Shown here: piece by piece, positions 1 to 52,032 of the stretch
Position numbering within the stretch: position 1 is the first letter of the stretch
How the letters are laid out: every line of letters starts with the position of its first letter
Virus record (IMG/VR): IMGVR_UViG_3300044825_000404
Coordinates: 1 to 52,032 of that record
DNA: 52,032 nt
Strand: one strand, 5' to 3'
Source: a virus
Position numbers and translations under genes: made by a program
Notes under the pieces: generated by a model
What the model saw: only the letters and a program-made list of their open reading frames with translations
Database searches by the model: none
What the model was told of the DNA's origin: nothing

Positions 1-2449
1 GCAGCGCATCATCCCGTTGGGTCAGACGCGCCGTTTCGATGCGCTCTTTGGTCAGGTTGTCTGACGCATTGAGCGCAACATCCAGTTGCCGACGAGCGGC
101 CTTGTCTTCTGCCTCGACCTGCAGGCGTTGCTGATTGAGTTGCAGGTCACCCTGGTCACGTTGTGCCCGACGTTGCGTCTCGGCCATGGAAGTCTCCATG
201 AGCACTTGAGCCTCAGGCGGCAGTTGCGGCTTGGGAGCCATCTGTTGCATGGTCTGCATCAGTTGCTGAATCAGCGGCACGATACGGGCGAATGCCTTCT
301 CGGAGTCCTTCTTAACGTGCTGCGTGGCCACAGAGAAGACCTTGTCCAGTTCTGCGGTCAGGCGACGATCTTCGTACTCGGCTTCCGTCACCGGTTGGCC
401 ATCCCGCACCTTGGTCACATACCCGTTGGTACGGTTCAAGTACCACAGCACCATGTGCTGCTTGATGTGCTCCAGAGCCCGCGGCAGGTAGAACGAGGCC
501 ATGATCGGGTTGCTGCCGAAGGCCGGGTTCAGGGCAAAGTCCAGGTGGGTCTGAATGTGCGCCAGATGATCCTGCTGAATATAGGCAAAGGCGTGACGCC
601 CCAAGGCCATGGCCACATTCTCGTCAGCAGCGTTGAGTTCCTCAGGCTCAGGCGTGTCCTTGAGGATCTCGTTGATCCCTGGCACCTTCAACTGCTTCAG
701 GAACCGCTCTTCCACCGCCCGACGGTCGTACAGGTCGGGGTTCTCCTTGGCACGAGCCAGGACGGCCTGCATCTGGGCCATCCGCTGCGTCTCGGAGAAG
801 ATGTGCGGGTCAGAGACAGGGACAACATCCGTGTTGCGGTTGAAGTCCGTGCGCTCAATCTCTAGGTCGGCGACCACCTCACCCTTGCGCTGATCGTCTA
901 GATGCCACCGGTTCAGGCGGCCTAGGATCTTCAGCACCCGGCTCTGAGCATCATGCAGGCGGGCATGGATGGCCGAGAAGACCGCAGCACCCTGCTCGAT
1001 CAGGGCCTGGGTCGTTCCCACCGGAGCGTTGTTGTTGATGTCGGCGATCTTCTCTTCCGCCGTCGTCACCACGCCCTTGGCTGCCTTGTCCAGGAACCCC
1101 ATGAGTTCCAACAGGACTGGCGAGGGAGGATTGAACGGCATCGGCATGGCGATCTTCTTGATGTCATCAATGCCGGGGGCTGCTTCGATCTCAATCACCT
1201 GCGTCACATCAGGCTGCACGCTCTGGCCAGAGACCTTCGCGCCCTTCAACTTCAGCATCGTGGCTGAGTTGTTGATGTGAGCGGTATCGAGCAGAGCCCG
1301 CAGAGCGCCCGTCAGGGCTGCGGACAGACCACCGATCAGGTGGGGAAGGCCGATAGCGTAAGCCCCGCGCCAGGGGATGAACTTGAACTCGACCACCCAG
1401 TCGAGTTTGGTCATCGTCTCGTCGCCATCCTCCCAGTTACGGTACAGACCAACGATCTCGTTTTCGAGTTCGTCGATCATCAGGATGTAGGGAGCCATCG
1501 CGCCCTTGGAGCGGCTGTCGCCCTCCAGTTCGAGCCATGTGTAGATGTGATAGACGTTCCGCAGGCCGTCTTCGTTCTCATCCCACTTGCGGCCTTCAAT
1601 CTTGTTGTTGGCCTTCTGAGACTTGGACTCCTCAGGCTCCATCGTGGCGCGAACCAGGGAGATGTCCTTGTACATCCCAGAACGAACCCGGCGCTTGAAC
1701 TCCCACTCGGTGATCTCGTGAATCTCGGTAGCCCGTTGAGCGGTGTAGAAGTTCGTCGCAGCGAACGGCACGATCATCCGGTCGATCGGGACAAACTCAG
1801 CGCAGGGGCGCTTCTTGTCGTCGTCGTACCAGAGTTTGAGGTACTGCGAACCACCCAGAGGCAACTGGGTCAGAAGTTGCTCCTGCTCGTCGCGGAACTC
1901 TTCGATCTGCTCCGTCAACTGCCAGTTCATGTAGTCGCGCTTGCGCTCGGCCTTCTGAACCTTCTCCTCGTCCACCTCACCCATGATCTTGGTGCGGACA
2001 GGGCCGTCAGGCGGGAACAGTTCCTTGATCGCTCGGGAGGCGAAGTCCACGCAAGCCTCAGCCATCACCGGGTGAACGACCTTGGAAGCACCCATGAAGG
2101 TAGCCCCGCCAGGAGCGTCCTTGCCCATGCCGGTGCGCTTGAGACCTTCTTCGTACTGCTTGTCGCGCTCCTCACGAGCACGCTTGTCCATCTCGACAAG
2201 TTTGATGTACCGCAGAGCGATCGTTGACAGTTCGAGTTCGTCCAGTTCCTCAGCGAGGTTGGCGTAGAACTCCTCGTCCTCCTCCGGGCCTTGGGTGTCC
2301 AACTTGACAACCGCAGACCCGTCCGGGAGTTCTTCAATCTCAGCCTCTTCCTCGGGAAGTTCGACCTCCAGGCCCTCTTCGGGCACTTCGTCGGTCATGC
2401 CCTCAATGAAGCGGCCGTACTCGGGTTCGATAGGGAATTCAGTGGCCAT
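1..2449 (-). CDS. Portal protein (3' end cut by window edge)
   Basis: The reading frame starts at the ATG at 2449 and stays open to the left edge (816 codons visible), so the C-terminus is missing. Portal proteins form the dodecameric ring through which DNA is packaged and ejected. The call rests on overall similarity to large podovirus-type portals: an acidic N-terminus (residues 20-65), the segment VMAEACVDFASRAIKELFPP (128-147), a middle part rich in WDE..GL.NVYH-type strands, and a long helical Q/E-rich C-terminus. Position downstream of terS and terL on the same strand is the standard packaging order. The start is preceded by GAAAGTAAATC, a weak ribosome site. The long open frames on the opposite strand here are mirror images of this gene's codons. 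I am sure it is coding and fairly sure it is portal. Confidence 0.85.
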   Translation of the reverse strand, partial: MATEFPIEPEYGRFIEGMTDEVPEEGLEVELPEEEAEIEELPDGSAVVKLDTQGPEEDEEFYANLAEELDELELSTIALRYIKLVEMDKRAREERDKQYEEGLKRTGMGKDAPGGATFMGASKVVHPVMAEACVDFASRAIKELFPPDGPVRTKIMGEVDEEKVQKAERKRDYMNWQLTEQIEEFRDEQEQLLTQLPLGGSQYLKLWYDDDKKRPCAEFVPIDRMIVPFAATNFYTAQRATEIHEITEWEFKRRVRSGMYKDISLVRATMEPEESKSQKANNKIEGRKWDENEDGLRNVYHIYTWLELEGDSRSKGAMAPYILMIDELENEIVGLYRNWEDGDETMTKLDWVVEFKFIPWRGAYAIGLPHLIGGLSAALTGALRALLDTAHINNSATMLKLKGAKVSGQSVQPDVTQVIEIEAAPGIDDIKKIAMPMPFNPPSPVLLELMGFLDKAAKGVVTTAEEKIADINNNAPVGTTQALIEQGAAVFSAIHARLHDAQSRVLKILGRLNRWHLDDQRKGEVVADLEIERTDFNRNTDVVPVSDPHIFSETQRMAQMQAVLARAKENPDLYDRRAVEERFLKQLKVPGINEILKDTPEPEELNAADENVAMALGRHAFAYIQQDHLAHIQTHLDFALNPAFGSNPIMASFYLPRALEHIKQHMVLWYLNRTNGYVTKVRDGQPVTEAEYEDRRLTAELDKVFSVATQHVKKDSEKAFARIVPLIQQLMQTMQQMAPKPQLPPEAQVLMETSMAETQRRAQRDQGDLQLNQQRLQVEAEDKAARRQLDVALNASDNLTKERIETARLTQRDDAL

Positions 2450-2452
2450 GAT

Positions 2453-5400
2453 TTACTTTCTCTTCTGGACAGCCAGTCGCATGGCGTCGAGGTTGTCGGT
2501 GAACTTCACCCGCCCGCCCTTGGCCATCTCGACATTACCTTTGATGGCGCGTTGAGGAATCTCAAACTCCGACACCCCATCTTCAGTCTGCGACCTCACG
2601 CGGTATCCGGGCTCGTAGGGCGTGCGCTTGGCTTTGCCTGTCTCCGGGTCTTTGATCTGCTTCATGCCGCCACCGCTTGTGTCGTACATGATTTGATTGC
2701 CAACTCGGGTGCGGAACAGTATCTCGTAGGGAGCCTTGTTCTTGCGGGCACTGTCCTCAGTGAAGACACGCTGCCCCTTGTCGTACTTGTAGTCAAAGCC
2801 TTCCATCATCTTGCGGGTGGCTTCGGCTTCTGCCTGGATGCGGTCGCGCAGTGAGGTGTGGAAGTCCTGCAGCGTGGTCAAGTCCTTGGCGGCGGTCACC
2901 GGGGCTTTCATCCCTGCATCTTCCGCAGCCTTGGTGATGGCGTTTGCAGCGGCTCGTCTGATAGCGCCACCTGCCTGCTTCTTGACCGCCCCGCCATTCT
3001 TCTTGCCCAGAATGACGCGATCTAGGCGGCGCTTGTACTCGCCCAGTTCATCCAGGTACTGCTGATCCACGATCTGGTGCGGGAACACCTTCTGGATCGT
3101 GCCGGTGAAGTCCTGCGGGCGTTGCGTCCTCATGATGTGTTGAGTGGCATCAGGGAAGGACAGCACGAAGGGCGTCAGAGCCTCCTGGTGGCCAAGATAG
3201 CGGCCGCGGATGCCCTTGCTGTAGGTCTCGTGAGCAGCGTCGTCTGTCAGTTTTGCCCCAGGCACCAACTCGCCAATAGAGTGGCCAGTTAGGTTGACCT
3301 CCATGTTCCGCAGGTCAGGACTGGTGATGGCCCACTCAATATCCAGGCCGTTGGGCATATTCGTGGCCTGAGTGAGTTCGGGCGTCTTCATGCGGCTCAA
3401 GAACCACTTCCGCAACTCTGGGTTCTTCTTCATCTCCGCCAGAGCACCCGCAGGGTCTGCAATACCGGGCCACTCCGGGAATGAGATCTGCACCCGCTCA
3501 CCGGTCTTGGGGTTCTTCTTCTCATACCCCGCGGCAATGACCGTGTCGAACAAGTTCATGTCATTGCGGCTCATCTTGCTGTAATCGATAGCCCGCAGGG
3601 AGGCGTCGGCAAAATGCTGCGCGAAGTTGTTGGCCACGCGGCCCATAGCAAGGTGCTGACCCAACACCCGATTGGGCTCGAACAGGTTGGCCACCTCGGT
3701 GACCTTGTTCTGCACCATCTGAGCAGGGCCTTCGTTGGATGCCCAGAACAGCGGGTTCTTCATGTCCAACTTGCCAAGACCGTAACGAGAGCCGCCCTGC
3801 TGCAGGGCCCCGATAGGCTCACCACCAAGGGTCTTCAGATATGTATCGGCCAGGGTGTAGTCGCCAGGGAAGGCGACATTGATGTCCCCGATCTGGGGCT
3901 GCACTACCTGAGACTCGGGCACTTTCTTGGCGGCTTCGAGTTCGTACTCAATGCGCTTGATCCGCTCGTTCTCCTTGCGGGAGCGTCCGGCAAGGTTCTT
4001 CGTGTCCCCAGGCTTGCCGCTTGTAACGTGCTCACCGAGCATCTGACGGCCAACACGCTCCGCATGGGCGGCAATCTCTTCCTTGGACTTGGCAGGAGCC
4101 CGCGGCAGGATCAGCGGCAGGGATCGCTCGGCCTCTTCCTTGGCAGCCTTTACCGCCTTCGCCCCCTTTGCCCCCTTGACCAGGGCTGCAGGCGCGGCAG
4201 CAAGAGCCCAGGGGCCGGGAGTGTTGGACATGGCGGTGACGTTTGCGTACACCTCGCGCTCGGCTTTCGTGGCGTCTTCCGGCAGATCCATGCCGAAGAT
4301 GGCCCGCATCCCTGCGCCTCGAACGCCACCGCCTACCAGTTTGGAGCCGATAGAACGCTCTTGGCCTACAGCCCCGCCAGTGGCCAACTCCAGGCGCATC
4401 GTGTCAGGGTTGTCGGAGATGCGGACGGAGCCGCCCTTCTTGTAGCCGTACCGACTCTGGTCTTTCAACTTCTTGAACCAAGCATCTTGTATTTCTTGCG
4501 GCATCTCATTTTCTTGAGCCATCCGCTTAAAGTCATCTATTGTGTAGAAGCCCGGCGCAATTTCTTTAGAGAACCCTGGGAGTCTTTGACCCTGAGTTAC
4601 CTTAAATAACCCAGTGTTTTGCATATCCCGCACATCCGACCACTGACCACTCTTCACAAAGTCCTGCACGAACGGCAGGTAATCTTCCTTGGGGGCTCGG
4701 TTTTGTTTGCCTTTGATCTGGGTGATTTCAAAGGGAATTTCTGGCTCAGGAATACCTTCTTTGGATCGCCACCATTGTGCAAAGGTTAGATTCGGGTCAA
4801 CAGTTCCTGCCTTGTTTCCCTCAAGCCACTCTTCCTGAAGCCTGTAGTAATCCGCTTCGCTTGGGCGTTGATCGCCGATAAATCCTTGCCTCGCTTGAGG
4901 ACGAGCAATCTCTATCGTTACATGAGGCGAACCCTTGGAGTCAACCAAAGAGTAAACCTTAGCCCGACCGCTCTTGATACCCTCCCATCCGCCATGGCCG
5001 TAGTAAAGAGACCCCGCTTCACCTGACCCCTCAGTCCAGTCAGGATGGCCCGGAGGCGGCTCGTAGCCCCGCACAGAGTGCCCCATGGAATCGGACTCAG
5101 CAGAGAAGGCTCCGGGCTTGTTCAGTTCAATCCACCGGTAGCCCTGCGGGTACTCCTTGTAGACCGGCAGACCTTCACGAGCAGCGGCAGTAGCCTTGGC
5201 GGCCTTTTCTGCCATCTCTTGGTCGTACTGATGAGCACGGCGTACTGCCTGCTCCATGGACATCTTTTCCAGTTGCTCAGGACGGATGCGGCCGGTGGCA
5301 AGGTCTTCCTTCAGGACATCGATCAGGTGGTCGAAGCCAAGTTCACGAGCATCAAGAGCAGCCCCCGCCTCGTAAACAGGGGCATCTTCTGGCAACTTTT

Positions 5401-6475
5401 GAAGCCAAGGGTTGCGGTTCAAAGTTTGTTCAGCCCCCAAGTAATCACCCGCCTTATTTGGGATGATTGCTCTATCTGTTGCTCTCTCCCAATTTTGGCC
5501 AAGGGCTGTTTCTGCATAACCAACGGCAGGAAACCCGGCTTCCGCCCGCCTTTGCGCCACGCTGAATTCTGTTGACGGAACTCGATCTCGCAACCTCGCA
5601 AGATGGGTAATCCCTTGATCCGCTAGTTTTCGTACCGGATCTTCCGGGGTGCCCATCTCGTTCTTGATGTAGCGGTTGAGTTTCTTGTCAATCCAGTTGT
5701 CGATCGCAGCCCGCTGCTTCTCTTCGTTCAAATGCCGCTCAACCGTTGCTCTACTTTCTGGCGGCAACGAAGGGTCATTCAGCAACTGCTCGTGCCGAGG
5801 TATCCGTTGGGCAGGCGTTTCTCCGGCAGTCGTCTCACTTTTTAGCGGAGCAAGTTCGCTCTCCACATCTCCGGCAAACCAGTTGCCACCCTTCATCTTG
5901 ATGGCCCCGCGCTGGGACTCAAACCGAGATGCAGGCGTCAGGGCTTCTGACAGGATGTCTCCGGCAACACGAGGAGCAGCCATGGCGGCCCTGCCTACAG
6001 CCTTGCCTGCAGCAACAGCAGCCTTCCCGCTTCCCGGCACGCCGATGAAGTTCAAGGGGTCGCCCAGAACATTGACGGCCGTCGCAGCAGCAGGGGAGCC
6101 GGTGGCCTGCAGGGTCTTCTCGCCCAGGTACTCAGCAGGAGCGCCCAACTTCTCCATCACCTGCCCGGTACGCTCCAGGGCCTGCATACCCTGCTCCGTG
6201 CGGGGCATATAAGTTAGAGCACCCTGGACATTCTCGACGGTCTCAGCAGCCTTGTTGACGCTAGGCGTGCGGCCACGGGTCGGGATCATCTGAGCCATCC
6301 CGGCCAGTCCGGCAGGCACAGAGGCGGCAATACCTGAGCCCACGGTCAGGGCGGCCTCAAGTTTCTTCAGGCGGTCAGCATCAAGAAGTCGGGCAATCCG
6401 CGGGGACTGCGGTTGTTGGGTGGGGGCTTCTTGCCCCTGCACCATGTCTGCCAGTTGTCGCCCAAAGTCGGCCAT
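2453..6475 (-). CDS. Large multidomain (polyvalent-type) phage protein with PcfJ-like segment
   Basis: This 1340-aa protein lies between terL and portal. Residues 1-200 carry Ala/Gly-rich hydrophobic stretches. Around residues 455-600 is a segment like PcfJ-family proteins (SDSMGHSVRGY, then SGRAKVYSLVDSKGSPHVTI, then IKGKQNRAPKEDYLPFVQDF), known from polyvalent proteins of phages and conjugative elements. A second conserved block (about 870-1000) contains LKTLGGEPIGALQQGG and NEGPAQMVQNKV. A tail-like motif occurs twice: KKGGSVRISDNPDTMRL near 685 and AKGGRVKFTDNLDAMRL at the extreme C-terminus, as if two proteins were fused. The DNA for residues about 260-665 (4480-5690) is visibly AT-richer than the flanks. 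Such proteins are thought to be packaged and injected to counter host defences; that is inference here. No catalytic motif is firmly recognised. Confidence 0.7.
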   Translation of the reverse strand: MADFGRQLADMVQGQEAPTQQPQSPRIARLLDADRLKKLEAALTVGSGIAASVPAGLAGMAQMIPTRGRTPSVNKAAETVENVQGALTYMPRTEQGMQALERTGQVMEKLGAPAEYLGEKTLQATGSPAAATAVNVLGDPLNFIGVPGSGKAAVAAGKAVGRAAMAAPRVAGDILSEALTPASRFESQRGAIKMKGGNWFAGDVESELAPLKSETTAGETPAQRIPRHEQLLNDPSLPPESRATVERHLNEEKQRAAIDNWIDKKLNRYIKNEMGTPEDPVRKLADQGITHLARLRDRVPSTEFSVAQRRAEAGFPAVGYAETALGQNWERATDRAIIPNKAGDYLGAEQTLNRNPWLQKLPEDAPVYEAGAALDARELGFDHLIDVLKEDLATGRIRPEQLEKMSMEQAVRRAHQYDQEMAEKAAKATAAAREGLPVYKEYPQGYRWIELNKPGAFSAESDSMGHSVRGYEPPPGHPDWTEGSGEAGSLYYGHGGWEGIKSGRAKVYSLVDSKGSPHVTIEIARPQARQGFIGDQRPSEADYYRLQEEWLEGNKAGTVDPNLTFAQWWRSKEGIPEPEIPFEITQIKGKQNRAPKEDYLPFVQDFVKSGQWSDVRDMQNTGLFKVTQGQRLPGFSKEIAPGFYTIDDFKRMAQENEMPQEIQDAWFKKLKDQSRYGYKKGGSVRISDNPDTMRLELATGGAVGQERSIGSKLVGGGVRGAGMRAIFGMDLPEDATKAEREVYANVTAMSNTPGPWALAAAPAALVKGAKGAKAVKAAKEEAERSLPLILPRAPAKSKEEIAAHAERVGRQMLGEHVTSGKPGDTKNLAGRSRKENERIKRIEYELEAAKKVPESQVVQPQIGDINVAFPGDYTLADTYLKTLGGEPIGALQQGGSRYGLGKLDMKNPLFWASNEGPAQMVQNKVTEVANLFEPNRVLGQHLAMGRVANNFAQHFADASLRAIDYSKMSRNDMNLFDTVIAAGYEKKNPKTGERVQISFPEWPGIADPAGALAEMKKNPELRKWFLSRMKTPELTQATNMPNGLDIEWAITSPDLRNMEVNLTGHSIGELVPGAKLTDDAAHETYSKGIRGRYLGHQEALTPFVLSFPDATQHIMRTQRPQDFTGTIQKVFPHQIVDQQYLDELGEYKRRLDRVILGKKNGGAVKKQAGGAIRRAAANAITKAAEDAGMKAPVTAAKDLTTLQDFHTSLRDRIQAEAEATRKMMEGFDYKYDKGQRVFTEDSARKNKAPYEILFRTRVGNQIMYDTSGGGMKQIKDPETGKAKRTPYEPGYRVRSQTEDGVSEFEIPQRAIKGNVEMAKGGRVKFTDNLDAMRLAVQKRK

Positions 6476-6478
6476 GGC

Positions 6479-6703
6479 TCATCCTCGCTCGGAGTTTCGG
6501 GGATTATGCCCACGAGCCTTTTGGGCGTCTATTCTCGCAACGACCCAATTTGTCAATAGCGCCTTGAGTTTGGAGTAATCGACTACCGCCCCAGGCTTGG
6601 CCACGATCTCGAACCGGTTCTCGCACTGGGTCACCTTCACGGTTACCTCAAATGACGGTATTTCAGGTGAGGGCAGGCGCTCGACGATCAGGTCAGATTG
6701 CAT
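6479..6703 (-). CDS. Small conserved phage protein, unknown function
   Basis: A 74-aa protein whose start overlaps the 3' end of terL by 11 bases, and whose stop sits 4 bases before the next start, so it is co-transcribed with the packaging genes. The sequence is an alternating hydrophilic/hydrophobic N-terminal half (FEVTVKVTQCENRFEIVAK), probably a small beta-sheet, followed by a helix and a basic tail. There is no recognisable motif. The tight packing and same-strand context are the main reasons to accept it as a gene. Confidence 0.6.
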   Translation of the reverse strand: MQSDLIVERLPSPEIPSFEVTVKVTQCENRFEIVAKPGAVVDYSKLKALLTNWVVARIDAQKARGHNPRNSERG

Positions 6704-8105
6704 ACGGGTTCTCCCTTTTCCTCACGCCCGCGTCGATGTAGTCGTCCTCGTCCAGTTCATCCGGCGGAGGGTCGATGTTCAGGAACCCGGCATCCCGCAG
6801 GTAACGCAGAGCCTGGGACATGGCGTCGCAGAAGTCGTCGTGGTCGGTGTTGGGGAAAGAACACACCTGGGAGACCATGCCCTCCGCCCAGTCGCGGACA
6901 TAGCCCTTGCGGTTCATGGACTCCGGCACCCAGACCCGTCCTGCCCGGATGATGTTGGCCACGATGGACAGGCGCTGCACCTTGTCCGCCCTGCCGGGGT
7001 TGTAGGCCCTGACAGGGATGTGGGCCCGCTGCAGGTCTTGAATCAGGGAGATGCCCGCGGCCTTGTCCTCCACCAGGACGAGATCCACCCGCTTCCTGTC
7101 CTTGCCTTCACCGAAGACGGTCTCGTACTCCTCGATGACCTTTGGTCGGAGATCGGGATACTGCAGGCGGTCCTGCCAACAGTCGATCACCAGGACGCTT
7201 CCAGGGCCGTCCTCCTGGCGGAAGACCCCGAAGGTGATGGAGGCCGTCGGATCGTTCTGGGCCTTCTCGGTGAAGGCGCAGTCGTAGGACTGGATGACGA
7301 AGTCCAACTTGGGGATTGGCTTGTTCGCGGGCCAAAGGCGGAACCAGTCCCTGCTGACGATACCGCCCTCCTCCGGGTCGATGATCTCAGCGTAGATTTC
7401 CTGGCGGCCGAGTTTGGTGCCCTCGTACTGCAGGATCTGCTTCTGGAAGGACGGCGCTAGGTTGTCCAGGTTGGAGTAAGTGCTTGCTGTCGTGACATGG
7501 ACATCATCACCGTCACGGCCAATGAGGTCGACGATCAAGTCCTTGGGCTTGGGAGTCGTGGTGGCCAGGATGCGCGTCTTCTTGCCCAGGCGCACAGAGA
7601 ACATGATCTGATCCCAGGCGTCCTGCAGGTAGTCCCAGGCGGCCAACTCGTCGCACCATGCGCCGTGCCACTGGCCACCGCGGAAGCGTTCAGGCTCCGA
7701 GGCGGGGATGCCCTTGATCAGGGAGCCGTTGGTGAGTTTGATCTCGTGGTACGCCCGGTTGTAGTCCGCCACCAGGACTTGAGGGATCACGGAGATCAGC
7801 CCTGAGTCGCCCTCGAAGCAGGTAGCCCGAACGTCCGCTGAGGTAGGCGCGGCCACGAGCCACCGGGTTCCAGGTTGCTCCCAGGCCCAGTAGCCTATCT
7901 GCTCTGCTGCTGTACGGGTCTTGCCTGCTCCGCGGCCTGCCAGGAGGAGCCAGATGCTCCAGTCGCCCTCAGGGACGATCTGGTGCTTGTGAGCCTTAGT
8001 GAGCCATCCCGCCCTCCAAGCGAAGGCGGCTTGTCTGTCAGCCGGGAGGCGCTTGAACTTCTCCCGGATCTCCTGATCCTTCAGGACGGCGACGAGTTCA
8101 TCCAC
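6693..8105 (-). CDS. terL: Terminase large subunit
   Basis: The ATP-driven DNA packaging motor and headful/cos nuclease. The 470-aa length is normal. The ATPase domain shows Walker A LAGRGAGKT (residues 55-63), Walker B GAWCDE with the catalytic acidic pair at 152-153, and the coupling motif ATTTPKP (181-187). The C-terminal RNase H-like nuclease domain shows the acidic residues expected: SYDCAF (D275), LVLVEDKAAG (E346) and DHDDFCDAMSQ (D421-D427). It overlaps the upstream terS by 8 bases and the downstream small gene by 11, which indicates translational coupling. All motor and nuclease residues look intact. Confidence 0.96.
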   Translation of the reverse strand: MDELVAVLKDQEIREKFKRLPADRQAAFAWRAGWLTKAHKHQIVPEGDWSIWLLLAGRGAGKTRTAAEQIGYWAWEQPGTRWLVAAPTSADVRATCFEGDSGLISVIPQVLVADYNRAYHEIKLTNGSLIKGIPASEPERFRGGQWHGAWCDELAAWDYLQDAWDQIMFSVRLGKKTRILATTTPKPKDLIVDLIGRDGDDVHVTTASTYSNLDNLAPSFQKQILQYEGTKLGRQEIYAEIIDPEEGGIVSRDWFRLWPANKPIPKLDFVIQSYDCAFTEKAQNDPTASITFGVFRQEDGPGSVLVIDCWQDRLQYPDLRPKVIEEYETVFGEGKDRKRVDLVLVEDKAAGISLIQDLQRAHIPVRAYNPGRADKVQRLSIVANIIRAGRVWVPESMNRKGYVRDWAEGMVSQVCSFPNTDHDDFCDAMSQALRYLRDAGFLNIDPPPDELDEDDYIDAGVRKRENPYAI

Positions 8106-8673
8106 GGCGGGACTGCTCGATGCCCTTCAGTACCGTATCGAAGATGGAGATGTCTGCTTCCACCTTCAGGGGGTTCTCAGCATCCCCACCCACCTGGACC
8201 TTGTCCCCGTACTTCTTTGGATTCCACTTGGCCAGGAGTTTCAGCCGGGTCTCGATCTGGAGTTTGCGGTGGCCCAACATATCCTCGACCGTCGTGGCCG
8301 TGCCTTGGTCGGTCATGACCTGCTTCTGGCCGAAGACCGGCGTGTCAGCGATCAGGAGTGCTTCCTCAGCCAAAGCCTCGAATCCCTGCTCCCGTGCGTG
8401 CGCGATGCGTTCGGAAAGATTCTCGTCGCGGGCCATCCACTCATACACCGCAGTCCAGGCGGGCATATGGTCATCCCGGCAGATCTGTCTCAGTGGTTCT
8501 CCGTTACTGAGTCTTTGGCAGATCTCTGCTGCCAGTTCAGGGGTGTACTTGGAGGGGCGGCCGATCTTCTTCTTTGGCGGCTCTTGGGGCGTTTCCGCGG
8601 CCTGGGTGGTATCTACCCCTTGGTCAGGGGCTTTTGAAGGCTTGGCGGCGGTTTTGGTGGCTTTCCGTGGCAT
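8098..8673 (-). CDS. terS: Terminase small subunit
   Basis: The 191-aa DNA-recognition partner of the terminase. After a basic, low-complexity N-terminus (residues 1-36) comes GRPSKYTPELAAEICQRLSN and a helix-turn-helix-like region to about 75, then a helical segment (ERIAHAREQGFEALAEEAL) typical of the oligomerisation core, and an acidic-to-basic tail. It is the first gene after a roughly 270-base non-coding gap containing a promoter and a structured leader, so it heads the packaging/late operon. The ribosome site is weak (GAAAGTACGAG before the ATG). Overlap with terL supports pairing of the two subunits. Confidence 0.9.
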   Translation of the reverse strand: MPRKATKTAAKPSKAPDQGVDTTQAAETPQEPPKKKIGRPSKYTPELAAEICQRLSNGEPLRQICRDDHMPAWTAVYEWMARDENLSERIAHAREQGFEALAEEALLIADTPVFGQKQVMTDQGTATTVEDMLGHRKLQIETRLKLLAKWNPKKYGDKVQVGGDAENPLKVEADISIFDTVLKGIEQSRRG

Positions 8674-8905
8674 CTCGTACTTTCAGAGACATTGGACTGC
8701 CGGGGAGTTTAACTCGCGGTTTAGGCTTTGGGTAGTTGGCGGCGTGAATCCAACACGCTTAACGGATACTTCCCGCGTCCAGTTTTCGCCGTGACTGTCG
8801 TTTGCGCCAACACGACTGGGGACTGCTGTTGGAACCCTAAACCTCCAACGACCGTAGGGTGATGGCCTGCAATCCCCATGCGTGTTGGCCCCCTCTCGGG
8901 GAGCC
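8674..8905 (-). promoter_or_regulatory. Structured untranslated leader of the terS operon; candidate packaging site
   Basis: A gene-free stretch between the predicted late start site and terS. On the transcribed (minus) strand it would begin with a strong hairpin (8887-8905, arms GGCTCCCC/GGGG-GCC). Next comes a long helix: 8806-8814 pairs with 8881-8889 over 9 bp, and after a symmetric 2x2 internal loop 8817-8822 pairs with 8873-8878 over 6 bp. Inside lies a further inverted repeat (GTTGGA/TCCAAC). A separate hairpin, GCGTG/CACGC, lies at 8742-8758. The first hairpin and the long helix share three bases. The words CAACACG/CGTGTTG recur three times. A cos or pac site next to terS is common, so terminase binding is an alternative to RNA-level control. 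Confidence 0.5.
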
Positions 8906-8908
8906 TTG

Positions 8909-8937
8909 ATTCTACTGTTAAGTGATTGATTTCACAA
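8909..8937 (-). promoter_or_regulatory. Sigma70-type promoter for the packaging/late operon
   Basis: On the minus strand a -35 box TTGTGA (8932-8937) is followed after exactly 17 bases by a -10 box TAGAAT (8909-8914), four and five matches out of six to the consensus. Transcription would start near 8902, at the foot of a stable GC-rich hairpin, and run leftward into terS about 230 bases away. The box lies just past the stop of the last early gene (8943), where a late promoter would be expected. Confidence 0.6.
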
Positions 8938-8942
8938 GCGTT

Positions 8943-9074
8943 TTACAGCCACGGGAAGTGGTAAGCCCAGTATGCTGACTCGCTTTCGCAGATCCAGTAC
9001 CACTGGCCTTGCGAGAGAAGACCCTCTGCGTCTGCGATGGCCTCATCTAATGCGATGCAGTCTTCGAGGCTCAT
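8943..9074 (-). CDS. Microprotein, 43 aa, unknown function
   Basis: Its ATG overlaps the stop of the upstream 73-aa gene in the form ATGA (positions 9071-9074) and has a good ribosome site (AGGAG, 8 bases away), both strong signs of a real coupled gene. The protein is acidic at the start (MSLEDCIALDEAIADAEGLL) and aromatic at the end (QWYWICESESAYWAYHFPWL). It is the last early gene before the late promoter. No family is recognised; small acidic, Trp/Tyr-rich phage proteins are often host-protein inhibitors, but nothing here proves that. Confidence 0.6.
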   Translation of the reverse strand: MSLEDCIALDEAIADAEGLLSQGQWYWICESESAYWAYHFPWL

Positions 9075-9292
9075 GCGTAGATCTCCTGAAGTTCGGACTC
9101 GATACGCTCCAGGCTGTGGTCGCCAAGATCCACCTCGTTGCCGTCGAGGTCGAGCACATCGTACTCAATCTCCACCCCGCCCAGGTCATAGGCAGACTCC
9201 ATCGCCTTGCAGGGCGTATGGCGGGTCACCGAGTACACGATCACCTCGTAGCACTCTTCGCCTACATAGATCAGATTCGATTCTTTCTTCAT
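9071..9292 (-). CDS. Small acidic protein, 73 aa, unknown function
   Basis: A short gene with a clear ribosome site (GGAG, 7 bases before the ATG at 9292) inside the recurring leader word GGTAACTGGAG, and with its own upstream promoter-like boxes. The protein begins MKKESNLIYVGEECYEVIVY, looks beta-rich, and is strongly acidic in its C-terminal half (DLDGNEVDLGDHSLERIESE). It ends in an ATGA overlap with the 43-aa microprotein, so the two are translated together. No family recognised. Confidence 0.65.
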   Translation of the reverse strand: MKKESNLIYVGEECYEVIVYSVTRHTPCKAMESAYDLGGVEIEYDVLDLDGNEVDLGDHSLERIESELQEIYA

Positions 9293-9332
9293 CTCTTGCT
9301 CCAGTTACCCTGCGTCGTGCAGTGCTTGCATT

Positions 9333-9360
9333 TTAATACGAAGTTAGAACCATGGGTCAA
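9333..9360 (-). promoter_or_regulatory. Putative promoter for the two small genes at 8.9-9.3 kb
   Basis: Minus-strand -35 TTGACC (9355-9360), a 16-base spacer, and -10 TATTAA (9333-9338). The block CTTCGTATTAAAA around the -10 is nearly repeated at 12050 (CTTTGTATTAAAG) in the same orientation and at a similar distance upstream of a start codon, which supports a shared promoter type. Confidence 0.45.
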
Positions 9361-9373
9361 ATAGGTGGTTTCC

Positions 9374-9511
9374 CTAGAACGGAGACTCTGGCCATCGGAC
9401 CCACTGCTTGACCTTGAGGATGGCCCTCTGCCGCTTCAGGCGCTTGAGGTTGTCAGGCGTCGTGTAGACAAAGGGCCACCAGTTCGGTGTTTGGACTAGC
9501 CCGGTCTCCAA
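9374..9511 (-). CDS. Small basic protein, about 45 aa, start uncertain
   Basis: The C-terminal part reads NWWPFVYTTPDNLKRLKRQR and onward to a stop at 9374, a plausible basic peptide with Trp residues. The frame continues upstream without a stop into two other genes, so its start cannot be the first ATG in the frame. A TTG at 9511, inside the end of the membrane microprotein gene, gives 45 aa and would rely on reinitiation; the ribosome site is poor. It may also be a degraded or shadow frame. It fills the only gap in an otherwise gapless block. Confidence 0.35.
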   Translation of the reverse strand: METGLVQTPNWWPFVYTTPDNLKRLKRQRAILKVKQWVRWPESPF

Positions 9512-9609
9512 ACTAGGAGATCCATCAGCAGCACTGAGATGGCGAACAGGTACACCAGTATCCAACCCAACAGGTACACGCCCGCGGCGATGCGTTCTTC
9601 GGTCTTCAT
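9496..9609 (-). CDS. Single-pass membrane microprotein, 37 aa
   Basis: The ATG at 9609 has an excellent ribosome site (GAGGAG, 5 bases away). After a short charged N-terminus (MKTEERIAAG) there is one hydrophobic segment (VYLLGWILVYLFAISVLL, residues 11-28), then a short tail ending WRPG. It starts 10 bases after the stop of the 73-aa gene at 9619. Length and topology fit a small inner-membrane phage protein; function unknown. Confidence 0.6.
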   Translation of the reverse strand: MKTEERIAAGVYLLGWILVYLFAISVLLMDLLVWRPG

Positions 9610-9618
9610 GCGTGCTCC

Positions 9619-9840
9619 TCATTGTGTTTTCCGCCTGTTTGCCCACCTGTCATCCAACTCAGCAATGAAGCCGCACATAGCCTCCTTGCTGATGTTCAGA
9701 TCCGTGCAGGTTCGGTGGTAGAAGACGGATGCGATCAGGAACTTCGTCTGCCATTCGTCGTCCTTGTACTGTTTCATGAGTTCAAGGACTCGACCGACGA
9801 CAGGGAACAGTCTCTCCTCCATGTCGCGGTCGAAGTTCAT
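9619..9840 (-). CDS. Small helical protein, 73 aa, unknown function
   Basis: Starts at the ATG at 9840 with ribosome site GGAGG (8 bases) and overlaps the stop of the 143-aa gene by 4 bases (ATGA). The sequence is charged and helical (MNFDRDMEERLFPVVGRVLE, then FLIASVFYHRTCTDLNISKE), with two cysteines not arranged as a metal site. No family is recognised. Tight coupling with the gene before it supports expression as one unit. Confidence 0.65.
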   Translation of the reverse strand: MNFDRDMEERLFPVVGRVLELMKQYKDDEWQTKFLIASVFYHRTCTDLNISKEAMCGFIAELDDRWANRRKTQ

Positions 9841-10268
9841 GACTGGGCCTCCACTGAACGGCGTAGTCCGTTGCGCTTCATCAAGATCCGCGCCTCGGTC
9901 TGGTCGGGCATCCGCTTGGCCTCTTGCGGGGTGTTGCGGCTGAGTTTCAGCGCCCGAGTCAGTTTCCGGTCCGCGGCCTCCATGTACAGATCGATCTGGG
10001 AGGCGTTCTCGCTCGGCAGCAGAATGCGGTAGCCCGTAGAGGTACCCGTGAGGTACTTGCCCTGTCCTAGCAGCATATTGCGGACATAGTCCGTTGCGGC
10101 CAACTCGATCAGGGACAGACGGTCATAGACGGCCTTGGGCGCTGACTCCGGCATCTCGATCTCAAGCAACTCGTGGACGAGTTTGGTCGGGATGATGGAG
10201 CCGTACTCAAGCATTCCCATCTTCTGCAGGGTGGAGTAGAACTCCTTGTGGGCTTCGCGGTTAGACAT
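9837..10268 (-). CDS. Conserved-looking early phage protein, 143 aa, unknown function
   Basis: The start at 10268 overlaps the end of the 199-aa gene by 8 bases and has an AGAGG ribosome site. The N-terminal 50 residues (KEFYSTLQKMGMLEYGSIIP, then VHELLEIEMP) look like a small helical, possibly winged-helix domain. The middle (VRNMLLGQGKYLTGTSTGYR) looks like a beta hairpin, and the end is very basic. A DNA- or RNA-binding role is possible from the basic tail and from its coupling to the gene downstream of the RNA array. I do not recognise the family. Confidence 0.65.
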   Translation of the reverse strand: MSNREAHKEFYSTLQKMGMLEYGSIIPTKLVHELLEIEMPESAPKAVYDRLSLIELAATDYVRNMLLGQGKYLTGTSTGYRILLPSENASQIDLYMEAADRKLTRALKLSRNTPQEAKRMPDQTEARILMKRNGLRRSVEAQS

Positions 10269-10860
10269 GGCGCACCTCTGCCATAGCGCGACCGAACTTC
10301 GGGCGGAAGTCTCCGTAGCCGCAATACTTGGCGTGGAAGTCCACGATGCGCGTGATGCCGTCAGGGTCGATGATCTTGTCGTCGAACTCGATTTCGGTCT
10401 TAAACGACCACTGGTGAAAAATCGGGAACGCCTTGGCCAGACGCTTCTGCCCTTGAGGCAGATTCAGCATGATCCGGAAGGTTGGGTTCTTGACGATGTC
10501 CGTGACCGCTTTGACCTTGTCCATATCGCGGAAGGTCAACGGAATCTTCTCCTGCGTTACGAACAATGCGCCCCGGATGTCGGCCTTGCTCGTCTTCGCT
10601 ACGCGAAACGCTGTTGCGGCAATGGCCTCTGACAGCCAAGATGAGGGGACGTACACGCCTACTTTCTCATCGAAGTAAGACTTGCTCTCCATCTCCAGAT
10701 CGCGGTACTCAAGAAAGTCGTCGTCAGTGCGCTTGGTTTTCTTGTCGCTGATGGCCGACATCCTCTTGGCGAATCGGTTGAACCGATCCACTGTTTGAGG
10801 GTTGTTCATCAGCAGGGGGCTGACACCAGTGATGGTGATCTCTGCGTTTCTCATCGCCAT
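10261..10860 (-). CDS. Unknown protein with weak RAMP/Cas7-like features, 199 aa
   Basis: Directly downstream of the RNA hairpin array, with a ribosome site CCGGAG 8 bases before the ATG at 10860. The N-terminus MRNAEITITGVSPLLMNN is a predicted beta strand followed by a loop. The middle has VYVPSSWLSEAIAATAF. The C-terminus has a glycine-rich loop, YCGYGDFRPKFGR (residues 180-192), followed by a final strand. An N-terminal strand with a C-terminal glycine-rich loop recalls RAMP-fold RNA-binding proteins such as Cas7, but this is a loose resemblance, not a family assignment. The gene is otherwise a hypothetical of the kind found in phage early regions. It overlaps the 143-aa gene, so both are expressed together. 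Confidence 0.6.
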   Translation of the reverse strand: MAMRNAEITITGVSPLLMNNPQTVDRFNRFAKRMSAISDKKTKRTDDDFLEYRDLEMESKSYFDEKVGVYVPSSWLSEAIAATAFRVAKTSKADIRGALFVTQEKIPLTFRDMDKVKAVTDIVKNPTFRIMLNLPQGQKRLAKAFPIFHQWSFKTEIEFDDKIIDPDGITRIVDFHAKYCGYGDFRPKFGRAMAEVRHV

Positions 10861-10880
10861 GATTTTTCTCCGGTTGGTTT

Positions 10881-10904
10881 AATAAAAGCGCCGAGGTTCC
10901 CGGC
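10881..10904 (-). terminator. Intrinsic terminator-like hairpin at the end of the RNA array
   Basis: On the minus strand the arms GCCGGG and CUCGGC (10890-10904) form 6 bp including one G-U pair around a 3-base loop. They are followed by GCUUUUAUU. It sits after the last copy of the RNA element and before the 199-aa gene, so it could release the array as a separate RNA or partly attenuate the downstream genes. Confidence 0.5.
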
Positions 10905-10909
10905 TCAGT

Positions 10910-10960
10910 AGGTCTAAGCGACCTGGGAAGCACACCAAGATGTGTTGCCCGCGTTGCTTA
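10910..10960 (-). repeat. RNA element copy 1 (last transcribed)
   Basis: Hairpin A pairs AGGUC with GACCU around GCUUA. Hairpin B pairs GGGCAACACA with UGUGCUUCCC, with two mismatches, around a 6-base loop. The tail word GCAACGC is at the 5' side in the RNA. It lies 6 bases from the terminator-like hairpin. Confidence 0.7.
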
Positions 10961-11010
10961 ACGATGCTGATCTTTCCGATGCTATGCGCTTCTATTCGCT
11001 TCCTAGCATT

Positions 11011-11060
11011 GGGTCTAAACGACCCGGAATGCCCCCGTAAGAGGCAGTCCGCGTTGCTTA
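11011..11060 (-). repeat. RNA element copy 2
   Basis: Hairpin A is a perfect GGGUC/GACCC with loop GUUUA. Hairpin B pairs GGA-UGCC with GGCA-UCC around an internal mismatch, with an extra U-G pair on top. Confidence 0.7.
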
Positions 11061-11120
11061 TCGCTTCAGTGCCATGCTCATCTCTTCTATGCTGTTTATT
11101 GCTCTTCGGTTCTCTTCAGT

Positions 11121-11170
11121 CGGGCCAAACGACCCGGCTAGTCCCCAGAAGAGACTGGCCGCGTTGCTTA
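11121..11170 (-). repeat. RNA element copy 3
   Basis: Hairpin A is CGGGUC/GGCCCG, with one U-G wobble and loop GUUU. Hairpin B pairs GGC-AGUC with GACU-GCC around one mismatch. Confidence 0.7.
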
Positions 11171-11231
11171 TCGTGACTTTTCATTACGGTGCACAGCACA
11201 TCAAACCAATGCGAAACGATGCTTTGCCTTT

Positions 11232-11280
11232 GGGCCTAAGCGACCCGGCTTGCACCCAGTGGACACAAGCCGCGTTGCTT
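11232..11280 (-). repeat. RNA element copy 4
   Basis: Hairpin A is GGGUC/GGCCC with one wobble and loop GCUUA. Hairpin B pairs GGCUUG with CAAGCC and continues with three wobble pairs that would be A-C mismatches on the other strand. Confidence 0.7.
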
Positions 11281-11332
11281 GTCGTTGCTCTGTCTTGCAC
11301 AACTGTGCTATCCGTTGCAGTGCTCTTCATTT

Positions 11333-11380
11333 GAGTCTTGCGACCCGAAAAGCCCACCGTGATGGGCTGTTCGCGTAGCA
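11333..11380 (-). repeat. RNA element copy 5 (first transcribed)
   Basis: The most divergent copy. Hairpin A is GGGUC/GACUC with one wobble and a GCAA (GNRA-type) loop. Hairpin B pairs GAA-AGCCCA with UGGGCU-UUC. The conserved word is changed to UGCUACGCG. Confidence 0.65.
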
Positions 11381-11437
11381 GAGCCGTTCTCTTCATTGAT
11401 TTGCTATTCACTGCATATCAGTGCATTGCTCTTCACT

Positions 11438-11453
11438 GGGAGCCGAAGCCCCC
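11438..11453 (-). other. UUCG-capped hairpin between the 77-aa gene and the RNA array
   Basis: On the minus strand GGGGGC and GCUCCC pair over 6 bp, with one G-U, around a UUCG loop closed by C-G, a very stable tetraloop. It starts 5 bases after the stop codon of the 77-aa gene. No U-run follows, so it is more likely a processing or mRNA-end barrier than a terminator. Confidence 0.5.
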
Positions 11454-11458
11454 GTTGA

Positions 11459-11692
11459 TTACTTAGCCTCCGTGGCTTTGGCGATGGCGGCGCGTGCGTT
11501 CTTGAGACTGATCTTTTCGCTTTCGGTCTCAAGACGAACCTTCCCCTGCTTGTCAGTCCAAGCGCGAAAGAAAAGGCCGTTAATCAGAGCGCCAACACTT
11601 CGCCCTTGGCTTTCTTTTGCTTTGGCGATAAGTTGGTCAATGTTGAACATGACAACGCGCTCAAGTCTTGAGGATGTGTATGCAGTGGTCAT
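11459..11692 (-). CDS. Small basic protein, 77 aa, unknown function
   Basis: The ATG at 11692 has an AGGAGG ribosome site 5 bases away, better than the internal ATG (MFNIDQLIAK, residue 15). The protein is helical and basic, with the core IDQLIAKAKESQGRSVGALI and then a short beta part (FFRAWTDKQGKVRLETES). It follows the 97-aa gene closely and precedes the RNA array. A nucleic-acid-binding accessory role is possible but unproven; no family recognised. Confidence 0.6.
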   Translation of the reverse strand: MTTAYTSSRLERVVMFNIDQLIAKAKESQGRSVGALINGLFFRAWTDKQGKVRLETESEKISLKNARAAIAKATEAK

Positions 11693-11705
11693 CTCGGCCT
11701 CCTAA

Positions 11706-11999
11706 TCAGCGGGTGGTGGTCTTGACGGAGAACACGGCAGTGATGCTCGTGTTGGCGACGATGACATCCTCGGGGATGTTGCAGACCTTGGCGATAGCCT
11801 TCCAATCCGTGACCTTGCGGTTGGACTCAACCACAGTAGCCTTAAACAGGTTGCCTTCGACAACCTTGGCGCCACCGGCAGTGGCTGCATCCTTGATCGC
11901 ATCCTTGATCTTGTCAGCACGAGCCGTCAGTTCAGCGATCTGCGACAGCAGCAGGCCCAGTTCGTCGATCTGGGTCAGGGGGATGTTGTTGGTGTCCAT
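11706..11999 (-). CDS. Small coiled-coil phage protein, 97 aa
   Basis: The start at 11999 follows AAAGGTAACTGAAC, the recurring ribosome-site word of this phage. The N-terminal half (IDELGLLLSQIAELTARADK) is a predicted coiled coil. The C-terminal half (VEGNLFKATVVESNRKVTDW) resembles the beta part of small phage proteins of the Gp157/host-nuclease-inhibitor type, but the match is loose. It is the first gene after the 12.05 kb promoter-like boxes and a palindrome. Confidence 0.55.
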   Translation of the reverse strand: MDTNNIPLTQIDELGLLLSQIAELTARADKIKDAIKDAATAGGAKVVEGNLFKATVVESNRKVTDWKAIAKVCNIPEDVIVANTSITAVFSVKTTTR

Positions 12000-12022
12000 G
12001 TTCAGTTACCTTTCTTCGTTGC

Positions 12023-12039
12023 CGCAACACCGTGTTGCG
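12023..12039. promoter_or_regulatory. Palindromic operator candidate
   Basis: CGCAACACCGTGTTGCG is a perfect 17-base palindrome (8-base arms, one central base) in the leader of the 97-aa gene. It is 11 bases past the -10-like box. It shares GCAACAC and TGTTG with the palindrome over the divergent promoters at 16595-16609, so one regulator may bind both. Read as RNA it could also form a 7-bp hairpin. Confidence 0.5.
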
Positions 12040-12050
12040 ATGGGTGAACT

Positions 12051-12077
12051 TTAATACAAAGTCAAAACCCGTGTCTA
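12051..12077 (-). promoter_or_regulatory. Putative promoter upstream of the 97-aa gene
   Basis: Minus-strand -10 box TATTAA (12051-12056) in the block CTTTGTATTAAAG shared with the 9.33 kb promoter. The best -35 is TAGACA (12072-12077), with a short 15-base spacer. A TTGACT lies too close to serve. It would drive the 97-aa and 77-aa genes and the RNA array. Confidence 0.4.
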
Positions 12078-12087
12078 GCGATAAACC

Positions 12088-12381
12088 CTAACTTTTACTC
12101 GGAATTAAAAGCGCCTTCGTATCTTCGAGGAGATCCTGCTCTGTGAAGCCCCAGTGCTTGGGGAAGCCCTTCGTGCCTAGCCCGTGGACTCCCGTTTTGC
12201 CTCTGTGATGCTCGGGACACAGGGGGATGACATCAAAGTGGCTTGCTTTTCTAGCCATGCCGACACCAGTTCTAGGGTGGTGCAGTTCCGCGGGCGTGCC
12301 GGGATAGCCGATCCTCCTGCAGACGGAGCAGCCGAGTTCCGCCACTTTCCCCATGTGCTTACGCTCTGCGATGGTCGTCAC
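12088..12381 (-). CDS. Ref-like HNH nuclease
   Basis: I place the start at the GTG at 12381, overlapping the upstream stop as GTGA, giving 97 aa; a longer frame exists but only runs inside the neighbour. Motifs are a CSVC pair (residues 18-21), AELHHPR (30-36), and IPLCPEHHRGKTGVHGLG near residues 50-67. The HH...PLC..HH.G..G.H layout matches the nuclease domain of phage P1 Ref, a RecA-dependent HNH nuclease that cuts at D-loops. Length fits the Ref catalytic domain without the disordered N-terminus. A role in recombination or host DNA attack is inferred from the family. Confidence 0.65.
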   Translation of the reverse strand: MTTIAERKHMGKVAELGCSVCRRIGYPGTPAELHHPRTGVGMARKASHFDVIPLCPEHHRGKTGVHGLGTKGFPKHWGFTEQDLLEDTKALLIPSKS

Positions 12382-12716
12382 AGTGCGGCCTTGTCGATCA
12401 TGCGGTTGGACGCCTCCATGGAACGCCAGACATCGATCCTGGCCTGTGCCGCTACCATGAGCCACCGAAGGCGCTCCTCCTCCTCAATGGCGGCCTTGAT
12501 GGCCATGAGATGCTCTTTGTAGTCGGGGTGGCTATACGCCTCGCGCTCCTGCGCGTTGACCGCCTCGAAGCCCGCCACCAGTGCTTCCTTGCACAGTTCA
12601 GCCTTCATGGACTTGCGGAACTCCTCAAGGTAGGTCCGGTTGGCCTTGGCCTGGGCGTACTTCTTCGAGTTGGCGATCATGAAGTCGATCGCGTCGTTCG
12701 GGTCTATCTTGTCCAT
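12378..12716 (-). CDS. Early phage protein, 112 aa, all-helical
   Basis: The ATG at 12716 follows GAGGTAACTG directly. The sequence is predicted all-helical and highly charged (ANSKKYAQAKANRTYLEEFR, then AIEEEERLRWLMVAAQARID). The central phrase EREAYSHPDY is typical of a family of small proteins in early regions of proteobacterial phages, for which I know no function. It ends in a GTGA overlap with the Ref-like nuclease gene, suggesting that the two work together in recombination. Confidence 0.65.
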   Translation of the reverse strand: MDKIDPNDAIDFMIANSKKYAQAKANRTYLEEFRKSMKAELCKEALVAGFEAVNAQEREAYSHPDYKEHLMAIKAAIEEEERLRWLMVAAQARIDVWRSMEASNRMIDKAAL

Positions 12717-12741
12717 CAGTTACCTCTCTATCCCACTGTAG

Positions 12742-12772
12742 TAAAAAAGCAAGGGCGCAGACTGCGCTTAGG
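12742..12772 (-). terminator. Intrinsic terminator-like hairpin after the 36-aa membrane gene
   Basis: On the minus strand, AAG/CUU and CGC/GCG stems flank a short loop with a two-base bulge, and then GCUUUUUU follows. The hairpin begins at the stop codon of the membrane microprotein gene. The stem is short, so termination may be partial. Confidence 0.45.
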
Positions 12773-12878
12773 GCATGAGCAAGATCAACAGCAGCAGCAG
12801 CGCGATGGCCACTGCGAAGATGATCGCCACGCATAGACCCAAAACTTCCAGTCCGTCGTCTTCCCACCGCATGATCAT
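12768..12878 (-). CDS. Single-pass membrane microprotein, 36 aa
   Basis: From the ATG at 12878 the frame reads MIMRWEDDGLEVLGLCVAII, then a run of small and leucine residues to LLILLMP. That is an acidic N-terminus and one strong transmembrane helix (residues 12-35). The ribosome site is fair (AGGA, 10 bases away); the second ATG two codons on is an alternative start. It lies between the HNH gene and a terminator-like hairpin. Function unknown. Confidence 0.5.
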   Translation of the reverse strand: MIMRWEDDGLEVLGLCVAIIFAVAIALLLLLILLMP

Positions 12879-12914
12879 TCAAGAGATGTCCTCGATCCTG
12901 AGAACATACCTCCC

Positions 12915-13340
12915 CTAAATGTTGGCTTCTTCTTGGAGTCGTTTTTGTCTCCTATAACTGTTGCCGTGCTTCCAGTTTGGGTTGCGCTCATCGTATTGAT
13001 AGGTGCCATGGAACCTCCTGTCATGGACGTTGTTCTTTGGCGTATCCCACCTTAGATTGACCAGTCGGTTGTCGTCCCGAACATTGTTGTTGTGACAGCA
13101 TTGCATTCCTACTGGCTTCGGACCAACGAACGCCTCTAACACCAAGATGTGAACAAAGACTAGCCTTTTTTTAATCTTGACCCTGATGTATCCGTCTGCG
13201 TTCTTCATTGGCTTCAATGGCCTTTCAGAAAAACGCCTTTCTCCATAGAGTTGATGCCAACCTGTGTGTTGCTTCCTTCTGACGAATCCAAGTTCAGATA
13301 CCTCGTAGTTCGTAGCCCAAGGAACATCGGCCCATTTCAT
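12915..13340 (-). CDS. Free-standing HNH homing endonuclease
   Basis: A 141-aa protein with an N-terminal NUMOD4-like segment (VPWATNYEVSELGFVRRKQ) and an HNH nuclease core: VHILVLEAFVGPKPVGM, then CCHNNNVRDDNRLVNLRW, then the C-terminal HGTYQYDERNPNWKHGNSYR. Such genes cut unoccupied alleles and spread selfishly. The DNA is AT-richer than its neighbours, fitting recent arrival. It has an AGGAGG ribosome site that overlaps the stop of the preceding gene. It separates the PD-(D/E)XK gene from the other recombination genes. Confidence 0.85.
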   Translation of the reverse strand: MKWADVPWATNYEVSELGFVRRKQHTGWHQLYGERRFSERPLKPMKNADGYIRVKIKKRLVFVHILVLEAFVGPKPVGMQCCHNNNVRDDNRLVNLRWDTPKNNVHDRRFHGTYQYDERNPNWKHGNSYRRQKRLQEEANI

Positions 13341-13348
13341 GATTCCTC

Positions 13349-13669
13349 CTAGGAGATGTCAACGATACGCATGACATATTTTCCCTTAGAGTTCTTCCGA
13401 TGTCCATGCACCTCCACCCGAATACCCGCATCCCTGACCGCGGCGATGGTGTCCGACTCCTGGATCTTCTTGATCCGGGTCGAGACGGCAGAGGCCGTGA
13501 CCTGCACCGCCAAAACCTCCCCCTTGCGGATGGCCAGAAGGTCGCACCACCCCCAGAGGTCTTGCCGGATCCGGGCGTAAGGGTTCCAACGCTCCACGAT
13601 GGACACCAGATACCCCTCTTCCCGTAGGTACGCGAGGCTTCGTTGGGTTGGGGAGAGGCTACTCGCCAT
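13349..13669 (-). CDS. PD-(D/E)XK-type nuclease-like protein, 106 aa
   Basis: I choose the ATG at 13669 (MASSLSPTQRSLAYLREEGY). The pattern SLAYLREEGYLVSIVERW, RQDLWGWCDLLAIRKGEVLA, VQVT fits a small PD-(D/E)XK fold: an early Glu, an Asp in WCDLLA, and a strand VQVT where the family has Glu-x-Lys or Gln-x-Lys. The lysine is not in its usual place (QVT), so activity is uncertain. Similar small proteins in phages act as VRR-NUC or resolvase-like nucleases. The start overlaps the upstream gene by 11 bases. Confidence 0.6.
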   Translation of the reverse strand: MASSLSPTQRSLAYLREEGYLVSIVERWNPYARIRQDLWGWCDLLAIRKGEVLAVQVTASAVSTRIKKIQESDTIAAVRDAGIRVEVHGHRKNSKGKYVMRIVDIS

Positions 13670-13946
13670 CAAACTGCCCCGGAATCCGCCTTAAAACGGC
13701 CATAGCGGCGTTTTTTAGCGCGGTTGATACCTCACCCTCATCCTCCTCGCTTGCGAGCCTCAAAACGAGTTCTGCACAAGCGCGGCGTTCGATCTGGACC
13801 GCCTGCTTGGAGGTTTGGATGGCGATGGCCATGATTTCGGCCTTGGCCTGGGCTAGGCGCTCGTCGAACTCCTTCTCGGTGTAGAGGGTCTGACCGGCCC
13901 CGCGGCCGAGCAGGAAGTTCTTCTGAAAGTCGGTCAGGTCTGTCAT
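13659..13946 (-). CDS. Small coiled-coil protein, 95 aa
   Basis: A helical protein with the heptad-rich region FDERLAQAKAEIMAIAIQTS (residues 27-46) and a charged C-terminus. The N-terminal phrase FQKNFLLGRGAGQTLYTEKE is of a kind repeated in small phage early proteins. It overlaps the 175-aa gene by 4 bases at its start and the nuclease-like gene by 11 at its end, so it belongs to the same transcript. Function unknown. Confidence 0.6.
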   Translation of the reverse strand: MTDLTDFQKNFLLGRGAGQTLYTEKEFDERLAQAKAEIMAIAIQTSKQAVQIERRACAELVLRLASEEDEGEVSTALKNAAMAVLRRIPGQFDGE

Positions 13947-14470
13947 GCCTTGCTCCTCTTGGACTTGTGGCGGGTTTCGATGACGAGGGATGACCAGTCG
14001 AAGGTGTAGGACATCATCTCGTCAAAGTCGAATGAGTGATCGAAGCAGCCGCAGAAAGATGTCTGCTCCGCGTCCCAGGCCATCACGTTGGCGTCGTAGA
14101 TGTAGACGGCAGACGGAACCATAAGGCTGCCGGTGACGAAGGAAACCCCCTTCGGGGTGACCCTCCAGATACCGGACCTCTTGGACTTGCTCTCCACCAA
14201 ACCCCAATACTCCAGGCTTGGGTAGGACTTGCTCCTGAGCATCCACCTGGGGGCCTTGGACTGGACGTTGACCCATCCATCCCCGGCTCCGTGAACCATC
14301 ATCCAACGCAGGGCTAAGGCCAAGGGTTTGGTCAGCCGGTACTTGTTGATCCTCCCGACCCGGTCACAGCAGGGGCAGATGGCCGCCTCCCGCTTGATCG
14401 TCTCCTGCCAGTTGCCACGCAACTTTCTCAGCCACGCGCCTTCGTTGTCGAACATCTCAAGTTGACTCAT
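13943..14470 (-). CDS. Zinc-ribbon / winged-helix-like phage protein, 175 aa
   Basis: Starts at 14470 after AAAGGTAACTGAGAA. Near residues 31-35 it has CPCC, a possible half metal site, followed by NKYRLTKPLALALRWMMVHG. Residues about 70-110 look like a winged helix (SKAPRWMLRSKSYPSLEYWG, then GIWRVTPKGVSFVTG). The C-terminal part is acidic and aromatic. It probably binds nucleic acid; the role is unknown. Both ends overlap neighbouring genes by 4 bases (ATGA). Confidence 0.6.
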   Translation of the reverse strand: MSQLEMFDNEGAWLRKLRGNWQETIKREAAICPCCDRVGRINKYRLTKPLALALRWMMVHGAGDGWVNVQSKAPRWMLRSKSYPSLEYWGLVESKSKRSGIWRVTPKGVSFVTGSLMVPSAVYIYDANVMAWDAEQTSFCGCFDHSFDFDEMMSYTFDWSSLVIETRHKSKRSKA

Positions 14471-14757
14471 TTCTCAGTTACCTTTCTTTGCTCGTTCATC
14501 CTTCGTTTCAGATCCGCCAAGGCTTCAGTCCCCCGGCGCTTTTCAATGTCCTGCGAAGTCTTCAGCCACCAGTCTCGTGCCGCAATAGAACCACTTTCTG
14601 CCTTGATCTCGTTGAACCTCTTGAGCCAGTGACGGGCTTCGCAGTCCCGCATCTGGTTCCAGATCTCCGGTGGCGGTAAGAGCGTCTCGAATCTGATCCC
14701 CAGTCCAGGCTCCGATGCCTTCGCGGGCTTGGTTGAGGATCTTGCGGGCTTCTTCAC
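14467..14757 (-). CDS. Small helical protein, 96 aa, unknown
   Basis: A charged helical protein. The core is PPPEIWNQMRDCEARHWLKR and then DWWLKTSQDIEKRRGTEALA. The N-terminal 20 residues are Lys/Pro/Ser-rich and probably disordered. It lies 3 bases after the stop of the gene upstream and overlaps the downstream start by 4 bases. Arg/Lys/Trp content would suit nucleic-acid or replisome contacts, but no family is recognised. Confidence 0.55.
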   Translation of the reverse strand: MKKPARSSTKPAKASEPGLGIRFETLLPPPEIWNQMRDCEARHWLKRFNEIKAESGSIAARDWWLKTSQDIEKRRGTEALADLKRRMNEQRKVTEK

Positions 14758-14760
14758 GGG

Positions 14761-15144
14761 TCATTCCCTCACCCCCAAGGCTTCCCGCCAAGACGACTTC
14801 TGAAACGGTGTCAGCCGCTCCCCGCGGGCTTCCCGCTCCTTCAGGGCATGAGCCCATCGCTTGGGGTCGTTGAAGGAGAACATCTGCTCCACCTTGCGAA
14901 GGATGGCCAACTTCTCCTCGTCGGAGACCCGGCGTCGCTCCTCAACGGAAATGGTCGGCACAGGAGCGGCCTTCATGTTCTCGGTGATGGATGGCCAGTC
15001 CTTGGCAGGCTTCCAGGCATGGGCGGAACACAGCCTGCCCTTCCCGGCGTCTACGCTCCAACGGTTGGGGCATCCCCTGGCTGCACACATCAGGTCGCCG
15101 TAGGAGTCCTGGACCTCTTCCTTGTCAAACTTTCCGAATCCCAT
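14761..15144 (-). CDS. Zinc-finger-like replication accessory protein, 127 aa
   Basis: I set the start at the ATG at 15144 (GGAGG, 7 bases upstream), giving MGFGKFDKEEVQDSYGDLM. A metal-site pattern follows: CAARGCPNRWSV..GRLCSAHAW, with three cysteines and one histidine. The C-terminal half is helical (DEEKLAILRKVEQMF and WAHALKEREARGERLTPFQK). It comes immediately after the replication initiator-like gene, the place where phages often encode a helicase-loading partner. That role is inferred only from position. Confidence 0.55.
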   Translation of the reverse strand: MGFGKFDKEEVQDSYGDLMCAARGCPNRWSVDAGKGRLCSAHAWKPAKDWPSITENMKAAPVPTISVEERRRVSDEEKLAILRKVEQMFSFNDPKRWAHALKEREARGERLTPFQKSSWREALGVRE

Positions 15145-15145
15145 C

Positions 15146-15997
15146 TCAACCTCCGTGGTACTTGCCTTCAACGATCTTGGCGAAATTGCTTGGCCGAATG
15201 ATCCATTCGAGATCGGCCTTGAACGGGTTGTCCCGCTTACCCTCCGACCGTCCGGTCAGGAACTTGGACTTGCCGATGTAGCCGAAGAACGACCGCCACC
15301 AGTCCAGGATCGACGCCTCGGTAGCCTCCTTCCCGTCCTTGATCAACTCCTGCGCCACCTCCCGCCACCTGCTCCGCAGTAAGCCTTGACGGATGTCGTT
15401 CCAGACCTCGACGCGGTTGAGGATGGGGAGAGTCTGGTGGTAGAGGTCGATGACGGCTTGGTGGCTGCATTCCGGCAACTTCACCTTCACCACCTCAGGT
15501 TCGGCGTTAGCCGGACGACCAGTTACGTTAGTAACTGGTGAATTTAATAACGCTTTCGCTTTCGCTTCAGGCGGTTGGATAGCAGTGGATTCCTGCTGTA
15601 CATCCGTGGAGAACGGTTGTCCAACGGTTGTTTTTGCACCTAACTCATTGATTTTGTTCAGTGCATCATCATCACCCTCCATCAATGCCTTTGGCGGCAG
15701 AGGATGCTTGGGGTACTTGATCTGGATGCGCTGCCGGAACTTCGGAATGAAGCCGTAACGCTTCCCGGCCACCTCATAAAGGCGGATCAGGTCGGCGTCC
15801 GCAAGCATCTGGAGCAACTTGTCCCCGGACTCTCGGCGGATGTCGGCGCGTCTGGCCAACTTGAAACTGGTGGCCTCGAAGAGACCAACATCGTCGGCAG
15901 ACAGAAGGATGGTGACGTAGAACCACCGGGCTTCAATCGGCAGCGACAGGATCGCTTCCGACTCAAGCATCTCGTCACGGATGAGGCGATTCGGCAT
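15146..15997 (-). CDS. Replication initiation / replisome organiser-like protein
   Basis: The ATG at 15997 has the ribosome site GGAGG (6 bases), giving 283 aa. The N-terminal domain (residues 1-105: RLIRDEMLESEAILSLPIEA, ADDVGLFEA, GFIPKFRQRIQIKYPKHPLP) matches the winged-helix start of phage replication proteins that bind the origin. A linker of low complexity (about 110-185) leads to the C-terminal block DWWRSFFGYIGKSKFLTGR and a final WIIRPSNFAKIVEGKY, typical of the same proteins. It would recruit the host helicase. The AT-rich linker DNA (15500-15660) could hold origin-like repeats, but I do not see clear iterons. Confidence 0.7.
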   Translation of the reverse strand: MPNRLIRDEMLESEAILSLPIEARWFYVTILLSADDVGLFEATSFKLARRADIRRESGDKLLQMLADADLIRLYEVAGKRYGFIPKFRQRIQIKYPKHPLPPKALMEGDDDALNKINELGAKTTVGQPFSTDVQQESTAIQPPEAKAKALLNSPVTNVTGRPANAEPEVVKVKLPECSHQAVIDLYHQTLPILNRVEVWNDIRQGLLRSRWREVAQELIKDGKEATEASILDWWRSFFGYIGKSKFLTGRSEGKRDNPFKADLEWIIRPSNFAKIVEGKYHGG

Positions 15998-16217
15998 CGT
16001 CGCCTCCGTTCTGCCACTGACCAAAGTACACGGCCTGATCTTCAGCCTCCTCAAGCAGCCTGGGCAGGTCTTCCAACAGAAGACGGGCTTGGCGGATTGA
16101 GAAGTAGATGTCGACGACCCGCTCGGTGCGGCGGTCGTGGGACTTGAAAGCGATCAAGCCGCCTTCGGTGACATGAACAAGGATCTCGTCCTCGTGGACG
16201 GGCTTGTAAGTTGGCAT
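15975..16217 (-). CDS. Small protein under a structured leader, 80 aa
   Basis: The ATG at 16217 has an AAGGAG ribosome site 7 bases away, so the longer upstream frame is unlikely. The protein begins with strands (DEILVHVTEGGLIAFKSHDR) and continues with a helix (SIRQARLLLEDLPRLLEEAE). It overlaps the replication gene by 23 bases. Its ribosome site is one arm of a long inverted repeat, so translation is likely regulated. It is the first gene after the Cro-like regulator. No family recognised. Confidence 0.6.
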   Translation of the reverse strand: MPTYKPVHEDEILVHVTEGGLIAFKSHDRRTERVVDIYFSIRQARLLLEDLPRLLEEAEDQAVYFGQWQNGGDDAESPHP

Positions 16218-16224
16218 AGCCAAT

Positions 16225-16318
16225 CTCCTTGGGTGGACGACCCCAGTGTGGAAATTACCGGGGGTGTCTGCACCCGTTGCGGGTGATGAAACGGCATCTG
16301 AGGCCGTCCCCCAAGGAG
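16225..16318 (-). promoter_or_regulatory. Leader RNA with anti-Shine-Dalgarno arm
   Basis: Reading the minus strand, CUCCUUGGGGGAC (16306-16318) pairs with GUCC-A-CCCAAGGAG (16225-16238), 13 bp with one bulge. The second arm contains the AAGGAG ribosome site of the 80-aa gene. Between the arms are two further hairpins, ACGGC/GCCGU and CACCCG/CGGGUG, and an alternative pairing of GGGGG with CCCCC, giving a junction-like fold. This would hide the ribosome site unless the fold is opened by a ligand, protein or ribosome. I recognise no known riboswitch class. Confidence 0.55.
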
Positions 16319-16367
16319 ACTGACTCAGACACACCTTTTACGCTTTCCACGGCGTGCTGAAATCTTA

Positions 16368-16568
16368 CTACTCGAACAAGTCAGGGCGCAAGTCCCTGCG
16401 CGTCACAAGCCCTTGCGTGGCCTCTTCGATCCTCTTGGCCAGGGCTGCAGAGCACTTGCGCTTCTCGTGGATTAAGAGGGACATCCAAGACTGAGTGACA
16501 CCCAGGTACTCGGCCATCTCCTTGATCGCTCCGATCGGCTCTTCGTCAAAGTATTGCTTGAGTTTCAT
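16368..16568 (-). CDS. Cro-like helix-turn-helix regulator
   Basis: A 66-aa protein, the size of Cro/YdaS-type repressors. The helix-turn-helix reads GAIKEMAEYLGVTQSWMSLL (residues 13-32), with the recognition helix around TQSWMSLLIHEKRK. The C-terminus is a dimerisation-sized tail ending DLRPDLFE. It faces a divergent promoter pair; its own -10 box ends 7 bases before the ATG, so the mRNA is probably leaderless, as for lambda cI from PRM. It likely binds the palindrome at 16595-16609. No second repressor or integrase is seen. Confidence 0.8.
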   Translation of the reverse strand: MKLKQYFDEEPIGAIKEMAEYLGVTQSWMSLLIHEKRKCSAALAKRIEEATQGLVTRRDLRPDLFE

Positions 16569-16574
16569 GCCGAC

Positions 16575-16603
16575 AGTCTACTTGAACTTTTTATGCAACA
16601 CAA
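16575..16603 (-). promoter_or_regulatory. Leftward promoter of the regulator gene
   Basis: Minus-strand -35 TTGTGT (16598-16603), 17-base spacer, -10 TAGACT (16575-16580), weak to moderate boxes. The start site would fall at or next to the ATG at 16568, and no ribosome site is present, which fits leaderless translation. The -35 lies inside the palindromic operator. Confidence 0.5.
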
Positions 16604-16609
16604 TGTTGA
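16595..16609. promoter_or_regulatory. Operator candidate between the divergent promoters
   Basis: GCAACACAATGTTGA contains the palindrome CAACA-CAA-TGTTG and covers the -35 boxes of both divergent promoters. A second half-site-like TTGTGTT lies at 16623-16629, inverted relative to AACACAA. Further out GACAGT (16572-16577) and ACTGTC (16632-16637) mirror each other. The layout fits binding by the adjacent Cro-like protein, repressing both directions. Confidence 0.5.
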
Positions 16610-16634
16610 CTCGGTGTTTGAGTTGTGTTCTACT
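16606..16634 (+). promoter_or_regulatory. Rightward early promoter
   Basis: Plus-strand -35 TTGACT (16606-16611, five of six), 17-base spacer, -10 TCTACT (16629-16634, four of six). It would start near 16641 and drive the rightward block with SSB and exonuclease. The -35 overlaps the operator palindrome. Confidence 0.6.
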
Positions 16635-16671
16635 GTCTTCACGCCAAAGAGGCGGTAACTGAAAGGTTGAG

Positions 16672-16878
16672 ATGAAGCAACTTCCCTACAACACCGGCAA
16701 AGTCCTGATTGGATGCCGGTACGAACCCGTCAAGCGGGTTGAGTTCAGCCGTGATGCTGAACGCCTCCAAACGGCCCTGATCGGCCGTCCCAAGCGAGAA
16801 GTCACTCCGGGCTACTGCCTGAGTCTGGCGGCCATCTGTGCCGCCCTTGTCGTGGCTTTGATGTGGGTGACGAAATGA
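16672..16878 (+). CDS. Small membrane-anchored protein, 68 aa
   Basis: First gene of the rightward block; the ATG follows AAAGGTTGAG, and the phage word GGTAACTG lies just upstream. The N-terminal 45 residues are basic and soluble (YEPVKRVEFSRDAERLQTAL). The C-terminus is one transmembrane helix (YCLSLAAICAALVVALMWV, residues 48-66). It ends in an ATGA overlap with the next gene. Its place as first early gene suggests a host-takeover or exclusion role, but that is only inference. Confidence 0.6.
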   Translation: MKQLPYNTGKVLIGCRYEPVKRVEFSRDAERLQTALIGRPKREVTPGYCLSLAAICAALVVALMWVTK

Positions 16879-17078
16879 GAAACATGAGAGTTCTGATGTC
16901 TGGCTCAACCGTTCGGTTGATTGACCAAGAAGCCGATGCCGCTATCGAAGCAGCCCGCCTGTCGTTCGTGATGAACAGGGGTCTGACCTCGGATGAGTGG
17001 CGCAAGATCATGGAAGTGATCACCTATGCGAAGGTGGCTTGCGCCAACGCCCTGCGGGAGGAGGAAGAAAATGACTGA
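16875..17078 (+). CDS. Small helical protein, 67 aa
   Basis: The start at 16875 overlaps the previous stop (ATGA); an in-frame ATG 4 codons earlier is less likely. The protein reads MRNMRVLMSGSTVRLIDQEA then helices with RLSFVMNRGLTSDEWRKIME. It ends with a very acidic tail (LREEEEND) and overlaps the next gene by 8 bases. No family recognised. Confidence 0.55.
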   Translation: MRNMRVLMSGSTVRLIDQEADAAIEAARLSFVMNRGLTSDEWRKIMEVITYAKVACANALREEEEND

Positions 17079-17229
17079 CGAAGAATACCTAGAGTGGTTG
17101 AAAGATCCCAAGGCCCAAGAGGAATACCAAGAGTGGTGCCTGAAGGAAGCCCTGCGTAATGCAGGTTTGAGCGTGGAAGAAGTGTTGAAAGTAACTGAGA
17201 AGTTTTTCTCTAAGGAGCAACAGAAATGA
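17071..17229 (+). CDS. Small acidic protein, 52 aa
   Basis: The ATG at 17071 has a GGAGGA ribosome site 8 bases away. The sequence MTDEEYLEWLKDPKAQEEYQ and the following helix are strongly acidic and Trp/Tyr-bearing, with a basic tail. It overlaps the SSB-like gene by 4 bases (ATGA), so it is translated with it. It might be a small partner of SSB; nothing in the sequence proves this. Confidence 0.55.
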   Translation: MTDEEYLEWLKDPKAQEEYQEWCLKEALRNAGLSVEEVLKVTEKFFSKEQQK

Positions 17230-17888
17230 GTTTTATCGTTGAAGCAACTGGCGGTGGCCGTGAGTTCAAGATCGTCCCCGCGGGCACCCATTTGGGCCGC
17301 CTGTACCGCATCGTTGACTTGGGAACCCAAACCTCCAAGTACGAAGGCGGTGAAGTGAAGATGCAGCGCAAGGTGATGCTTGGGTGGGAAGTCCACGGCG
17401 AAGCAGACGACGGCACCCCTCTCTTGACGGATGAAGGAAAGCCTATGGCGGTCTTCAAGAACTACACCCTGTCGTGGAATGAAGCCGCAACCCTCCGCAA
17501 GGATCTGCAGGCATGGCGCGGTCAGCCTTGGACCGACAAAGAAGCCGCACGGTTCGACCTGAAGAACGTCCTAGGGCAGTGGTGTATGTTGAACATCATC
17601 CACCGGCCTGGGAACAGTGACGGGAAGATGTTTGCCAACGTCGCAGGGATCTCCCCTGTTCCGGGATTTCTGAAGAAGCAAGGTCTGCCTGATGGCCAAA
17701 ACGAACTGCAGATGTTCCGCCTTGGCGACCCAGACTGGGAACTGTTCGAGACCTTCTCTAAGGGCCTCAAGGCCAAGATCGAGTCCTCACCCGAGTACAA
17801 GGCTCTGGCCAACACCGGCGTCTCCGGAAACGGGAAGAAGAGTCTCGCGTCTATGGACAACGATCTGGATGAGGACATCCCCTTCTAA
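17226..17888 (+). CDS. ssb: Single-stranded DNA-binding protein (phage type)
   Basis: A 220-aa protein. Residues 1-150 form the beta-rich OB-fold-like part (GREFKIVPAGTHLGRLYRIV; QRKVMLGWEVHG; GQWCMLNIIH). The C-terminus is an acidic tip, DLDEDIPF, nearly identical to the DDDIPF tip of bacterial SSB, which docks partner proteins. It would coat single-stranded DNA in replication and in recombination with the exonuclease encoded next. The ribosome site AAGGAG lies 10 bases upstream. The call is firm from the tail; the phage-type family is larger than bacterial SSB. Confidence 0.8.
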   Translation: MSFIVEATGGGREFKIVPAGTHLGRLYRIVDLGTQTSKYEGGEVKMQRKVMLGWEVHGEADDGTPLLTDEGKPMAVFKNYTLSWNEAATLRKDLQAWRGQPWTDKEAARFDLKNVLGQWCMLNIIHRPGNSDGKMFANVAGISPVPGFLKKQGLPDGQNELQMFRLGDPDWELFETFSKGLKAKIESSPEYKALANTGVSGNGKKSLASMDNDLDEDIPF

Positions 17889-17900
17889 CTTGGAGTTAAC

Positions 17901-18668
17901 ATGATCGTCAGAGCATCGGAATCACAGCACTGGTACACCAAGTCTGGGGAACCGGCTTACTCGGTCAAGAACAAGGATGGGCATCAGCGACCAACCACCC
18001 TTCGGGATGCGCGGAAGTTGGGGCTCGTCCCCTCTGTGACCACCATCATCAAATGCGCCGCATCTCCGGGCCTGGAGGCTTGGAAACTGCAACAGATGAT
18101 GCTTGCGGCCTTGACCCTTCCCAGGGCCCCAGAAGAGACGGAAGAGTCCTTTATCAGCCGGATTCAGACGGACTCCAAGGAACAGGCCAAAGCCGCGGCA
18201 GAAAGGGGTTCAGAGGTCCATGCGGCCCTTGAATCCTTCTTCGAGACCCGTCATGTCACCTCGAAGTTCTCGGACGCCGTACTGGGAACCGAAGGGGAGA
18301 TCGTCAAGGTTTTTGGCGACCTGGAATGGTGTACCGAGAAGTCTTTTGGTCACCCCCTCGGATTTGGGGGAAAAGTAGACCTTCATTCCCGCGATGGGAA
18401 TGGGGTTGTGATCGATTTTAAGACCAAAGAGTTCACCAGTGACCAAGCAGAAAAGGTTCAGGGGTTCGATGAGCACCTTATGCAACTGGCTGCCTATCGC
18501 GTTGGTCTGGATCTGCCTGAGGCTCGATGCGCGAACGTCTTCGTCTCGGTTACAGAACCGGGACTGGTCGTTGTCAGGGAGTGGTCACAAGAAGACCTAA
18601 ATCGGGGGCGAACGATGTTCGAGTCGCTCCTGAACTATTGGTATGCAAAGTCAGGACTGGAGAGATAA
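17901..18668 (+). CDS. RecB/Cas4-family PD-(D/E)XK exonuclease
   Basis: A 255-aa protein with all core motifs of the family: RGSEVH (His107), GFGGKVDL (Asp160), VIDFKTKEF (Asp172 and Lys174) and QLAAYR (Gln195, Tyr199). There are no clustered cysteines for an iron-sulphur site, so it is closer to phage recombination exonucleases than to Cas4 proper. It should degrade one strand of DNA ends to make 3' tails, with the SSB-like protein just upstream. No annealase (Erf, Beta, RecT) is recognised nearby. Confidence 0.85.
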   Translation: MIVRASESQHWYTKSGEPAYSVKNKDGHQRPTTLRDARKLGLVPSVTTIIKCAASPGLEAWKLQQMMLAALTLPRAPEETEESFISRIQTDSKEQAKAAAERGSEVHAALESFFETRHVTSKFSDAVLGTEGEIVKVFGDLEWCTEKSFGHPLGFGGKVDLHSRDGNGVVIDFKTKEFTSDQAEKVQGFDEHLMQLAAYRVGLDLPEARCANVFVSVTEPGLVVVREWSQEDLNRGRTMFESLLNYWYAKSGLER

Positions 18669-18839
18669 ATGAGCGACTCATTCTGGGGCACTGCGCTCCT
18701 CATCTGGACGGTGTTGGCATGGTTCACCCATGTCATCGTCTCAATCGCCTCTAGCAAGTGGGTTCTCCTACTTGCGGGCGCGATCTTCTTCCCCGTGGGC
18801 TGTGTCCACGGAACTGGTGTTTGGTTTGGCTTTTTCTAA
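18669..18839 (+). CDS. Two-helix membrane protein, 56 aa
   Basis: The ATG follows the exonuclease stop directly (TAAATG). The protein has two hydrophobic segments, TALLIWTVLAWFTHVIVSIA (residues 8-27) and WVLLLAGAIFFPVGCV (31-46), with a short charged start MSDSFW and an aromatic tail VWFGFF. Two helices in 56 residues could suit a small holin or a superinfection-exclusion protein, but the lysis genes are elsewhere. It was too short to show up in a routine gene scan. Confidence 0.6.
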   Translation: MSDSFWGTALLIWTVLAWFTHVIVSIASSKWVLLLAGAIFFPVGCVHGTGVWFGFF

Positions 18840-18848
18840 GGAGAGAAC

Positions 18849-19223
18849 ATGATTACCCTACAACTCACCCCCGTGCAGTACGACATCGTGAAGGCTGCAG
18901 TCGTGGCCTACAGCGACGGCCTGATGAAGGTCATTGATAGCGCCCAAGAGCCGCTTTTCTTCCAAGAGCCGGAAGAGGCAGAGATCCCTGCGCTCAAAGT
19001 TCCCAAGGGCTTCAGCCTGTCTGAGCAGCAAGTTCGGGCCATGAAGGATGCAGGGGCCTGGGACGACTTGCCCAGGCGGGTCAATGTCATCAAGGGCTAC
19101 ATCAGTGAGCACCGCAAGAATGTCCGAGCCGAGAAGGCTGCCGCCAAGAAAGCCGCCCCTTATGGCCTGAAGAAGGACGGCACTCCCCGCAAGGCTCCTG
19201 GCCGCAAGAAGGTGATTGCATGA
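18849..19223 (+). CDS. Protein with basic AT-hook-like tail, 124 aa
   Basis: Good ribosome site (AAGGAGAGAAC before the ATG). Residues 1-100 are helical (VQYDIVKAAVVAYSDGLMKV). The C-terminus is rich in Lys/Ala/Gly/Pro with KKDGTPRKAPGRKK, an AT-hook-like or histone-tail-like DNA-binding end. It is translationally coupled to the next gene (ATGATG over the stop). A DNA-organising role is plausible; no family recognised. Confidence 0.6.
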   Translation: MITLQLTPVQYDIVKAAVVAYSDGLMKVIDSAQEPLFFQEPEEAEIPALKVPKGFSLSEQQVRAMKDAGAWDDLPRRVNVIKGYISEHRKNVRAEKAAAKKAAPYGLKKDGTPRKAPGRKKVIA

Positions 19224-19441
19224 TGCTCACAACTGAAGAGGTCAAAGACGCCTTCCGCACCATCTGGTTGGAGGAGAACTATGCTTTCCTCGAAGAAGAC
19301 CTAGTGAAACTTGCCAATGGCTTTATCGCCGCGGCTGCACCTAAAATCGCCCGAGCAGAGCGGGAAAAGTGCATTGAGTTCGTGCGATCTCTCAACGGGG
19401 TGGTCGCAGACGCCCTGCAGGAGAAGCGCCGTGACGCCTGA
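19220..19441 (+). CDS. Small helical acidic protein, 73 aa
   Basis: Starts within the stop of the previous gene (ATGATG). It reads MMLTTEEVKDAFRTIWLEEN and continues with helices including AREREKCIEFVRSLNGVVAD, ending in a basic tail. The layout is common among small phage early proteins with no assigned function. It overlaps the next gene, which starts at a GTG. Confidence 0.55.
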   Translation: MMLTTEEVKDAFRTIWLEENYAFLEEDLVKLANGFIAAAAPKIARAEREKCIEFVRSLNGVVADALQEKRRDA

Positions 19442-19655
19442 TGAGTTCATCGACGCACTGTTCGGGAAGGGGTGGACAAACGATCAACTGCCCATCTTCC
19501 TTGACATCCTCAAGGGGTTTGACAGGGACTCCAAGAGGTATCACGAGGTTCGAGAACTCTTGGCCAACAGGAACGGCTTTGCCGCAACTAGGGAGCAACT
19601 CAGTGAAATTGATGACTTGGTTGACGAGGCAGCAAGATATGCCGGACCTGTTTGA
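19431..19655 (+). CDS. Small protein, 74 aa, GTG start
   Basis: I take the GTG at 19431, with AGGAG 8 bases upstream; the upstream part of the frame runs inside the previous gene. The protein starts VTPDEFIDALFGKGWTNDQL and is predicted all-helical. No family recognised. The end overlaps the next gene by 17 bases. Confidence 0.55.
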   Translation: MTPDEFIDALFGKGWTNDQLPIFLDILKGFDRDSKRYHEVRELLANRNGFAATREQLSEIDDLVDEAARYAGPV

Positions 19656-19806
19656 CTACGCTCCGATCCTCATCAAGATTGAGCAACTCGAACGCAGGAT
19701 CCACGATCTCTGCCTAGAGAAGCAGCACCAGGAGGCCATCCCCCTGGTGGAAGAGATGATGGAACAATGCGTGGTGCTGAAGAAGTGGCTCAAGGCCCAG
19801 AAATGA
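19639..19806 (+). CDS. Small coiled-coil protein, 55 aa
   Basis: The ATG at 19639 follows GAGGCAGCAAGAT. The protein MPDLFDYAPILIKIEQLERR continues as one long amphipathic helix (LEKQHQEAIPLVEEMMEQC). A longer frame upstream is only the shadow of the previous gene. It ends with an ATGA overlap. Function unknown. Confidence 0.5.
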   Translation: MPDLFDYAPILIKIEQLERRIHDLCLEKQHQEAIPLVEEMMEQCVVLKKWLKAQK

Positions 19807-20024
19807 TCCTCATCAAGATCAGCGAGGGGAAGTTGGAAGCGAACTGGGATGAGATCGTCGCCCTGGCTGACGAGTTCGACCAAGGCTCCAATACTGAAGA
19901 TGCCTACATGAGCAAGATCTTCTCGCTGATCTTCGACAAGGGCTACGAACAGGCCCTCGTGGACATGGAAGAGCACAACAGAAGGCTCATCTTACTGGCC
20001 ACTTGCACCGGCGGACACGCATAA
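19803..20024 (+). CDS. Small acidic protein, 73 aa, last gene of the rightward block
   Basis: Starts at the ATGA overlap at 19803 (MILIKISEGKLEANWDEIVA). It is acidic and helical, and ends HNRRLILLATCTGGHA. It is followed directly by the terminator hairpin. No family recognised; acceptance rests on coupling and same-strand packing. Confidence 0.55.
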   Translation: MILIKISEGKLEANWDEIVALADEFDQGSNTEDAYMSKIFSLIFDKGYEQALVDMEEHNRRLILLATCTGGHA

Positions 20025-20045
20025 AAAAGGCCCCCGAAGGGGCCT
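20023..20045 (-). terminator. Intrinsic terminator of the leftward virion operon
   Basis: On the minus strand, AGGCCCC and GGGGCCT pair over 7 bp around a UUCG loop and are followed directly by six T. This is a strong terminator for transcripts coming from the right. Read rightward there is no U-run, so it is poor for the rightward block, though the two blocks converge here. A second hairpin CTCTCG/CGAGAG lies at 20048-20072. Confidence 0.8.
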
Positions 20046-20087
20046 AACTCTCGTGTTTGGCAACTGCGAGAGACTGGAGAGATTCTG

Positions 20088-21095
20088 TTAGGGCATGGGG
20101 TTGCCCATGGGATCCACACTAGTCAAGGCTCGTTGAGCCTCTTCTTCGCTCACTCCACGAGAACGCATCTTGTCCAGTAGGTACAGGGTCAGCGGGGAGC
20201 CCATGCTCAAAGCGGCCCCGCCCAGTCTCGTTGCGGGCGTAGGAATCATCGCAGCACCGCCTCCGATCGCTCCCGCACCGGCGATGGTTGCGCCGATGGG
20301 ATCACCTTGTTGCATCCGCCTCATGGCCTCCATGCCTGACTCTGCAGCACTGACGCCACCAAGAGCGCCCATGGTCTTGGGCATATTCATCATGCCCTGA
20401 CCTACACGTTGCAGTGGAGGCGGCTCAACCGTCGGCGGCTTGGCAAAGCGAAATTCAGGTTGCACCCCACCGATGCGGGCGCCCTTTCGGAGACCCTGCT
20501 CAAGTTGATGAGCCTCGGAAAAGGTCCGACCTCCCCGGTTGCCGTACCCCATGGCACCCGCCCATTTCTCAACTGGGGTTCCGGTACGGGTGGTCGCGGG
20601 GCCGCCTTGCACATTAGCCATCAGGCCCTGCATCATCTGAGAACCACCTGCGCCACCCGCGGCAGCCGCAAGATCAATCAGAGCCCGCGTCGGATCGACG
20701 TTCTGAGCCATCTGCCTAGCCTGGGTGGCCACAGACTGCGCCGGAGTAGGAGCGGCAGGCTTGGGCTCTTGTGTGGTGTCCGCGCCAGGAATTAGGTTGG
20801 GGCCCAGGCGCTGCAGTTCGCTTGCAACCGCCGCTCGATCGGCTTCTGCGCGTTGAAGAGCGGCAGTGTCGTTTTTAGTCCTGGCATCAAGGATGCGCTG
20901 AACTGCACTTTTATACTCTGCCTGCAGGATCTGGATTTGCTCGGGTTTTGGAGAAATATCCGCTTTCTCCCGAGGAGGGGCCTTGTAGTATTGAGCGGCA
21001 GCCAGAGCCTCAATCTGCTCGTCTGTGGCATCCGCAGGAGCGGTAACCGTGATGACTCCACTAGGCGTCCGAACCTTGAACTGTTTATCGGCCAT
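20088..21095 (-). CDS. Probable virion/ejection protein, 335 aa
   Basis: Last gene of the long virion operon. The N-terminus (residues 1-40: FKVRTPSGVITVTAPADATD) has two predicted strands, then a helical part to about 100, a Pro/Ala linker, and Gly/Ala-rich hydrophobic segments (AGAGAIGGGAAMIPTPATRL) that could pass through a membrane. Such glycine-rich, partly membrane-active proteins are typical of podovirus internal or ejection proteins; that role is inferred. The ATG follows GAGGTAACT directly. Confidence 0.55.
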   Translation of the reverse strand: MADKQFKVRTPSGVITVTAPADATDEQIEALAAAQYYKAPPREKADISPKPEQIQILQAEYKSAVQRILDARTKNDTAALQRAEADRAAVASELQRLGPNLIPGADTTQEPKPAAPTPAQSVATQARQMAQNVDPTRALIDLAAAAGGAGGSQMMQGLMANVQGGPATTRTGTPVEKWAGAMGYGNRGGRTFSEAHQLEQGLRKGARIGGVQPEFRFAKPPTVEPPPLQRVGQGMMNMPKTMGALGGVSAAESGMEAMRRMQQGDPIGATIAGAGAIGGGAAMIPTPATRLGGAALSMGSPLTLYLLDKMRSRGVSEEEAQRALTSVDPMGNPMP

Positions 21096-21097
21096 AG

Positions 21098-22573
21098 TTA
21101 CCTCACCACCTTAAACGGCTTCTGCCCCGGATACACGATGTTCGTCACCCGGCGTTGGTAGTCGCCAAACAACTTGGCGAACTCCGGAGTGTCTTCAAAA
21201 TCCTCATACTGCATCTTGCTCCTACGCAAGGCAGAAGCCAGTTCGCTCTCAAACTTGGCCTTCTCGCGCATGAAGTTCAACTTCTGGCCGAACGACCGCA
21301 ACGTGTCGGTCATGTTCGGTCCCATGGCGTTGACCATCTGCTGCTCGAAGTTCGACACAGAAGTCCCAGATCCCAGGCCTTTGCGTTGCTCGAACTGCGT
21401 GATGGCCAGGAGTTGACCCAACTCAGCAGCACGGTCAATCACATCCTGCGGGGCTCCAGTCTGAGCGACGATCTTGCGAACCGCAGGAACACCAACAGAG
21501 AATGTCCCAACACGGACAGCCTCTTCGACCAGACTGCCGAGAGCCGAGATCACATCACCGCGCTCCAGGACACCCATGACCTGATCCATGCCGGGAGCCT
21601 TGATGAGAACTTCCATCCGGTCATAGATCGGCAGGAGCCCAAGAGCAGCCTTGCCTGCAGCACGAACCTGAGCGGTCTGCTCCCCTCGTGACTTGGCTCC
21701 GGCCACCGCCTCTTCTTTCGCTGCGGCACTTGCGGCTTCGGACTCAGAAACAGTCCTGCGCCCAGGAGCAGCACCAGGGGCACCAGGGGCAGCCATGCCA
21801 CCAGGACGGCGGAACTTCTCAATCCACTCCCCGCCTTTACCCGCTTCTTCAGCAGTCTTGTACTGGTCGTACTCATACGGCGTCATCTTGAACGTGCCGT
21901 ACGGGGTGGCGAATTCTTCCTGCTTCTGGCCAGGGATACGCAGGTTCAGGTACTGCTGCGTATCGCTGTCAAACACAATGCCGTTCATTGACATCTTGAA
22001 CCGATCCCGCTGAGACCTGATCATGTCAGACAGGATCTTTGCTTTGCCCTCTTGCCCAGGCATGGCGGCCAAACGAGCAATGTCTTGCTCAGTAATTGAA
22101 CGCATACCACCTTGAGGAGCGGCGGCAGGCGTTGCGCCTTCAGCAGGGGAGACGGGAGCGCCTGGGGCGGCACCAGGGGTAGCAGGAGCGGCAGGGGCAG
22201 TACCAGGAGTCTGACCACCAAGAAGCCTTCGGAACTCACGCTCACCCCGAGCGGTTTGAGCCATTCCCAGTTCCTGGGCTGCCAACTCAGACCGAATCTG
22301 GGCAATCTCCATGGCCCGCTTTTCTTCACCCGCCTGAGCAGGACCGACCATGGCCGCCGCATTTCCAAGAGCCTCGCCGAAGGATCCAGTCTTGGTGGGG
22401 GCAAGCATCCCCTGAGCGATGGCCAAGAGAACTGGATCAAAAAGTTGGTTCTCCCGAGACTTCAGGGCATCTTCCAAAGCCTTGCGGCTTGCCATGACCT
22501 TCTGAAGAGCGGCCTGCTCCTCAGGAGTATCAGCAATCATTGAAAGGGCGGAGCGTTGAGCGGTATTTGCCAT
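21098..22573 (-). CDS. Probable virion-associated helical protein, 491 aa
   Basis: Residues 1-115 are helical with FDPVLLAIAQGMLAPTKTGS. Next comes a Pro/Ala/Gly linker (about 120-155), then GQKQEEFATPYGTFKMTPYE (near 215), another Gly/Pro linker (about 260-280), and a long helical C-terminal half ending in a beta patch VTNIVYPGQKPFKVVR. It sits between two other likely ejection proteins in the same operon. Length, helicity and flexible linkers fit an internal virion protein, but no named family matches. Confidence 0.5.
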   Translation of the reverse strand: MANTAQRSALSMIADTPEEQAALQKVMASRKALEDALKSRENQLFDPVLLAIAQGMLAPTKTGSFGEALGNAAAMVGPAQAGEEKRAMEIAQIRSELAAQELGMAQTARGEREFRRLLGGQTPGTAPAAPATPGAAPGAPVSPAEGATPAAAPQGGMRSITEQDIARLAAMPGQEGKAKILSDMIRSQRDRFKMSMNGIVFDSDTQQYLNLRIPGQKQEEFATPYGTFKMTPYEYDQYKTAEEAGKGGEWIEKFRRPGGMAAPGAPGAAPGRRTVSESEAASAAAKEEAVAGAKSRGEQTAQVRAAGKAALGLLPIYDRMEVLIKAPGMDQVMGVLERGDVISALGSLVEEAVRVGTFSVGVPAVRKIVAQTGAPQDVIDRAAELGQLLAITQFEQRKGLGSGTSVSNFEQQMVNAMGPNMTDTLRSFGQKLNFMREKAKFESELASALRRSKMQYEDFEDTPEFAKLFGDYQRRVTNIVYPGQKPFKVVR

Positions 22574-22588
22574 GCTTATGCCTTTGTA

Positions 22589-23527
22589 TCAGGGCCCACC
22601 ATAATCGTCGCCATACGGTGGCTGCGTCATCCAATTAGAACCGCCTGGGGGCGTCCTGCTACCAATCTGCTTCCCAACCCAGTCAAACATACGGTTGCCC
22701 CAACCCTTGTCGGTGTTGAAGCCAGAACCGATCAGAGCGCCAAGACCGGCGATCTGTTGCAGGGGGGATGGCGGGAAGGCGGACGGAGGCTGCAGGGCCT
22801 TCTCCGACACCGTCGTCGGGTAGGTGTAGCCACGCAGGAGTTGCGCCACATTCTGAGCCCGGACAACCGGCGCTTCAATCTTGGCCTGCTCGTAAGCCTG
22901 CTGAGTCGCACCAAGATCGGCCATGGTCTTGAGACCCGTGGTGGCCGCTTGTTGCTGTTGAGCGCCCAACCCACCCAGAGCCTGGGCGGCTTGAGACTGC
23001 TGCTGACGCTGACGCAAAGCGGCTTCTAGGGCAGAGCCATACCCCGCAGACATGGCCTTGGCCTGCTGACCCAGAAGATCTGCCTGCACATCCGCTAGGG
23101 CCTGCCCAGTAGCCCCGGCGTACCGCTGAGACCCTAGTCCGCCGCTGCCCACAAATGCGGACTTGAACTGCGGCAGAAGGTTCCTCTGCACATTCCGGGC
23201 GCTCTGACGCGCCATCTCATCCACAACCTGCTGTTGATAAGGGTTGTAGAACTGCGAGATGTCCTGAGCCGTCACCGGAGCGGCAGACTGTTGTGCCGCA
23301 CTTACACCAGACTGGATAGCCTGTTGATAGCCGCCTAGAGCCCCAGGCGCTGCGGCATAAGCCTGTTGTTGCAAGGCCCCAGGCCCTGCCACTCGGGCAT
23401 CACCAAGCAGACCCTGGCCCGACTGGGCAAGGCTCGTAAGGTAGTCTGTGAGGTACTGAGGAGCAGTAGTCGCTGTAGTGCGACTGGTCTCGATCAGTGG
23501 GATGGATCCAGGGTCAAAGAGTCCCAT
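22589..23527 (-). CDS. Internal virion-type protein, Q/A-rich, 312 aa
   Basis: The ATG has the ribosome site AAAGGAG. Residues 95-140 contain YNPYQQQVVDEMARQSARNV and a Ser/Gly motif VGSGGLGSQRYAGATGQAL, a pattern common to internal proteins of podoviruses. The rest is Gln/Ala-rich helix up to about 220, and a Gly/Pro-rich C-terminus (GSGFNTDKGWGNRMFDWVGK). Likely part of the set of proteins delivered with the DNA together with its two downstream neighbours and the giant protein upstream. Confidence 0.55.
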   Translation of the reverse strand: MGLFDPGSIPLIETSRTTATTAPQYLTDYLTSLAQSGQGLLGDARVAGPGALQQQAYAAAPGALGGYQQAIQSGVSAAQQSAAPVTAQDISQFYNPYQQQVVDEMARQSARNVQRNLLPQFKSAFVGSGGLGSQRYAGATGQALADVQADLLGQQAKAMSAGYGSALEAALRQRQQQSQAAQALGGLGAQQQQAATTGLKTMADLGATQQAYEQAKIEAPVVRAQNVAQLLRGYTYPTTVSEKALQPPSAFPPSPLQQIAGLGALIGSGFNTDKGWGNRMFDWVGKQIGSRTPPGGSNWMTQPPYGDDYGGP

Positions 23528-23537
23528 ATCTGCTCCT

Positions 23538-26500
23538 TTACCGCTTCGATTTTAGATAGTCAAGCGGAGATTTCAAAGCGGGTGGCGGAAGATCTTTTGG
23601 CCCCTTTGACCGCGCCCGATGCCGGATGTTGTGCATCATCTCGTACAACTTGTCGGTTCCGGCCTTGGTAGAACCGTTCCCGAGGGCGGAAACCACATCC
23701 GCCGGGAAGACAAACTCCCCGTCAGCAAGCCATGCCGGAATGTCGTCGGACTGGCCATCACCCTCCCCGGCAACGTGCTTCCCATCCTTGAAATCCTCGC
23801 GTCCGCCCTTGTGGGTGGGGAGGCCGCCAGACTTGGCCATCAAGGGCATGGGCATCCCGCCTTCCTTGGCCATCAGGGGCATCACATACCCGCCCTTTGC
23901 ATATCCCACAGGCTCTTCAACCTTTGGAGCCTCCGGAATGTTGAGGATCTTGTCGATCGGCTCTTCTTCCCCGTAGGAGTAGTAGGGTTCCGGAGCAGGG
24001 GTCTGTTGAGCCTGGGGCACACCCATGCGCTCGGCCAGGATGGCCGCCAGACGAGGATCAATGTTCTGCATCATTTCTTGTCTACCTACTTGCTCTTGAG
24101 CCTGTCGAAGTTGGGCCAGAGGGTCGATGTACTGTTGAGTGACTCGGGACGGCAACATCTGCGGGGGCAGGCGGCCATACTCCCCAGAGGTTCCTTCTAG
24201 GACGAAAGAAGGCAGTCCAGTCTGAACCGGGAAGTTCAAAGTGGGCTGACGAGTTGTAGCGGGCTGTTGAGGAGTCGGCTCACTCGTCAGTTGGCTTGTC
24301 AGTTGACTTGTGTCTTGTCCTGCTGAGGTAACTGCTTGAGTAGCAATCACCAACGCTTCATCTGGGTTCACACCCAACTTCGTGACCGTATTGACAACCG
24401 CATCAATGGCCGTCGTGGCGGGAGCGCCAGAGTTCACGGCAGAAGTCACGGCATTAGAAATGGCCGTGTTGACCGCCGTGGCCACATCCGTGCCCGTACT
24501 GACCGCCGTATCCACAGCAGTGGAAACCGCTGACTCGACTGCGCTAGAAGTTACCTGCTGAACGTCCGCTCCAGTTTCTACCGCCGTAGAAATTGCAGAC
24601 GAAACTGCGGTGGTGACCGCCGTATTGAGTGCTGTCTGCGTATCCGTCCCAGTGCTAACCGCAGTATCAACAGCAGTAGAGATTGCAGTGCTAACAGCGT
24701 TGCTCGTGGAAATGTTGACATCAGCCCCAGTTTGCGCCGCCGTAGAAACCGCAGAAGACACCGCGCTTGAAACCGCCGTGTTCACCGCGGTATCGGTGCT
24801 GACGCCCTGACTGACAGCGGCTTCCACTGCAGAGGTCACCGCAGAGTTCACCGCGGTAGAGACGGATGTGGCCGTATCGACACCAGTCGTCACAGACGCA
24901 ACCACTGCACCACTGACCGCAGAATCAACCGCCGTAGACACAGCAGTAGACACATTCGTGCCGGTGCTCACGGCAGTAGAAACGGCTGTGCTGACCGCAG
25001 AACTGACCGCGCTACTTACCGCAGTGCTGACATCCGTGTTCGTCGCCGTAGCGGCAGCCACCGCAGAATTAACTGCGCTGCTGACAGACGAGTCGATCGC
25101 CGTGCTGACATCAGTACCGGTATTGACGGCCGCAGCGATGGAGTTGTTGACCGCAGAAGAAACCGCTGAAGTCACCGCAGTGCTGACATTTGTTCCCGTG
25201 TTGGAGGCGGAGACAACAGCAGAGGAGACGGCAGAGTCAACCGCCGATGTCACGGCAGAACCAACCTCTACACCCGAGGCAATAGCCCCAGTCACCGCAC
25301 TCGTCACAGCGCCGGAGACTGACTTATCAATCACCGATCCGGGATCAGCCCCCGTGTTGACGGCAGTAGAAACGGCGTTGGAGACTGAGTTGCTGACCGC
25401 AGTAGAGACATCCGCGCCAGAGTTCACCGCCGCATTAACGGCACTGGTCGTGGCACTCTCTACAGCCGCAACAACATCCGTCCCGGTTTGAACTGCGTTG
25501 TTGACCGCAGCAGAAACTGCCGTTGAGACAACCTGACCTACATCTGTCCCTGTGGACAAGGCTGTGGAGATGTCCGTCTCAAGGTTCGCCAGATTTGGGA
25601 ACTGAGCCTCAAAGAACATCTGCTCAAGGTTCTTCTGCTCCTGAGTTTTTTCAGCGGTGGCGGTCTGTTGAATCGGCTGCTCCTGCGCCATAACGCTAGG
25701 CGCGGGCTCAATAGATACCGGGCTTGGGGCTAACACAGGTTCAGCCACAGGCTCCGGCACAGGGGCTGGCACAGGGGCTGGCGCAGGAGAAGGAGCAGTA
25801 GAAGCAGCGGGAGCAGGAGAAGGAGCGGGGGCGGCCTCAACTGGAGGGGCGAATGTTTGCTCAGGCGCCGGTGCGCGGAACTCAGACTCCGCCTGGACAA
25901 TTTGATTGACGATGCCAACCGCTTCAGGGATCGACAGCCCTGCATCAATAGCGGCATCTGTCGCGGCGTTGGCCACAGTCAAAATATCAGCACCCGCACT
26001 AGAAGCCGCAGCGACGGCAGATGTCACGGCATCCACAATCGAACTGGTCGTGTCTGCGCCAGACAACACAGCCGACCCAACCGCCGCGCTCACAGCCGAG
26101 TTCACCGCCGTAGAAACATCAGAACCTGCGCTGATGGCACTGCTTACGGCGCTGTTGACAGAACTCGTGATTGCATCAGCGACACTTGCTCCGGTATCAA
26201 CAACACTGGATACAGCACTGTTGACCGCGCTAGTCACTGCGCTTTGAACATCCACACCAGAACTGACTGCGGATGCAACCGCAGAACTTACCGCAGAGTT
26301 GATGGCCGACCCGGCGTTAGATCCTGAATCAATCGCACTGGTCACGGCACTTGAAACTGCGCCACCAATGGCTGCAGATGGTTCAGCGCCAGAAACTATG
26401 GCCGAATTTACTGCGCTATTGACAATACTTCCGACAACCGAGGTCGCAGACTCTCCGGACTGCACAGCGGTCGAAACCGCATCAGAAACAGAGGAGGAGA

Positions 26501-29500
26501 TGGTGTTGCCAACATCCGCTCCTGAAGAGATGCCAGAACTGATTGAAGAGGCAACATTTGAAGCAACGCTTTCAACAGTAGAACCGGTTGCAGCCTGCTC
26601 TGTAAAGCCCAGTTCTCGATAGGTTGTCGGTACGCCCTTCTCATCAAAGAACGCCACCATGTCGGGCGTTGCGCCAGGAGGCAGAGAAGTCGGCCGCTCG
26701 CTTACTTGCGCCCGATCGCCAACGATCTCAGAGATCCGCTCCTCCTTGGCGATCTGACGATCAAGGTCCGTTTCGGTGGCGACCTTCTCGGCGGCAGGAG
26801 TAAATCCAATCTGCCCCGCAGAGCCGGTGATGAGTTCAGGACCGACCGCCTGAACATCCACAGTTGAGGGCTGATAAGTGATGGCCGTTGGGCCACCCTC
26901 AAAAGTCATCTGCGTGGGAGTGCTACGACCCAGGAAGATCAGGTCAGCAAAGTCTCCGCTCTCATTTGTCTTGGTCTGCTGAATAGCATCAGAGAGTCGC
27001 GCATCAGTGGTAGCCGCATCCACCATGGCCGTAAGCGCACCACTTGCGATGGTCGCTTCTGCAAGCGTTCGCGGCAGGCCCTCATCCCAGTTCTTGTTCA
27101 GCGCCAGATTGCTGATGATCTTCGCGCTGCCTTCTTCAGCGTTCTCACTGGCAACCTCGCCCAGGTAGCGGGTGAGGATGCCCTTACCCTTGGTCTCCAG
27201 GAAGTCTTTGGATGCCTGACCGAGCAGGGCAACAGCGTTGCCTGTAGAGCCACCGGCAATCTTGGCTTCAACCGACAGAGCGCCAGGAATGAGTCGTTGA
27301 GCCGCAGCAGAGGCAAGGCCGGAAAGACTGGCAACAGAGCGCCCAATCTTCAGCACCTCCTCGTTGCTTAGGCCCATCCGCATGGCCTCGTCCATCGTGC
27401 TTGCCGCAGTCTGGGCGCCATGGACGCCCGCGTTGGTCAGGATGGCCGCAGCCTCCCGAGCAAGCATTCCACCCCCAATCATCCTTGCGCTTGCCATGGC
27501 ACCACCACCGGCCAGGACTGTCGGAGAGGTCTCAGCAAGGAAGCCCGCCGCCTGCATCGGGTTGACACCGTACTGGTACAGAGTCGTGAAGAACCCACCA
27601 CCCGCAGCACGGATGGCAAGGTTCATGTCATCACGGTTCTGCTTGTAGACATCCGACAGAGACCTGTCGAGTTCATTGGCGTATGAAGCAAACCCTGCGC
27701 TGATGTCGCCCTGCTCACCTCGAACCAGATCAGCAATAGTGAACGGGGCGGCAGCCACAGAAGCCGCGCCCTTGACTGCTTGCTTCAGGACATCAGACCC
27801 AATCTGGGCAACCTCTGCAGGTTGCGTCCTACCACCCATGGCCTGCCACTCTTCAAAGGTTGGAGGCGCAATTTTGTTGCCCGCGGAGTCGGTCGGGACA
27901 AACTTGTCGATGTAGTCCAGATAGCGATCCATGTCGTTGAATCGCTTGCCCGTGGCCACAAAGGTCTGATCAGGCTTCGGAGGCGCTACCTTCTCAACCT
28001 CCTGAACTGTTGGCACACCACCCTCACCGGTGACCATCTGTTGAGCGGCCGCCGTGTAGTCGATTGCGGGCTCAGATGGCTGAACAGGTGGCTTGGTCGC
28101 CGTCTTGTCGGGCGTGAATCCCGTCGTAAGAGAGTCAACCGGAGCGCCCTCCATGCCCGTAGCGGCAGCAGAAAAGTCTGTCTGCGCCGTCTCAATCGGA
28201 GCAGTTTCTCCACGAAGAGGAACATTCTTCAGATAGGCAGTTGCCTCTCTGGTGTCAGGAACAACCGCGCCACGCCCAGAACCTGCTGCTGCAGCAGGCT
28301 CAGAGATCGTGATCTTGGGAATGCCCATCTGCAAGATGGGAATGCCGGTTGCTCTCGCGGTTGCAACGTCAATGGCATCAGGGATCCGATACTCCTTGCC
28401 CTGATACATGAAGGTGCCGGTCAATCCATCATTGAACGCCTTCATGCCCGCCTGATCAATACTTCCGGCGCTGCTGTAATCAGGTAGAGAAGCGACGCGT
28501 TGCTGCTCCATGTAAGCCTTATTGGCCTGCGATAGTTCGTCTTCCCCAGTGCGAGAGACGACATAGATGTTTCCAGAACGAGCCGGGAACTCAAAAGTTC
28601 CATAGCCGCGAGATGAGGCAAGAGCACTTGCTTCATCAAGCGTTTTGACATCCATGCTCGGATCAATCTGAAGAGCCTGATCTCGGCGGATGGACTCTGT
28701 TACATCCTTCTCAGTAGGAAGAGCGCCTTGAGGGAAGGCTTGACCTGCCTTTTGGCCCTCTGCGATCAGTTCTCTAGTTGGAGCCTGAGACGCATAGTCA
28801 ACGGCATTAAACAGATCAATCGCCGCGCCGATGAGTTGCGACGGATCCGCACCAGATCGAACCAAATTCAGCATCACCGCAGACTTGGCGGCGATCGAAG
28901 CATTCGGAGAGTCAGCCAACTGGCCAACAGCGTTGATGATGCTGTTGACGTTTGGCTTACTAGAGAACACTTCAGCAGCAAGATTGGCTGCGCCCTGGAT
29001 CTGATTCGGCGTGAAGCCAAGGTTCTTCAGGCCAGTCTGAGCGCCCGCACTAAGACCACCGACAAGAGCACCAACCCCCAGGCCACTCGTGTCTCCAGTT
29101 GCGATGGCTGATGGAATAGCCCCAATGAGTCCTTTCGTCGCTCCGCCCAGAATTTCGCCCGTAAGTCCAGGTCCAACCGCGGTCTGCACAGCGCCACTGG
29201 CTTGGGAAGCCAACTGGCCCGCTCCACCGCCTAGACCGCCAACAACAATCGACTTCAGGAGATCAGAGCCTGATGCGCCAGACGCAACACCACCAAGACC
29301 GCCAAGAACAGCGCCCCCGGCGATGGATCCTCCCATGCCAGTACCAAAGCCAAGAGCCTCGCCAATACCTGGGGCTCCCATGGTCGCACCAATAAAAGCC
29401 GCCGCGAGTCCAACCGGCTTCCGCCAATCTTCAGACTCGTCATACTTGTCAATGCCAAGAATTGTTCCGTTGGCATCCAAATTGATGATGTAGCCGCTAT

Positions 29501-32500
29501 CACCGCCAGTCTTGAGGTTCAGAGACTGACCAGTGATGTTGCCATTTGTGTCCGTGCTGACGGTCTGCTCAAATGCGGTGCCCGCAGGAGCAAAAGATGA
29601 GTCCGTATTGGTCTTGCCGGTTGTTCCGGCAATCTGATAGCCCTGAACACCTCCGAACGGGTCGCCTAATGCGATGATTGAATACTTGCCGAATTGCTGA
29701 GGAACCGCTTGTGGGCCCGCCTCTCCCGCATCCATGAATGCGTTCTGGCCGGTAATGCTTGACTTTGCGAAGTTGATGGCGTCTTGCAAAGAGAGAGTCG
29801 GAGCGCCCTGGCGATCCTCTCGCGCACCATAGTTGACGTAGTGCCTCTTCGCTTCGGCCTCTGTATCAATGCCCGCCTGTCCCAAATCGGGGTTCAGACG
29901 GACATATTCCTTCCAGTCAAATCCAGGTGGGACGGCTGAGAAGTTTTCCTCGCGGAACCCTGATTCTCCTGTGTACGGGTCGGAGAAGAATGGGCGCAAA
30001 TCTTGGCCCCAGTCATCAACCCCTTGAGCAGGAGCAGGAGCAGGAGCGGGAGCAGGTGCGGGGGCAGGTGCGGGGGCAGAGGTCTGTAGGCCATACTGCC
30101 TCATCAAGCCGCGAACGGTTGTCTCTGGAACTCTGAAGGTTTCAGCAGTAAGAGCAACCGCCTGATCAACCGGCATCCCTTCTGAGACCCAAGACTGCAA
30201 GAGGTCAAAAGCCTCCGACTCTGAGCCCTGAAGAGAAAACTGAGGCGTAGACCCTTGGGCGGCATCCAGAGCGCCTGTCGTCGTAACTTGGCCAGAGGTG
30301 TCTGCGGCTTGATCTACATCTGTAGAGGTCAACCCTGCGGCAGTAAGCGCCCCCGTGGTTTGGGCATCCTCAAGAGACTGATCAACTTCTGTAGCCTGAC
30401 CAGTTAGGTCGCCAGTGTCGATGAAGGCGCCGCCAGTAACAACATTGCCGCCTCCAGGAAGAGCGCCAGTAGTGACTCCGCCGGTCTCCCCGATGGTGGA
30501 GCCGGTCCCTCCAACGGTGCGCTTCTCTGGTTGGTTGTAGTCGTTACCAAGAACAGCCCACTCAGATGAAGGATCAAAGAGGCTCTTCGCCGCATCCGAA
30601 CCTTCCGGCTCCCAATCTTCAAGACCAAAGTTTACAAACTCACTTACGCCCGGAAGCGACATGAGTCTTTGGTTGTAAGCATTAGCGGCTTCTTCTTCGC
30701 CCTTCCTAGCAAACCCTTGTGTGACTATTTTTAGTTCTTTGCCAAGCGCGTTTACCTGAGCCGCAAAGTTCTTAGTCCAATCATAAAGTTGGTCTGCCGG
30801 AACACCCCATCCCAGATACGGATCAAGCGCAACAAAGTCAGCATTTGAATTTCTGATCTCATCAAGCAACTGCTGATCTGTTGCTTTGCCTTGGAATACA
30901 GGGTAAGGCGAAATAACAACACCCGCCCTTTGGCCCTTGGATTGCGTATCTTTAACCTTCTTGACTAGGTCTGAGCCTACAGGGCTATGAGGGTTCCAAA
31001 ACAACTCGTCAGAGATAACAACTTCATTCCCGCGCTGAAAAATTGCATCAGGAGACTTAATTGATTTGCTCGTTGGATCTTTTGTGGCATTTGATCCCGT
31101 AACCCAACTATTTGCATCTCCAAAGTTTGATAGCAAAGGCCCAGAGCCCGTCTTGTTAAAGAAGTCAGTAACTGTAAAGTTAGTCCCAAGAGCGCGGTTC
31201 CACAAGTTGACCGCATCCTGCGGCCTCATTCCTTGTTGAACAACCCAATCAAGCCCACGCTGCGTTGCCACCGCATCGTTTGCGCCGCCTTGATAGATGT
31301 ATTGCTTGAACCATTCCGGCGAACCGGCCACCGGAGTAGAAGCCGCTTGAGAAAGCGCAGAGCCAGTAATACCTGTCTGACCTGCGGCGCTCTCGGTGCT
31401 AGAAACATCTCTGCGCTGATTGTCTGCAACAGTGAGACCAGAATCCTTCTTGGCTAGAGTCGTTTGACTCAAGGTCTGGCCGATCTTGTCAGCCATCAGG
31501 CGACCAAATTCAGCGTTTTGATGCACCCCGTCAAGCAGGGAGCCTGCAGGGATCCCAACGCTACGAACATCAACAAATGGCAGGTTGTACTTCTGCGCCA
31601 GTTGCTGAATGCCTGCGTTGATCTGATCGGCAACCGTCGCGCTCTCACGGGTCAAATACCCGGCGATGTTGCCGCCGATGGAGTCCGCACCACCAAAGAA
31701 CGGAGACACCCCAACAAGAACAGGCGTTGATCCGTTGCGTTGAGCAATCTGGATCATCTGCTCAATGTTGCTCAGGGACTTGTTGGCATCCCCAAGTTTG
31801 ATGGCGTCTGCCGCTCCATAACGAAGCACAACCTGATCAGGTCGATTGGTTGAGATGTAGTTCTCAAAACTGCCGTAGTCTGTGTTCCCGGTCAGGGCAT
31901 CTTGAGAAGTCTGCCCGCCAGTAGCGACGTTGTTGACAACACCGCCCGTGTAGTCGGACAGAACACCTTCAAGAGAGTTGCCGCGAGAAGTATCCGCGCT
32001 ACCGTCCATGCGGTAGCCCAATACAGAACTGATGGAGTCGCCAAAGACGGTTGTCTTGAATGGCGAAGTTTCTCCAGATGCCCGGTAGTAGTCGTTGACA
32101 TTGAATTGCGTCCCCAGAGCCCGATTGAACTCGGTGACCGCCTGCATGGGGGTCCAACCCTTCTGCTTGGCATATTCAATAGCCCGTTGAGTAGCGGTGG
32201 CGTCATTTGCGCCACCCGCATACATATACTGCTTGAACCACTCAGGGGTGCCTTCCGTGGGCCCACTAGGTGCAGCCATCTGCGTTACGCTGCCCAAAGC
32301 ACCAATGTTTTCATTTGGAAGACCGATTGCATCTTCCATGAAGGACGGCACAGAACTGACATTGATGGGAGGCTGAATGTTTGCAGTCACCCCTCTCGCA
32401 GCAGGCAAACCTCCGACGCTTGTCAGCGCAGATGTGCTCAATCCCGAAAGATCTTGTCCGATGTCAATCGAATCATCCTCCGGTATGTCCAGAGGAGACT

Positions 32501-32546
32501 GATAGCCGTCCATGCGGTCTTCGTATTGATTGATGGGCAGTGCCAT
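23538..32546 (-). CDS. Giant multidomain virion protein, 3002 aa
   Basis: One uninterrupted 9-kb gene. A 55-residue helical module occurs twice (residues 100-156 and 409-466: PEWFKQYMY/PEWFKQYIY .. RALGT). The first precedes an SGNH/GDSL hydrolase (about 161-360: Ser171 in GDSIS, Gly210 in ATGG, DGVH with D339/H342). The second precedes an alpha/beta, possibly glycosidase-like domain (470-650: VVISPYPVFQG, NADFVALDPYLGWG, VNFGLEDWEP). Then come Pro-Ala linkers, DWKEYVRLNPDLGQAGID near 890, long glycine-zipper membrane-like segments, 22/26-residue repeats (2008-2205 and 2332-2705) and SDDIPAWLADGEFVFPADVV near the C-terminus, a motif of phage virion proteins. It probably acts during cell-envelope passage and DNA delivery. 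SGNH block III has GAAD in place of the usual GxxN. Confidence 0.75.
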   Translation of the reverse strand: MALPINQYEDRMDGYQSPLDIPEDDSIDIGQDLSGLSTSALTSVGGLPAARGVTANIQPPINVSSVPSFMEDAIGLPNENIGALGSVTQMAAPSGPTEGTPEWFKQYMYAGGANDATATQRAIEYAKQKGWTPMQAVTEFNRALGTQFNVNDYYRASGETSPFKTTVFGDSISSVLGYRMDGSADTSRGNSLEGVLSDYTGGVVNNVATGGQTSQDALTGNTDYGSFENYISTNRPDQVVLRYGAADAIKLGDANKSLSNIEQMIQIAQRNGSTPVLVGVSPFFGGADSIGGNIAGYLTRESATVADQINAGIQQLAQKYNLPFVDVRSVGIPAGSLLDGVHQNAEFGRLMADKIGQTLSQTTLAKKDSGLTVADNQRRDVSSTESAAGQTGITGSALSQAASTPVAGSPEWFKQYIYQGGANDAVATQRGLDWVVQQGMRPQDAVNLWNRALGTNFTVTDFFNKTGSGPLLSNFGDANSWVTGSNATKDPTSKSIKSPDAIFQRGNEVVISDELFWNPHSPVGSDLVKKVKDTQSKGQRAGVVISPYPVFQGKATDQQLLDEIRNSNADFVALDPYLGWGVPADQLYDWTKNFAAQVNALGKELKIVTQGFARKGEEEAANAYNQRLMSLPGVSEFVNFGLEDWEPEGSDAAKSLFDPSSEWAVLGNDYNQPEKRTVGGTGSTIGETGGVTTGALPGGGNVVTGGAFIDTGDLTGQATEVDQSLEDAQTTGALTAAGLTSTDVDQAADTSGQVTTTGALDAAQGSTPQFSLQGSESEAFDLLQSWVSEGMPVDQAVALTAETFRVPETTVRGLMRQYGLQTSAPAPAPAPAPAPAPAPAQGVDDWGQDLRPFFSDPYTGESGFREENFSAVPPGFDWKEYVRLNPDLGQAGIDTEAEAKRHYVNYGAREDRQGAPTLSLQDAINFAKSSITGQNAFMDAGEAGPQAVPQQFGKYSIIALGDPFGGVQGYQIAGTTGKTNTDSSFAPAGTAFEQTVSTDTNGNITGQSLNLKTGGDSGYIINLDANGTILGIDKYDESEDWRKPVGLAAAFIGATMGAPGIGEALGFGTGMGGSIAGGAVLGGLGGVASGASGSDLLKSIVVGGLGGGAGQLASQASGAVQTAVGPGLTGEILGGATKGLIGAIPSAIATGDTSGLGVGALVGGLSAGAQTGLKNLGFTPNQIQGAANLAAEVFSSKPNVNSIINAVGQLADSPNASIAAKSAVMLNLVRSGADPSQLIGAAIDLFNAVDYASQAPTRELIAEGQKAGQAFPQGALPTEKDVTESIRRDQALQIDPSMDVKTLDEASALASSRGYGTFEFPARSGNIYVVSRTGEDELSQANKAYMEQQRVASLPDYSSAGSIDQAGMKAFNDGLTGTFMYQGKEYRIPDAIDVATARATGIPILQMGIPKITISEPAAAAGSGRGAVVPDTREATAYLKNVPLRGETAPIETAQTDFSAAATGMEGAPVDSLTTGFTPDKTATKPPVQPSEPAIDYTAAAQQMVTGEGGVPTVQEVEKVAPPKPDQTFVATGKRFNDMDRYLDYIDKFVPTDSAGNKIAPPTFEEWQAMGGRTQPAEVAQIGSDVLKQAVKGAASVAAAPFTIADLVRGEQGDISAGFASYANELDRSLSDVYKQNRDDMNLAIRAAGGGFFTTLYQYGVNPMQAAGFLAETSPTVLAGGGAMASARMIGGGMLAREAAAILTNAGVHGAQTAASTMDEAMRMGLSNEEVLKIGRSVASLSGLASAAAQRLIPGALSVEAKIAGGSTGNAVALLGQASKDFLETKGKGILTRYLGEVASENAEEGSAKIISNLALNKNWDEGLPRTLAEATIASGALTAMVDAATTDARLSDAIQQTKTNESGDFADLIFLGRSTPTQMTFEGGPTAITYQPSTVDVQAVGPELITGSAGQIGFTPAAEKVATETDLDRQIAKEERISEIVGDRAQVSERPTSLPPGATPDMVAFFDEKGVPTTYRELGFTEQAATGSTVESVASNVASSISSGISSGADVGNTISSSVSDAVSTAVQSGESATSVVGSIVNSAVNSAIVSGAEPSAAIGGAVSSAVTSAIDSGSNAGSAINSAVSSAVASAVSSGVDVQSAVTSAVNSAVSSVVDTGASVADAITSSVNSAVSSAISAGSDVSTAVNSAVSAAVGSAVLSGADTTSSIVDAVTSAVAAASSAGADILTVANAATDAAIDAGLSIPEAVGIVNQIVQAESEFRAPAPEQTFAPPVEAAPAPSPAPAASTAPSPAPAPVPAPVPEPVAEPVLAPSPVSIEPAPSVMAQEQPIQQTATAEKTQEQKNLEQMFFEAQFPNLANLETDISTALSTGTDVGQVVSTAVSAAVNNAVQTGTDVVAAVESATTSAVNAAVNSGADVSTAVSNSVSNAVSTAVNTGADPGSVIDKSVSGAVTSAVTGAIASGVEVGSAVTSAVDSAVSSAVVSASNTGTNVSTAVTSAVSSAVNNSIAAAVNTGTDVSTAIDSSVSSAVNSAVAAATATNTDVSTAVSSAVSSAVSTAVSTAVSTGTNVSTAVSTAVDSAVSGAVVASVTTGVDTATSVSTAVNSAVTSAVEAAVSQGVSTDTAVNTAVSSAVSSAVSTAAQTGADVNISTSNAVSTAISTAVDTAVSTGTDTQTALNTAVTTAVSSAISTAVETGADVQQVTSSAVESAVSTAVDTAVSTGTDVATAVNTAISNAVTSAVNSGAPATTAIDAVVNTVTKLGVNPDEALVIATQAVTSAGQDTSQLTSQLTSEPTPQQPATTRQPTLNFPVQTGLPSFVLEGTSGEYGRLPPQMLPSRVTQQYIDPLAQLRQAQEQVGRQEMMQNIDPRLAAILAERMGVPQAQQTPAPEPYYSYGEEEPIDKILNIPEAPKVEEPVGYAKGGYVMPLMAKEGGMPMPLMAKSGGLPTHKGGREDFKDGKHVAGEGDGQSDDIPAWLADGEFVFPADVVSALGNGSTKAGTDKLYEMMHNIRHRARSKGPKDLPPPALKSPLDYLKSKR
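24432..25553 (-). repeat. Coding tandem repeats, block 2: 22- and 26-residue units
   Basis: Fifteen consecutive in-frame units, each starting with TGTDV, SGADV or a close variant: three of 22 residues, eleven of 26, one of 22, giving exactly 1122 bases. Units are built of SAVx, TAVx and NAVx quartets; the longer unit has one extra quartet. The regular Ala/Val at every fourth position suggests amphipathic helices separated by Gly-Asp turns. Confidence 0.9.
25932..26525 (-). repeat. Coding tandem repeats, block 1: nine 22-residue units
   Basis: Nine exact 22-residue (66-base) units, from SGADVGNTISSSVSDAVSTA down to AGADILTVANAATDAAIDAG, 594 bases in all. Copies differ at many positions but never in length. 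A Pro/Ala-rich linker (about residues 2225-2300) separates this block from block 2. Confidence 0.9.
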
Positions 32547-32547
32547 A

Positions 32548-32793
32548 TCAAGTTCCCGGATTGATAGCGCCGACTAGGGCCTGAGCCCACTCTTGCCAGT
32601 CGTCAAAGTTGTAGGGGCTTGGAACACCTTGGTTGGTGAAGACATCAATGGCCATCAGGCCCGCCCCCCAAGACTTCCAGTCCACCGTCGGGCCTGGAAT
32701 CTGAAGTTGCTGCTCTGCGTACAACTCGCACATCAGAGACGCCCATGACTCAAAGTCGTGATACCTCGGGTCATAGATCAGCCCGATGCTCAT
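32548..32793 (-). CDS. Small virion-operon protein, 81 aa
   Basis: The sequence is built on regularly spaced Trp and small motifs (ESWASLMCELYAEQQLQIPG, DWKSWGAGLMAIDVF, NFDDWQEWAQALVGAIN), suggesting a compact helical protein. It overlaps the hub-like gene by 4 bases (ATGA) and runs to one base before the giant protein gene. This size and tryptophan pattern recur in structural operons of related phages, perhaps as an assembly factor. Function not known. Confidence 0.6.
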   Translation of the reverse strand: MSIGLIYDPRYHDFESWASLMCELYAEQQLQIPGPTVDWKSWGAGLMAIDVFTNQGVPSPYNFDDWQEWAQALVGAINPGT

Positions 32794-35700
32794 GTGCTGT
32801 ACCCGCGAACATCACCGATGTCGGCATCCACGATTACCTTACCCGCCTGATAGTTGCCATCCACGACGTTTGACACGAACTTCAAGCGCAACAAGCGCCG
32901 CTGTTCCTTCATGTCAATTTTGCCTGTCGTTGGACTAAAGGTATATGGGTTTGAGACCTGATCTTGCTCTTTCGGGTAGGGACGACCCACGACATACAAG
33001 TCCATGTCGCCCTGCTGCACGAAGTCAGGCTCCACCCGCTCCAGGCGCAGCCACCGGTTCTCGCCCACCGGAGAGGGCTGAGAGGGGCCGCCTGCGATCA
33101 GACCCAGGTCAGAAGTCGTGAACGAACTCTCGATGGCCAGGACGTTGGTGCCCTGAACGACATTCGTGCCGTACTCGTGCTGCCACAGGGAGACCTCGTT
33201 CGTATTGTTCTCCTCCCACCCTGCGTTGATGGGAAAGCGGAACACCTGCGAGAAGTACCCGGCAGAACGACGACCACCAAGAGCCTCGCCTAGGTCGTAC
33301 CAAGTGTTCTCTCGGATGTTGTAGATGATCGCGTCGTTGCACTCGGTAGAGTCGCCGCGGGGGTAGAACCACCAGATCTCGCCGAACCGGGGAACCTTCG
33401 TAGCCCAAACCTTCTGCGACTGCGAGTAGTTCAGGTTGTCGAAGAAGTGGTTCTGGTTCATGTCGTTGGGGATCTCTTTGACCACACCGTTGTACAACAT
33501 GAACCGGTCCACGCCGATCCAGAAATAGATACCGTCGTACTCAATAACGCACTGGCTTGACAGGATCGAGGTCTGACTGGAGATGATGTCGTAGCGCCAA
33601 TACTGTGGAGGCGTACCCGTCCCGCCGATGTAAGACACCCGGATCAGGCTGTCCAGGCTCCAGAACAGGCCAGAAGGCGCGTTGGAGCCGCCTCGAACGG
33701 GAAGACCCTTGACGATCTTGCCGGTGGCCACGTTCGTTTCGTTGGCGTCTGGCGAGTTCCAGTCGGTCGGATCTCCCGCAGAACAGTTCTTGATCAGGCC
33801 GTCATTGCCGTACACAAACACATACGGATGCAGGGCCACAACCCCGCCAGAGACGCTGATCACGCTACCCGTAGGATTCGCACCTCCGGTGTCTTTCAGG
33901 GGATAGACATCCGATCCGGTGATGTCGCCGTACAGAACAGGCGTGTTGATCGTGCTGTCGATCTGAGCGAGGTTCTGGCCAGGATGAGCCAACAGCAGGT
34001 TTTCACCCCCGGTGACGCTGTATAGACCATCGAACTGCCACAGGTTGTTCGGACTGGCCGTGAACTGCTCATCCACAGTGGCCACATCAATTGAGAACCC
34101 GTTGCTGTTGTAAGTTGCAGATACCGGGACGGAGAACCCAGAACTTTGGTTGACCGACAGAACCGTGAACTGGAACCCTGAACTGGCGATTGTGAAGGTC
34201 ACCGGGATTGAGAATCCTCCGGCGCTTCCGAGAGATGCCACGGGTACGGAGAAACCGGAACTTGAGTACACCGTGTTGACCACGACCGAGAAGCCGCTAC
34301 TGGTCACCACCGTGGCCACAGGGAACGAGAAGCCGGTGCTGTTGTAAACCGCCGTGACAGGCACGACGAACCCTGCACCAGTGCCGCCGATGTCCGTAGC
34401 GTTGGCTGACAGGATGTTGGTGGCGATGTAGCCGCGGCCGCGACTGGTGATGGTTACCGCAGTAACAGCCCCGCCGGATACGGTGATGGAGGCTTGAGCA
34501 CCAGTCCCAGAGCCGCCGATCAGCGGGACATTCGTGTAGGTCACCGTAGCATTGATCGTGGCCACAGGCACCGAGAAACCGCTTCCCGTACCGCCGATGC
34601 TTGACGCTAGAGCGGACAGACTGTCACCGGGTTGATAGCCGCTACCGCGATCAACGATGGTCACGGTCGTGACAACGCCGCCCGCAACCGTGATGTCTGC
34701 AGTCGCATCAATCCCAGAACCAGTCAGAGAGGTCAGCGAAACGCCAGTGTAAGTGCCGTTCGTGTATCCAGAGCCGCCAACGACCGTCCCCAGGGTGGCA
34801 ATCTCATTACCTGTGTATCCAGAGCCGCCGGTGATCGCTCCAAGCGTCTGCACACCGTTACCAATCGCGGATGCCGCGGCGCTCATGGTGTTGGCAACCG
34901 TGTATCCGTTGCCCTTGGTCGTGATCGTGACCGAGGTCACCGTGTTGCCAGAAACAACAATGGTGGCCTTTGCACCAGTACCGGACCCGCCTGTCAGAGA
35001 GACATTGGTGAATGTGCCGTTGGTGTAGTTAGAACCACCCGTGATCGCGCCGATCGTGTCGATGCCGTTGACAAACCCACCAAGATCAGAAGCGGCCGCG
35101 CTCAAGGTGTCCGAAGCGGTGTAGTTGATGCCTCGATCAGTCAGGGTGACCGATGTCACCGTCCCAAGCGCCACCACAATAGTGGCCTTGGCGCGGGATC
35201 CAGTGCCCCCAGTCAGGGACACGTTCGTGTACGTCCCGTCCGTGTAGTTGGTTCCACCAGTCGGAGCGTTGAGTGTGTTGATGCCGTTGCCGATCAGCGC
35301 AGCAGAACAACTCAGGCTGTCGGCCACGGTGTAGTTCTGACCAGGGTTGGTCACAGTAACTGCCGTCACTGCGTTTCCAGAGACCACGACAGTCGCTGTA
35401 GCACCAGTACCAGTACCACCCGTCAGGGGAACCGCGGTGTAGGTGCCGTTCGTATAGTTCGATCCGCCGGTGATGGCACCAAGAGTTGCGACCCCGTTTG
35501 TGAATCCGCCTAGGCTTGCAGAGAGACTGTCTCCGATGGCGTAATTCACCCCAGGCGCAACGAGTTGGACGGCAGAGACAGAGTTGTTGGAGACGATGAT
35601 GTTCGCCGTCGCGCCAGTGCCAGACCCACCGGTCAGGGGTGTGTCTCGATAGATTCCAATCGCGCTGATCGTGGTGGACGCGACCGACTGGCTCCTATTG

Positions 35701-37370
35701 ATGTTGTAGGTGCCCGCGCCACCAGTGCCGGTTCCAAGAGCAGTGATGACCGTGTCATCCGCAACGCCTGCGCCGAAGATGGTCTGCCCTACAGCGAACG
35801 TGCCGGTGATCGTCCCGCCTACGGTCAGAACAGTTCCAGAGATGGAGGATGCGCTTCCGGAGGCTGTCGAAGAGTTGGTGTAGAACCCACCACCCGTGAT
35901 ACCGCCAAGGGACGCGATCACGCCAGACACCCCGCCGATGTCTTCTGCGGGAGCCGACAAGACATTACCAACAGCATATCCACTGCCGTTGTTCGTCAGC
36001 GTAACCCTTCCAACACCTTCTGTGGTCAGCGTTGCAACATCACACTGGAATCCGGTACTGGTTGCGACGGAGTTGATAACGATGAACAAGCCCGAACCAG
36101 ACCCTCCAACATCAGAAACATTGGCCTGCAGAACTTGCCCGAAGGCATACCCAACCCCGCCATAGACAAGCGTTGCGGAGATGACAGTGCCGCCAGACAC
36201 GACGAGCGTTGCTCGAACACCAGTTCCGCTGCCGCCCGTCAATGGAACATTGGGGTAGGTTCCATCAACATAACCAGAGCCCCCGGTGCTCACAAAAAGA
36301 GAAGTTACTCCCTTGCCAATACTGTTGACCGAGCAACTCAGCACATCGTTGACGGTGTAGTTGTTCCCGCCAAAAGTCACCGCGACAGACACCACATTCC
36401 CGCCAGAAACGGTGATGGTGGCCAGTGCTCCGGTTCCAGTTCCTCCGGTCAGAGCGACATTGGGGAACGACCCGTTGGTGTACCCGCTTCCGCTGACGAT
36501 GTTGTCAACCGTGGCGATGCCGTTCTGCAGGACTTCCACTGTCCCCACAGCATTGATGCCGCTACCGCCCGTGAAGGACACATTGGTGTAGGTTCCAGGC
36601 GTGTACAGAGAGCCAGGAACCAAAAGGCCGTAGGTGTTGATGATGCCGGTCAGGCCGCCGATGTTGGCAGGCGTTGCGCTCAGGACATCCCCAACGGTGT
36701 ACCCCACGCCACGATTGGCCGCCACAATGCCCGTCACGGCCCCGCCAGAGACCGTGATGTTCGCCGTTGCCCCACTTCCTGTGCCGCCGGTCATCGGAAC
36801 GCTGAGGTAGGTCCCGTTCGTATACAGAGAACCGCCCGTGATTGAGCCGTAGGTCTGCACTCCATTCCCAATCGCAGAAGGCGCACAGGACAAGGTATCC
36901 CCAGGCAGGTAGCCGTTGCCGCCATCTGTAAGGGTCACGGAAGAGACCGCGTTCGCGGTGACCACAATCGTGGCCTTAGCGCCGAACCCAGATCCACCGG
37001 TCAGATCGACATTGGTAAAGGTTCCGTTGGTGTACTCAGATCCACCGACAAGCGTGTTCAGCGTGAGGATCGGGCCTGAGATGCTGAAGTTTGTGATGCC
37101 TGCGCCGATGCCTTCGTTCGTGATCGGAAGCACCTGCAAGCCATCAGACCATCCATTGAAGACGCTTGTGAAGCCATCCGCCGGATTGACGTAGATGCCC
37201 CGAGAAGGCCCGCTCAACGCATCCGTGATCTGACGGTATCCGCCGATCTTGCGGGGACGACCCCGCTGAAAGCGAACCCACTGGCCATCGGTGTAGAACT
37301 CCTTGTCAAAGAGAGTTCCATCCCGCTGAATGCCGGACTTGGTGTCGAGCGCGAATACCTTCTTGGTCAT
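32790..37370 (-). CDS. Neck/tail hub-type protein carrying a beta-repeat array, 1526 aa
   Basis: The N-terminus (KSGIQRDGTLFDKEFYTDGQ, then WVRFQRGRPRKIGGYRQI) and the C-terminal 430 residues (YFWIGVDRFMLYNGVV; IWWFYPRGDSTECNDAIIYN) form a beta-propeller-like tail protein of the kind placed at the podovirus tail hub (compare P22 gp10 or T7 gp12). Between them, residues about 105-1000 are some ten to twelve copies of a 55-75-residue beta unit (GGSNYTNGTYT.V.LTGGTG ... GYTVGDTLSA..IGG). A run of 13-14-residue SSGFSVPV repeats (about 1002-1097) follows. The repeats likely project from the tail as surface-binding loops. Confidence 0.7.
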   Translation of the reverse strand: MTKKVFALDTKSGIQRDGTLFDKEFYTDGQWVRFQRGRPRKIGGYRQITDALSGPSRGIYVNPADGFTSVFNGWSDGLQVLPITNEGIGAGITNFSISGPILTLNTLVGGSEYTNGTFTNVDLTGGSGFGAKATIVVTANAVSSVTLTDGGNGYLPGDTLSCAPSAIGNGVQTYGSITGGSLYTNGTYLSVPMTGGTGSGATANITVSGGAVTGIVAANRGVGYTVGDVLSATPANIGGLTGIINTYGLLVPGSLYTPGTYTNVSFTGGSGINAVGTVEVLQNGIATVDNIVSGSGYTNGSFPNVALTGGTGTGALATITVSGGNVVSVAVTFGGNNYTVNDVLSCSVNSIGKGVTSLFVSTGGSGYVDGTYPNVPLTGGSGTGVRATLVVSGGTVISATLVYGGVGYAFGQVLQANVSDVGGSGSGLFIVINSVATSTGFQCDVATLTTEGVGRVTLTNNGSGYAVGNVLSAPAEDIGGVSGVIASLGGITGGGFYTNSSTASGSASSISGTVLTVGGTITGTFAVGQTIFGAGVADDTVITALGTGTGGAGTYNINRSQSVASTTISAIGIYRDTPLTGGSGTGATANIIVSNNSVSAVQLVAPGVNYAIGDSLSASLGGFTNGVATLGAITGGSNYTNGTYTAVPLTGGTGTGATATVVVSGNAVTAVTVTNPGQNYTVADSLSCSAALIGNGINTLNAPTGGTNYTDGTYTNVSLTGGTGSRAKATIVVALGTVTSVTLTDRGINYTASDTLSAAASDLGGFVNGIDTIGAITGGSNYTNGTFTNVSLTGGSGTGAKATIVVSGNTVTSVTITTKGNGYTVANTMSAAASAIGNGVQTLGAITGGSGYTGNEIATLGTVVGGSGYTNGTYTGVSLTSLTGSGIDATADITVAGGVVTTVTIVDRGSGYQPGDSLSALASSIGGTGSGFSVPVATINATVTYTNVPLIGGSGTGAQASITVSGGAVTAVTITSRGRGYIATNILSANATDIGGTGAGFVVPVTAVYNSTGFSFPVATVVTSSGFSVVVNTVYSSSGFSVPVASLGSAGGFSIPVTFTIASSGFQFTVLSVNQSSGFSVPVSATYNSNGFSIDVATVDEQFTASPNNLWQFDGLYSVTGGENLLLAHPGQNLAQIDSTINTPVLYGDITGSDVYPLKDTGGANPTGSVISVSGGVVALHPYVFVYGNDGLIKNCSAGDPTDWNSPDANETNVATGKIVKGLPVRGGSNAPSGLFWSLDSLIRVSYIGGTGTPPQYWRYDIISSQTSILSSQCVIEYDGIYFWIGVDRFMLYNGVVKEIPNDMNQNHFFDNLNYSQSQKVWATKVPRFGEIWWFYPRGDSTECNDAIIYNIRENTWYDLGEALGGRRSAGYFSQVFRFPINAGWEENNTNEVSLWQHEYGTNVVQGTNVLAIESSFTTSDLGLIAGGPSQPSPVGENRWLRLERVEPDFVQQGDMDLYVVGRPYPKEQDQVSNPYTFSPTTGKIDMKEQRRLLRLKFVSNVVDGNYQAGKVIVDADIGDVRGYST
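34080..34365 (-). repeat. Short coding repeats SSGFSVPV, about eight copies
   Basis: Residues about 1002-1097 of the hub-type protein repeat a 13-14-residue unit: STGFSFPVATV, SSGFSVVVNTV, SSGFSVPVASL, AGGFSIPVTFT, SSGFQFTVLSV, SSGFSVPVSAT, SNGFSIDVATV. The alternating hydrophobic pattern suggests a beta-solenoid or stacked hairpins. Confidence 0.8.
34400..37060 (-). repeat. Array of 55-75-residue beta-rich coding repeats
   Basis: Ten to twelve divergent copies of the unit GGSxYTNGTYTxVxLTGGSGTGA with a following VSG..VT.V......G.GYTVGD.LSA stretch. At DNA level they are similar but not identical, and one copy is interrupted by an inserted Ser/Thr/Gly segment near residues 505-570. Copy number is likely to vary between related phages. 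Confidence 0.8.
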
Positions 37371-38608
37371 CAGAATGTTCCGCCGGAGATGCCGCCAGAG
37401 AAGGTGCCGGTTCCCGTGACAGAGGTGCCTGTCGCTGTCACATCAAGAATCAGGCTTCCCAACACAGACACACCAAAACGCCCCGCCCCAGGCCGATAGA
37501 TGCCGGTGGTGGTTTCGGTGGCAAAGTTCAGTCCAGGATTGCCCGCGGTGCCATTTGGAATGCTGACGGCCGAAGCGCCTGCCTGGGTAGTGTTGGCATT
37601 GAAAAAATTGATGCCGTCACAGATGAGTGTGGCCTGACCGCCGGGAGGAACGACGGCGTTGGCTCCTCCGACCGCTCCGGTGGTCAAGGTCAAGGTAAAC
37701 CCGTTGGGGGTGGTCTGGTTGGAAACCACATACAGGTTCGAGACCGGCGGATAGGTCACCGTGACATTGGATACCAAGTTGCCGGTGTAATACTGGATCG
37801 TGTTGGATGCCTCGGAAGCACTCAGCGTGTACGCGCCACCAGTCACCGGCTTGGTCAGCACAGTGAAGGAAAACTGAGTTGACTGCCCGTAACCAACCGT
37901 GACAAAGGCCGTTCCGGTGCAGATGATGAAGGCAGACTCACCAGGTGCAAAGGACTTGGTTACATCACCGTCCAGGCTCTCAGAACTCGTGGTTCCAATA
38001 GTTACCGTGCCGGTGCCGTTGTTCTTGAACAGAACGAACCAGTTGTTTCCGAGAGTGGATGCGTTGGGAAGGGTTGCGGTAGTAGCACCACCAGACCAGA
38101 TGTAGGTCTGAGCCCTGTCCGCCGAAGCAAAGGTGTAGGTCGCCACCATGGACACAGACGGGTGGCTTTGGTTCAGCGTAGCGCCACTTGCGACAAGTCC
38201 AAGCCCTGCCAGGGTCGCGGCATCAGCAGCAGAGGTTCCAACACCGAATGCGATGTTGCCCCAGGTGCCCTGCTCGTTGGCGTTCGAGGTGATGTAGATG
38301 TACTTGGTCTCGCCTGCGGCCACCGTGATGATGGTGTTTGTTCCGGCGTAGTCCTTGACCGTGAAGGTGTTCGCGCCGACGTTGCGGATCAGGGCATCGT
38401 TCCCAACAGAAGTCTGATTCGCGGGCGGCATCCAAAGAGACAAGCCTCCCGAGGAGGCCGTCACATTCATGATTCGCGCTGCGTAGTCGTCGGTGGCGTT
38501 TCCGTTGATCGGCCACTCAAGTTGAGTGTTGGCCGAAAGGGTCACCGCTCGGAAAGAAACATCCGTCGGTTGGATGACGGTGCCGGTGAAGGGTGAGTTG
38601 TAACTCAT
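37370..38608 (-). CDS. Tail fibre/spike-like protein, 412 aa
   Basis: The ATG at 38608 has AAGGA 6 bases upstream. The N-terminus (SPFTGTVIQPTDVSFRAVTL, then LEWPINGNATDDYAARIMNV) matches a domain common at the start of short tail-fibre or spike proteins. The region GETKYIYITSNANEQGTWGN fits a beta-sandwich. The C-terminus (TTGIYRPGAGRFGVSVLGSL, then TATGTSVTGTGTFSGG) is the usual fibre tip layout. Probably a receptor-binding or fibre base protein; the receptor is unknown. Confidence 0.7.
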   Translation of the reverse strand: MSYNSPFTGTVIQPTDVSFRAVTLSANTQLEWPINGNATDDYAARIMNVTASSGGLSLWMPPANQTSVGNDALIRNVGANTFTVKDYAGTNTIITVAAGETKYIYITSNANEQGTWGNIAFGVGTSAADAATLAGLGLVASGATLNQSHPSVSMVATYTFASADRAQTYIWSGGATTATLPNASTLGNNWFVLFKNNGTGTVTIGTTSSESLDGDVTKSFAPGESAFIICTGTAFVTVGYGQSTQFSFTVLTKPVTGGAYTLSASEASNTIQYYTGNLVSNVTVTYPPVSNLYVVSNQTTPNGFTLTLTTGAVGGANAVVPPGGQATLICDGINFFNANTTQAGASAVSIPNGTAGNPGLNFATETTTGIYRPGAGRFGVSVLGSLILDVTATGTSVTGTGTFSGGISGGTF

Positions 38609-38617
38609 GGTCAATCC

Positions 38618-39247
38618 TTAACTGTCAACAGCCACCGCCTGACGATCAGCCACGCGCAACTTGTCCTCGTTGATGAGGGTGGCCATGATGGCGTCGTACT
38701 GCTGTTGCCACATCGGCATCCGCTCGTCGTTCTTCAAGAACGGCATGGCCTGCAGCAAAGACCCGTACAGAAGAGCCTGGGGAGCGTAGATGGTGAACCA
38801 GTTGGTCTGATTCGTCGCATCCAAAGGCTGAATCCGCTCGTAGTACAACACCTCAAAGTTGTAGGCGGCGTCAGGAGTAGGAGCCACCAACCAATGGGTG
38901 TAGTCGTAGTCGCAGTAGAACTTTGGGATGCTTTCTTGGGCGGGGTCGGGCCAATACTCGCGCAGGTATTCATACCTACGCAACAGAACCGGATACCGCT
39001 TACCCGCCACCGTAATGTTCATCGAGACGGTTTTGTGCCACCGGGCGGGCTTGTCGATGATGTTGGCCCCCTGCACCATGGCGCTTTGTTGCACCGTCAG
39101 GTTGCCTAGAAACTTGATCTGTGCCGCGATCACCTGCTCGGCGAGCATGATGAAAGTCGGGATTTTGTCAACGGTGGCCTGATCCGTCCGCTCCAGATAA
39201 GACTGGATGTCGGCGACCAAGGAGGAGTAAGTCATCGTGACGGCCAT
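38618..39247 (-). CDS. gp11-like tail adaptor (tail tubular protein A type)
   Basis: The start is likely the ATG at 39247 in a TAATG overlap, giving 209 aa. The pattern TYSSLVADIQSYLERTDQAT, IPTFIMLAEQVIA, FYCDYDYTHWLVAPTPDAAY, LYYERIQPLDATNQTNWF, then APQALLYGSLLQA is that of T7 gp11-like adaptors, which join the tail to the portal. The intact length is normal. A second, larger neck protein is encoded at 50.0-51.1 kb. Confidence 0.8.
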   Translation of the reverse strand: MAVTMTYSSLVADIQSYLERTDQATVDKIPTFIMLAEQVIAAQIKFLGNLTVQQSAMVQGANIIDKPARWHKTVSMNITVAGKRYPVLLRRYEYLREYWPDPAQESIPKFYCDYDYTHWLVAPTPDAAYNFEVLYYERIQPLDATNQTNWFTIYAPQALLYGSLLQAMPFLKNDERMPMWQQQYDAIMATLINEDKLRVADRQAVAVDS

Positions 39248-39645
39248 TACCACACCTTCTTCTTGATCGACTCGGGTTGCGGAACAAACTGCTTGCCTTG
39301 CCTAGTTCCCTCGCGCTTGGCTCGGGTGGTAGCCGCATATTCCGCTGAGGAGAGTTTCTCCCGAGCGGCCTTGGGCAGATACCTTTCGCCAGTCGCCTCA
39401 GGGCCTTGAGTGGAGGGCTTCCCGGACTTAGTTCCCCAGTCCTCTTTAGTCCACTTTGAGAGCGAATTATCGGCACTTTTTGGCCCCTTGTAACCCCCTC
39501 CAGAGCCTTTGTATCTCTGAGTGGCTAATTGAGCCTTGCGGGCGCTCCACTGACCCGGTTTACCGCCCTTATCGGAAGCCTTGACCGACGCGACGATCCG
39601 CTTCCACTTTTCAGGGTTGGTTTTGACAGCAGAACTCATATTCAC
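39247..39645 (-). CDS. DUF5872-like basic protein
   Basis: 132 aa. The segments KWKRIVASVKASDKGGKPGQ, WSARKAQLATQRYK, KWTKEDWGTKSGKPSTQG and ERYLPKAAREKLSSAEYAAT agree with what I recall of the DUF5872 family, found in large DNA viruses, phages and some algae; the name comes from memory. It is very basic and Gly-rich, so DNA binding or packaging with DNA is possible. The start is either a GTG at 39645 overlapping the lysozyme stop or the ATG two codons later. Confidence 0.65.
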   Translation of the reverse strand: MNMSSAVKTNPEKWKRIVASVKASDKGGKPGQWSARKAQLATQRYKGSGGGYKGPKSADNSLSKWTKEDWGTKSGKPSTQGPEATGERYLPKAAREKLSSAEYAATTRAKREGTRQGKQFVPQPESIKKKVW

Positions 39646-40124
39646 CCCATCAAGGCCCGTTCGGCCTCACGACGACGAACCAAGCCAGGAAGAACCCGAC
39701 CGCCGCCCCGGACCCAGAGCATCAACTGCTCCTTTGCGCCCTCCCAGTCCTGGGCGTTGATCTTCCGACGAAGCGTTGAGGTCTGCAGGCGGCCGACTCC
39801 CAGGTTGTACGCAAAATCCACGATCGCGTTGAACTTAGCCCAGTCATTTTCCCGAAGGGCCAAAGTCAAGAGAATCGGGCACTGCCGCACCACCCCTGGG
39901 GCATAGGTGTTGAGCAGGTCCACCTTGAGCCACTGTTCTGCAGTCTCACGAGTGATGGGCGGGTCGTTCATCGTAACCTTGCGCCCATCCGGCCGGAAAA
40001 CAGTCCCGTAGCCCTGCGTAGGGAACCCGGCAGGGCAGACATACGGATAGATCAGACCATCCGACCCAACTCGGTGTAAACCCTCAAACCGACGGCAGAG
40101 TTCCTCTGCGATGTCAAGTTTCAT
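39642..40124 (-). CDS. Endolysin, T4-lysozyme/GH24 type
   Basis: 160 aa, normal for the family. The catalytic triad of the Glu-Cys-Thr type is visible: Glu14 (RRFEGL), Cys30 and Thr36 (YVCPAGFPTQGYGT), with seven extra residues between Glu and Cys. The C-terminal lobe has FNAIVDFAYNLGVGRLQTST. It hydrolyses the glycan strands of peptidoglycan. There is no signal or anchor helix, so release through a holin is expected. It overlaps the holin-like gene upstream by 4 bases and the DUF5872-like gene downstream by 4. Confidence 0.9.
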   Translation of the reverse strand: MKLDIAEELCRRFEGLHRVGSDGLIYPYVCPAGFPTQGYGTVFRPDGRKVTMNDPPITRETAEQWLKVDLLNTYAPGVVRQCPILLTLALRENDWAKFNAIVDFAYNLGVGRLQTSTLRRKINAQDWEGAKEQLMLWVRGGGRVLPGLVRRREAERALMG

Positions 40125-40615
40125 AGCCCACGCTGCTTGAGGGTACGGTCAAGGAACCAGTAGTTGATCGTCCCCGAGACTAGAGCCATGAAGTCGGCCG
40201 TCATCATGGTCTCGAACACCTCACGGGGCGCAGCGCCCTGGAGCCATGCGTTCCAGGCAAACCACAGGTGTACGAAGGACCACAGCAGGATCACCCAGTA
40301 GGTGACCACCGGCCGCACCGAGGCGGACAGAGATGCCGCCCATCCTCCGGCCGCCTTGGCCATCTCGGCCTGCTGATTGATGGCAGCGTTGAAGGCTTCC
40401 ATGACTCCGGTGTCGATGGCCTTGTCACGCTCGGCCCCGATTTCGGCCAACTTCTGCTGACCGCGGATCTGTTCCAACTCGCACTGGCGGTTGAACATCA
40501 GCAGTTCATGGCTGCGCTCGTTCTTCTTGTCAAAGAACTTCAGGACTTCCGGGGCAAGCCGGAAGATGCCCCCGAGCAGGGAGCCGAAGATGCCGCCGCT
40601 AAGTAGTTCAAGCAT
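40121..40615 (-). CDS. Holin-like membrane protein, 164 aa
   Basis: The protein has an N-terminal hydrophobic stretch (LLSGGIFGSLLGGIFRLAPE), a charged coil (residues 30-90), one strong helix (VTYWVILLWSFVHLWFAWNA, residues 103-122) and a C-terminal segment TINYWFLDRTLKQRGL that recalls a family of phage holins. Good ribosome site (GGAGG). It stands between the 123-aa membrane protein and the endolysin, the usual place for a holin. Which of the three small membrane proteins here forms the lethal pore is not decidable from sequence. Confidence 0.65.
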   Translation of the reverse strand: MLELLSGGIFGSLLGGIFRLAPEVLKFFDKKNERSHELLMFNRQCELEQIRGQQKLAEIGAERDKAIDTGVMEAFNAAINQQAEMAKAAGGWAASLSASVRPVVTYWVILLWSFVHLWFAWNAWLQGAAPREVFETMMTADFMALVSGTINYWFLDRTLKQRGL

Positions 40616-40979
40616 TGCTGCCTCCGGTGGAGATTACATCGTCACCTTTGGTGACCGTGACACGATCTCCTTGCACTGTCACGCGCATAGGCTGTTCGGG
40701 CTTGTCGAGCCGGTCGAGTTTCTCAATGAGGGTTTGGATGACCTTGAACTCAGGCTTCTCCTGCTTTTCGGCCGTACCGGCGATTCCGTTCATCATGTTG
40801 ATGAGGGCTACCAAAGCGCCACCGATCATCGTCATCACCGCAGTGATGGCCGCTTCCGACAGGAAGTACGAAGAGCCCACCCCGATCAGCACGATCAGGG
40901 TGATGTAGAAGAGGCCAAACCTGCCGATGGATTTACCGGCAACTTCCTTGGCAGTTTCAATAGGCTTGACCTCTTCCAT
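40608..40979 (-). CDS. Membrane protein of the lysis cassette, 123 aa
   Basis: Two predicted transmembrane helices: FGLFYITLIVLIGVGSSYFL (residues 21-40) and ITAVMTMIGGALVALINMM (45-63), followed by a soluble charged tail (IQTLIEKLDRLDKPEQPMRV). This fits a class II holin or antiholin. It overlaps the downstream holin-like gene by 8 bases and is followed by it on the same transcript. Confidence 0.6.
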   Translation of the reverse strand: MEEVKPIETAKEVAGKSIGRFGLFYITLIVLIGVGSSYFLSEAAITAVMTMIGGALVALINMMNGIAGTAEKQEKPEFKVIQTLIEKLDRLDKPEQPMRVTVQGDRVTVTKGDDVISTGGSNA

Positions 40980-40980
40980 G

Positions 40981-41184
40981 TCAGATCCCCAGTAGGTTCT
41001 TCAGGAACACCGCGGCCACTCCAGGCCCAAGAAGTACAGCGACGATCGTGATGTAGAGCAGATACTCGATGTTCCGCATCCGCCTGCTACCGTCTTCGAG
41101 GCGCTTTTCAATGACCTCGTAGCGTTGGGCGCACACAGCCTCATGCACAGCAAACCGGGTTTCAATCGGCTCGTCCACGATCAT
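40981..41184 (-). CDS. XhlA-like membrane protein, 67 aa
   Basis: A short coil (VHEAVCAQRYEVIEKRLEDG, residues 13-32) followed by one C-terminal transmembrane helix (YLLYITIVAVLLGPGVAAVF). This is the architecture of XhlA/hemolysin-type small lysis proteins. The start overlaps the stop of the upstream fibre gene (ATGA), and the stop falls two bases before the next start. First of three membrane proteins ahead of the endolysin. Confidence 0.6.
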   Translation of the reverse strand: MIVDEPIETRFAVHEAVCAQRYEVIEKRLEDGSRRMRNIEYLLYITIVAVLLGPGVAAVFLKNLLGI

Positions 41185-42392
41185 CCTTTCAGTTTCTCAA
41201 GTTCAGCGGAAAGTTCTTGCACCGCCTTTACTAGGGCGTAGATGACGGCATCAGAAGAGACGGACAGCAACCCGTTGTCATTTGTCCGAACACACTCCGG
41301 CATGACCTGCTGCAGTTCTTGGGCGATAAAGCCCGTCACAAGCCGGTCCGGATCAAGACCGATGGCCAGGGGGACGCCGTTCTCGTCTTTTGGCATCTCA
41401 CCCTCAGGCTTGTAGTTGAAGTTGCGGACGCGCAGTTGCTTGATCTCGGCAAGACCCTTGGGCGAGTCCACGATGTTGCGCTTGATGCGCTCGTCTGAGG
41501 TTGTCTCCCAGGTGGTGACGTTCTTGGCGTTGTAGGCCCCGTTGGTGCCGCCGATGAAGGCCGTCTGCGTACCCTTGCCAGTCAGACCACTGCCGATGAC
41601 CAGTTCAAAAGTGACGTTGTTGGCACTTGCCGCCGCAGAAGTGCCGATGTAGGTGTTGTCAGACCCGGTAGTGAGGTTCGTCGTCGTGGAAGCCGCACCG
41701 TTGCCGATGATGACATTGTTGGAGCCGGTGTTGACAAAGTCACCCGCTTCGTATCCCAAGCAGGTGTTGTTGGTTCCGACATTGATCCGGGCGCCCGCGA
41801 AATAACCAATACCGGTATTACCGGTGCCAGTAGTTATTTTGTTTAGCGCCAAGTAACCAAGGGCTGTTGCGCCGCTTCCGGTATAAGAAGTGCAAGTATC
41901 ATCACCTACAGCAACATTACCAATCCCTGTGCTGTTTGAGACAAGAGAACTTGAGCCAATCGCAATATTGGAGATTCCTGAATTCAAACTTCCTAGAGCG
42001 GTTGATCCTATTGCAATATTGAAACTCGCCGAAATTGCGTTTGCAAGAGCGTTAGATCCAACAGCAACGTTATCACTTCCGGTCGTTAGATCTGCCCCCG
42101 CAAACTCTCCAACAAACACATTTCTAACGCCAGAAGTGACTACAGAACCCGCGGCGTTTCCAAGAAAAGTAGAAGAACCGGGGGTCTCAAATGTGGTCGT
42201 GGTCTTGCCAATCAACGCGGCAGCAGCCTTGGTGGCAATCGTCTGAACAGACCCAGTGCTGTCCTTGTAGAACAACTTCCCATCAAAGGCGTTGATGGCC
42301 AGTTCGCCGTTGGCAAGGTTACCCGCCGTCGGCGCTGCCGAAGGGGTGGCCGAGTAGTAGATCTTGATGGGGGTGTAGCCTGTCTGAGCCAT
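41181..42392 (-). CDS. Tail fibre with YadA-like head repeats and S74 chaperone tip
   Basis: 403 aa. After an N-terminal attachment segment (TPIKIYYSATPSAAPTAGNL) come 14-residue repeats of the trimeric adhesin head type, such as NVAVGSNALANAIS and NIAIGSTALGSLNS (residues about 80-275). The C-terminus is an S74 intramolecular chaperone: ETTSDERIKRN with Ser near 299 and the nearby Lys, then GLAEIKQLRVRNFNYKP. That tip folds the trimer and cuts itself off. The repeat section (41830-42170) is AT-richer, a hint of exchange. Confidence 0.85.
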   Translation of the reverse strand: MAQTGYTPIKIYYSATPSAAPTAGNLANGELAINAFDGKLFYKDSTGSVQTIATKAAAALIGKTTTTFETPGSSTFLGNAAGSVVTSGVRNVFVGEFAGADLTTGSDNVAVGSNALANAISASFNIAIGSTALGSLNSGISNIAIGSSSLVSNSTGIGNVAVGDDTCTSYTGSGATALGYLALNKITTGTGNTGIGYFAGARINVGTNNTCLGYEAGDFVNTGSNNVIIGNGAASTTTNLTTGSDNTYIGTSAAASANNVTFELVIGSGLTGKGTQTAFIGGTNGAYNAKNVTTWETTSDERIKRNIVDSPKGLAEIKQLRVRNFNYKPEGEMPKDENGVPLAIGLDPDRLVTGFIAQELQQVMPECVRTNDNGLLSVSSDAVIYALVKAVQELSAELEKLKG

Positions 42393-42395
42393 GGT

Positions 42396-42569
42396 TCACT
42401 CCTGCTTCTGTTCTTCCTCTTTGGGAGGATCTTGAGGTGCCAACTGGGCTTCTGCCTGCGTCTTGACCTTCATGGCCACAGGGAATGCTCCAGACTTGGT
42501 GGGAAGTTCACTCAGCCCCGCGAGGATGAGTTGGATGTCTTCAATGGTGAGGTTTTTTAGAGTCAGCAT
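42396..42569 (-). CDS. Small fibre-linked protein, 57 aa
   Basis: I choose the ATG at 42569 (MLTLKNLTIEDIQLILAGLS), which overlaps the end of the large adhesin gene; the longer frame would need a TTG start. The protein is one or two short helices with an acidic Gln/Lys/Glu tail (QDPPKEEEQKQE). It sits between two fibre genes, and may be an assembly chaperone, but I know no family with proof of this. Confidence 0.5.
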   Translation of the reverse strand: MLTLKNLTIEDIQLILAGLSELPTKSGAFPVAMKVKTQAEAQLAPQDPPKEEEQKQE

Positions 42570-42573
42570 ATTT

Positions 42574-45500
42574 TTACTCAAAAAGCAACAAGAAGTTTGC
42601 CGTTACTGGCGGCGGCACATAAATCGGGAACACAGATATGTCTTTTATGTAGACATAGTTCGTTGAACCACCAGAGGAGAAAGCCCAACCAGAGTTGTTG
42701 CCGCCATCAGTGCTGTTCGCGCCTGCATACCAAAATCCGATTGCCCTTGTTAGGGTTGCTCTAAGCCCTGGAACTGAGGTGTATATCCTCACCACATTAC
42801 TAACATTACCAGTATAGGTAAAGTTGTTTATTGTTTGGGTTGTACCGCTAGTAAATACAAGTTGCTGAAATGCGCCGTTTGCTAGGGTGGCAAATGTATT
42901 ACTCCCGCCCACACTCAAAGTGTTTGCGGTTGTGCCATTGTTATTTGTAACCGTCCCAAATGTAAGGCCGCCGCCTAAAAATGATTTATTGCTTGCATTT
43001 GTTAAAGAAATAGATGAAGAAGCGCCAGAAAATGTAAGTCCTGATGAGTTGTCAAAGTTAATTGGCCCTGTGCCCGCACAACTAATGGTGCTAGTGCCAA
43101 AATTTATAGTTCTAGTGTTTGAGTTAGAACTAGTAATTGATGAGCAAGTTACATTGTAGTTTTGAGTGCTATAAGAGCCCCTGGTTATCGTAATGCTTGC
43201 AGCAGATGACAAAAACGCATCACCATGCCTAAAGTCGCAGGAAGGATTATCAATATTTATTGAGTTTCCTCCTTTGGCGGCAGTGGTAAATGTTTGAGTT
43301 GAAGATCCTCTAAAAAAATATGTTCCAGTGTAAAGATTAGTCACGCCAGATCCATAAGTTACATTGCCATGTATGTAACTAACTTGGCTTCCTGACCATG
43401 TGACAACAGTTGTTCGGGCTGAAAAATCTATGGTTCCAATGTTCCAACCGGTGTTTACTGTTATTTGAGTGGCCGCCCCTGCGTCATCAAACACCGCCGT
43501 GTCTTGAGCCAAGGGGAAGTTGTTTGCGGCAGGAGACCCTCCACTGGTAAGGGCCCACCCAGTAGAAGACCAGTTCTGGGTTCCGGTCAAGTTCCAATAG
43601 ACCGTCTTTGGCGCATCAAAACCGATGCCGCTGTTGTTGCCGCAGTCACCTATACGAGTGCCACCAGTCCATGTACCAGTTCCTGCTGCAACGATGTCTT
43701 TGAAATCAATGTCGCTCAAACCGACCACAGTACCTGCCGTGATGGTTCTTTGCACCCCAGGAGGCTCACTTACATAGGTTCTTCTCTGTGTTACAGAACC
43801 ACCCGCACCAAGGTCAAAAGTCCCTGTGACTGTGACATTACCGTACAGCACAGCAAACAAAACACCCGTCGTCGAGGTTTGTGAGGGAACTGTCAACGTG
43901 CCATAGGTTGTGTTCCCATAGAAATTTGGGTTAACCGATGACGATGACATCAATGCACTGCCAAAACTCGCAGTTATTCCACTGAACCCAAGAGTAACGA
44001 ACGATGAAGTAGAAACAATACTTGCGGTGTTGGCGGTGACCGTTAATCCTGAAGAGTTTCCTGACGAACCAACGCCAGTTGTTGCATTGAGAGTGCTAGA
44101 ACCGAATGTGTATGTCCTTGTCGGCGTATACGATACACTGACAGTGGTTATGCTGTTGCAGGTTACGGTGTTGTTGGCAGTGTCAAATGTGCCTTGTTCT
44201 AGGTTGATAGTTCCAAACCCGCAATTCAACGATCCCCCAAGAGTTATTGTTCCTCCTGGAGAGTTAATAGTAACGCCACCTATGTTTCTTCCGCCAGTAT
44301 TCAAAGTCGCCGCACTTCTTGCGAAGAACGACATGGTGCCGCTACCACTAGTAAAAGTGCTAGTTCCGTTGAGAATAAAGTCCCCATACATAATTGTGGG
44401 GTTGTTGATATTAAGAGTTACACCGTTTGTTCTGCTGCTTGTATTGATGGACTTGACATTAAATGCGGCAAGTGTAAGTGTAGTACCACTATTTAAGCCT
44501 GCGTTGTCAATAATTACATCATCTTGAGCAAGAGGAAAATCATTGACAGATGCCGTCCCGCCACTTGTGGTCGTCCAAATGGTCGCCGTCCAACTTGAAC
44601 TAATCGTCCCTGCGGCAATATATTTGTTGACCCCGGCTGAAAATGTGATGCCAGAGTTGCCAAGGGCGTTGCCTAGTCTTGTCCCGCTCCATGGGGCAGA
44701 TGCGCCAGTAACTGCGATGTCCATGAAGTCAACATCAGACAAAGCAGAAACAGCGGCAACATTGAAGGTTCTCGTAGCGCCCGGTTGGTTAGACCTAAGA
44801 AAGTACCTTCTGGTTGGGGACAAGCCAGTAATGGTGAATGTCCCGTTTATGGTTTGATTTCCATAAACATTTATTGTGACTAATCCAGTTCCTGCGCTTA
44901 ATGCGCCTAGGGTGAAATTGTTGTATACGTTGTTCCCGTATATGTTACTAATGATAATCCCGCTGCCGCAAGTGACATTATTAAATGTAACAGTGTTAGA
45001 GCCTTGTGTCCCAAAACTCCCTGCAGATGTAAGAAACTGAATTGTTGATGTTCCGGCATTGAATGAAACAAAATCATTCAACAAGAAATTGCCAAAATTG
45101 CTGACAAAAAATGTAGAAGATCCAAGATTGACTGCTGATGCAACACTTGGTTGGGCAAAAAAACCGCCACAGTTTACTAGGTAACCGTTAGTGTTAAAAG
45201 TTCCTGCAGATAGAGTTAATTGTCCGCATACTAAACTAGAGCCAAGATTAAAAGTTCCTCCAACACAGTTAATGAAAACCTGTCCGGTTGTCAGTTGAGT
45301 TCCGTTTGTGGTGCAAGTTTGGCTTGCTGTAGACTGAAAGTAAACACTTCCAGTGTAAGTCCTTGAAACGCCAGTAGCGGCAAATGTCAAGTCTCCATAA
45401 ATGAACCAAGCGGCACTTCCGGCAATAGTTACTACCCCAGATGTAGGGCCGCTTATATTGCAAGATTTGCAAACAGCGCCAGTTGAAATAGTTACCGTAT

Positions 45501-45660
45501 ATCCAAGTCCACTGCTTGATGCCGAGTCAAAGATGACATCATCTTCCGCGCTAGGGGCGCGAGTTGATAGGATGGTTCTGCCAGGGTTTGTGTACCACCG
45601 GCCAGTAACCGTGAAGCCATCCCAAGCATTGCTTCCGCCGCCCCAGTAGAGAGTAGCCAT
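42574..45660 (-). CDS. Adhesin-like tail fibre with three large beta modules, 1028 aa
   Basis: The protein consists of three related modules of about 330 residues. Each opens with a Trp-rich box (WGGGSNAWDG.....RW; SSSWTATIWTTTSGG; QNWSSTGWALTSGG), followed by an acidic strand (AEDDVIFDSA; LAQDDVIIDNAG; LAQDTAVFDDAG), then repeated Ser/Thr/Gly-rich strands likely to form a right-handed beta-helix. The GC content is clearly lower than in the flanking genes, which suggests recent acquisition. It probably contacts the host surface. Confidence 0.65.
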   Translation of the reverse strand: MATLYWGGGSNAWDGFTVTGRWYTNPGRTILSTRAPSAEDDVIFDSASSSGLGYTVTISTGAVCKSCNISGPTSGVVTIAGSAAWFIYGDLTFAATGVSRTYTGSVYFQSTASQTCTTNGTQLTTGQVFINCVGGTFNLGSSLVCGQLTLSAGTFNTNGYLVNCGGFFAQPSVASAVNLGSSTFFVSNFGNFLLNDFVSFNAGTSTIQFLTSAGSFGTQGSNTVTFNNVTCGSGIIISNIYGNNVYNNFTLGALSAGTGLVTINVYGNQTINGTFTITGLSPTRRYFLRSNQPGATRTFNVAAVSALSDVDFMDIAVTGASAPWSGTRLGNALGNSGITFSAGVNKYIAAGTISSSWTATIWTTTSGGTASVNDFPLAQDDVIIDNAGLNSGTTLTLAAFNVKSINTSSRTNGVTLNINNPTIMYGDFILNGTSTFTSGSGTMSFFARSAATLNTGGRNIGGVTINSPGGTITLGGSLNCGFGTINLEQGTFDTANNTVTCNSITTVSVSYTPTRTYTFGSSTLNATTGVGSSGNSSGLTVTANTASIVSTSSFVTLGFSGITASFGSALMSSSSVNPNFYGNTTYGTLTVPSQTSTTGVLFAVLYGNVTVTGTFDLGAGGSVTQRRTYVSEPPGVQRTITAGTVVGLSDIDFKDIVAAGTGTWTGGTRIGDCGNNSGIGFDAPKTVYWNLTGTQNWSSTGWALTSGGSPAANNFPLAQDTAVFDDAGAATQITVNTGWNIGTIDFSARTTVVTWSGSQVSYIHGNVTYGSGVTNLYTGTYFFRGSSTQTFTTAAKGGNSINIDNPSCDFRHGDAFLSSAASITITRGSYSTQNYNVTCSSITSSNSNTRTINFGTSTISCAGTGPINFDNSSGLTFSGASSSISLTNASNKSFLGGGLTFGTVTNNNGTTANTLSVGGSNTFATLANGAFQQLVFTSGTTQTINNFTYTGNVSNVVRIYTSVPGLRATLTRAIGFWYAGANSTDGGNNSGWAFSSGGSTNYVYIKDISVFPIYVPPPVTANFLLLFE

Positions 45661-45661
45661 A

Positions 45662-45874
45662 TCAAACCCTCTGGTACTTCACGCCATCAATTTCAATGAA
45701 CTCTGGCTCAGGCTCAGGCTGCGGAGGGTTGTCCATGTACGCAACCCAGTTGTCCACGCGCTGCTGCATCATGGCTTCGATGTCGGCTTGAGAAAGCGTG
45801 TGGTCATCGGGAAGCGTGATGGCATCCCGGTACATACCATGGCGGGTTTCGCGCTCAAAGTCGATCTTGATCAT
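45662..45874 (-). CDS. Small fibre-linked protein, 70 aa
   Basis: An acidic protein: FERETRHGMYRDAITLPDDH, TLSQADIEAMMQQRVDNW, then a Pro/Glu linker and a small hairpin IEIDGVKYQRV. Proteins of this size and layout often follow large fibre genes in related phages. A chaperone role is a guess from position. It overlaps the fibre gene stop region closely. Confidence 0.55.
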   Translation of the reverse strand: MIKIDFERETRHGMYRDAITLPDDHTLSQADIEAMMQQRVDNWVAYMDNPPQPEPEPEFIEIDGVKYQRV

Positions 45875-45877
45875 GGA

Positions 45878-48800
45878 TTAAGCCTGTGTAACTACTGCGA
45901 CGACATCCCAACGGGTGTTGGCGGCGTTGTAGATGCAACCCACATAGGTCATCTTGGATGCCGTCGTGGACGTTGGCAGAGTCACACCAATCACCGTGTA
46001 GGTGGCATTCCAAGAGATCGTCTGTGAAGATCCATTGTCCAAGATTCTGATGATCAACTTGGTTCCATCCACAGGCGTTCCGGTTGGTGCTGCAACCGTC
46101 AACCCTACAGCCTGTGCAGTCAAGTTGTACTGATCCGCAACACTTACATCAGGCGTTAAGGTGGCTGTGGATGTCGTTGATGAGACTCGTGGGTCAATGC
46201 GCTTGTTGGTCAGAGTTGCCGTGCCGGTTCCAGTCACGAAGCCTGCGGCAGCGTTGGCGGCGTTGCCCAAAGCGGTCAGGACGCCTGTTCCTGTCGTCGT
46301 GGTGGACGGAGCGCCACCTGCACCACCACCGATAACCAGGGCACTTGCGGTCAGCGCGGCTGACGAGGCAAGAGTGCCGGTGGCGGAGTAATACAGCACC
46401 CCGCCAGAGGTTCCAGATGTGAGTCCCGTGCCGCCGTTGGCTACCGGCAAAGTGCCTGAGACATGGGTCGTCAGGCCAATCTTGCCGTACGAAGGCGCAA
46501 CCCCCACGCCGCCAGAGATCAGCGCATTGCCTGTTGCAACATCGGCCAACCTAGAAAGGGCAGTCGTAGTGGAGGCAAAAAGAAGGTCGCCCACCGCATA
46601 GGAAGACTGCCCTGTACCGCCGTTGGTCGCAGCAAGAGTGCCTGTAACTGCCGTGCCAAGAGGAATACTTGTCAGCCCTGCACCAGACCCAGAGAACTGG
46701 GTGGTGGCCGTTACTGTCGTGCCGCGCACTGTAGAGGCCGTCGAAGCGCCTACCGATGTGCCTTCAATCGTCCCGCCCGTAATCGCCACACTGTTGGCGT
46801 TCTGGGTAGACATGGTGCCCAGGCCGGTGATGTCCGTGTTGGGGATCGTAGAAGAGGCCGTGAAGGCGCTCGTGCCGTTGCCCTTGACATAGCCAGTCAG
46901 GGTGGCGGCTCCAGTGCCTCCGTTGGCCACATTCAGCGTACCGGCAAGGGTAATGGTGCCGCTTGTGGTGATCGGGCCGCCAGAAGTAGTTAGGCCGGTA
47001 GTCCCGCCAGAGACATCTACAGAAGTAACGGTGCCGCCCGCGGATGCGGTTGCCGAGATGGTGATCCCGCCTGCGCTGTTGGTGATGAAGACGTTGGTTC
47101 CGGCCGTCAGTGTGGCTAGGGTGTAGCCAGTACCGTTACCGATGGGCAGTTGACCATTGGTAGGCGTGGAAGTCAGCCCTGTACCGCCGTAGGCAACCGA
47201 AATTGGGTTGGCGTTCCAAGTCCCTGCCGTCAGGGTTCCAACACCCGTGATACCCGTGTAGGAACCGCTCAAACGGCCAGTTCCTAGGGTTCCTGAGGTG
47301 ATGTTGGAGGCGTTGGTGGTGTCGGTCGTTGCTGAGGCTGCAAGACCTGATACAGCGCCCGCAGAGATGGCGATAGGGGTATCGGTGACCGAAGTCACCC
47401 GACCATAGGTGTCCACGGCGAACACCGGAACCTGGGAAGCAGAGCCGTAGGTAGCCGCAGTCACACCGGAGGTGGCCAAGGCGATCGTGATCGGCGCAGA
47501 GCCGTCGTAACTTGTGCCCGTCAGTCCGGCGCCGATTGTCAGCGCGTTGGGGTTGGCCGCCGTAATGGTTCCGGATCCACCCAAGGAGATTGCCGTGCCG
47601 TTGACCGTGACCGAACTGTTTTGCAGTTGAGCGTTGGTGATCGACCCAGAGGTGATCTGGTTGGCGTTGATCGCAATCGGGGTGTTGCTTGCACTGGTGA
47701 CCTGACCTTGAGCGTTGATCGCCAGGGTCGGAACCGAAGAAGCAGTGCCGTAAGTAGAAGCACTTACACCCGTGTTGGTGATGCTGAACTGGGTGCCGGA
47801 CAGGGTCAGGCCGGTGCCTGCGCTGTAGATCTGGGCCGACGATATTTGGGCGAATGTGATGTTCGTCGTGCCGAAGGTGATCACGCCGGATGTGTTGCAG
47901 GTGTAGGTCTCACCCGCTCCCGTCGCGCCTTCCTGAACGAAAACAGTAGAGCCTTCGCTCAAGCCATTCGCGCTGTTGATGACGTAGGTGTTCGCGTCAG
48001 ACGCTCGGGTCAAGACCCAATTTGTCGAGCCAGAACCTACGTTTGAGACTACATAGATGCCGTTTTGCGTCTGGTTGGTCTGCTGATAAACCAACACACG
48101 GTCATTAACAGCAACTGTCACGCCATCAATCGACAGCGCAACTTGAGTCCCGGCGTTGGTCAGCGTAGCACCCACACCGGCAACGCCGTTGTTGTATGTG
48201 GCATTCAGGTTGATCGGAGACTCAACGCGAACAGGTTGGTGGAAGTGAATACCACTCGCCACAAGGCCGTCAACGTAAGACTTGTTGGTAATGTCCGTCG
48301 CGTTGACTGGCGTGGTGCTGATCGTGCCGGTGGTGGTGGCAATCGAGGAGAACGTGCCTGCCGCGGGGGTTGACGCGCCTATCGTTGTGCCGTTGATCGT
48401 TCCGCCGGTGATGGCCACAGAACTAGCGTTCTGCGTGGACATCGTCCCAAGCCCAGACACCTGCGTGTTCGCTATGGCGATCGGGGACTCAGACAAGGCC
48501 GTGAGTTGCCCCTGAGCATTGACCGTGGCCGACAGAGTCTTGGTTGCATCTCCGTAGGATCCCGCCGACACGCCTGTGTTCGAGATGGCCACAGTAACCG
48601 GCGTTGAGCCGTTGTAACTCGTACCGCTAAGGCCCGTGCCGATGGTCAGAGGATTGGCCGCAGTAGCCGTAATGGTTCCGCTACCACCTAGGGAGATCGT
48701 GGTTCCGTTGACCGTCAGCGAACTGTTGGCCAACTGGGCATTGCTGACTGTTCCGCTCAGGTCGGATGTCGGGACAGTAGAAGACGCCGTGAATGCGGAA

Positions 48801-49666
48801 GTGCCGCTGCCCTTCACATACCCGGTGAGGCTATTTGCTCCCGTGCCGCCACTTGCAACATTGAGCGTACCGGCCAGAACAACAGCGCCGCCAGTCGGGG
48901 ATGCCGGAGTAAAACCAGTAGAACCCGCAGAGAAAGTGGTTACGCCACCGGCAAGGCTGAACTGCTCCCAAGTGCTGCCAGTCCACGCCTCGTATGCGTT
49001 CAGGTCAGTGTTGAAGCGGAACTTGCCAAAAGCGCCTGTTGGCCTTTGCCCCGTGGTTCCAACGGGCACCTTGACCGCGCCGGTGCCGGGGAGCGTCGGG
49101 TTGTCGGCGATGCCGATAACAGGGTCACCCAACTGGCCATTGCCGTCCGCAACGTCAATCTCGTTGACCGTGCCAGTAATTGACAAGGCCGCAATCGTGC
49201 CGCCTGGACGCAGCGCCAAGACTCCGGTGCTCGGAAATGCCGCAAGGGAGCCAACAGCACCAGTCAGGGAGAAGATCGGGTTCGCGCCCGTGCCATCTGC
49301 GTTGGCGATGTTCAGACCAGGGCCAGAAGTCGTCAGAGTCCTTGAGGCAACCGTGCTTGCGGAATCCTTGACGATGAAGCCGCCCGACGCCGAATTCAGG
49401 CTGTCAGCCGCCCCAGTCATGTTCACCCGCAGGAATGACTGAGCGCCACCGTCCGTCAGTTGCAGGCCAGTGCCTACCGAAAGGTATCGGCTGTTATTGA
49501 GCGTGGTCTCTTGCGACTGGGTGACAAAGGTCTGATTCTGAGTCGGACTGTTGGCAATCGCCGCAGTCGTCGTCTTGTAAGTCCCGCCGTTTTGAACGAT
49601 CGGAACAAGTTCAGTGCCCGTTATTGGCCCCGCATTCGGGAGTTGGGTGATGGTTTGATTAGCCAT
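45878..49666 (-). CDS. Large tail fibre protein, 1262 aa
   Basis: The N-terminal attachment domain reads ITQLPNAGPITGTELVPIVQ, shared with the protein at the right edge. The body holds repeated modules: GLSGTSYNGSTPVTVAIS / GLTGTSYDGSAPITIALA, and the short motif NVASGGTG, NVANGGTG, PVANGGTG at joints. A central KSYVDGLVASGIHFHQPVRV domain is followed by further repeats, and the C-terminus (DGTKLIIRILDNGSSQTISW) is a fibre-tip-like domain. It is the largest fibre in the window and probably decides host range. It overlaps the upstream gene by 8 bases. Confidence 0.75.
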   Translation of the reverse strand: MANQTITQLPNAGPITGTELVPIVQNGGTYKTTTAAIANSPTQNQTFVTQSQETTLNNSRYLSVGTGLQLTDGGAQSFLRVNMTGAADSLNSASGGFIVKDSASTVASRTLTTSGPGLNIANADGTGANPIFSLTGAVGSLAAFPSTGVLALRPGGTIAALSITGTVNEIDVADGNGQLGDPVIGIADNPTLPGTGAVKVPVGTTGQRPTGAFGKFRFNTDLNAYEAWTGSTWEQFSLAGGVTTFSAGSTGFTPASPTGGAVVLAGTLNVASGGTGANSLTGYVKGSGTSAFTASSTVPTSDLSGTVSNAQLANSSLTVNGTTISLGGSGTITATAANPLTIGTGLSGTSYNGSTPVTVAISNTGVSAGSYGDATKTLSATVNAQGQLTALSESPIAIANTQVSGLGTMSTQNASSVAITGGTINGTTIGASTPAAGTFSSIATTTGTISTTPVNATDITNKSYVDGLVASGIHFHQPVRVESPINLNATYNNGVAGVGATLTNAGTQVALSIDGVTVAVNDRVLVYQQTNQTQNGIYVVSNVGSGSTNWVLTRASDANTYVINSANGLSEGSTVFVQEGATGAGETYTCNTSGVITFGTTNITFAQISSAQIYSAGTGLTLSGTQFSITNTGVSASTYGTASSVPTLAINAQGQVTSASNTPIAINANQITSGSITNAQLQNSSVTVNGTAISLGGSGTITAANPNALTIGAGLTGTSYDGSAPITIALATSGVTAATYGSASQVPVFAVDTYGRVTSVTDTPIAISAGAVSGLAASATTDTTNASNITSGTLGTGRLSGSYTGITGVGTLTAGTWNANPISVAYGGTGLTSTPTNGQLPIGNGTGYTLATLTAGTNVFITNSAGGITISATASAGGTVTSVDVSGGTTGLTTSGGPITTSGTITLAGTLNVANGGTGAATLTGYVKGNGTSAFTASSTIPNTDITGLGTMSTQNANSVAITGGTIEGTSVGASTASTVRGTTVTATTQFSGSGAGLTSIPLGTAVTGTLAATNGGTGQSSYAVGDLLFASTTTALSRLADVATGNALISGGVGVAPSYGKIGLTTHVSGTLPVANGGTGLTSGTSGGVLYYSATGTLASSAALTASALVIGGGAGGAPSTTTTGTGVLTALGNAANAAAGFVTGTGTATLTNKRIDPRVSSTTSTATLTPDVSVADQYNLTAQAVGLTVAAPTGTPVDGTKLIIRILDNGSSQTISWNATYTVIGVTLPTSTTASKMTYVGCIYNAANTRWDVVAVVTQA

Positions 49667-50006
49667 TAGGTGTCACCGAAATTCCGTCAAGGTTGCCGTT
49701 GTTCTCGGGCGTGTCCGTGTTGCCCTCGGTCGAGATGATGTAGTCGCCATCATTGTCCGTTACGAGGTTGTTGGGGTCTAGTGCTACAGACACATCCGGC
49801 CGCGGGAAACGCAGGTTGATACGCTCGGTCTTCCGGGCGGGAAGCCGGTAGGGGTCTTTCTCGTCCGCACAGCCCTGCTGACACACCTTCAGACCAGGGA
49901 AGTTGTGGTCCGACATCTGCTCGTCCATGGGACGCTTCATCTTGCAGCGGTCGCAGATGAAGATCGCCAGTGAGGCATTGCCGAAGGTGTCGAGAAAGAC
50001 CGGCAT
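49659..50006 (-). CDS. Zinc-ribbon-bearing structural protein, 115 aa
   Basis: Cysteines CDRCKMK and CQQGC (residues about 18-21 and 42-46) form a four-cysteine zinc site, followed by DEKDPYRLPARKTERINLRF and an acidic, unstructured tail. Such small zinc proteins sit next to the neck genes in related phages. It overlaps the fibre gene start by 8 bases and lies 2 bases after the neck gene stop. Function: probably virion assembly. Confidence 0.6.
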   Translation of the reverse strand: MPVFLDTFGNASLAIFICDRCKMKRPMDEQMSDHNFPGLKVCQQGCADEKDPYRLPARKTERINLRFPRPDVSVALDPNNLVTDNDGDYIISTEGNTDTPENNGNLDGISVTPNG

Positions 50007-50008
50007 AT

Positions 50009-51079
50009 TTACTTCGTGTACACGCTGATGTTCGGCGCGAAGTAGATAGGAGACTTGTCGCGCTCTTCCGCCTCAGCCAGGGCCAGATACTTCTCGGCCT
50101 GCTGCTCAAGGTAAGTAACCCGGTTGATGTCCACTGCGGGCAGTTCCAGAGACATCTGGTGAGCAAGCATACTGACCACAGCCATGTACCACCTCTGAGG
50201 GATCTGCAACTCGTCCGTCAGATCGCCCACATCCATGATCTGCTTGGAGTACCAGACCGTCATCTGCACAAAGGGGTCCGAGGGTACTGGCCACAGGTAG
50301 ATCTGCGGGTCAGGAACCGTGCGGTTGAACCAGAACTGGTATGGCTGATTGGCCGTAAAGTTTTTGTTCGGCAGGTTCGTGTAGTCGTCCCGGTTCAGGC
50401 GCGACATCGTGACCTCTTGGCTCATGTTGCCAACCCAGAACTCACGCAGAGCCAGGGTTGTGCCGCTGTAAGCCCGGACACGGTAATACTGGACGCTCTG
50501 GCCAGGATTGATGTCCGTCCAGATCCACTCGTTGTCTCGCACCGCTACAGCGCCCAGATCCTCCAAAGTAGACCAGGAAAGGCCGTCAGTGCTGTATTCC
50601 AGGGTCAGATTCCATGTGGCCGACCCGCCGCCTGCGATGTAGGGGAGCAATCCGATCGATCCGGCGTAGATTGGGTTGTCCGTGCCGAAGTTGATCGAGA
50701 TGTTGCCGTTGGCGGAGGTCTGTTGGCAGTAGGTAGAGGTGTTGGAGTCGCCCACCAGGGCCACATTTCCGCCCGCAGAGGTCGTATACGACCCATTTGG
50801 GCGCTGCATCGTGCGATACAGGGCGTTGAGGACATCATTTGCACCCGTTGGGAGGGTGTAGATGTAGTTTTCAGGGGTCAGACCGAAGACTTTCTTCTCA
50901 ATGGCCCAGTATTGGATGCCAATGTTGATCAGATTCGTCAAAACGAAGCCAAGAGACTCCCGAGCACTCAAAATTTGCTCAGAAGTCAGTTCTTCGGCCA
51001 GTTTTCCGCACCTTCTGGCCCCGTGATCAATCAAAGTTTGGACGTTATAGACCTGTCCATAGGCGTCAGAATAGGCCAT
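50009..51079 (-). CDS. Neck protein with inserted carbohydrate-binding-like domain, 356 aa
   Basis: The first 95 residues (IDHGARRCGKLAEELTSEQI, SLGFVLTNLINIGIQYWAIE) and the last 130 (NRDDYTNLPNKNFTANQPYQ, LWPVPSDPFVQMTVWYSK) match neck/adaptor proteins. Between them, residues about 100-220 look like an inserted beta-sandwich of the discoidin or F5/8 type C kind (STYCQQTSANGNISINFG; TWNLTLEYSTDGLSWSTLED; QYYRVRAYSGTTLALREFW). The insert may bind sugars at the virion surface. Good ribosome site AAGGAG. Confidence 0.65.
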   Translation of the reverse strand: MAYSDAYGQVYNVQTLIDHGARRCGKLAEELTSEQILSARESLGFVLTNLINIGIQYWAIEKKVFGLTPENYIYTLPTGANDVLNALYRTMQRPNGSYTTSAGGNVALVGDSNTSTYCQQTSANGNISINFGTDNPIYAGSIGLLPYIAGGGSATWNLTLEYSTDGLSWSTLEDLGAVAVRDNEWIWTDINPGQSVQYYRVRAYSGTTLALREFWVGNMSQEVTMSRLNRDDYTNLPNKNFTANQPYQFWFNRTVPDPQIYLWPVPSDPFVQMTVWYSKQIMDVGDLTDELQIPQRWYMAVVSMLAHQMSLELPAVDINRVTYLEQQAEKYLALAEAEERDKSPIYFAPNISVYTK

Positions 51080-51089
51080 TGGGTCTCCT

Positions 51090-51470
51090 TCAGAAGCCTG
51101 AGCACTTCCAACGCTTCATAGAAGCCCTGGCGCGGCTTCCAGGCTCACTTTTTTCGGCAATCGGGCGCATCCGGGCGCAGAAAGAGTCCTTTCGAGCCCC
51201 TCCTTGAGGCTGCGGAGCCTTCAAATTCGACCCGGTTTCGCGGTTGTACTTCTCCCTACCCTTTTGGGTAAGGCCCGCACCCTTGGAAACAGGCAGTTTT
51301 TCGCCCCGGCCGACGGCCAAAGAGACATTCCCGCCGTCTTTTTTGCCCTGAGCGCGACGCTGAACATCGTAGGCGATGGCCACGGCCTGCTTTTGAGGCT
51401 TGCCCGCAGCAATTTCCGTCTTGATGTTCTGCTTGAATGCCCTCTCAGACTTGCCTTTGATGAGCGGCAT
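51090..51470 (-). CDS. Basic DUF6321-like protein
   Basis: 126 aa. The opening MPLIKGKSERAFKQNIKTEI, then GKPQKQAVAIAYDVQRRAQG, and the middle GAGLTQKGREKYNRETGSNL with DSFCARM match a family often seen beside the DUF5872 family in phage genomes, called DUF6321 as far as I remember. It is basic and Gly-rich and may bind DNA. Two such basic proteins in the virion region suggest packaged or capsid-associated roles, unproven. Confidence 0.6.
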   Translation of the reverse strand: MPLIKGKSERAFKQNIKTEIAAGKPQKQAVAIAYDVQRRAQGKKDGGNVSLAVGRGEKLPVSKGAGLTQKGREKYNRETGSNLKAPQPQGGARKDSFCARMRPIAEKSEPGSRARASMKRWKCSGF

Positions 51471-51472
51471 GA

Positions 51473-52032
51473 TCAGGCCACCTGAATCATAGAAGCGATG
51501 ATGGCCGGAATCGCAGGGTAAACAGGCGAAACACTGGCCGGGAGGTGCTCAATCGACACAGACGTAGCGGTTGGAACCCACACAACTTGGACGTAGTCCG
51601 CCGCGTTGAGATCTAACAAAAATGTCAGCGCCGCCACGTTGTAGCCAAAGATGCTTGCGCTCTTGCGGGCCACAACCGTGTACTGCGTAGCGGAGTTCGC
51701 CAGATCTAAGCCGTTAATGCGAAGCCAGACCGTTGCGTCTTCCTGCGCGTTGCTCGTGTTCTTGAACTGGATGCTGAACTGCAGGTTGTACTTGCCCGCT
51801 GCCGGAACCGTGATCTTGCTGTTGTCCACAAGCGTCACGCCGTCGGCCACATCCACTGTGTTGAATGTAATGACCGTTCCCGCGCTCACATTGCCAGTCT
51901 GGTCAGTGCTGTCGCTGAAACCACCATACGCTGCGCCAAAAGCCCGCATGGTGGCCAGAGTTGCCTTGACGTTGGCCCCGCTCTGAACCAAGGGAACCAG
52001 TTCTGCGCCTGTCAGCGTCGCGGCTGACGGCA
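51473..52032 (-). CDS. Fibre/structural protein, 5' end cut by window edge
   Basis: The frame is open to the right edge, where it reads PSAATLTGAELVPLVQSGAN. That matches the ITQLPNAGPITGTELVPIVQ start of the large fibre, so only a few N-terminal residues are probably missing. The rest (TVITFNTVDVADGVTLVDNS; AAGKYNLQFSIQFKNTS; YVQVVWVPTATSVSIEHLPA) is a jelly-roll-like beta-sandwich, as in C1q/TNF-like tail tips. An in-frame ATG further in is not needed. Probably a short fibre or head-decoration protein. Confidence 0.7.
   Translation of the reverse strand, partial: PSAATLTGAELVPLVQSGANVKATLATMRAFGAAYGGFSDSTDQTGNVSAGTVITFNTVDVADGVTLVDNSKITVPAAGKYNLQFSIQFKNTSNAQEDATVWLRINGLDLANSATQYTVVARKSASIFGYNVAALTFLLDLNAADYVQVVWVPTATSVSIEHLPASVSPVYPAIPAIIASMIQVA

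Follow-up and report, generated by a model that had tools for sequence, protein, structure and literature searches.

The intergenic array described here is very probably the guide-RNA (vrRNA) array of a VIPR (Viral Interference Programmable Repeat) system. It lies in a 52,032-nucleotide stretch of viral DNA (IMG/VR record IMGVR_UViG_3300044825_000404), referred to below as the window, and occupies a minus-strand gap of 600 bases that separates a 77-aa ORF (11461-11692) from a 199-aa gene. We assign the locus to VIPR, and its repeats to the vrRNAs, because the adjacent gene encodes a Vipr homologue with a RAMP fold, a vap1-like gene stands beside it, and the repeats are composed of pentamer tracts followed by structured tails. 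VIPR was described in April 2026, and the preprint's main text presents these systems as phage-encoded RAMPs whose vrRNAs carry a structured 3′ tail after 9-16 repeats of YNNGG (GGY/NN) (bioRxiv 2026.04.26.720920, PMC13142463). According to the same text, vrRNAs bind double-stranded DNA via their NN dinucleotides, one target base being skipped per dinucleotide, and thereby repress transcription; most of the targets belong to competing phages and satellites (PMC13142463). The object is of a kind known since 2026 and departs from the published core in scaffold and in tail structure.

A sequence-only reading of the window had reported five tandem copies of a covarying two-hairpin RNA, apparently undescribed, and had guessed among other things at the RNA half of a two-part system. 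That guess was apt, as the protein half is the next gene, vipr. The other guesses (an antitermination relay, a decoy RNA or a packed structural RNA) found no support. The array is unmatched in Rfam at the gathering threshold and even at E ≤ 1, and a DNA similarity search of a phage collection returned no homologue of it. "Undescribed" therefore holds for Rfam but not for the literature, where the class appears as VIPR vrRNAs (PMC13142463). The features of the locus are collected in Table 1.

Table 1. Features of the putative VIPR locus, in order of transcription; copy numbers are those of the sequence-only reading.
Feature	Positions	Strand	Description
vrRNA 1 guide tract	11380..11434	-	11 G-M-A-N-N pentamers; NN: GA AT CT AT GT TA AA AT GA CG CT
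vrRNA 1 tail	11331..11379	-	copy 5; GCTACGCGA, hairpin B, hairpin A with GCAA tetraloop; covariance model E = 1e-10
vrRNA 2 guide tract	11279..11333	-	11 pentamers; NN: AT GA CT AC TA CA GT AG GA AC AA
vrRNA 2 tail	11231..11278	-	copy 4; covariance model E = 1e-11
vrRNA 3 guide tract	11168..11232	-	13 pentamers; NN: AG AA TC TC TT TT GT GT CC AT AA AC AA
vrRNA 3 tail	11120..11167	-	copy 3; covariance model E = 4e-14
vrRNA 4 guide tract	11058..11122	-	13 pentamers; NN: CT GA CC GA AT CA TA GA GA TG CT GC AA
vrRNA 4 tail	11010..11057	-	copy 2; covariance model E = 3e-14
vrRNA 5 guide tract	10958..11012	-	11 pentamers; NN: AT AG GC TA GC TA TC AA CA TC AA
vrRNA 5 tail	10909..10957	-	copy 1; covariance model E = 2e-12
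Terminator-like hairpin	10890..10904	-	GCCGGGAACCTCGGC then GCTTTTATTA, in the interval between last tail and vipr start; weak (5 such sites vs 3.2 expected)
vipr	10261..10860	-	199 aa; RAMP-like, phrog_4652, glycine-rich loop; homologue of SUSP1 Vipr
vap1-like accessory gene	9837..10268	-	143 aa; overlaps vipr 3′ end

Structure of the vrRNA tails

Five two-hairpin elements lie on the minus strand within 10909-11379, with starts 101, 111, 110 and 100 bases apart. A covariance model trained on 23 tails from the window and its relatives yields exactly five hits in the 52-kb window (E = 1e-10 to 3e-14) and none in five control loci that lack a vipr gene. All five hits are on the minus strand; the copy number and the strand proposed from sequence were correct. 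Hairpin B had been said to vary while staying paired, and it does: across the window and its nearest relatives, 23 distinct tails (one of them misparsed) form 219 of 253 pairs, against a mean of 162 and a maximum of 184 in shuffles. Pair 6 flips between A-T and T-A (12:10), and pair 4 adopts several pair types. The two-hairpin score threshold is reached by 84% of 100 distinct tails from the wider clade and by 21% of shuffles. The stem of hairpin A is swapped wholesale in relatives with its pairing kept (GGGTC/GACCC, GGTGG/CCACC, GATCC/GGATC, GAAGT/ACTTC). With these covariance hits and pairing beyond that of shuffles, the claim of a two-hairpin RNA stands.

Single-sequence folding and RNAalifold favor a different arrangement, a single long hairpin that spans both and pairs GC-AC with GT-GC. 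We rejected this fold and prefer two hairpins because the long-hairpin extension consists of invariant bases and is broken, as judged by eye, in two relatives (L148 and L169), where hairpin A is kept by compensatory changes.

The conserved sequence given for the element, GCAACGCGG, is exact in four copies, and the 5′-most copy carries GCTACGCGA in its place. This same copy holds the one GNRA loop that had been noticed, a GCAA tetraloop. The A-C mismatch reported for copy 1 is real and is replaced by G-C in the near-identical contigs L005 and L006. Single-copy matches to the first DNA pattern, which account for most of L015-L094, were discarded as chance; such matches proved real only in contigs with several of them.

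The tails also differ according to their position in the array. In the window and in L007, L008, L009, L011 and L012, hairpin A of the 5′-most tail is capped by the GCAA tetraloop and the other units have loops of the G-Y-T-T-A type. The last unit of the same arrays has an AGGTC/GACCT stem, which in the window is hairpin A of the vrRNA 5 tail. Position-specific tails may be a mark of processing order. Upstream, a UUCG-capped hairpin (GGGGGCTTCGGCTCCC; 11438-11453, minus strand) is located between the 77-aa ORF and the first guide tract.

Guide tracts

The linkers between the tails have a 5-base periodicity, absent from the sequence-only reading, that forms the guide part of the array and is the key to its function. 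Each linker is a tract of 11-13 G-(C/A)-A-N-N pentamers in phase with the GCAAC of the tail. In the window, position 1 is G in 93% of pentamers, position 2 is C or A in 85% and position 3 is A in 78%, and positions 4 and 5 are nearly uniform. The period-5 G-statistic of the linkers is 183, compared to a maximum of 40 across 5000 shuffles, with signal at 5 and its multiple 10 and at no other period. Because the linkers are strictly pentameric when counted back from the tails, the vrRNA unit comprises ~100 bases, with a variable stretch of 11-13 pentamers and, after it, a constant tail. The element of about 50 bases originally proposed was therefore too small, as the tract before each tail belongs to the unit. 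This layout corresponds to that of VIPR, with 9-16 tandem pentamers of three conserved and two hypervariable positions (11-13 per unit here) and a structured, invariable 3′ tail after the tract (five here, with covariation).

Arrays of close relatives (L007-L012) exhibit unit turnover. First and last guides are common to several contigs, and the middle ones are replaced or deleted. In L009, an apparent deletion fuses the tail of unit 1 to a later tract.

The vipr and vap1-like genes

The vipr product is a RAMP homologue with the G-loop expected of a Vipr. phmmer aligns its residues 6-196 with SUSP1 Vipr in the PDB (36pp_D, E = 1.1e-19), and its AF2 model (pLDDT 93.7) matches RAMPs of CRISPR systems, including type VII Cas7 (8z4j, E = 1.7e-5, probability 1.00), Csm3 and others. 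The G-loop, G-G-F-G-D-F-R-P-x-F-G-R, is near invariant. Searches of Pfam and NCBIfam gave chance-level matches only, and in PHROGs the product matched only a family of unknown function.

The gene that overlaps the 3′ end of vipr is identified as vap1-like because its family adjoins vipr in 40 of the clade's 42 loci and its profile also hits the vipr-adjacent gene of Felixounavirus (E = 2.5e-9). The locus thus has the vap accessory gene that accompanies vipr in VIPR systems. The protein is unmatched in Pfam, NCBIfam and PHROGs, and its structural model has no significant match.

Elsewhere on the minus strand, the window encodes a Ref-like RecA-dependent nuclease (PF16786; 12088-12465) ~650 bases upstream of the array, and Vibrio phage 1.266.O also has such a nuclease near its vipr locus. 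Two very large minus-strand ORFs are found at 23538-32546 (3002 aa) and 32790-37370 (1526 aa).

Scaffold and Vipr clade

In place of the GGY triplet of the VIPR description, the window and its clade have G-(C/A)-A (GMA). This is compatible with VIPR membership because the preprint's main text states that all VIPR types use GGY/NN "or a related consensus" (PMC13142463). The GMA/NN scaffold goes beyond the text of the preprint; given that wording, we do not claim it as new to its authors.

Scaffolds were compared in 80 vipr loci, and a maximum-likelihood tree was built from 59 Viprs. Where the Vipr is at least 37% identical to that of the window, 41 of 42 loci have GMA/NN tracts, the exception being clipped by the contig end; where the identity is at most 34%, all 36 loci have GGY/NN tracts. 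Shuffled sequence contains no GMA or GGY tract. Mapped onto the tree, the GMA and GGY labels require one change, on a single branch with support of 100/100. The tract counts and this single split reveal that RNA scaffold and protein clade co-segregate, which is what reading of the triplet by the protein would predict. Listonella phage phiHSIC and Vibrio phage 1.266.O fall in the GMA clade and the Felixounavirus wV8 in the GGY clade. With respect to the type II system of SUSP1, the vap family is common to the Felixounavirus locus, yet the window Vipr belongs to a separate clade in our own tree of 59, which is not the type tree of the preprint's authors.

Several other loci deserve mention. GCANN vrRNA arrays are present, without annotation, in the long-published genomes of phiHSIC (AY772740, 4573-4929) and Vibrio phage 1.266.O. 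The depositors of the Escherichia phage wV8 genome labelled as DR_4 a set of repeats that flank the vipr-vap pair, interspersed with GGTNN vrRNA tracts. In one contig (L192) whose vipr belongs to the GGY clade, the opposite strand bears a strong tract of GMA type (score 93.6).

A predicted target for guide 3

For guide 3, IMG/VR was scanned under the published 1-nt skip rule with the central eight dinucleotides as seed, which gave 49 hits. In the best of these (L272), the ten guide bases that flank the seed match as well, giving 13 of 13 dinucleotides and 26 of 26 bases; nine further contigs match at 25 of 26 and two at 24 of 26. Each of the 12 sites runs antisense to a conserved motif, RLVFIGTTNKEEF, in a VapE-like replication protein (around V-F-I-G-T-T-N-[KN]-[ED]-[ED]-F-L), and in every one of them the base skipped is the third of its codon, the wobble position. 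The VapE domain PF05272 is found in the target proteins of all 11 records tested (E < 1e-59). The 30 seed hits outside the VapE family match at most four of the ten flanking bases. Furthermore, the guide 3 match spans exactly the interval between two tails, with the first NN right after the preceding hairpin A, so that the borders of the guide are fixed independently. The AC of the tail's GCAAC is unmatched in the best hits.

A search of GTDB genomes with 11 guide 3 dinucleotides returned two sites, both in VapE-like ORFs (L324 and L325). Guide 3 does not fit just any VapE, since no additional site turned up in 300 genomes of Bacilli with a relationship to the Facklamia hit; a version with a 2-nt skip gave none there. 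The window itself contains neither a self-target for its guides nor a PF05272 domain.

Guide 3 is the only one of the five with a DNA match of this kind, with a 1-nt skip at the codon wobble. Scans requiring 16-18 exact bases found no target for guides 1, 2, 4 and 5, and at up to three mismatches these guides have no site in 12 records, most of which contain the guide 3 target. Seed hits of guide 4 (one contig family) and of guides 1, 2 and 5 were rejected, as their flanks are unsupported. A comparison of 124 guides of the clade with the loci collected gave nothing above the skip-0 and skip-2 controls. We regard guide 3 as a predicted anti-vapE guide with a convincing predicted target, a reading of sequence matches that rests on one guide and one homologous gene family. 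This target, too, goes beyond the preprint's text.

The four guides without a target raise the question of whether the GMA/NN guides of this VIPR array follow another rule, for example with a different skip length, in which case the vapE match would be a coincidence. The preprint's text also shows the 1-nt rule, with the skip at the codon wobble, for GGY/NN systems only (PMC13142463). We consider such a rule unlikely in view of a perfect 13-dinucleotide match under the 1-nt rule, with the skip at wobble positions and in a replication gene of mobile elements. At one in four per base, only ~5e-5 chance matches of the ten flanking bases would be expected over all seed hits.

Comparison with other systems

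The locus shares with the type II VIPR of SUSP1 a single RAMP-like Vipr gene with a neighboring vap, encoded by a phage, and ~100-nt RNAs consisting of a pentamer guide tract and a conserved structured 3′ tail. Under the 1-nt skip rule, each also has a guide that fits a different mobile element and skips codon wobble positions. The scaffold differs (G-M-A/N-N here, G-G-Y/N-N in SUSP1), as does the tail, with two consecutive hairpins here and a pseudoknot reported in the preprint's text for SUSP1. The five vrRNAs are all upstream of vipr in the window, whereas those of SUSP1 flank the gene pair. The wV8 homologue is also distant, the window Vipr being only ~29% identical to it. Closer relatives are phiHSIC (ORF22) and Vibrio phage 1.266.O, members of the same clade with ~49% identical Viprs, GCANN tracts, a vap homologue and two-hairpin tails. 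Their arrays, however, are mainly between vipr and vap, their hairpin sequences differ, and the proteins are recorded as hypothetical.

The position of the array bears on whether it is a cis-acting operon RNA, an antitermination relay or vipr leader, and not a set of guides. It is directly 5′ of vipr with the terminator-like hairpin in between, and its transcript could regulate vipr. This position is not conserved, however, since the phiHSIC and Vibrio phage 1.266.O arrays are placed differently, as noted above, and wV8 has arrays on both sides of the pair. Neither the pentamer periodicity nor a 26/26 target match is expected of a leader, and a cis-acting role appears very improbable.

The order of elements, tandem structured RNA repeats followed by a terminator-like hairpin and a ~200-aa ORF, also resembles a type III toxin-antitoxin system such as ToxIN, with a tandem RNA antitoxin, a terminator and a toxin gene. 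The protein family and the RNA logic are different, and the locus is not a member. Its protein is a Vipr/RAMP homologue and not a ToxN-type nuclease, which in effect refutes the idea; hypervariable NN positions on a fixed 5-base scaffold are unneeded by an antitoxin, and neither PADLOC nor Rfam gives a match. We find this explanation scarcely credible. That the array acts as DNA (iterons, pac or partition sites), as direct repeats in a phage intergenic region <3 kb from terminase genes might suggest, has a negligible probability given the strand-specific wobble pairs, the compensatory changes in both hairpins, the variable NN positions and the presence of such arrays beside an RNA-binding RAMP in scores of phages.

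Returning to the VIPR assignment, the locus can also be compared with class 1 CRISPR-Cas systems, in which Cas7/Csm3 RAMPs form filaments on crRNA. The protein fold, the combination of repeated handle and variable guide, and the regularly interrupted pairing with the target are alike. Unlike CRISPR loci, the array has no cas1/cas2 and no palindromic direct repeats with contiguous spacers, and its guide information is non-contiguous, two bases in five. The scan of neighboring proteins found no cas genes, and the repeats do not qualify as a CRISPR array.

Proposed mechanism and implications

By analogy with the SUSP1 work, we infer that the array is expressed and processed to ~100-nt RNAs, that these form RNPs, and that the RNPs bind DNA and cause repression. 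In the most likely scheme, processing of the minus-strand transcript releases five vrRNAs. Copies of Vipr would oligomerise along each tract, one per pentamer, gripping the GMA triplets; each NN dinucleotide would pair with the DNA target, every third base being skipped, and the tail would act as a handle. The Vipr-vrRNA complex is predicted to bind matching double-stranded DNA and block transcription there, aided by the vap1-like protein. Loaded with guide 3, it would repress the replication helicase/primase gene (vapE) of rival phages. Because the wobble base is skipped, synonymous mutation of the target would give no escape.

The preprint's text describes GGY/NN guides (PMC13142463), to which GMA/NN adds. 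The scaffold switches to GMA/NN exactly at a split in the Vipr tree, and a comparison between the clades should therefore locate the residues that read the scaffold. Side-by-side use of two orthogonal RNA-guided DNA binders would also become conceivable. The decoded guide 3 would extend the 1-nt skip rule, as an independent example, beyond the systems for which the preprint's text reports tests by its authors, and it names a concrete rival, phages with a VapE-like replication gene. We judge it an evenly balanced proposition that the GMA/NN clade is a distinct VIPR branch in which protein and scaffold changed together, a second "alphabet" of one shared non-contiguous code, joined to a two-hairpin handle that also differs, through which environmental and marine phages silence the VapE-type replication genes of their rivals in a manner insensitive to synonymous target mutation. 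Phages sequenced long ago, such as phiHSIC, hold an unannotated system of the VIPR type.
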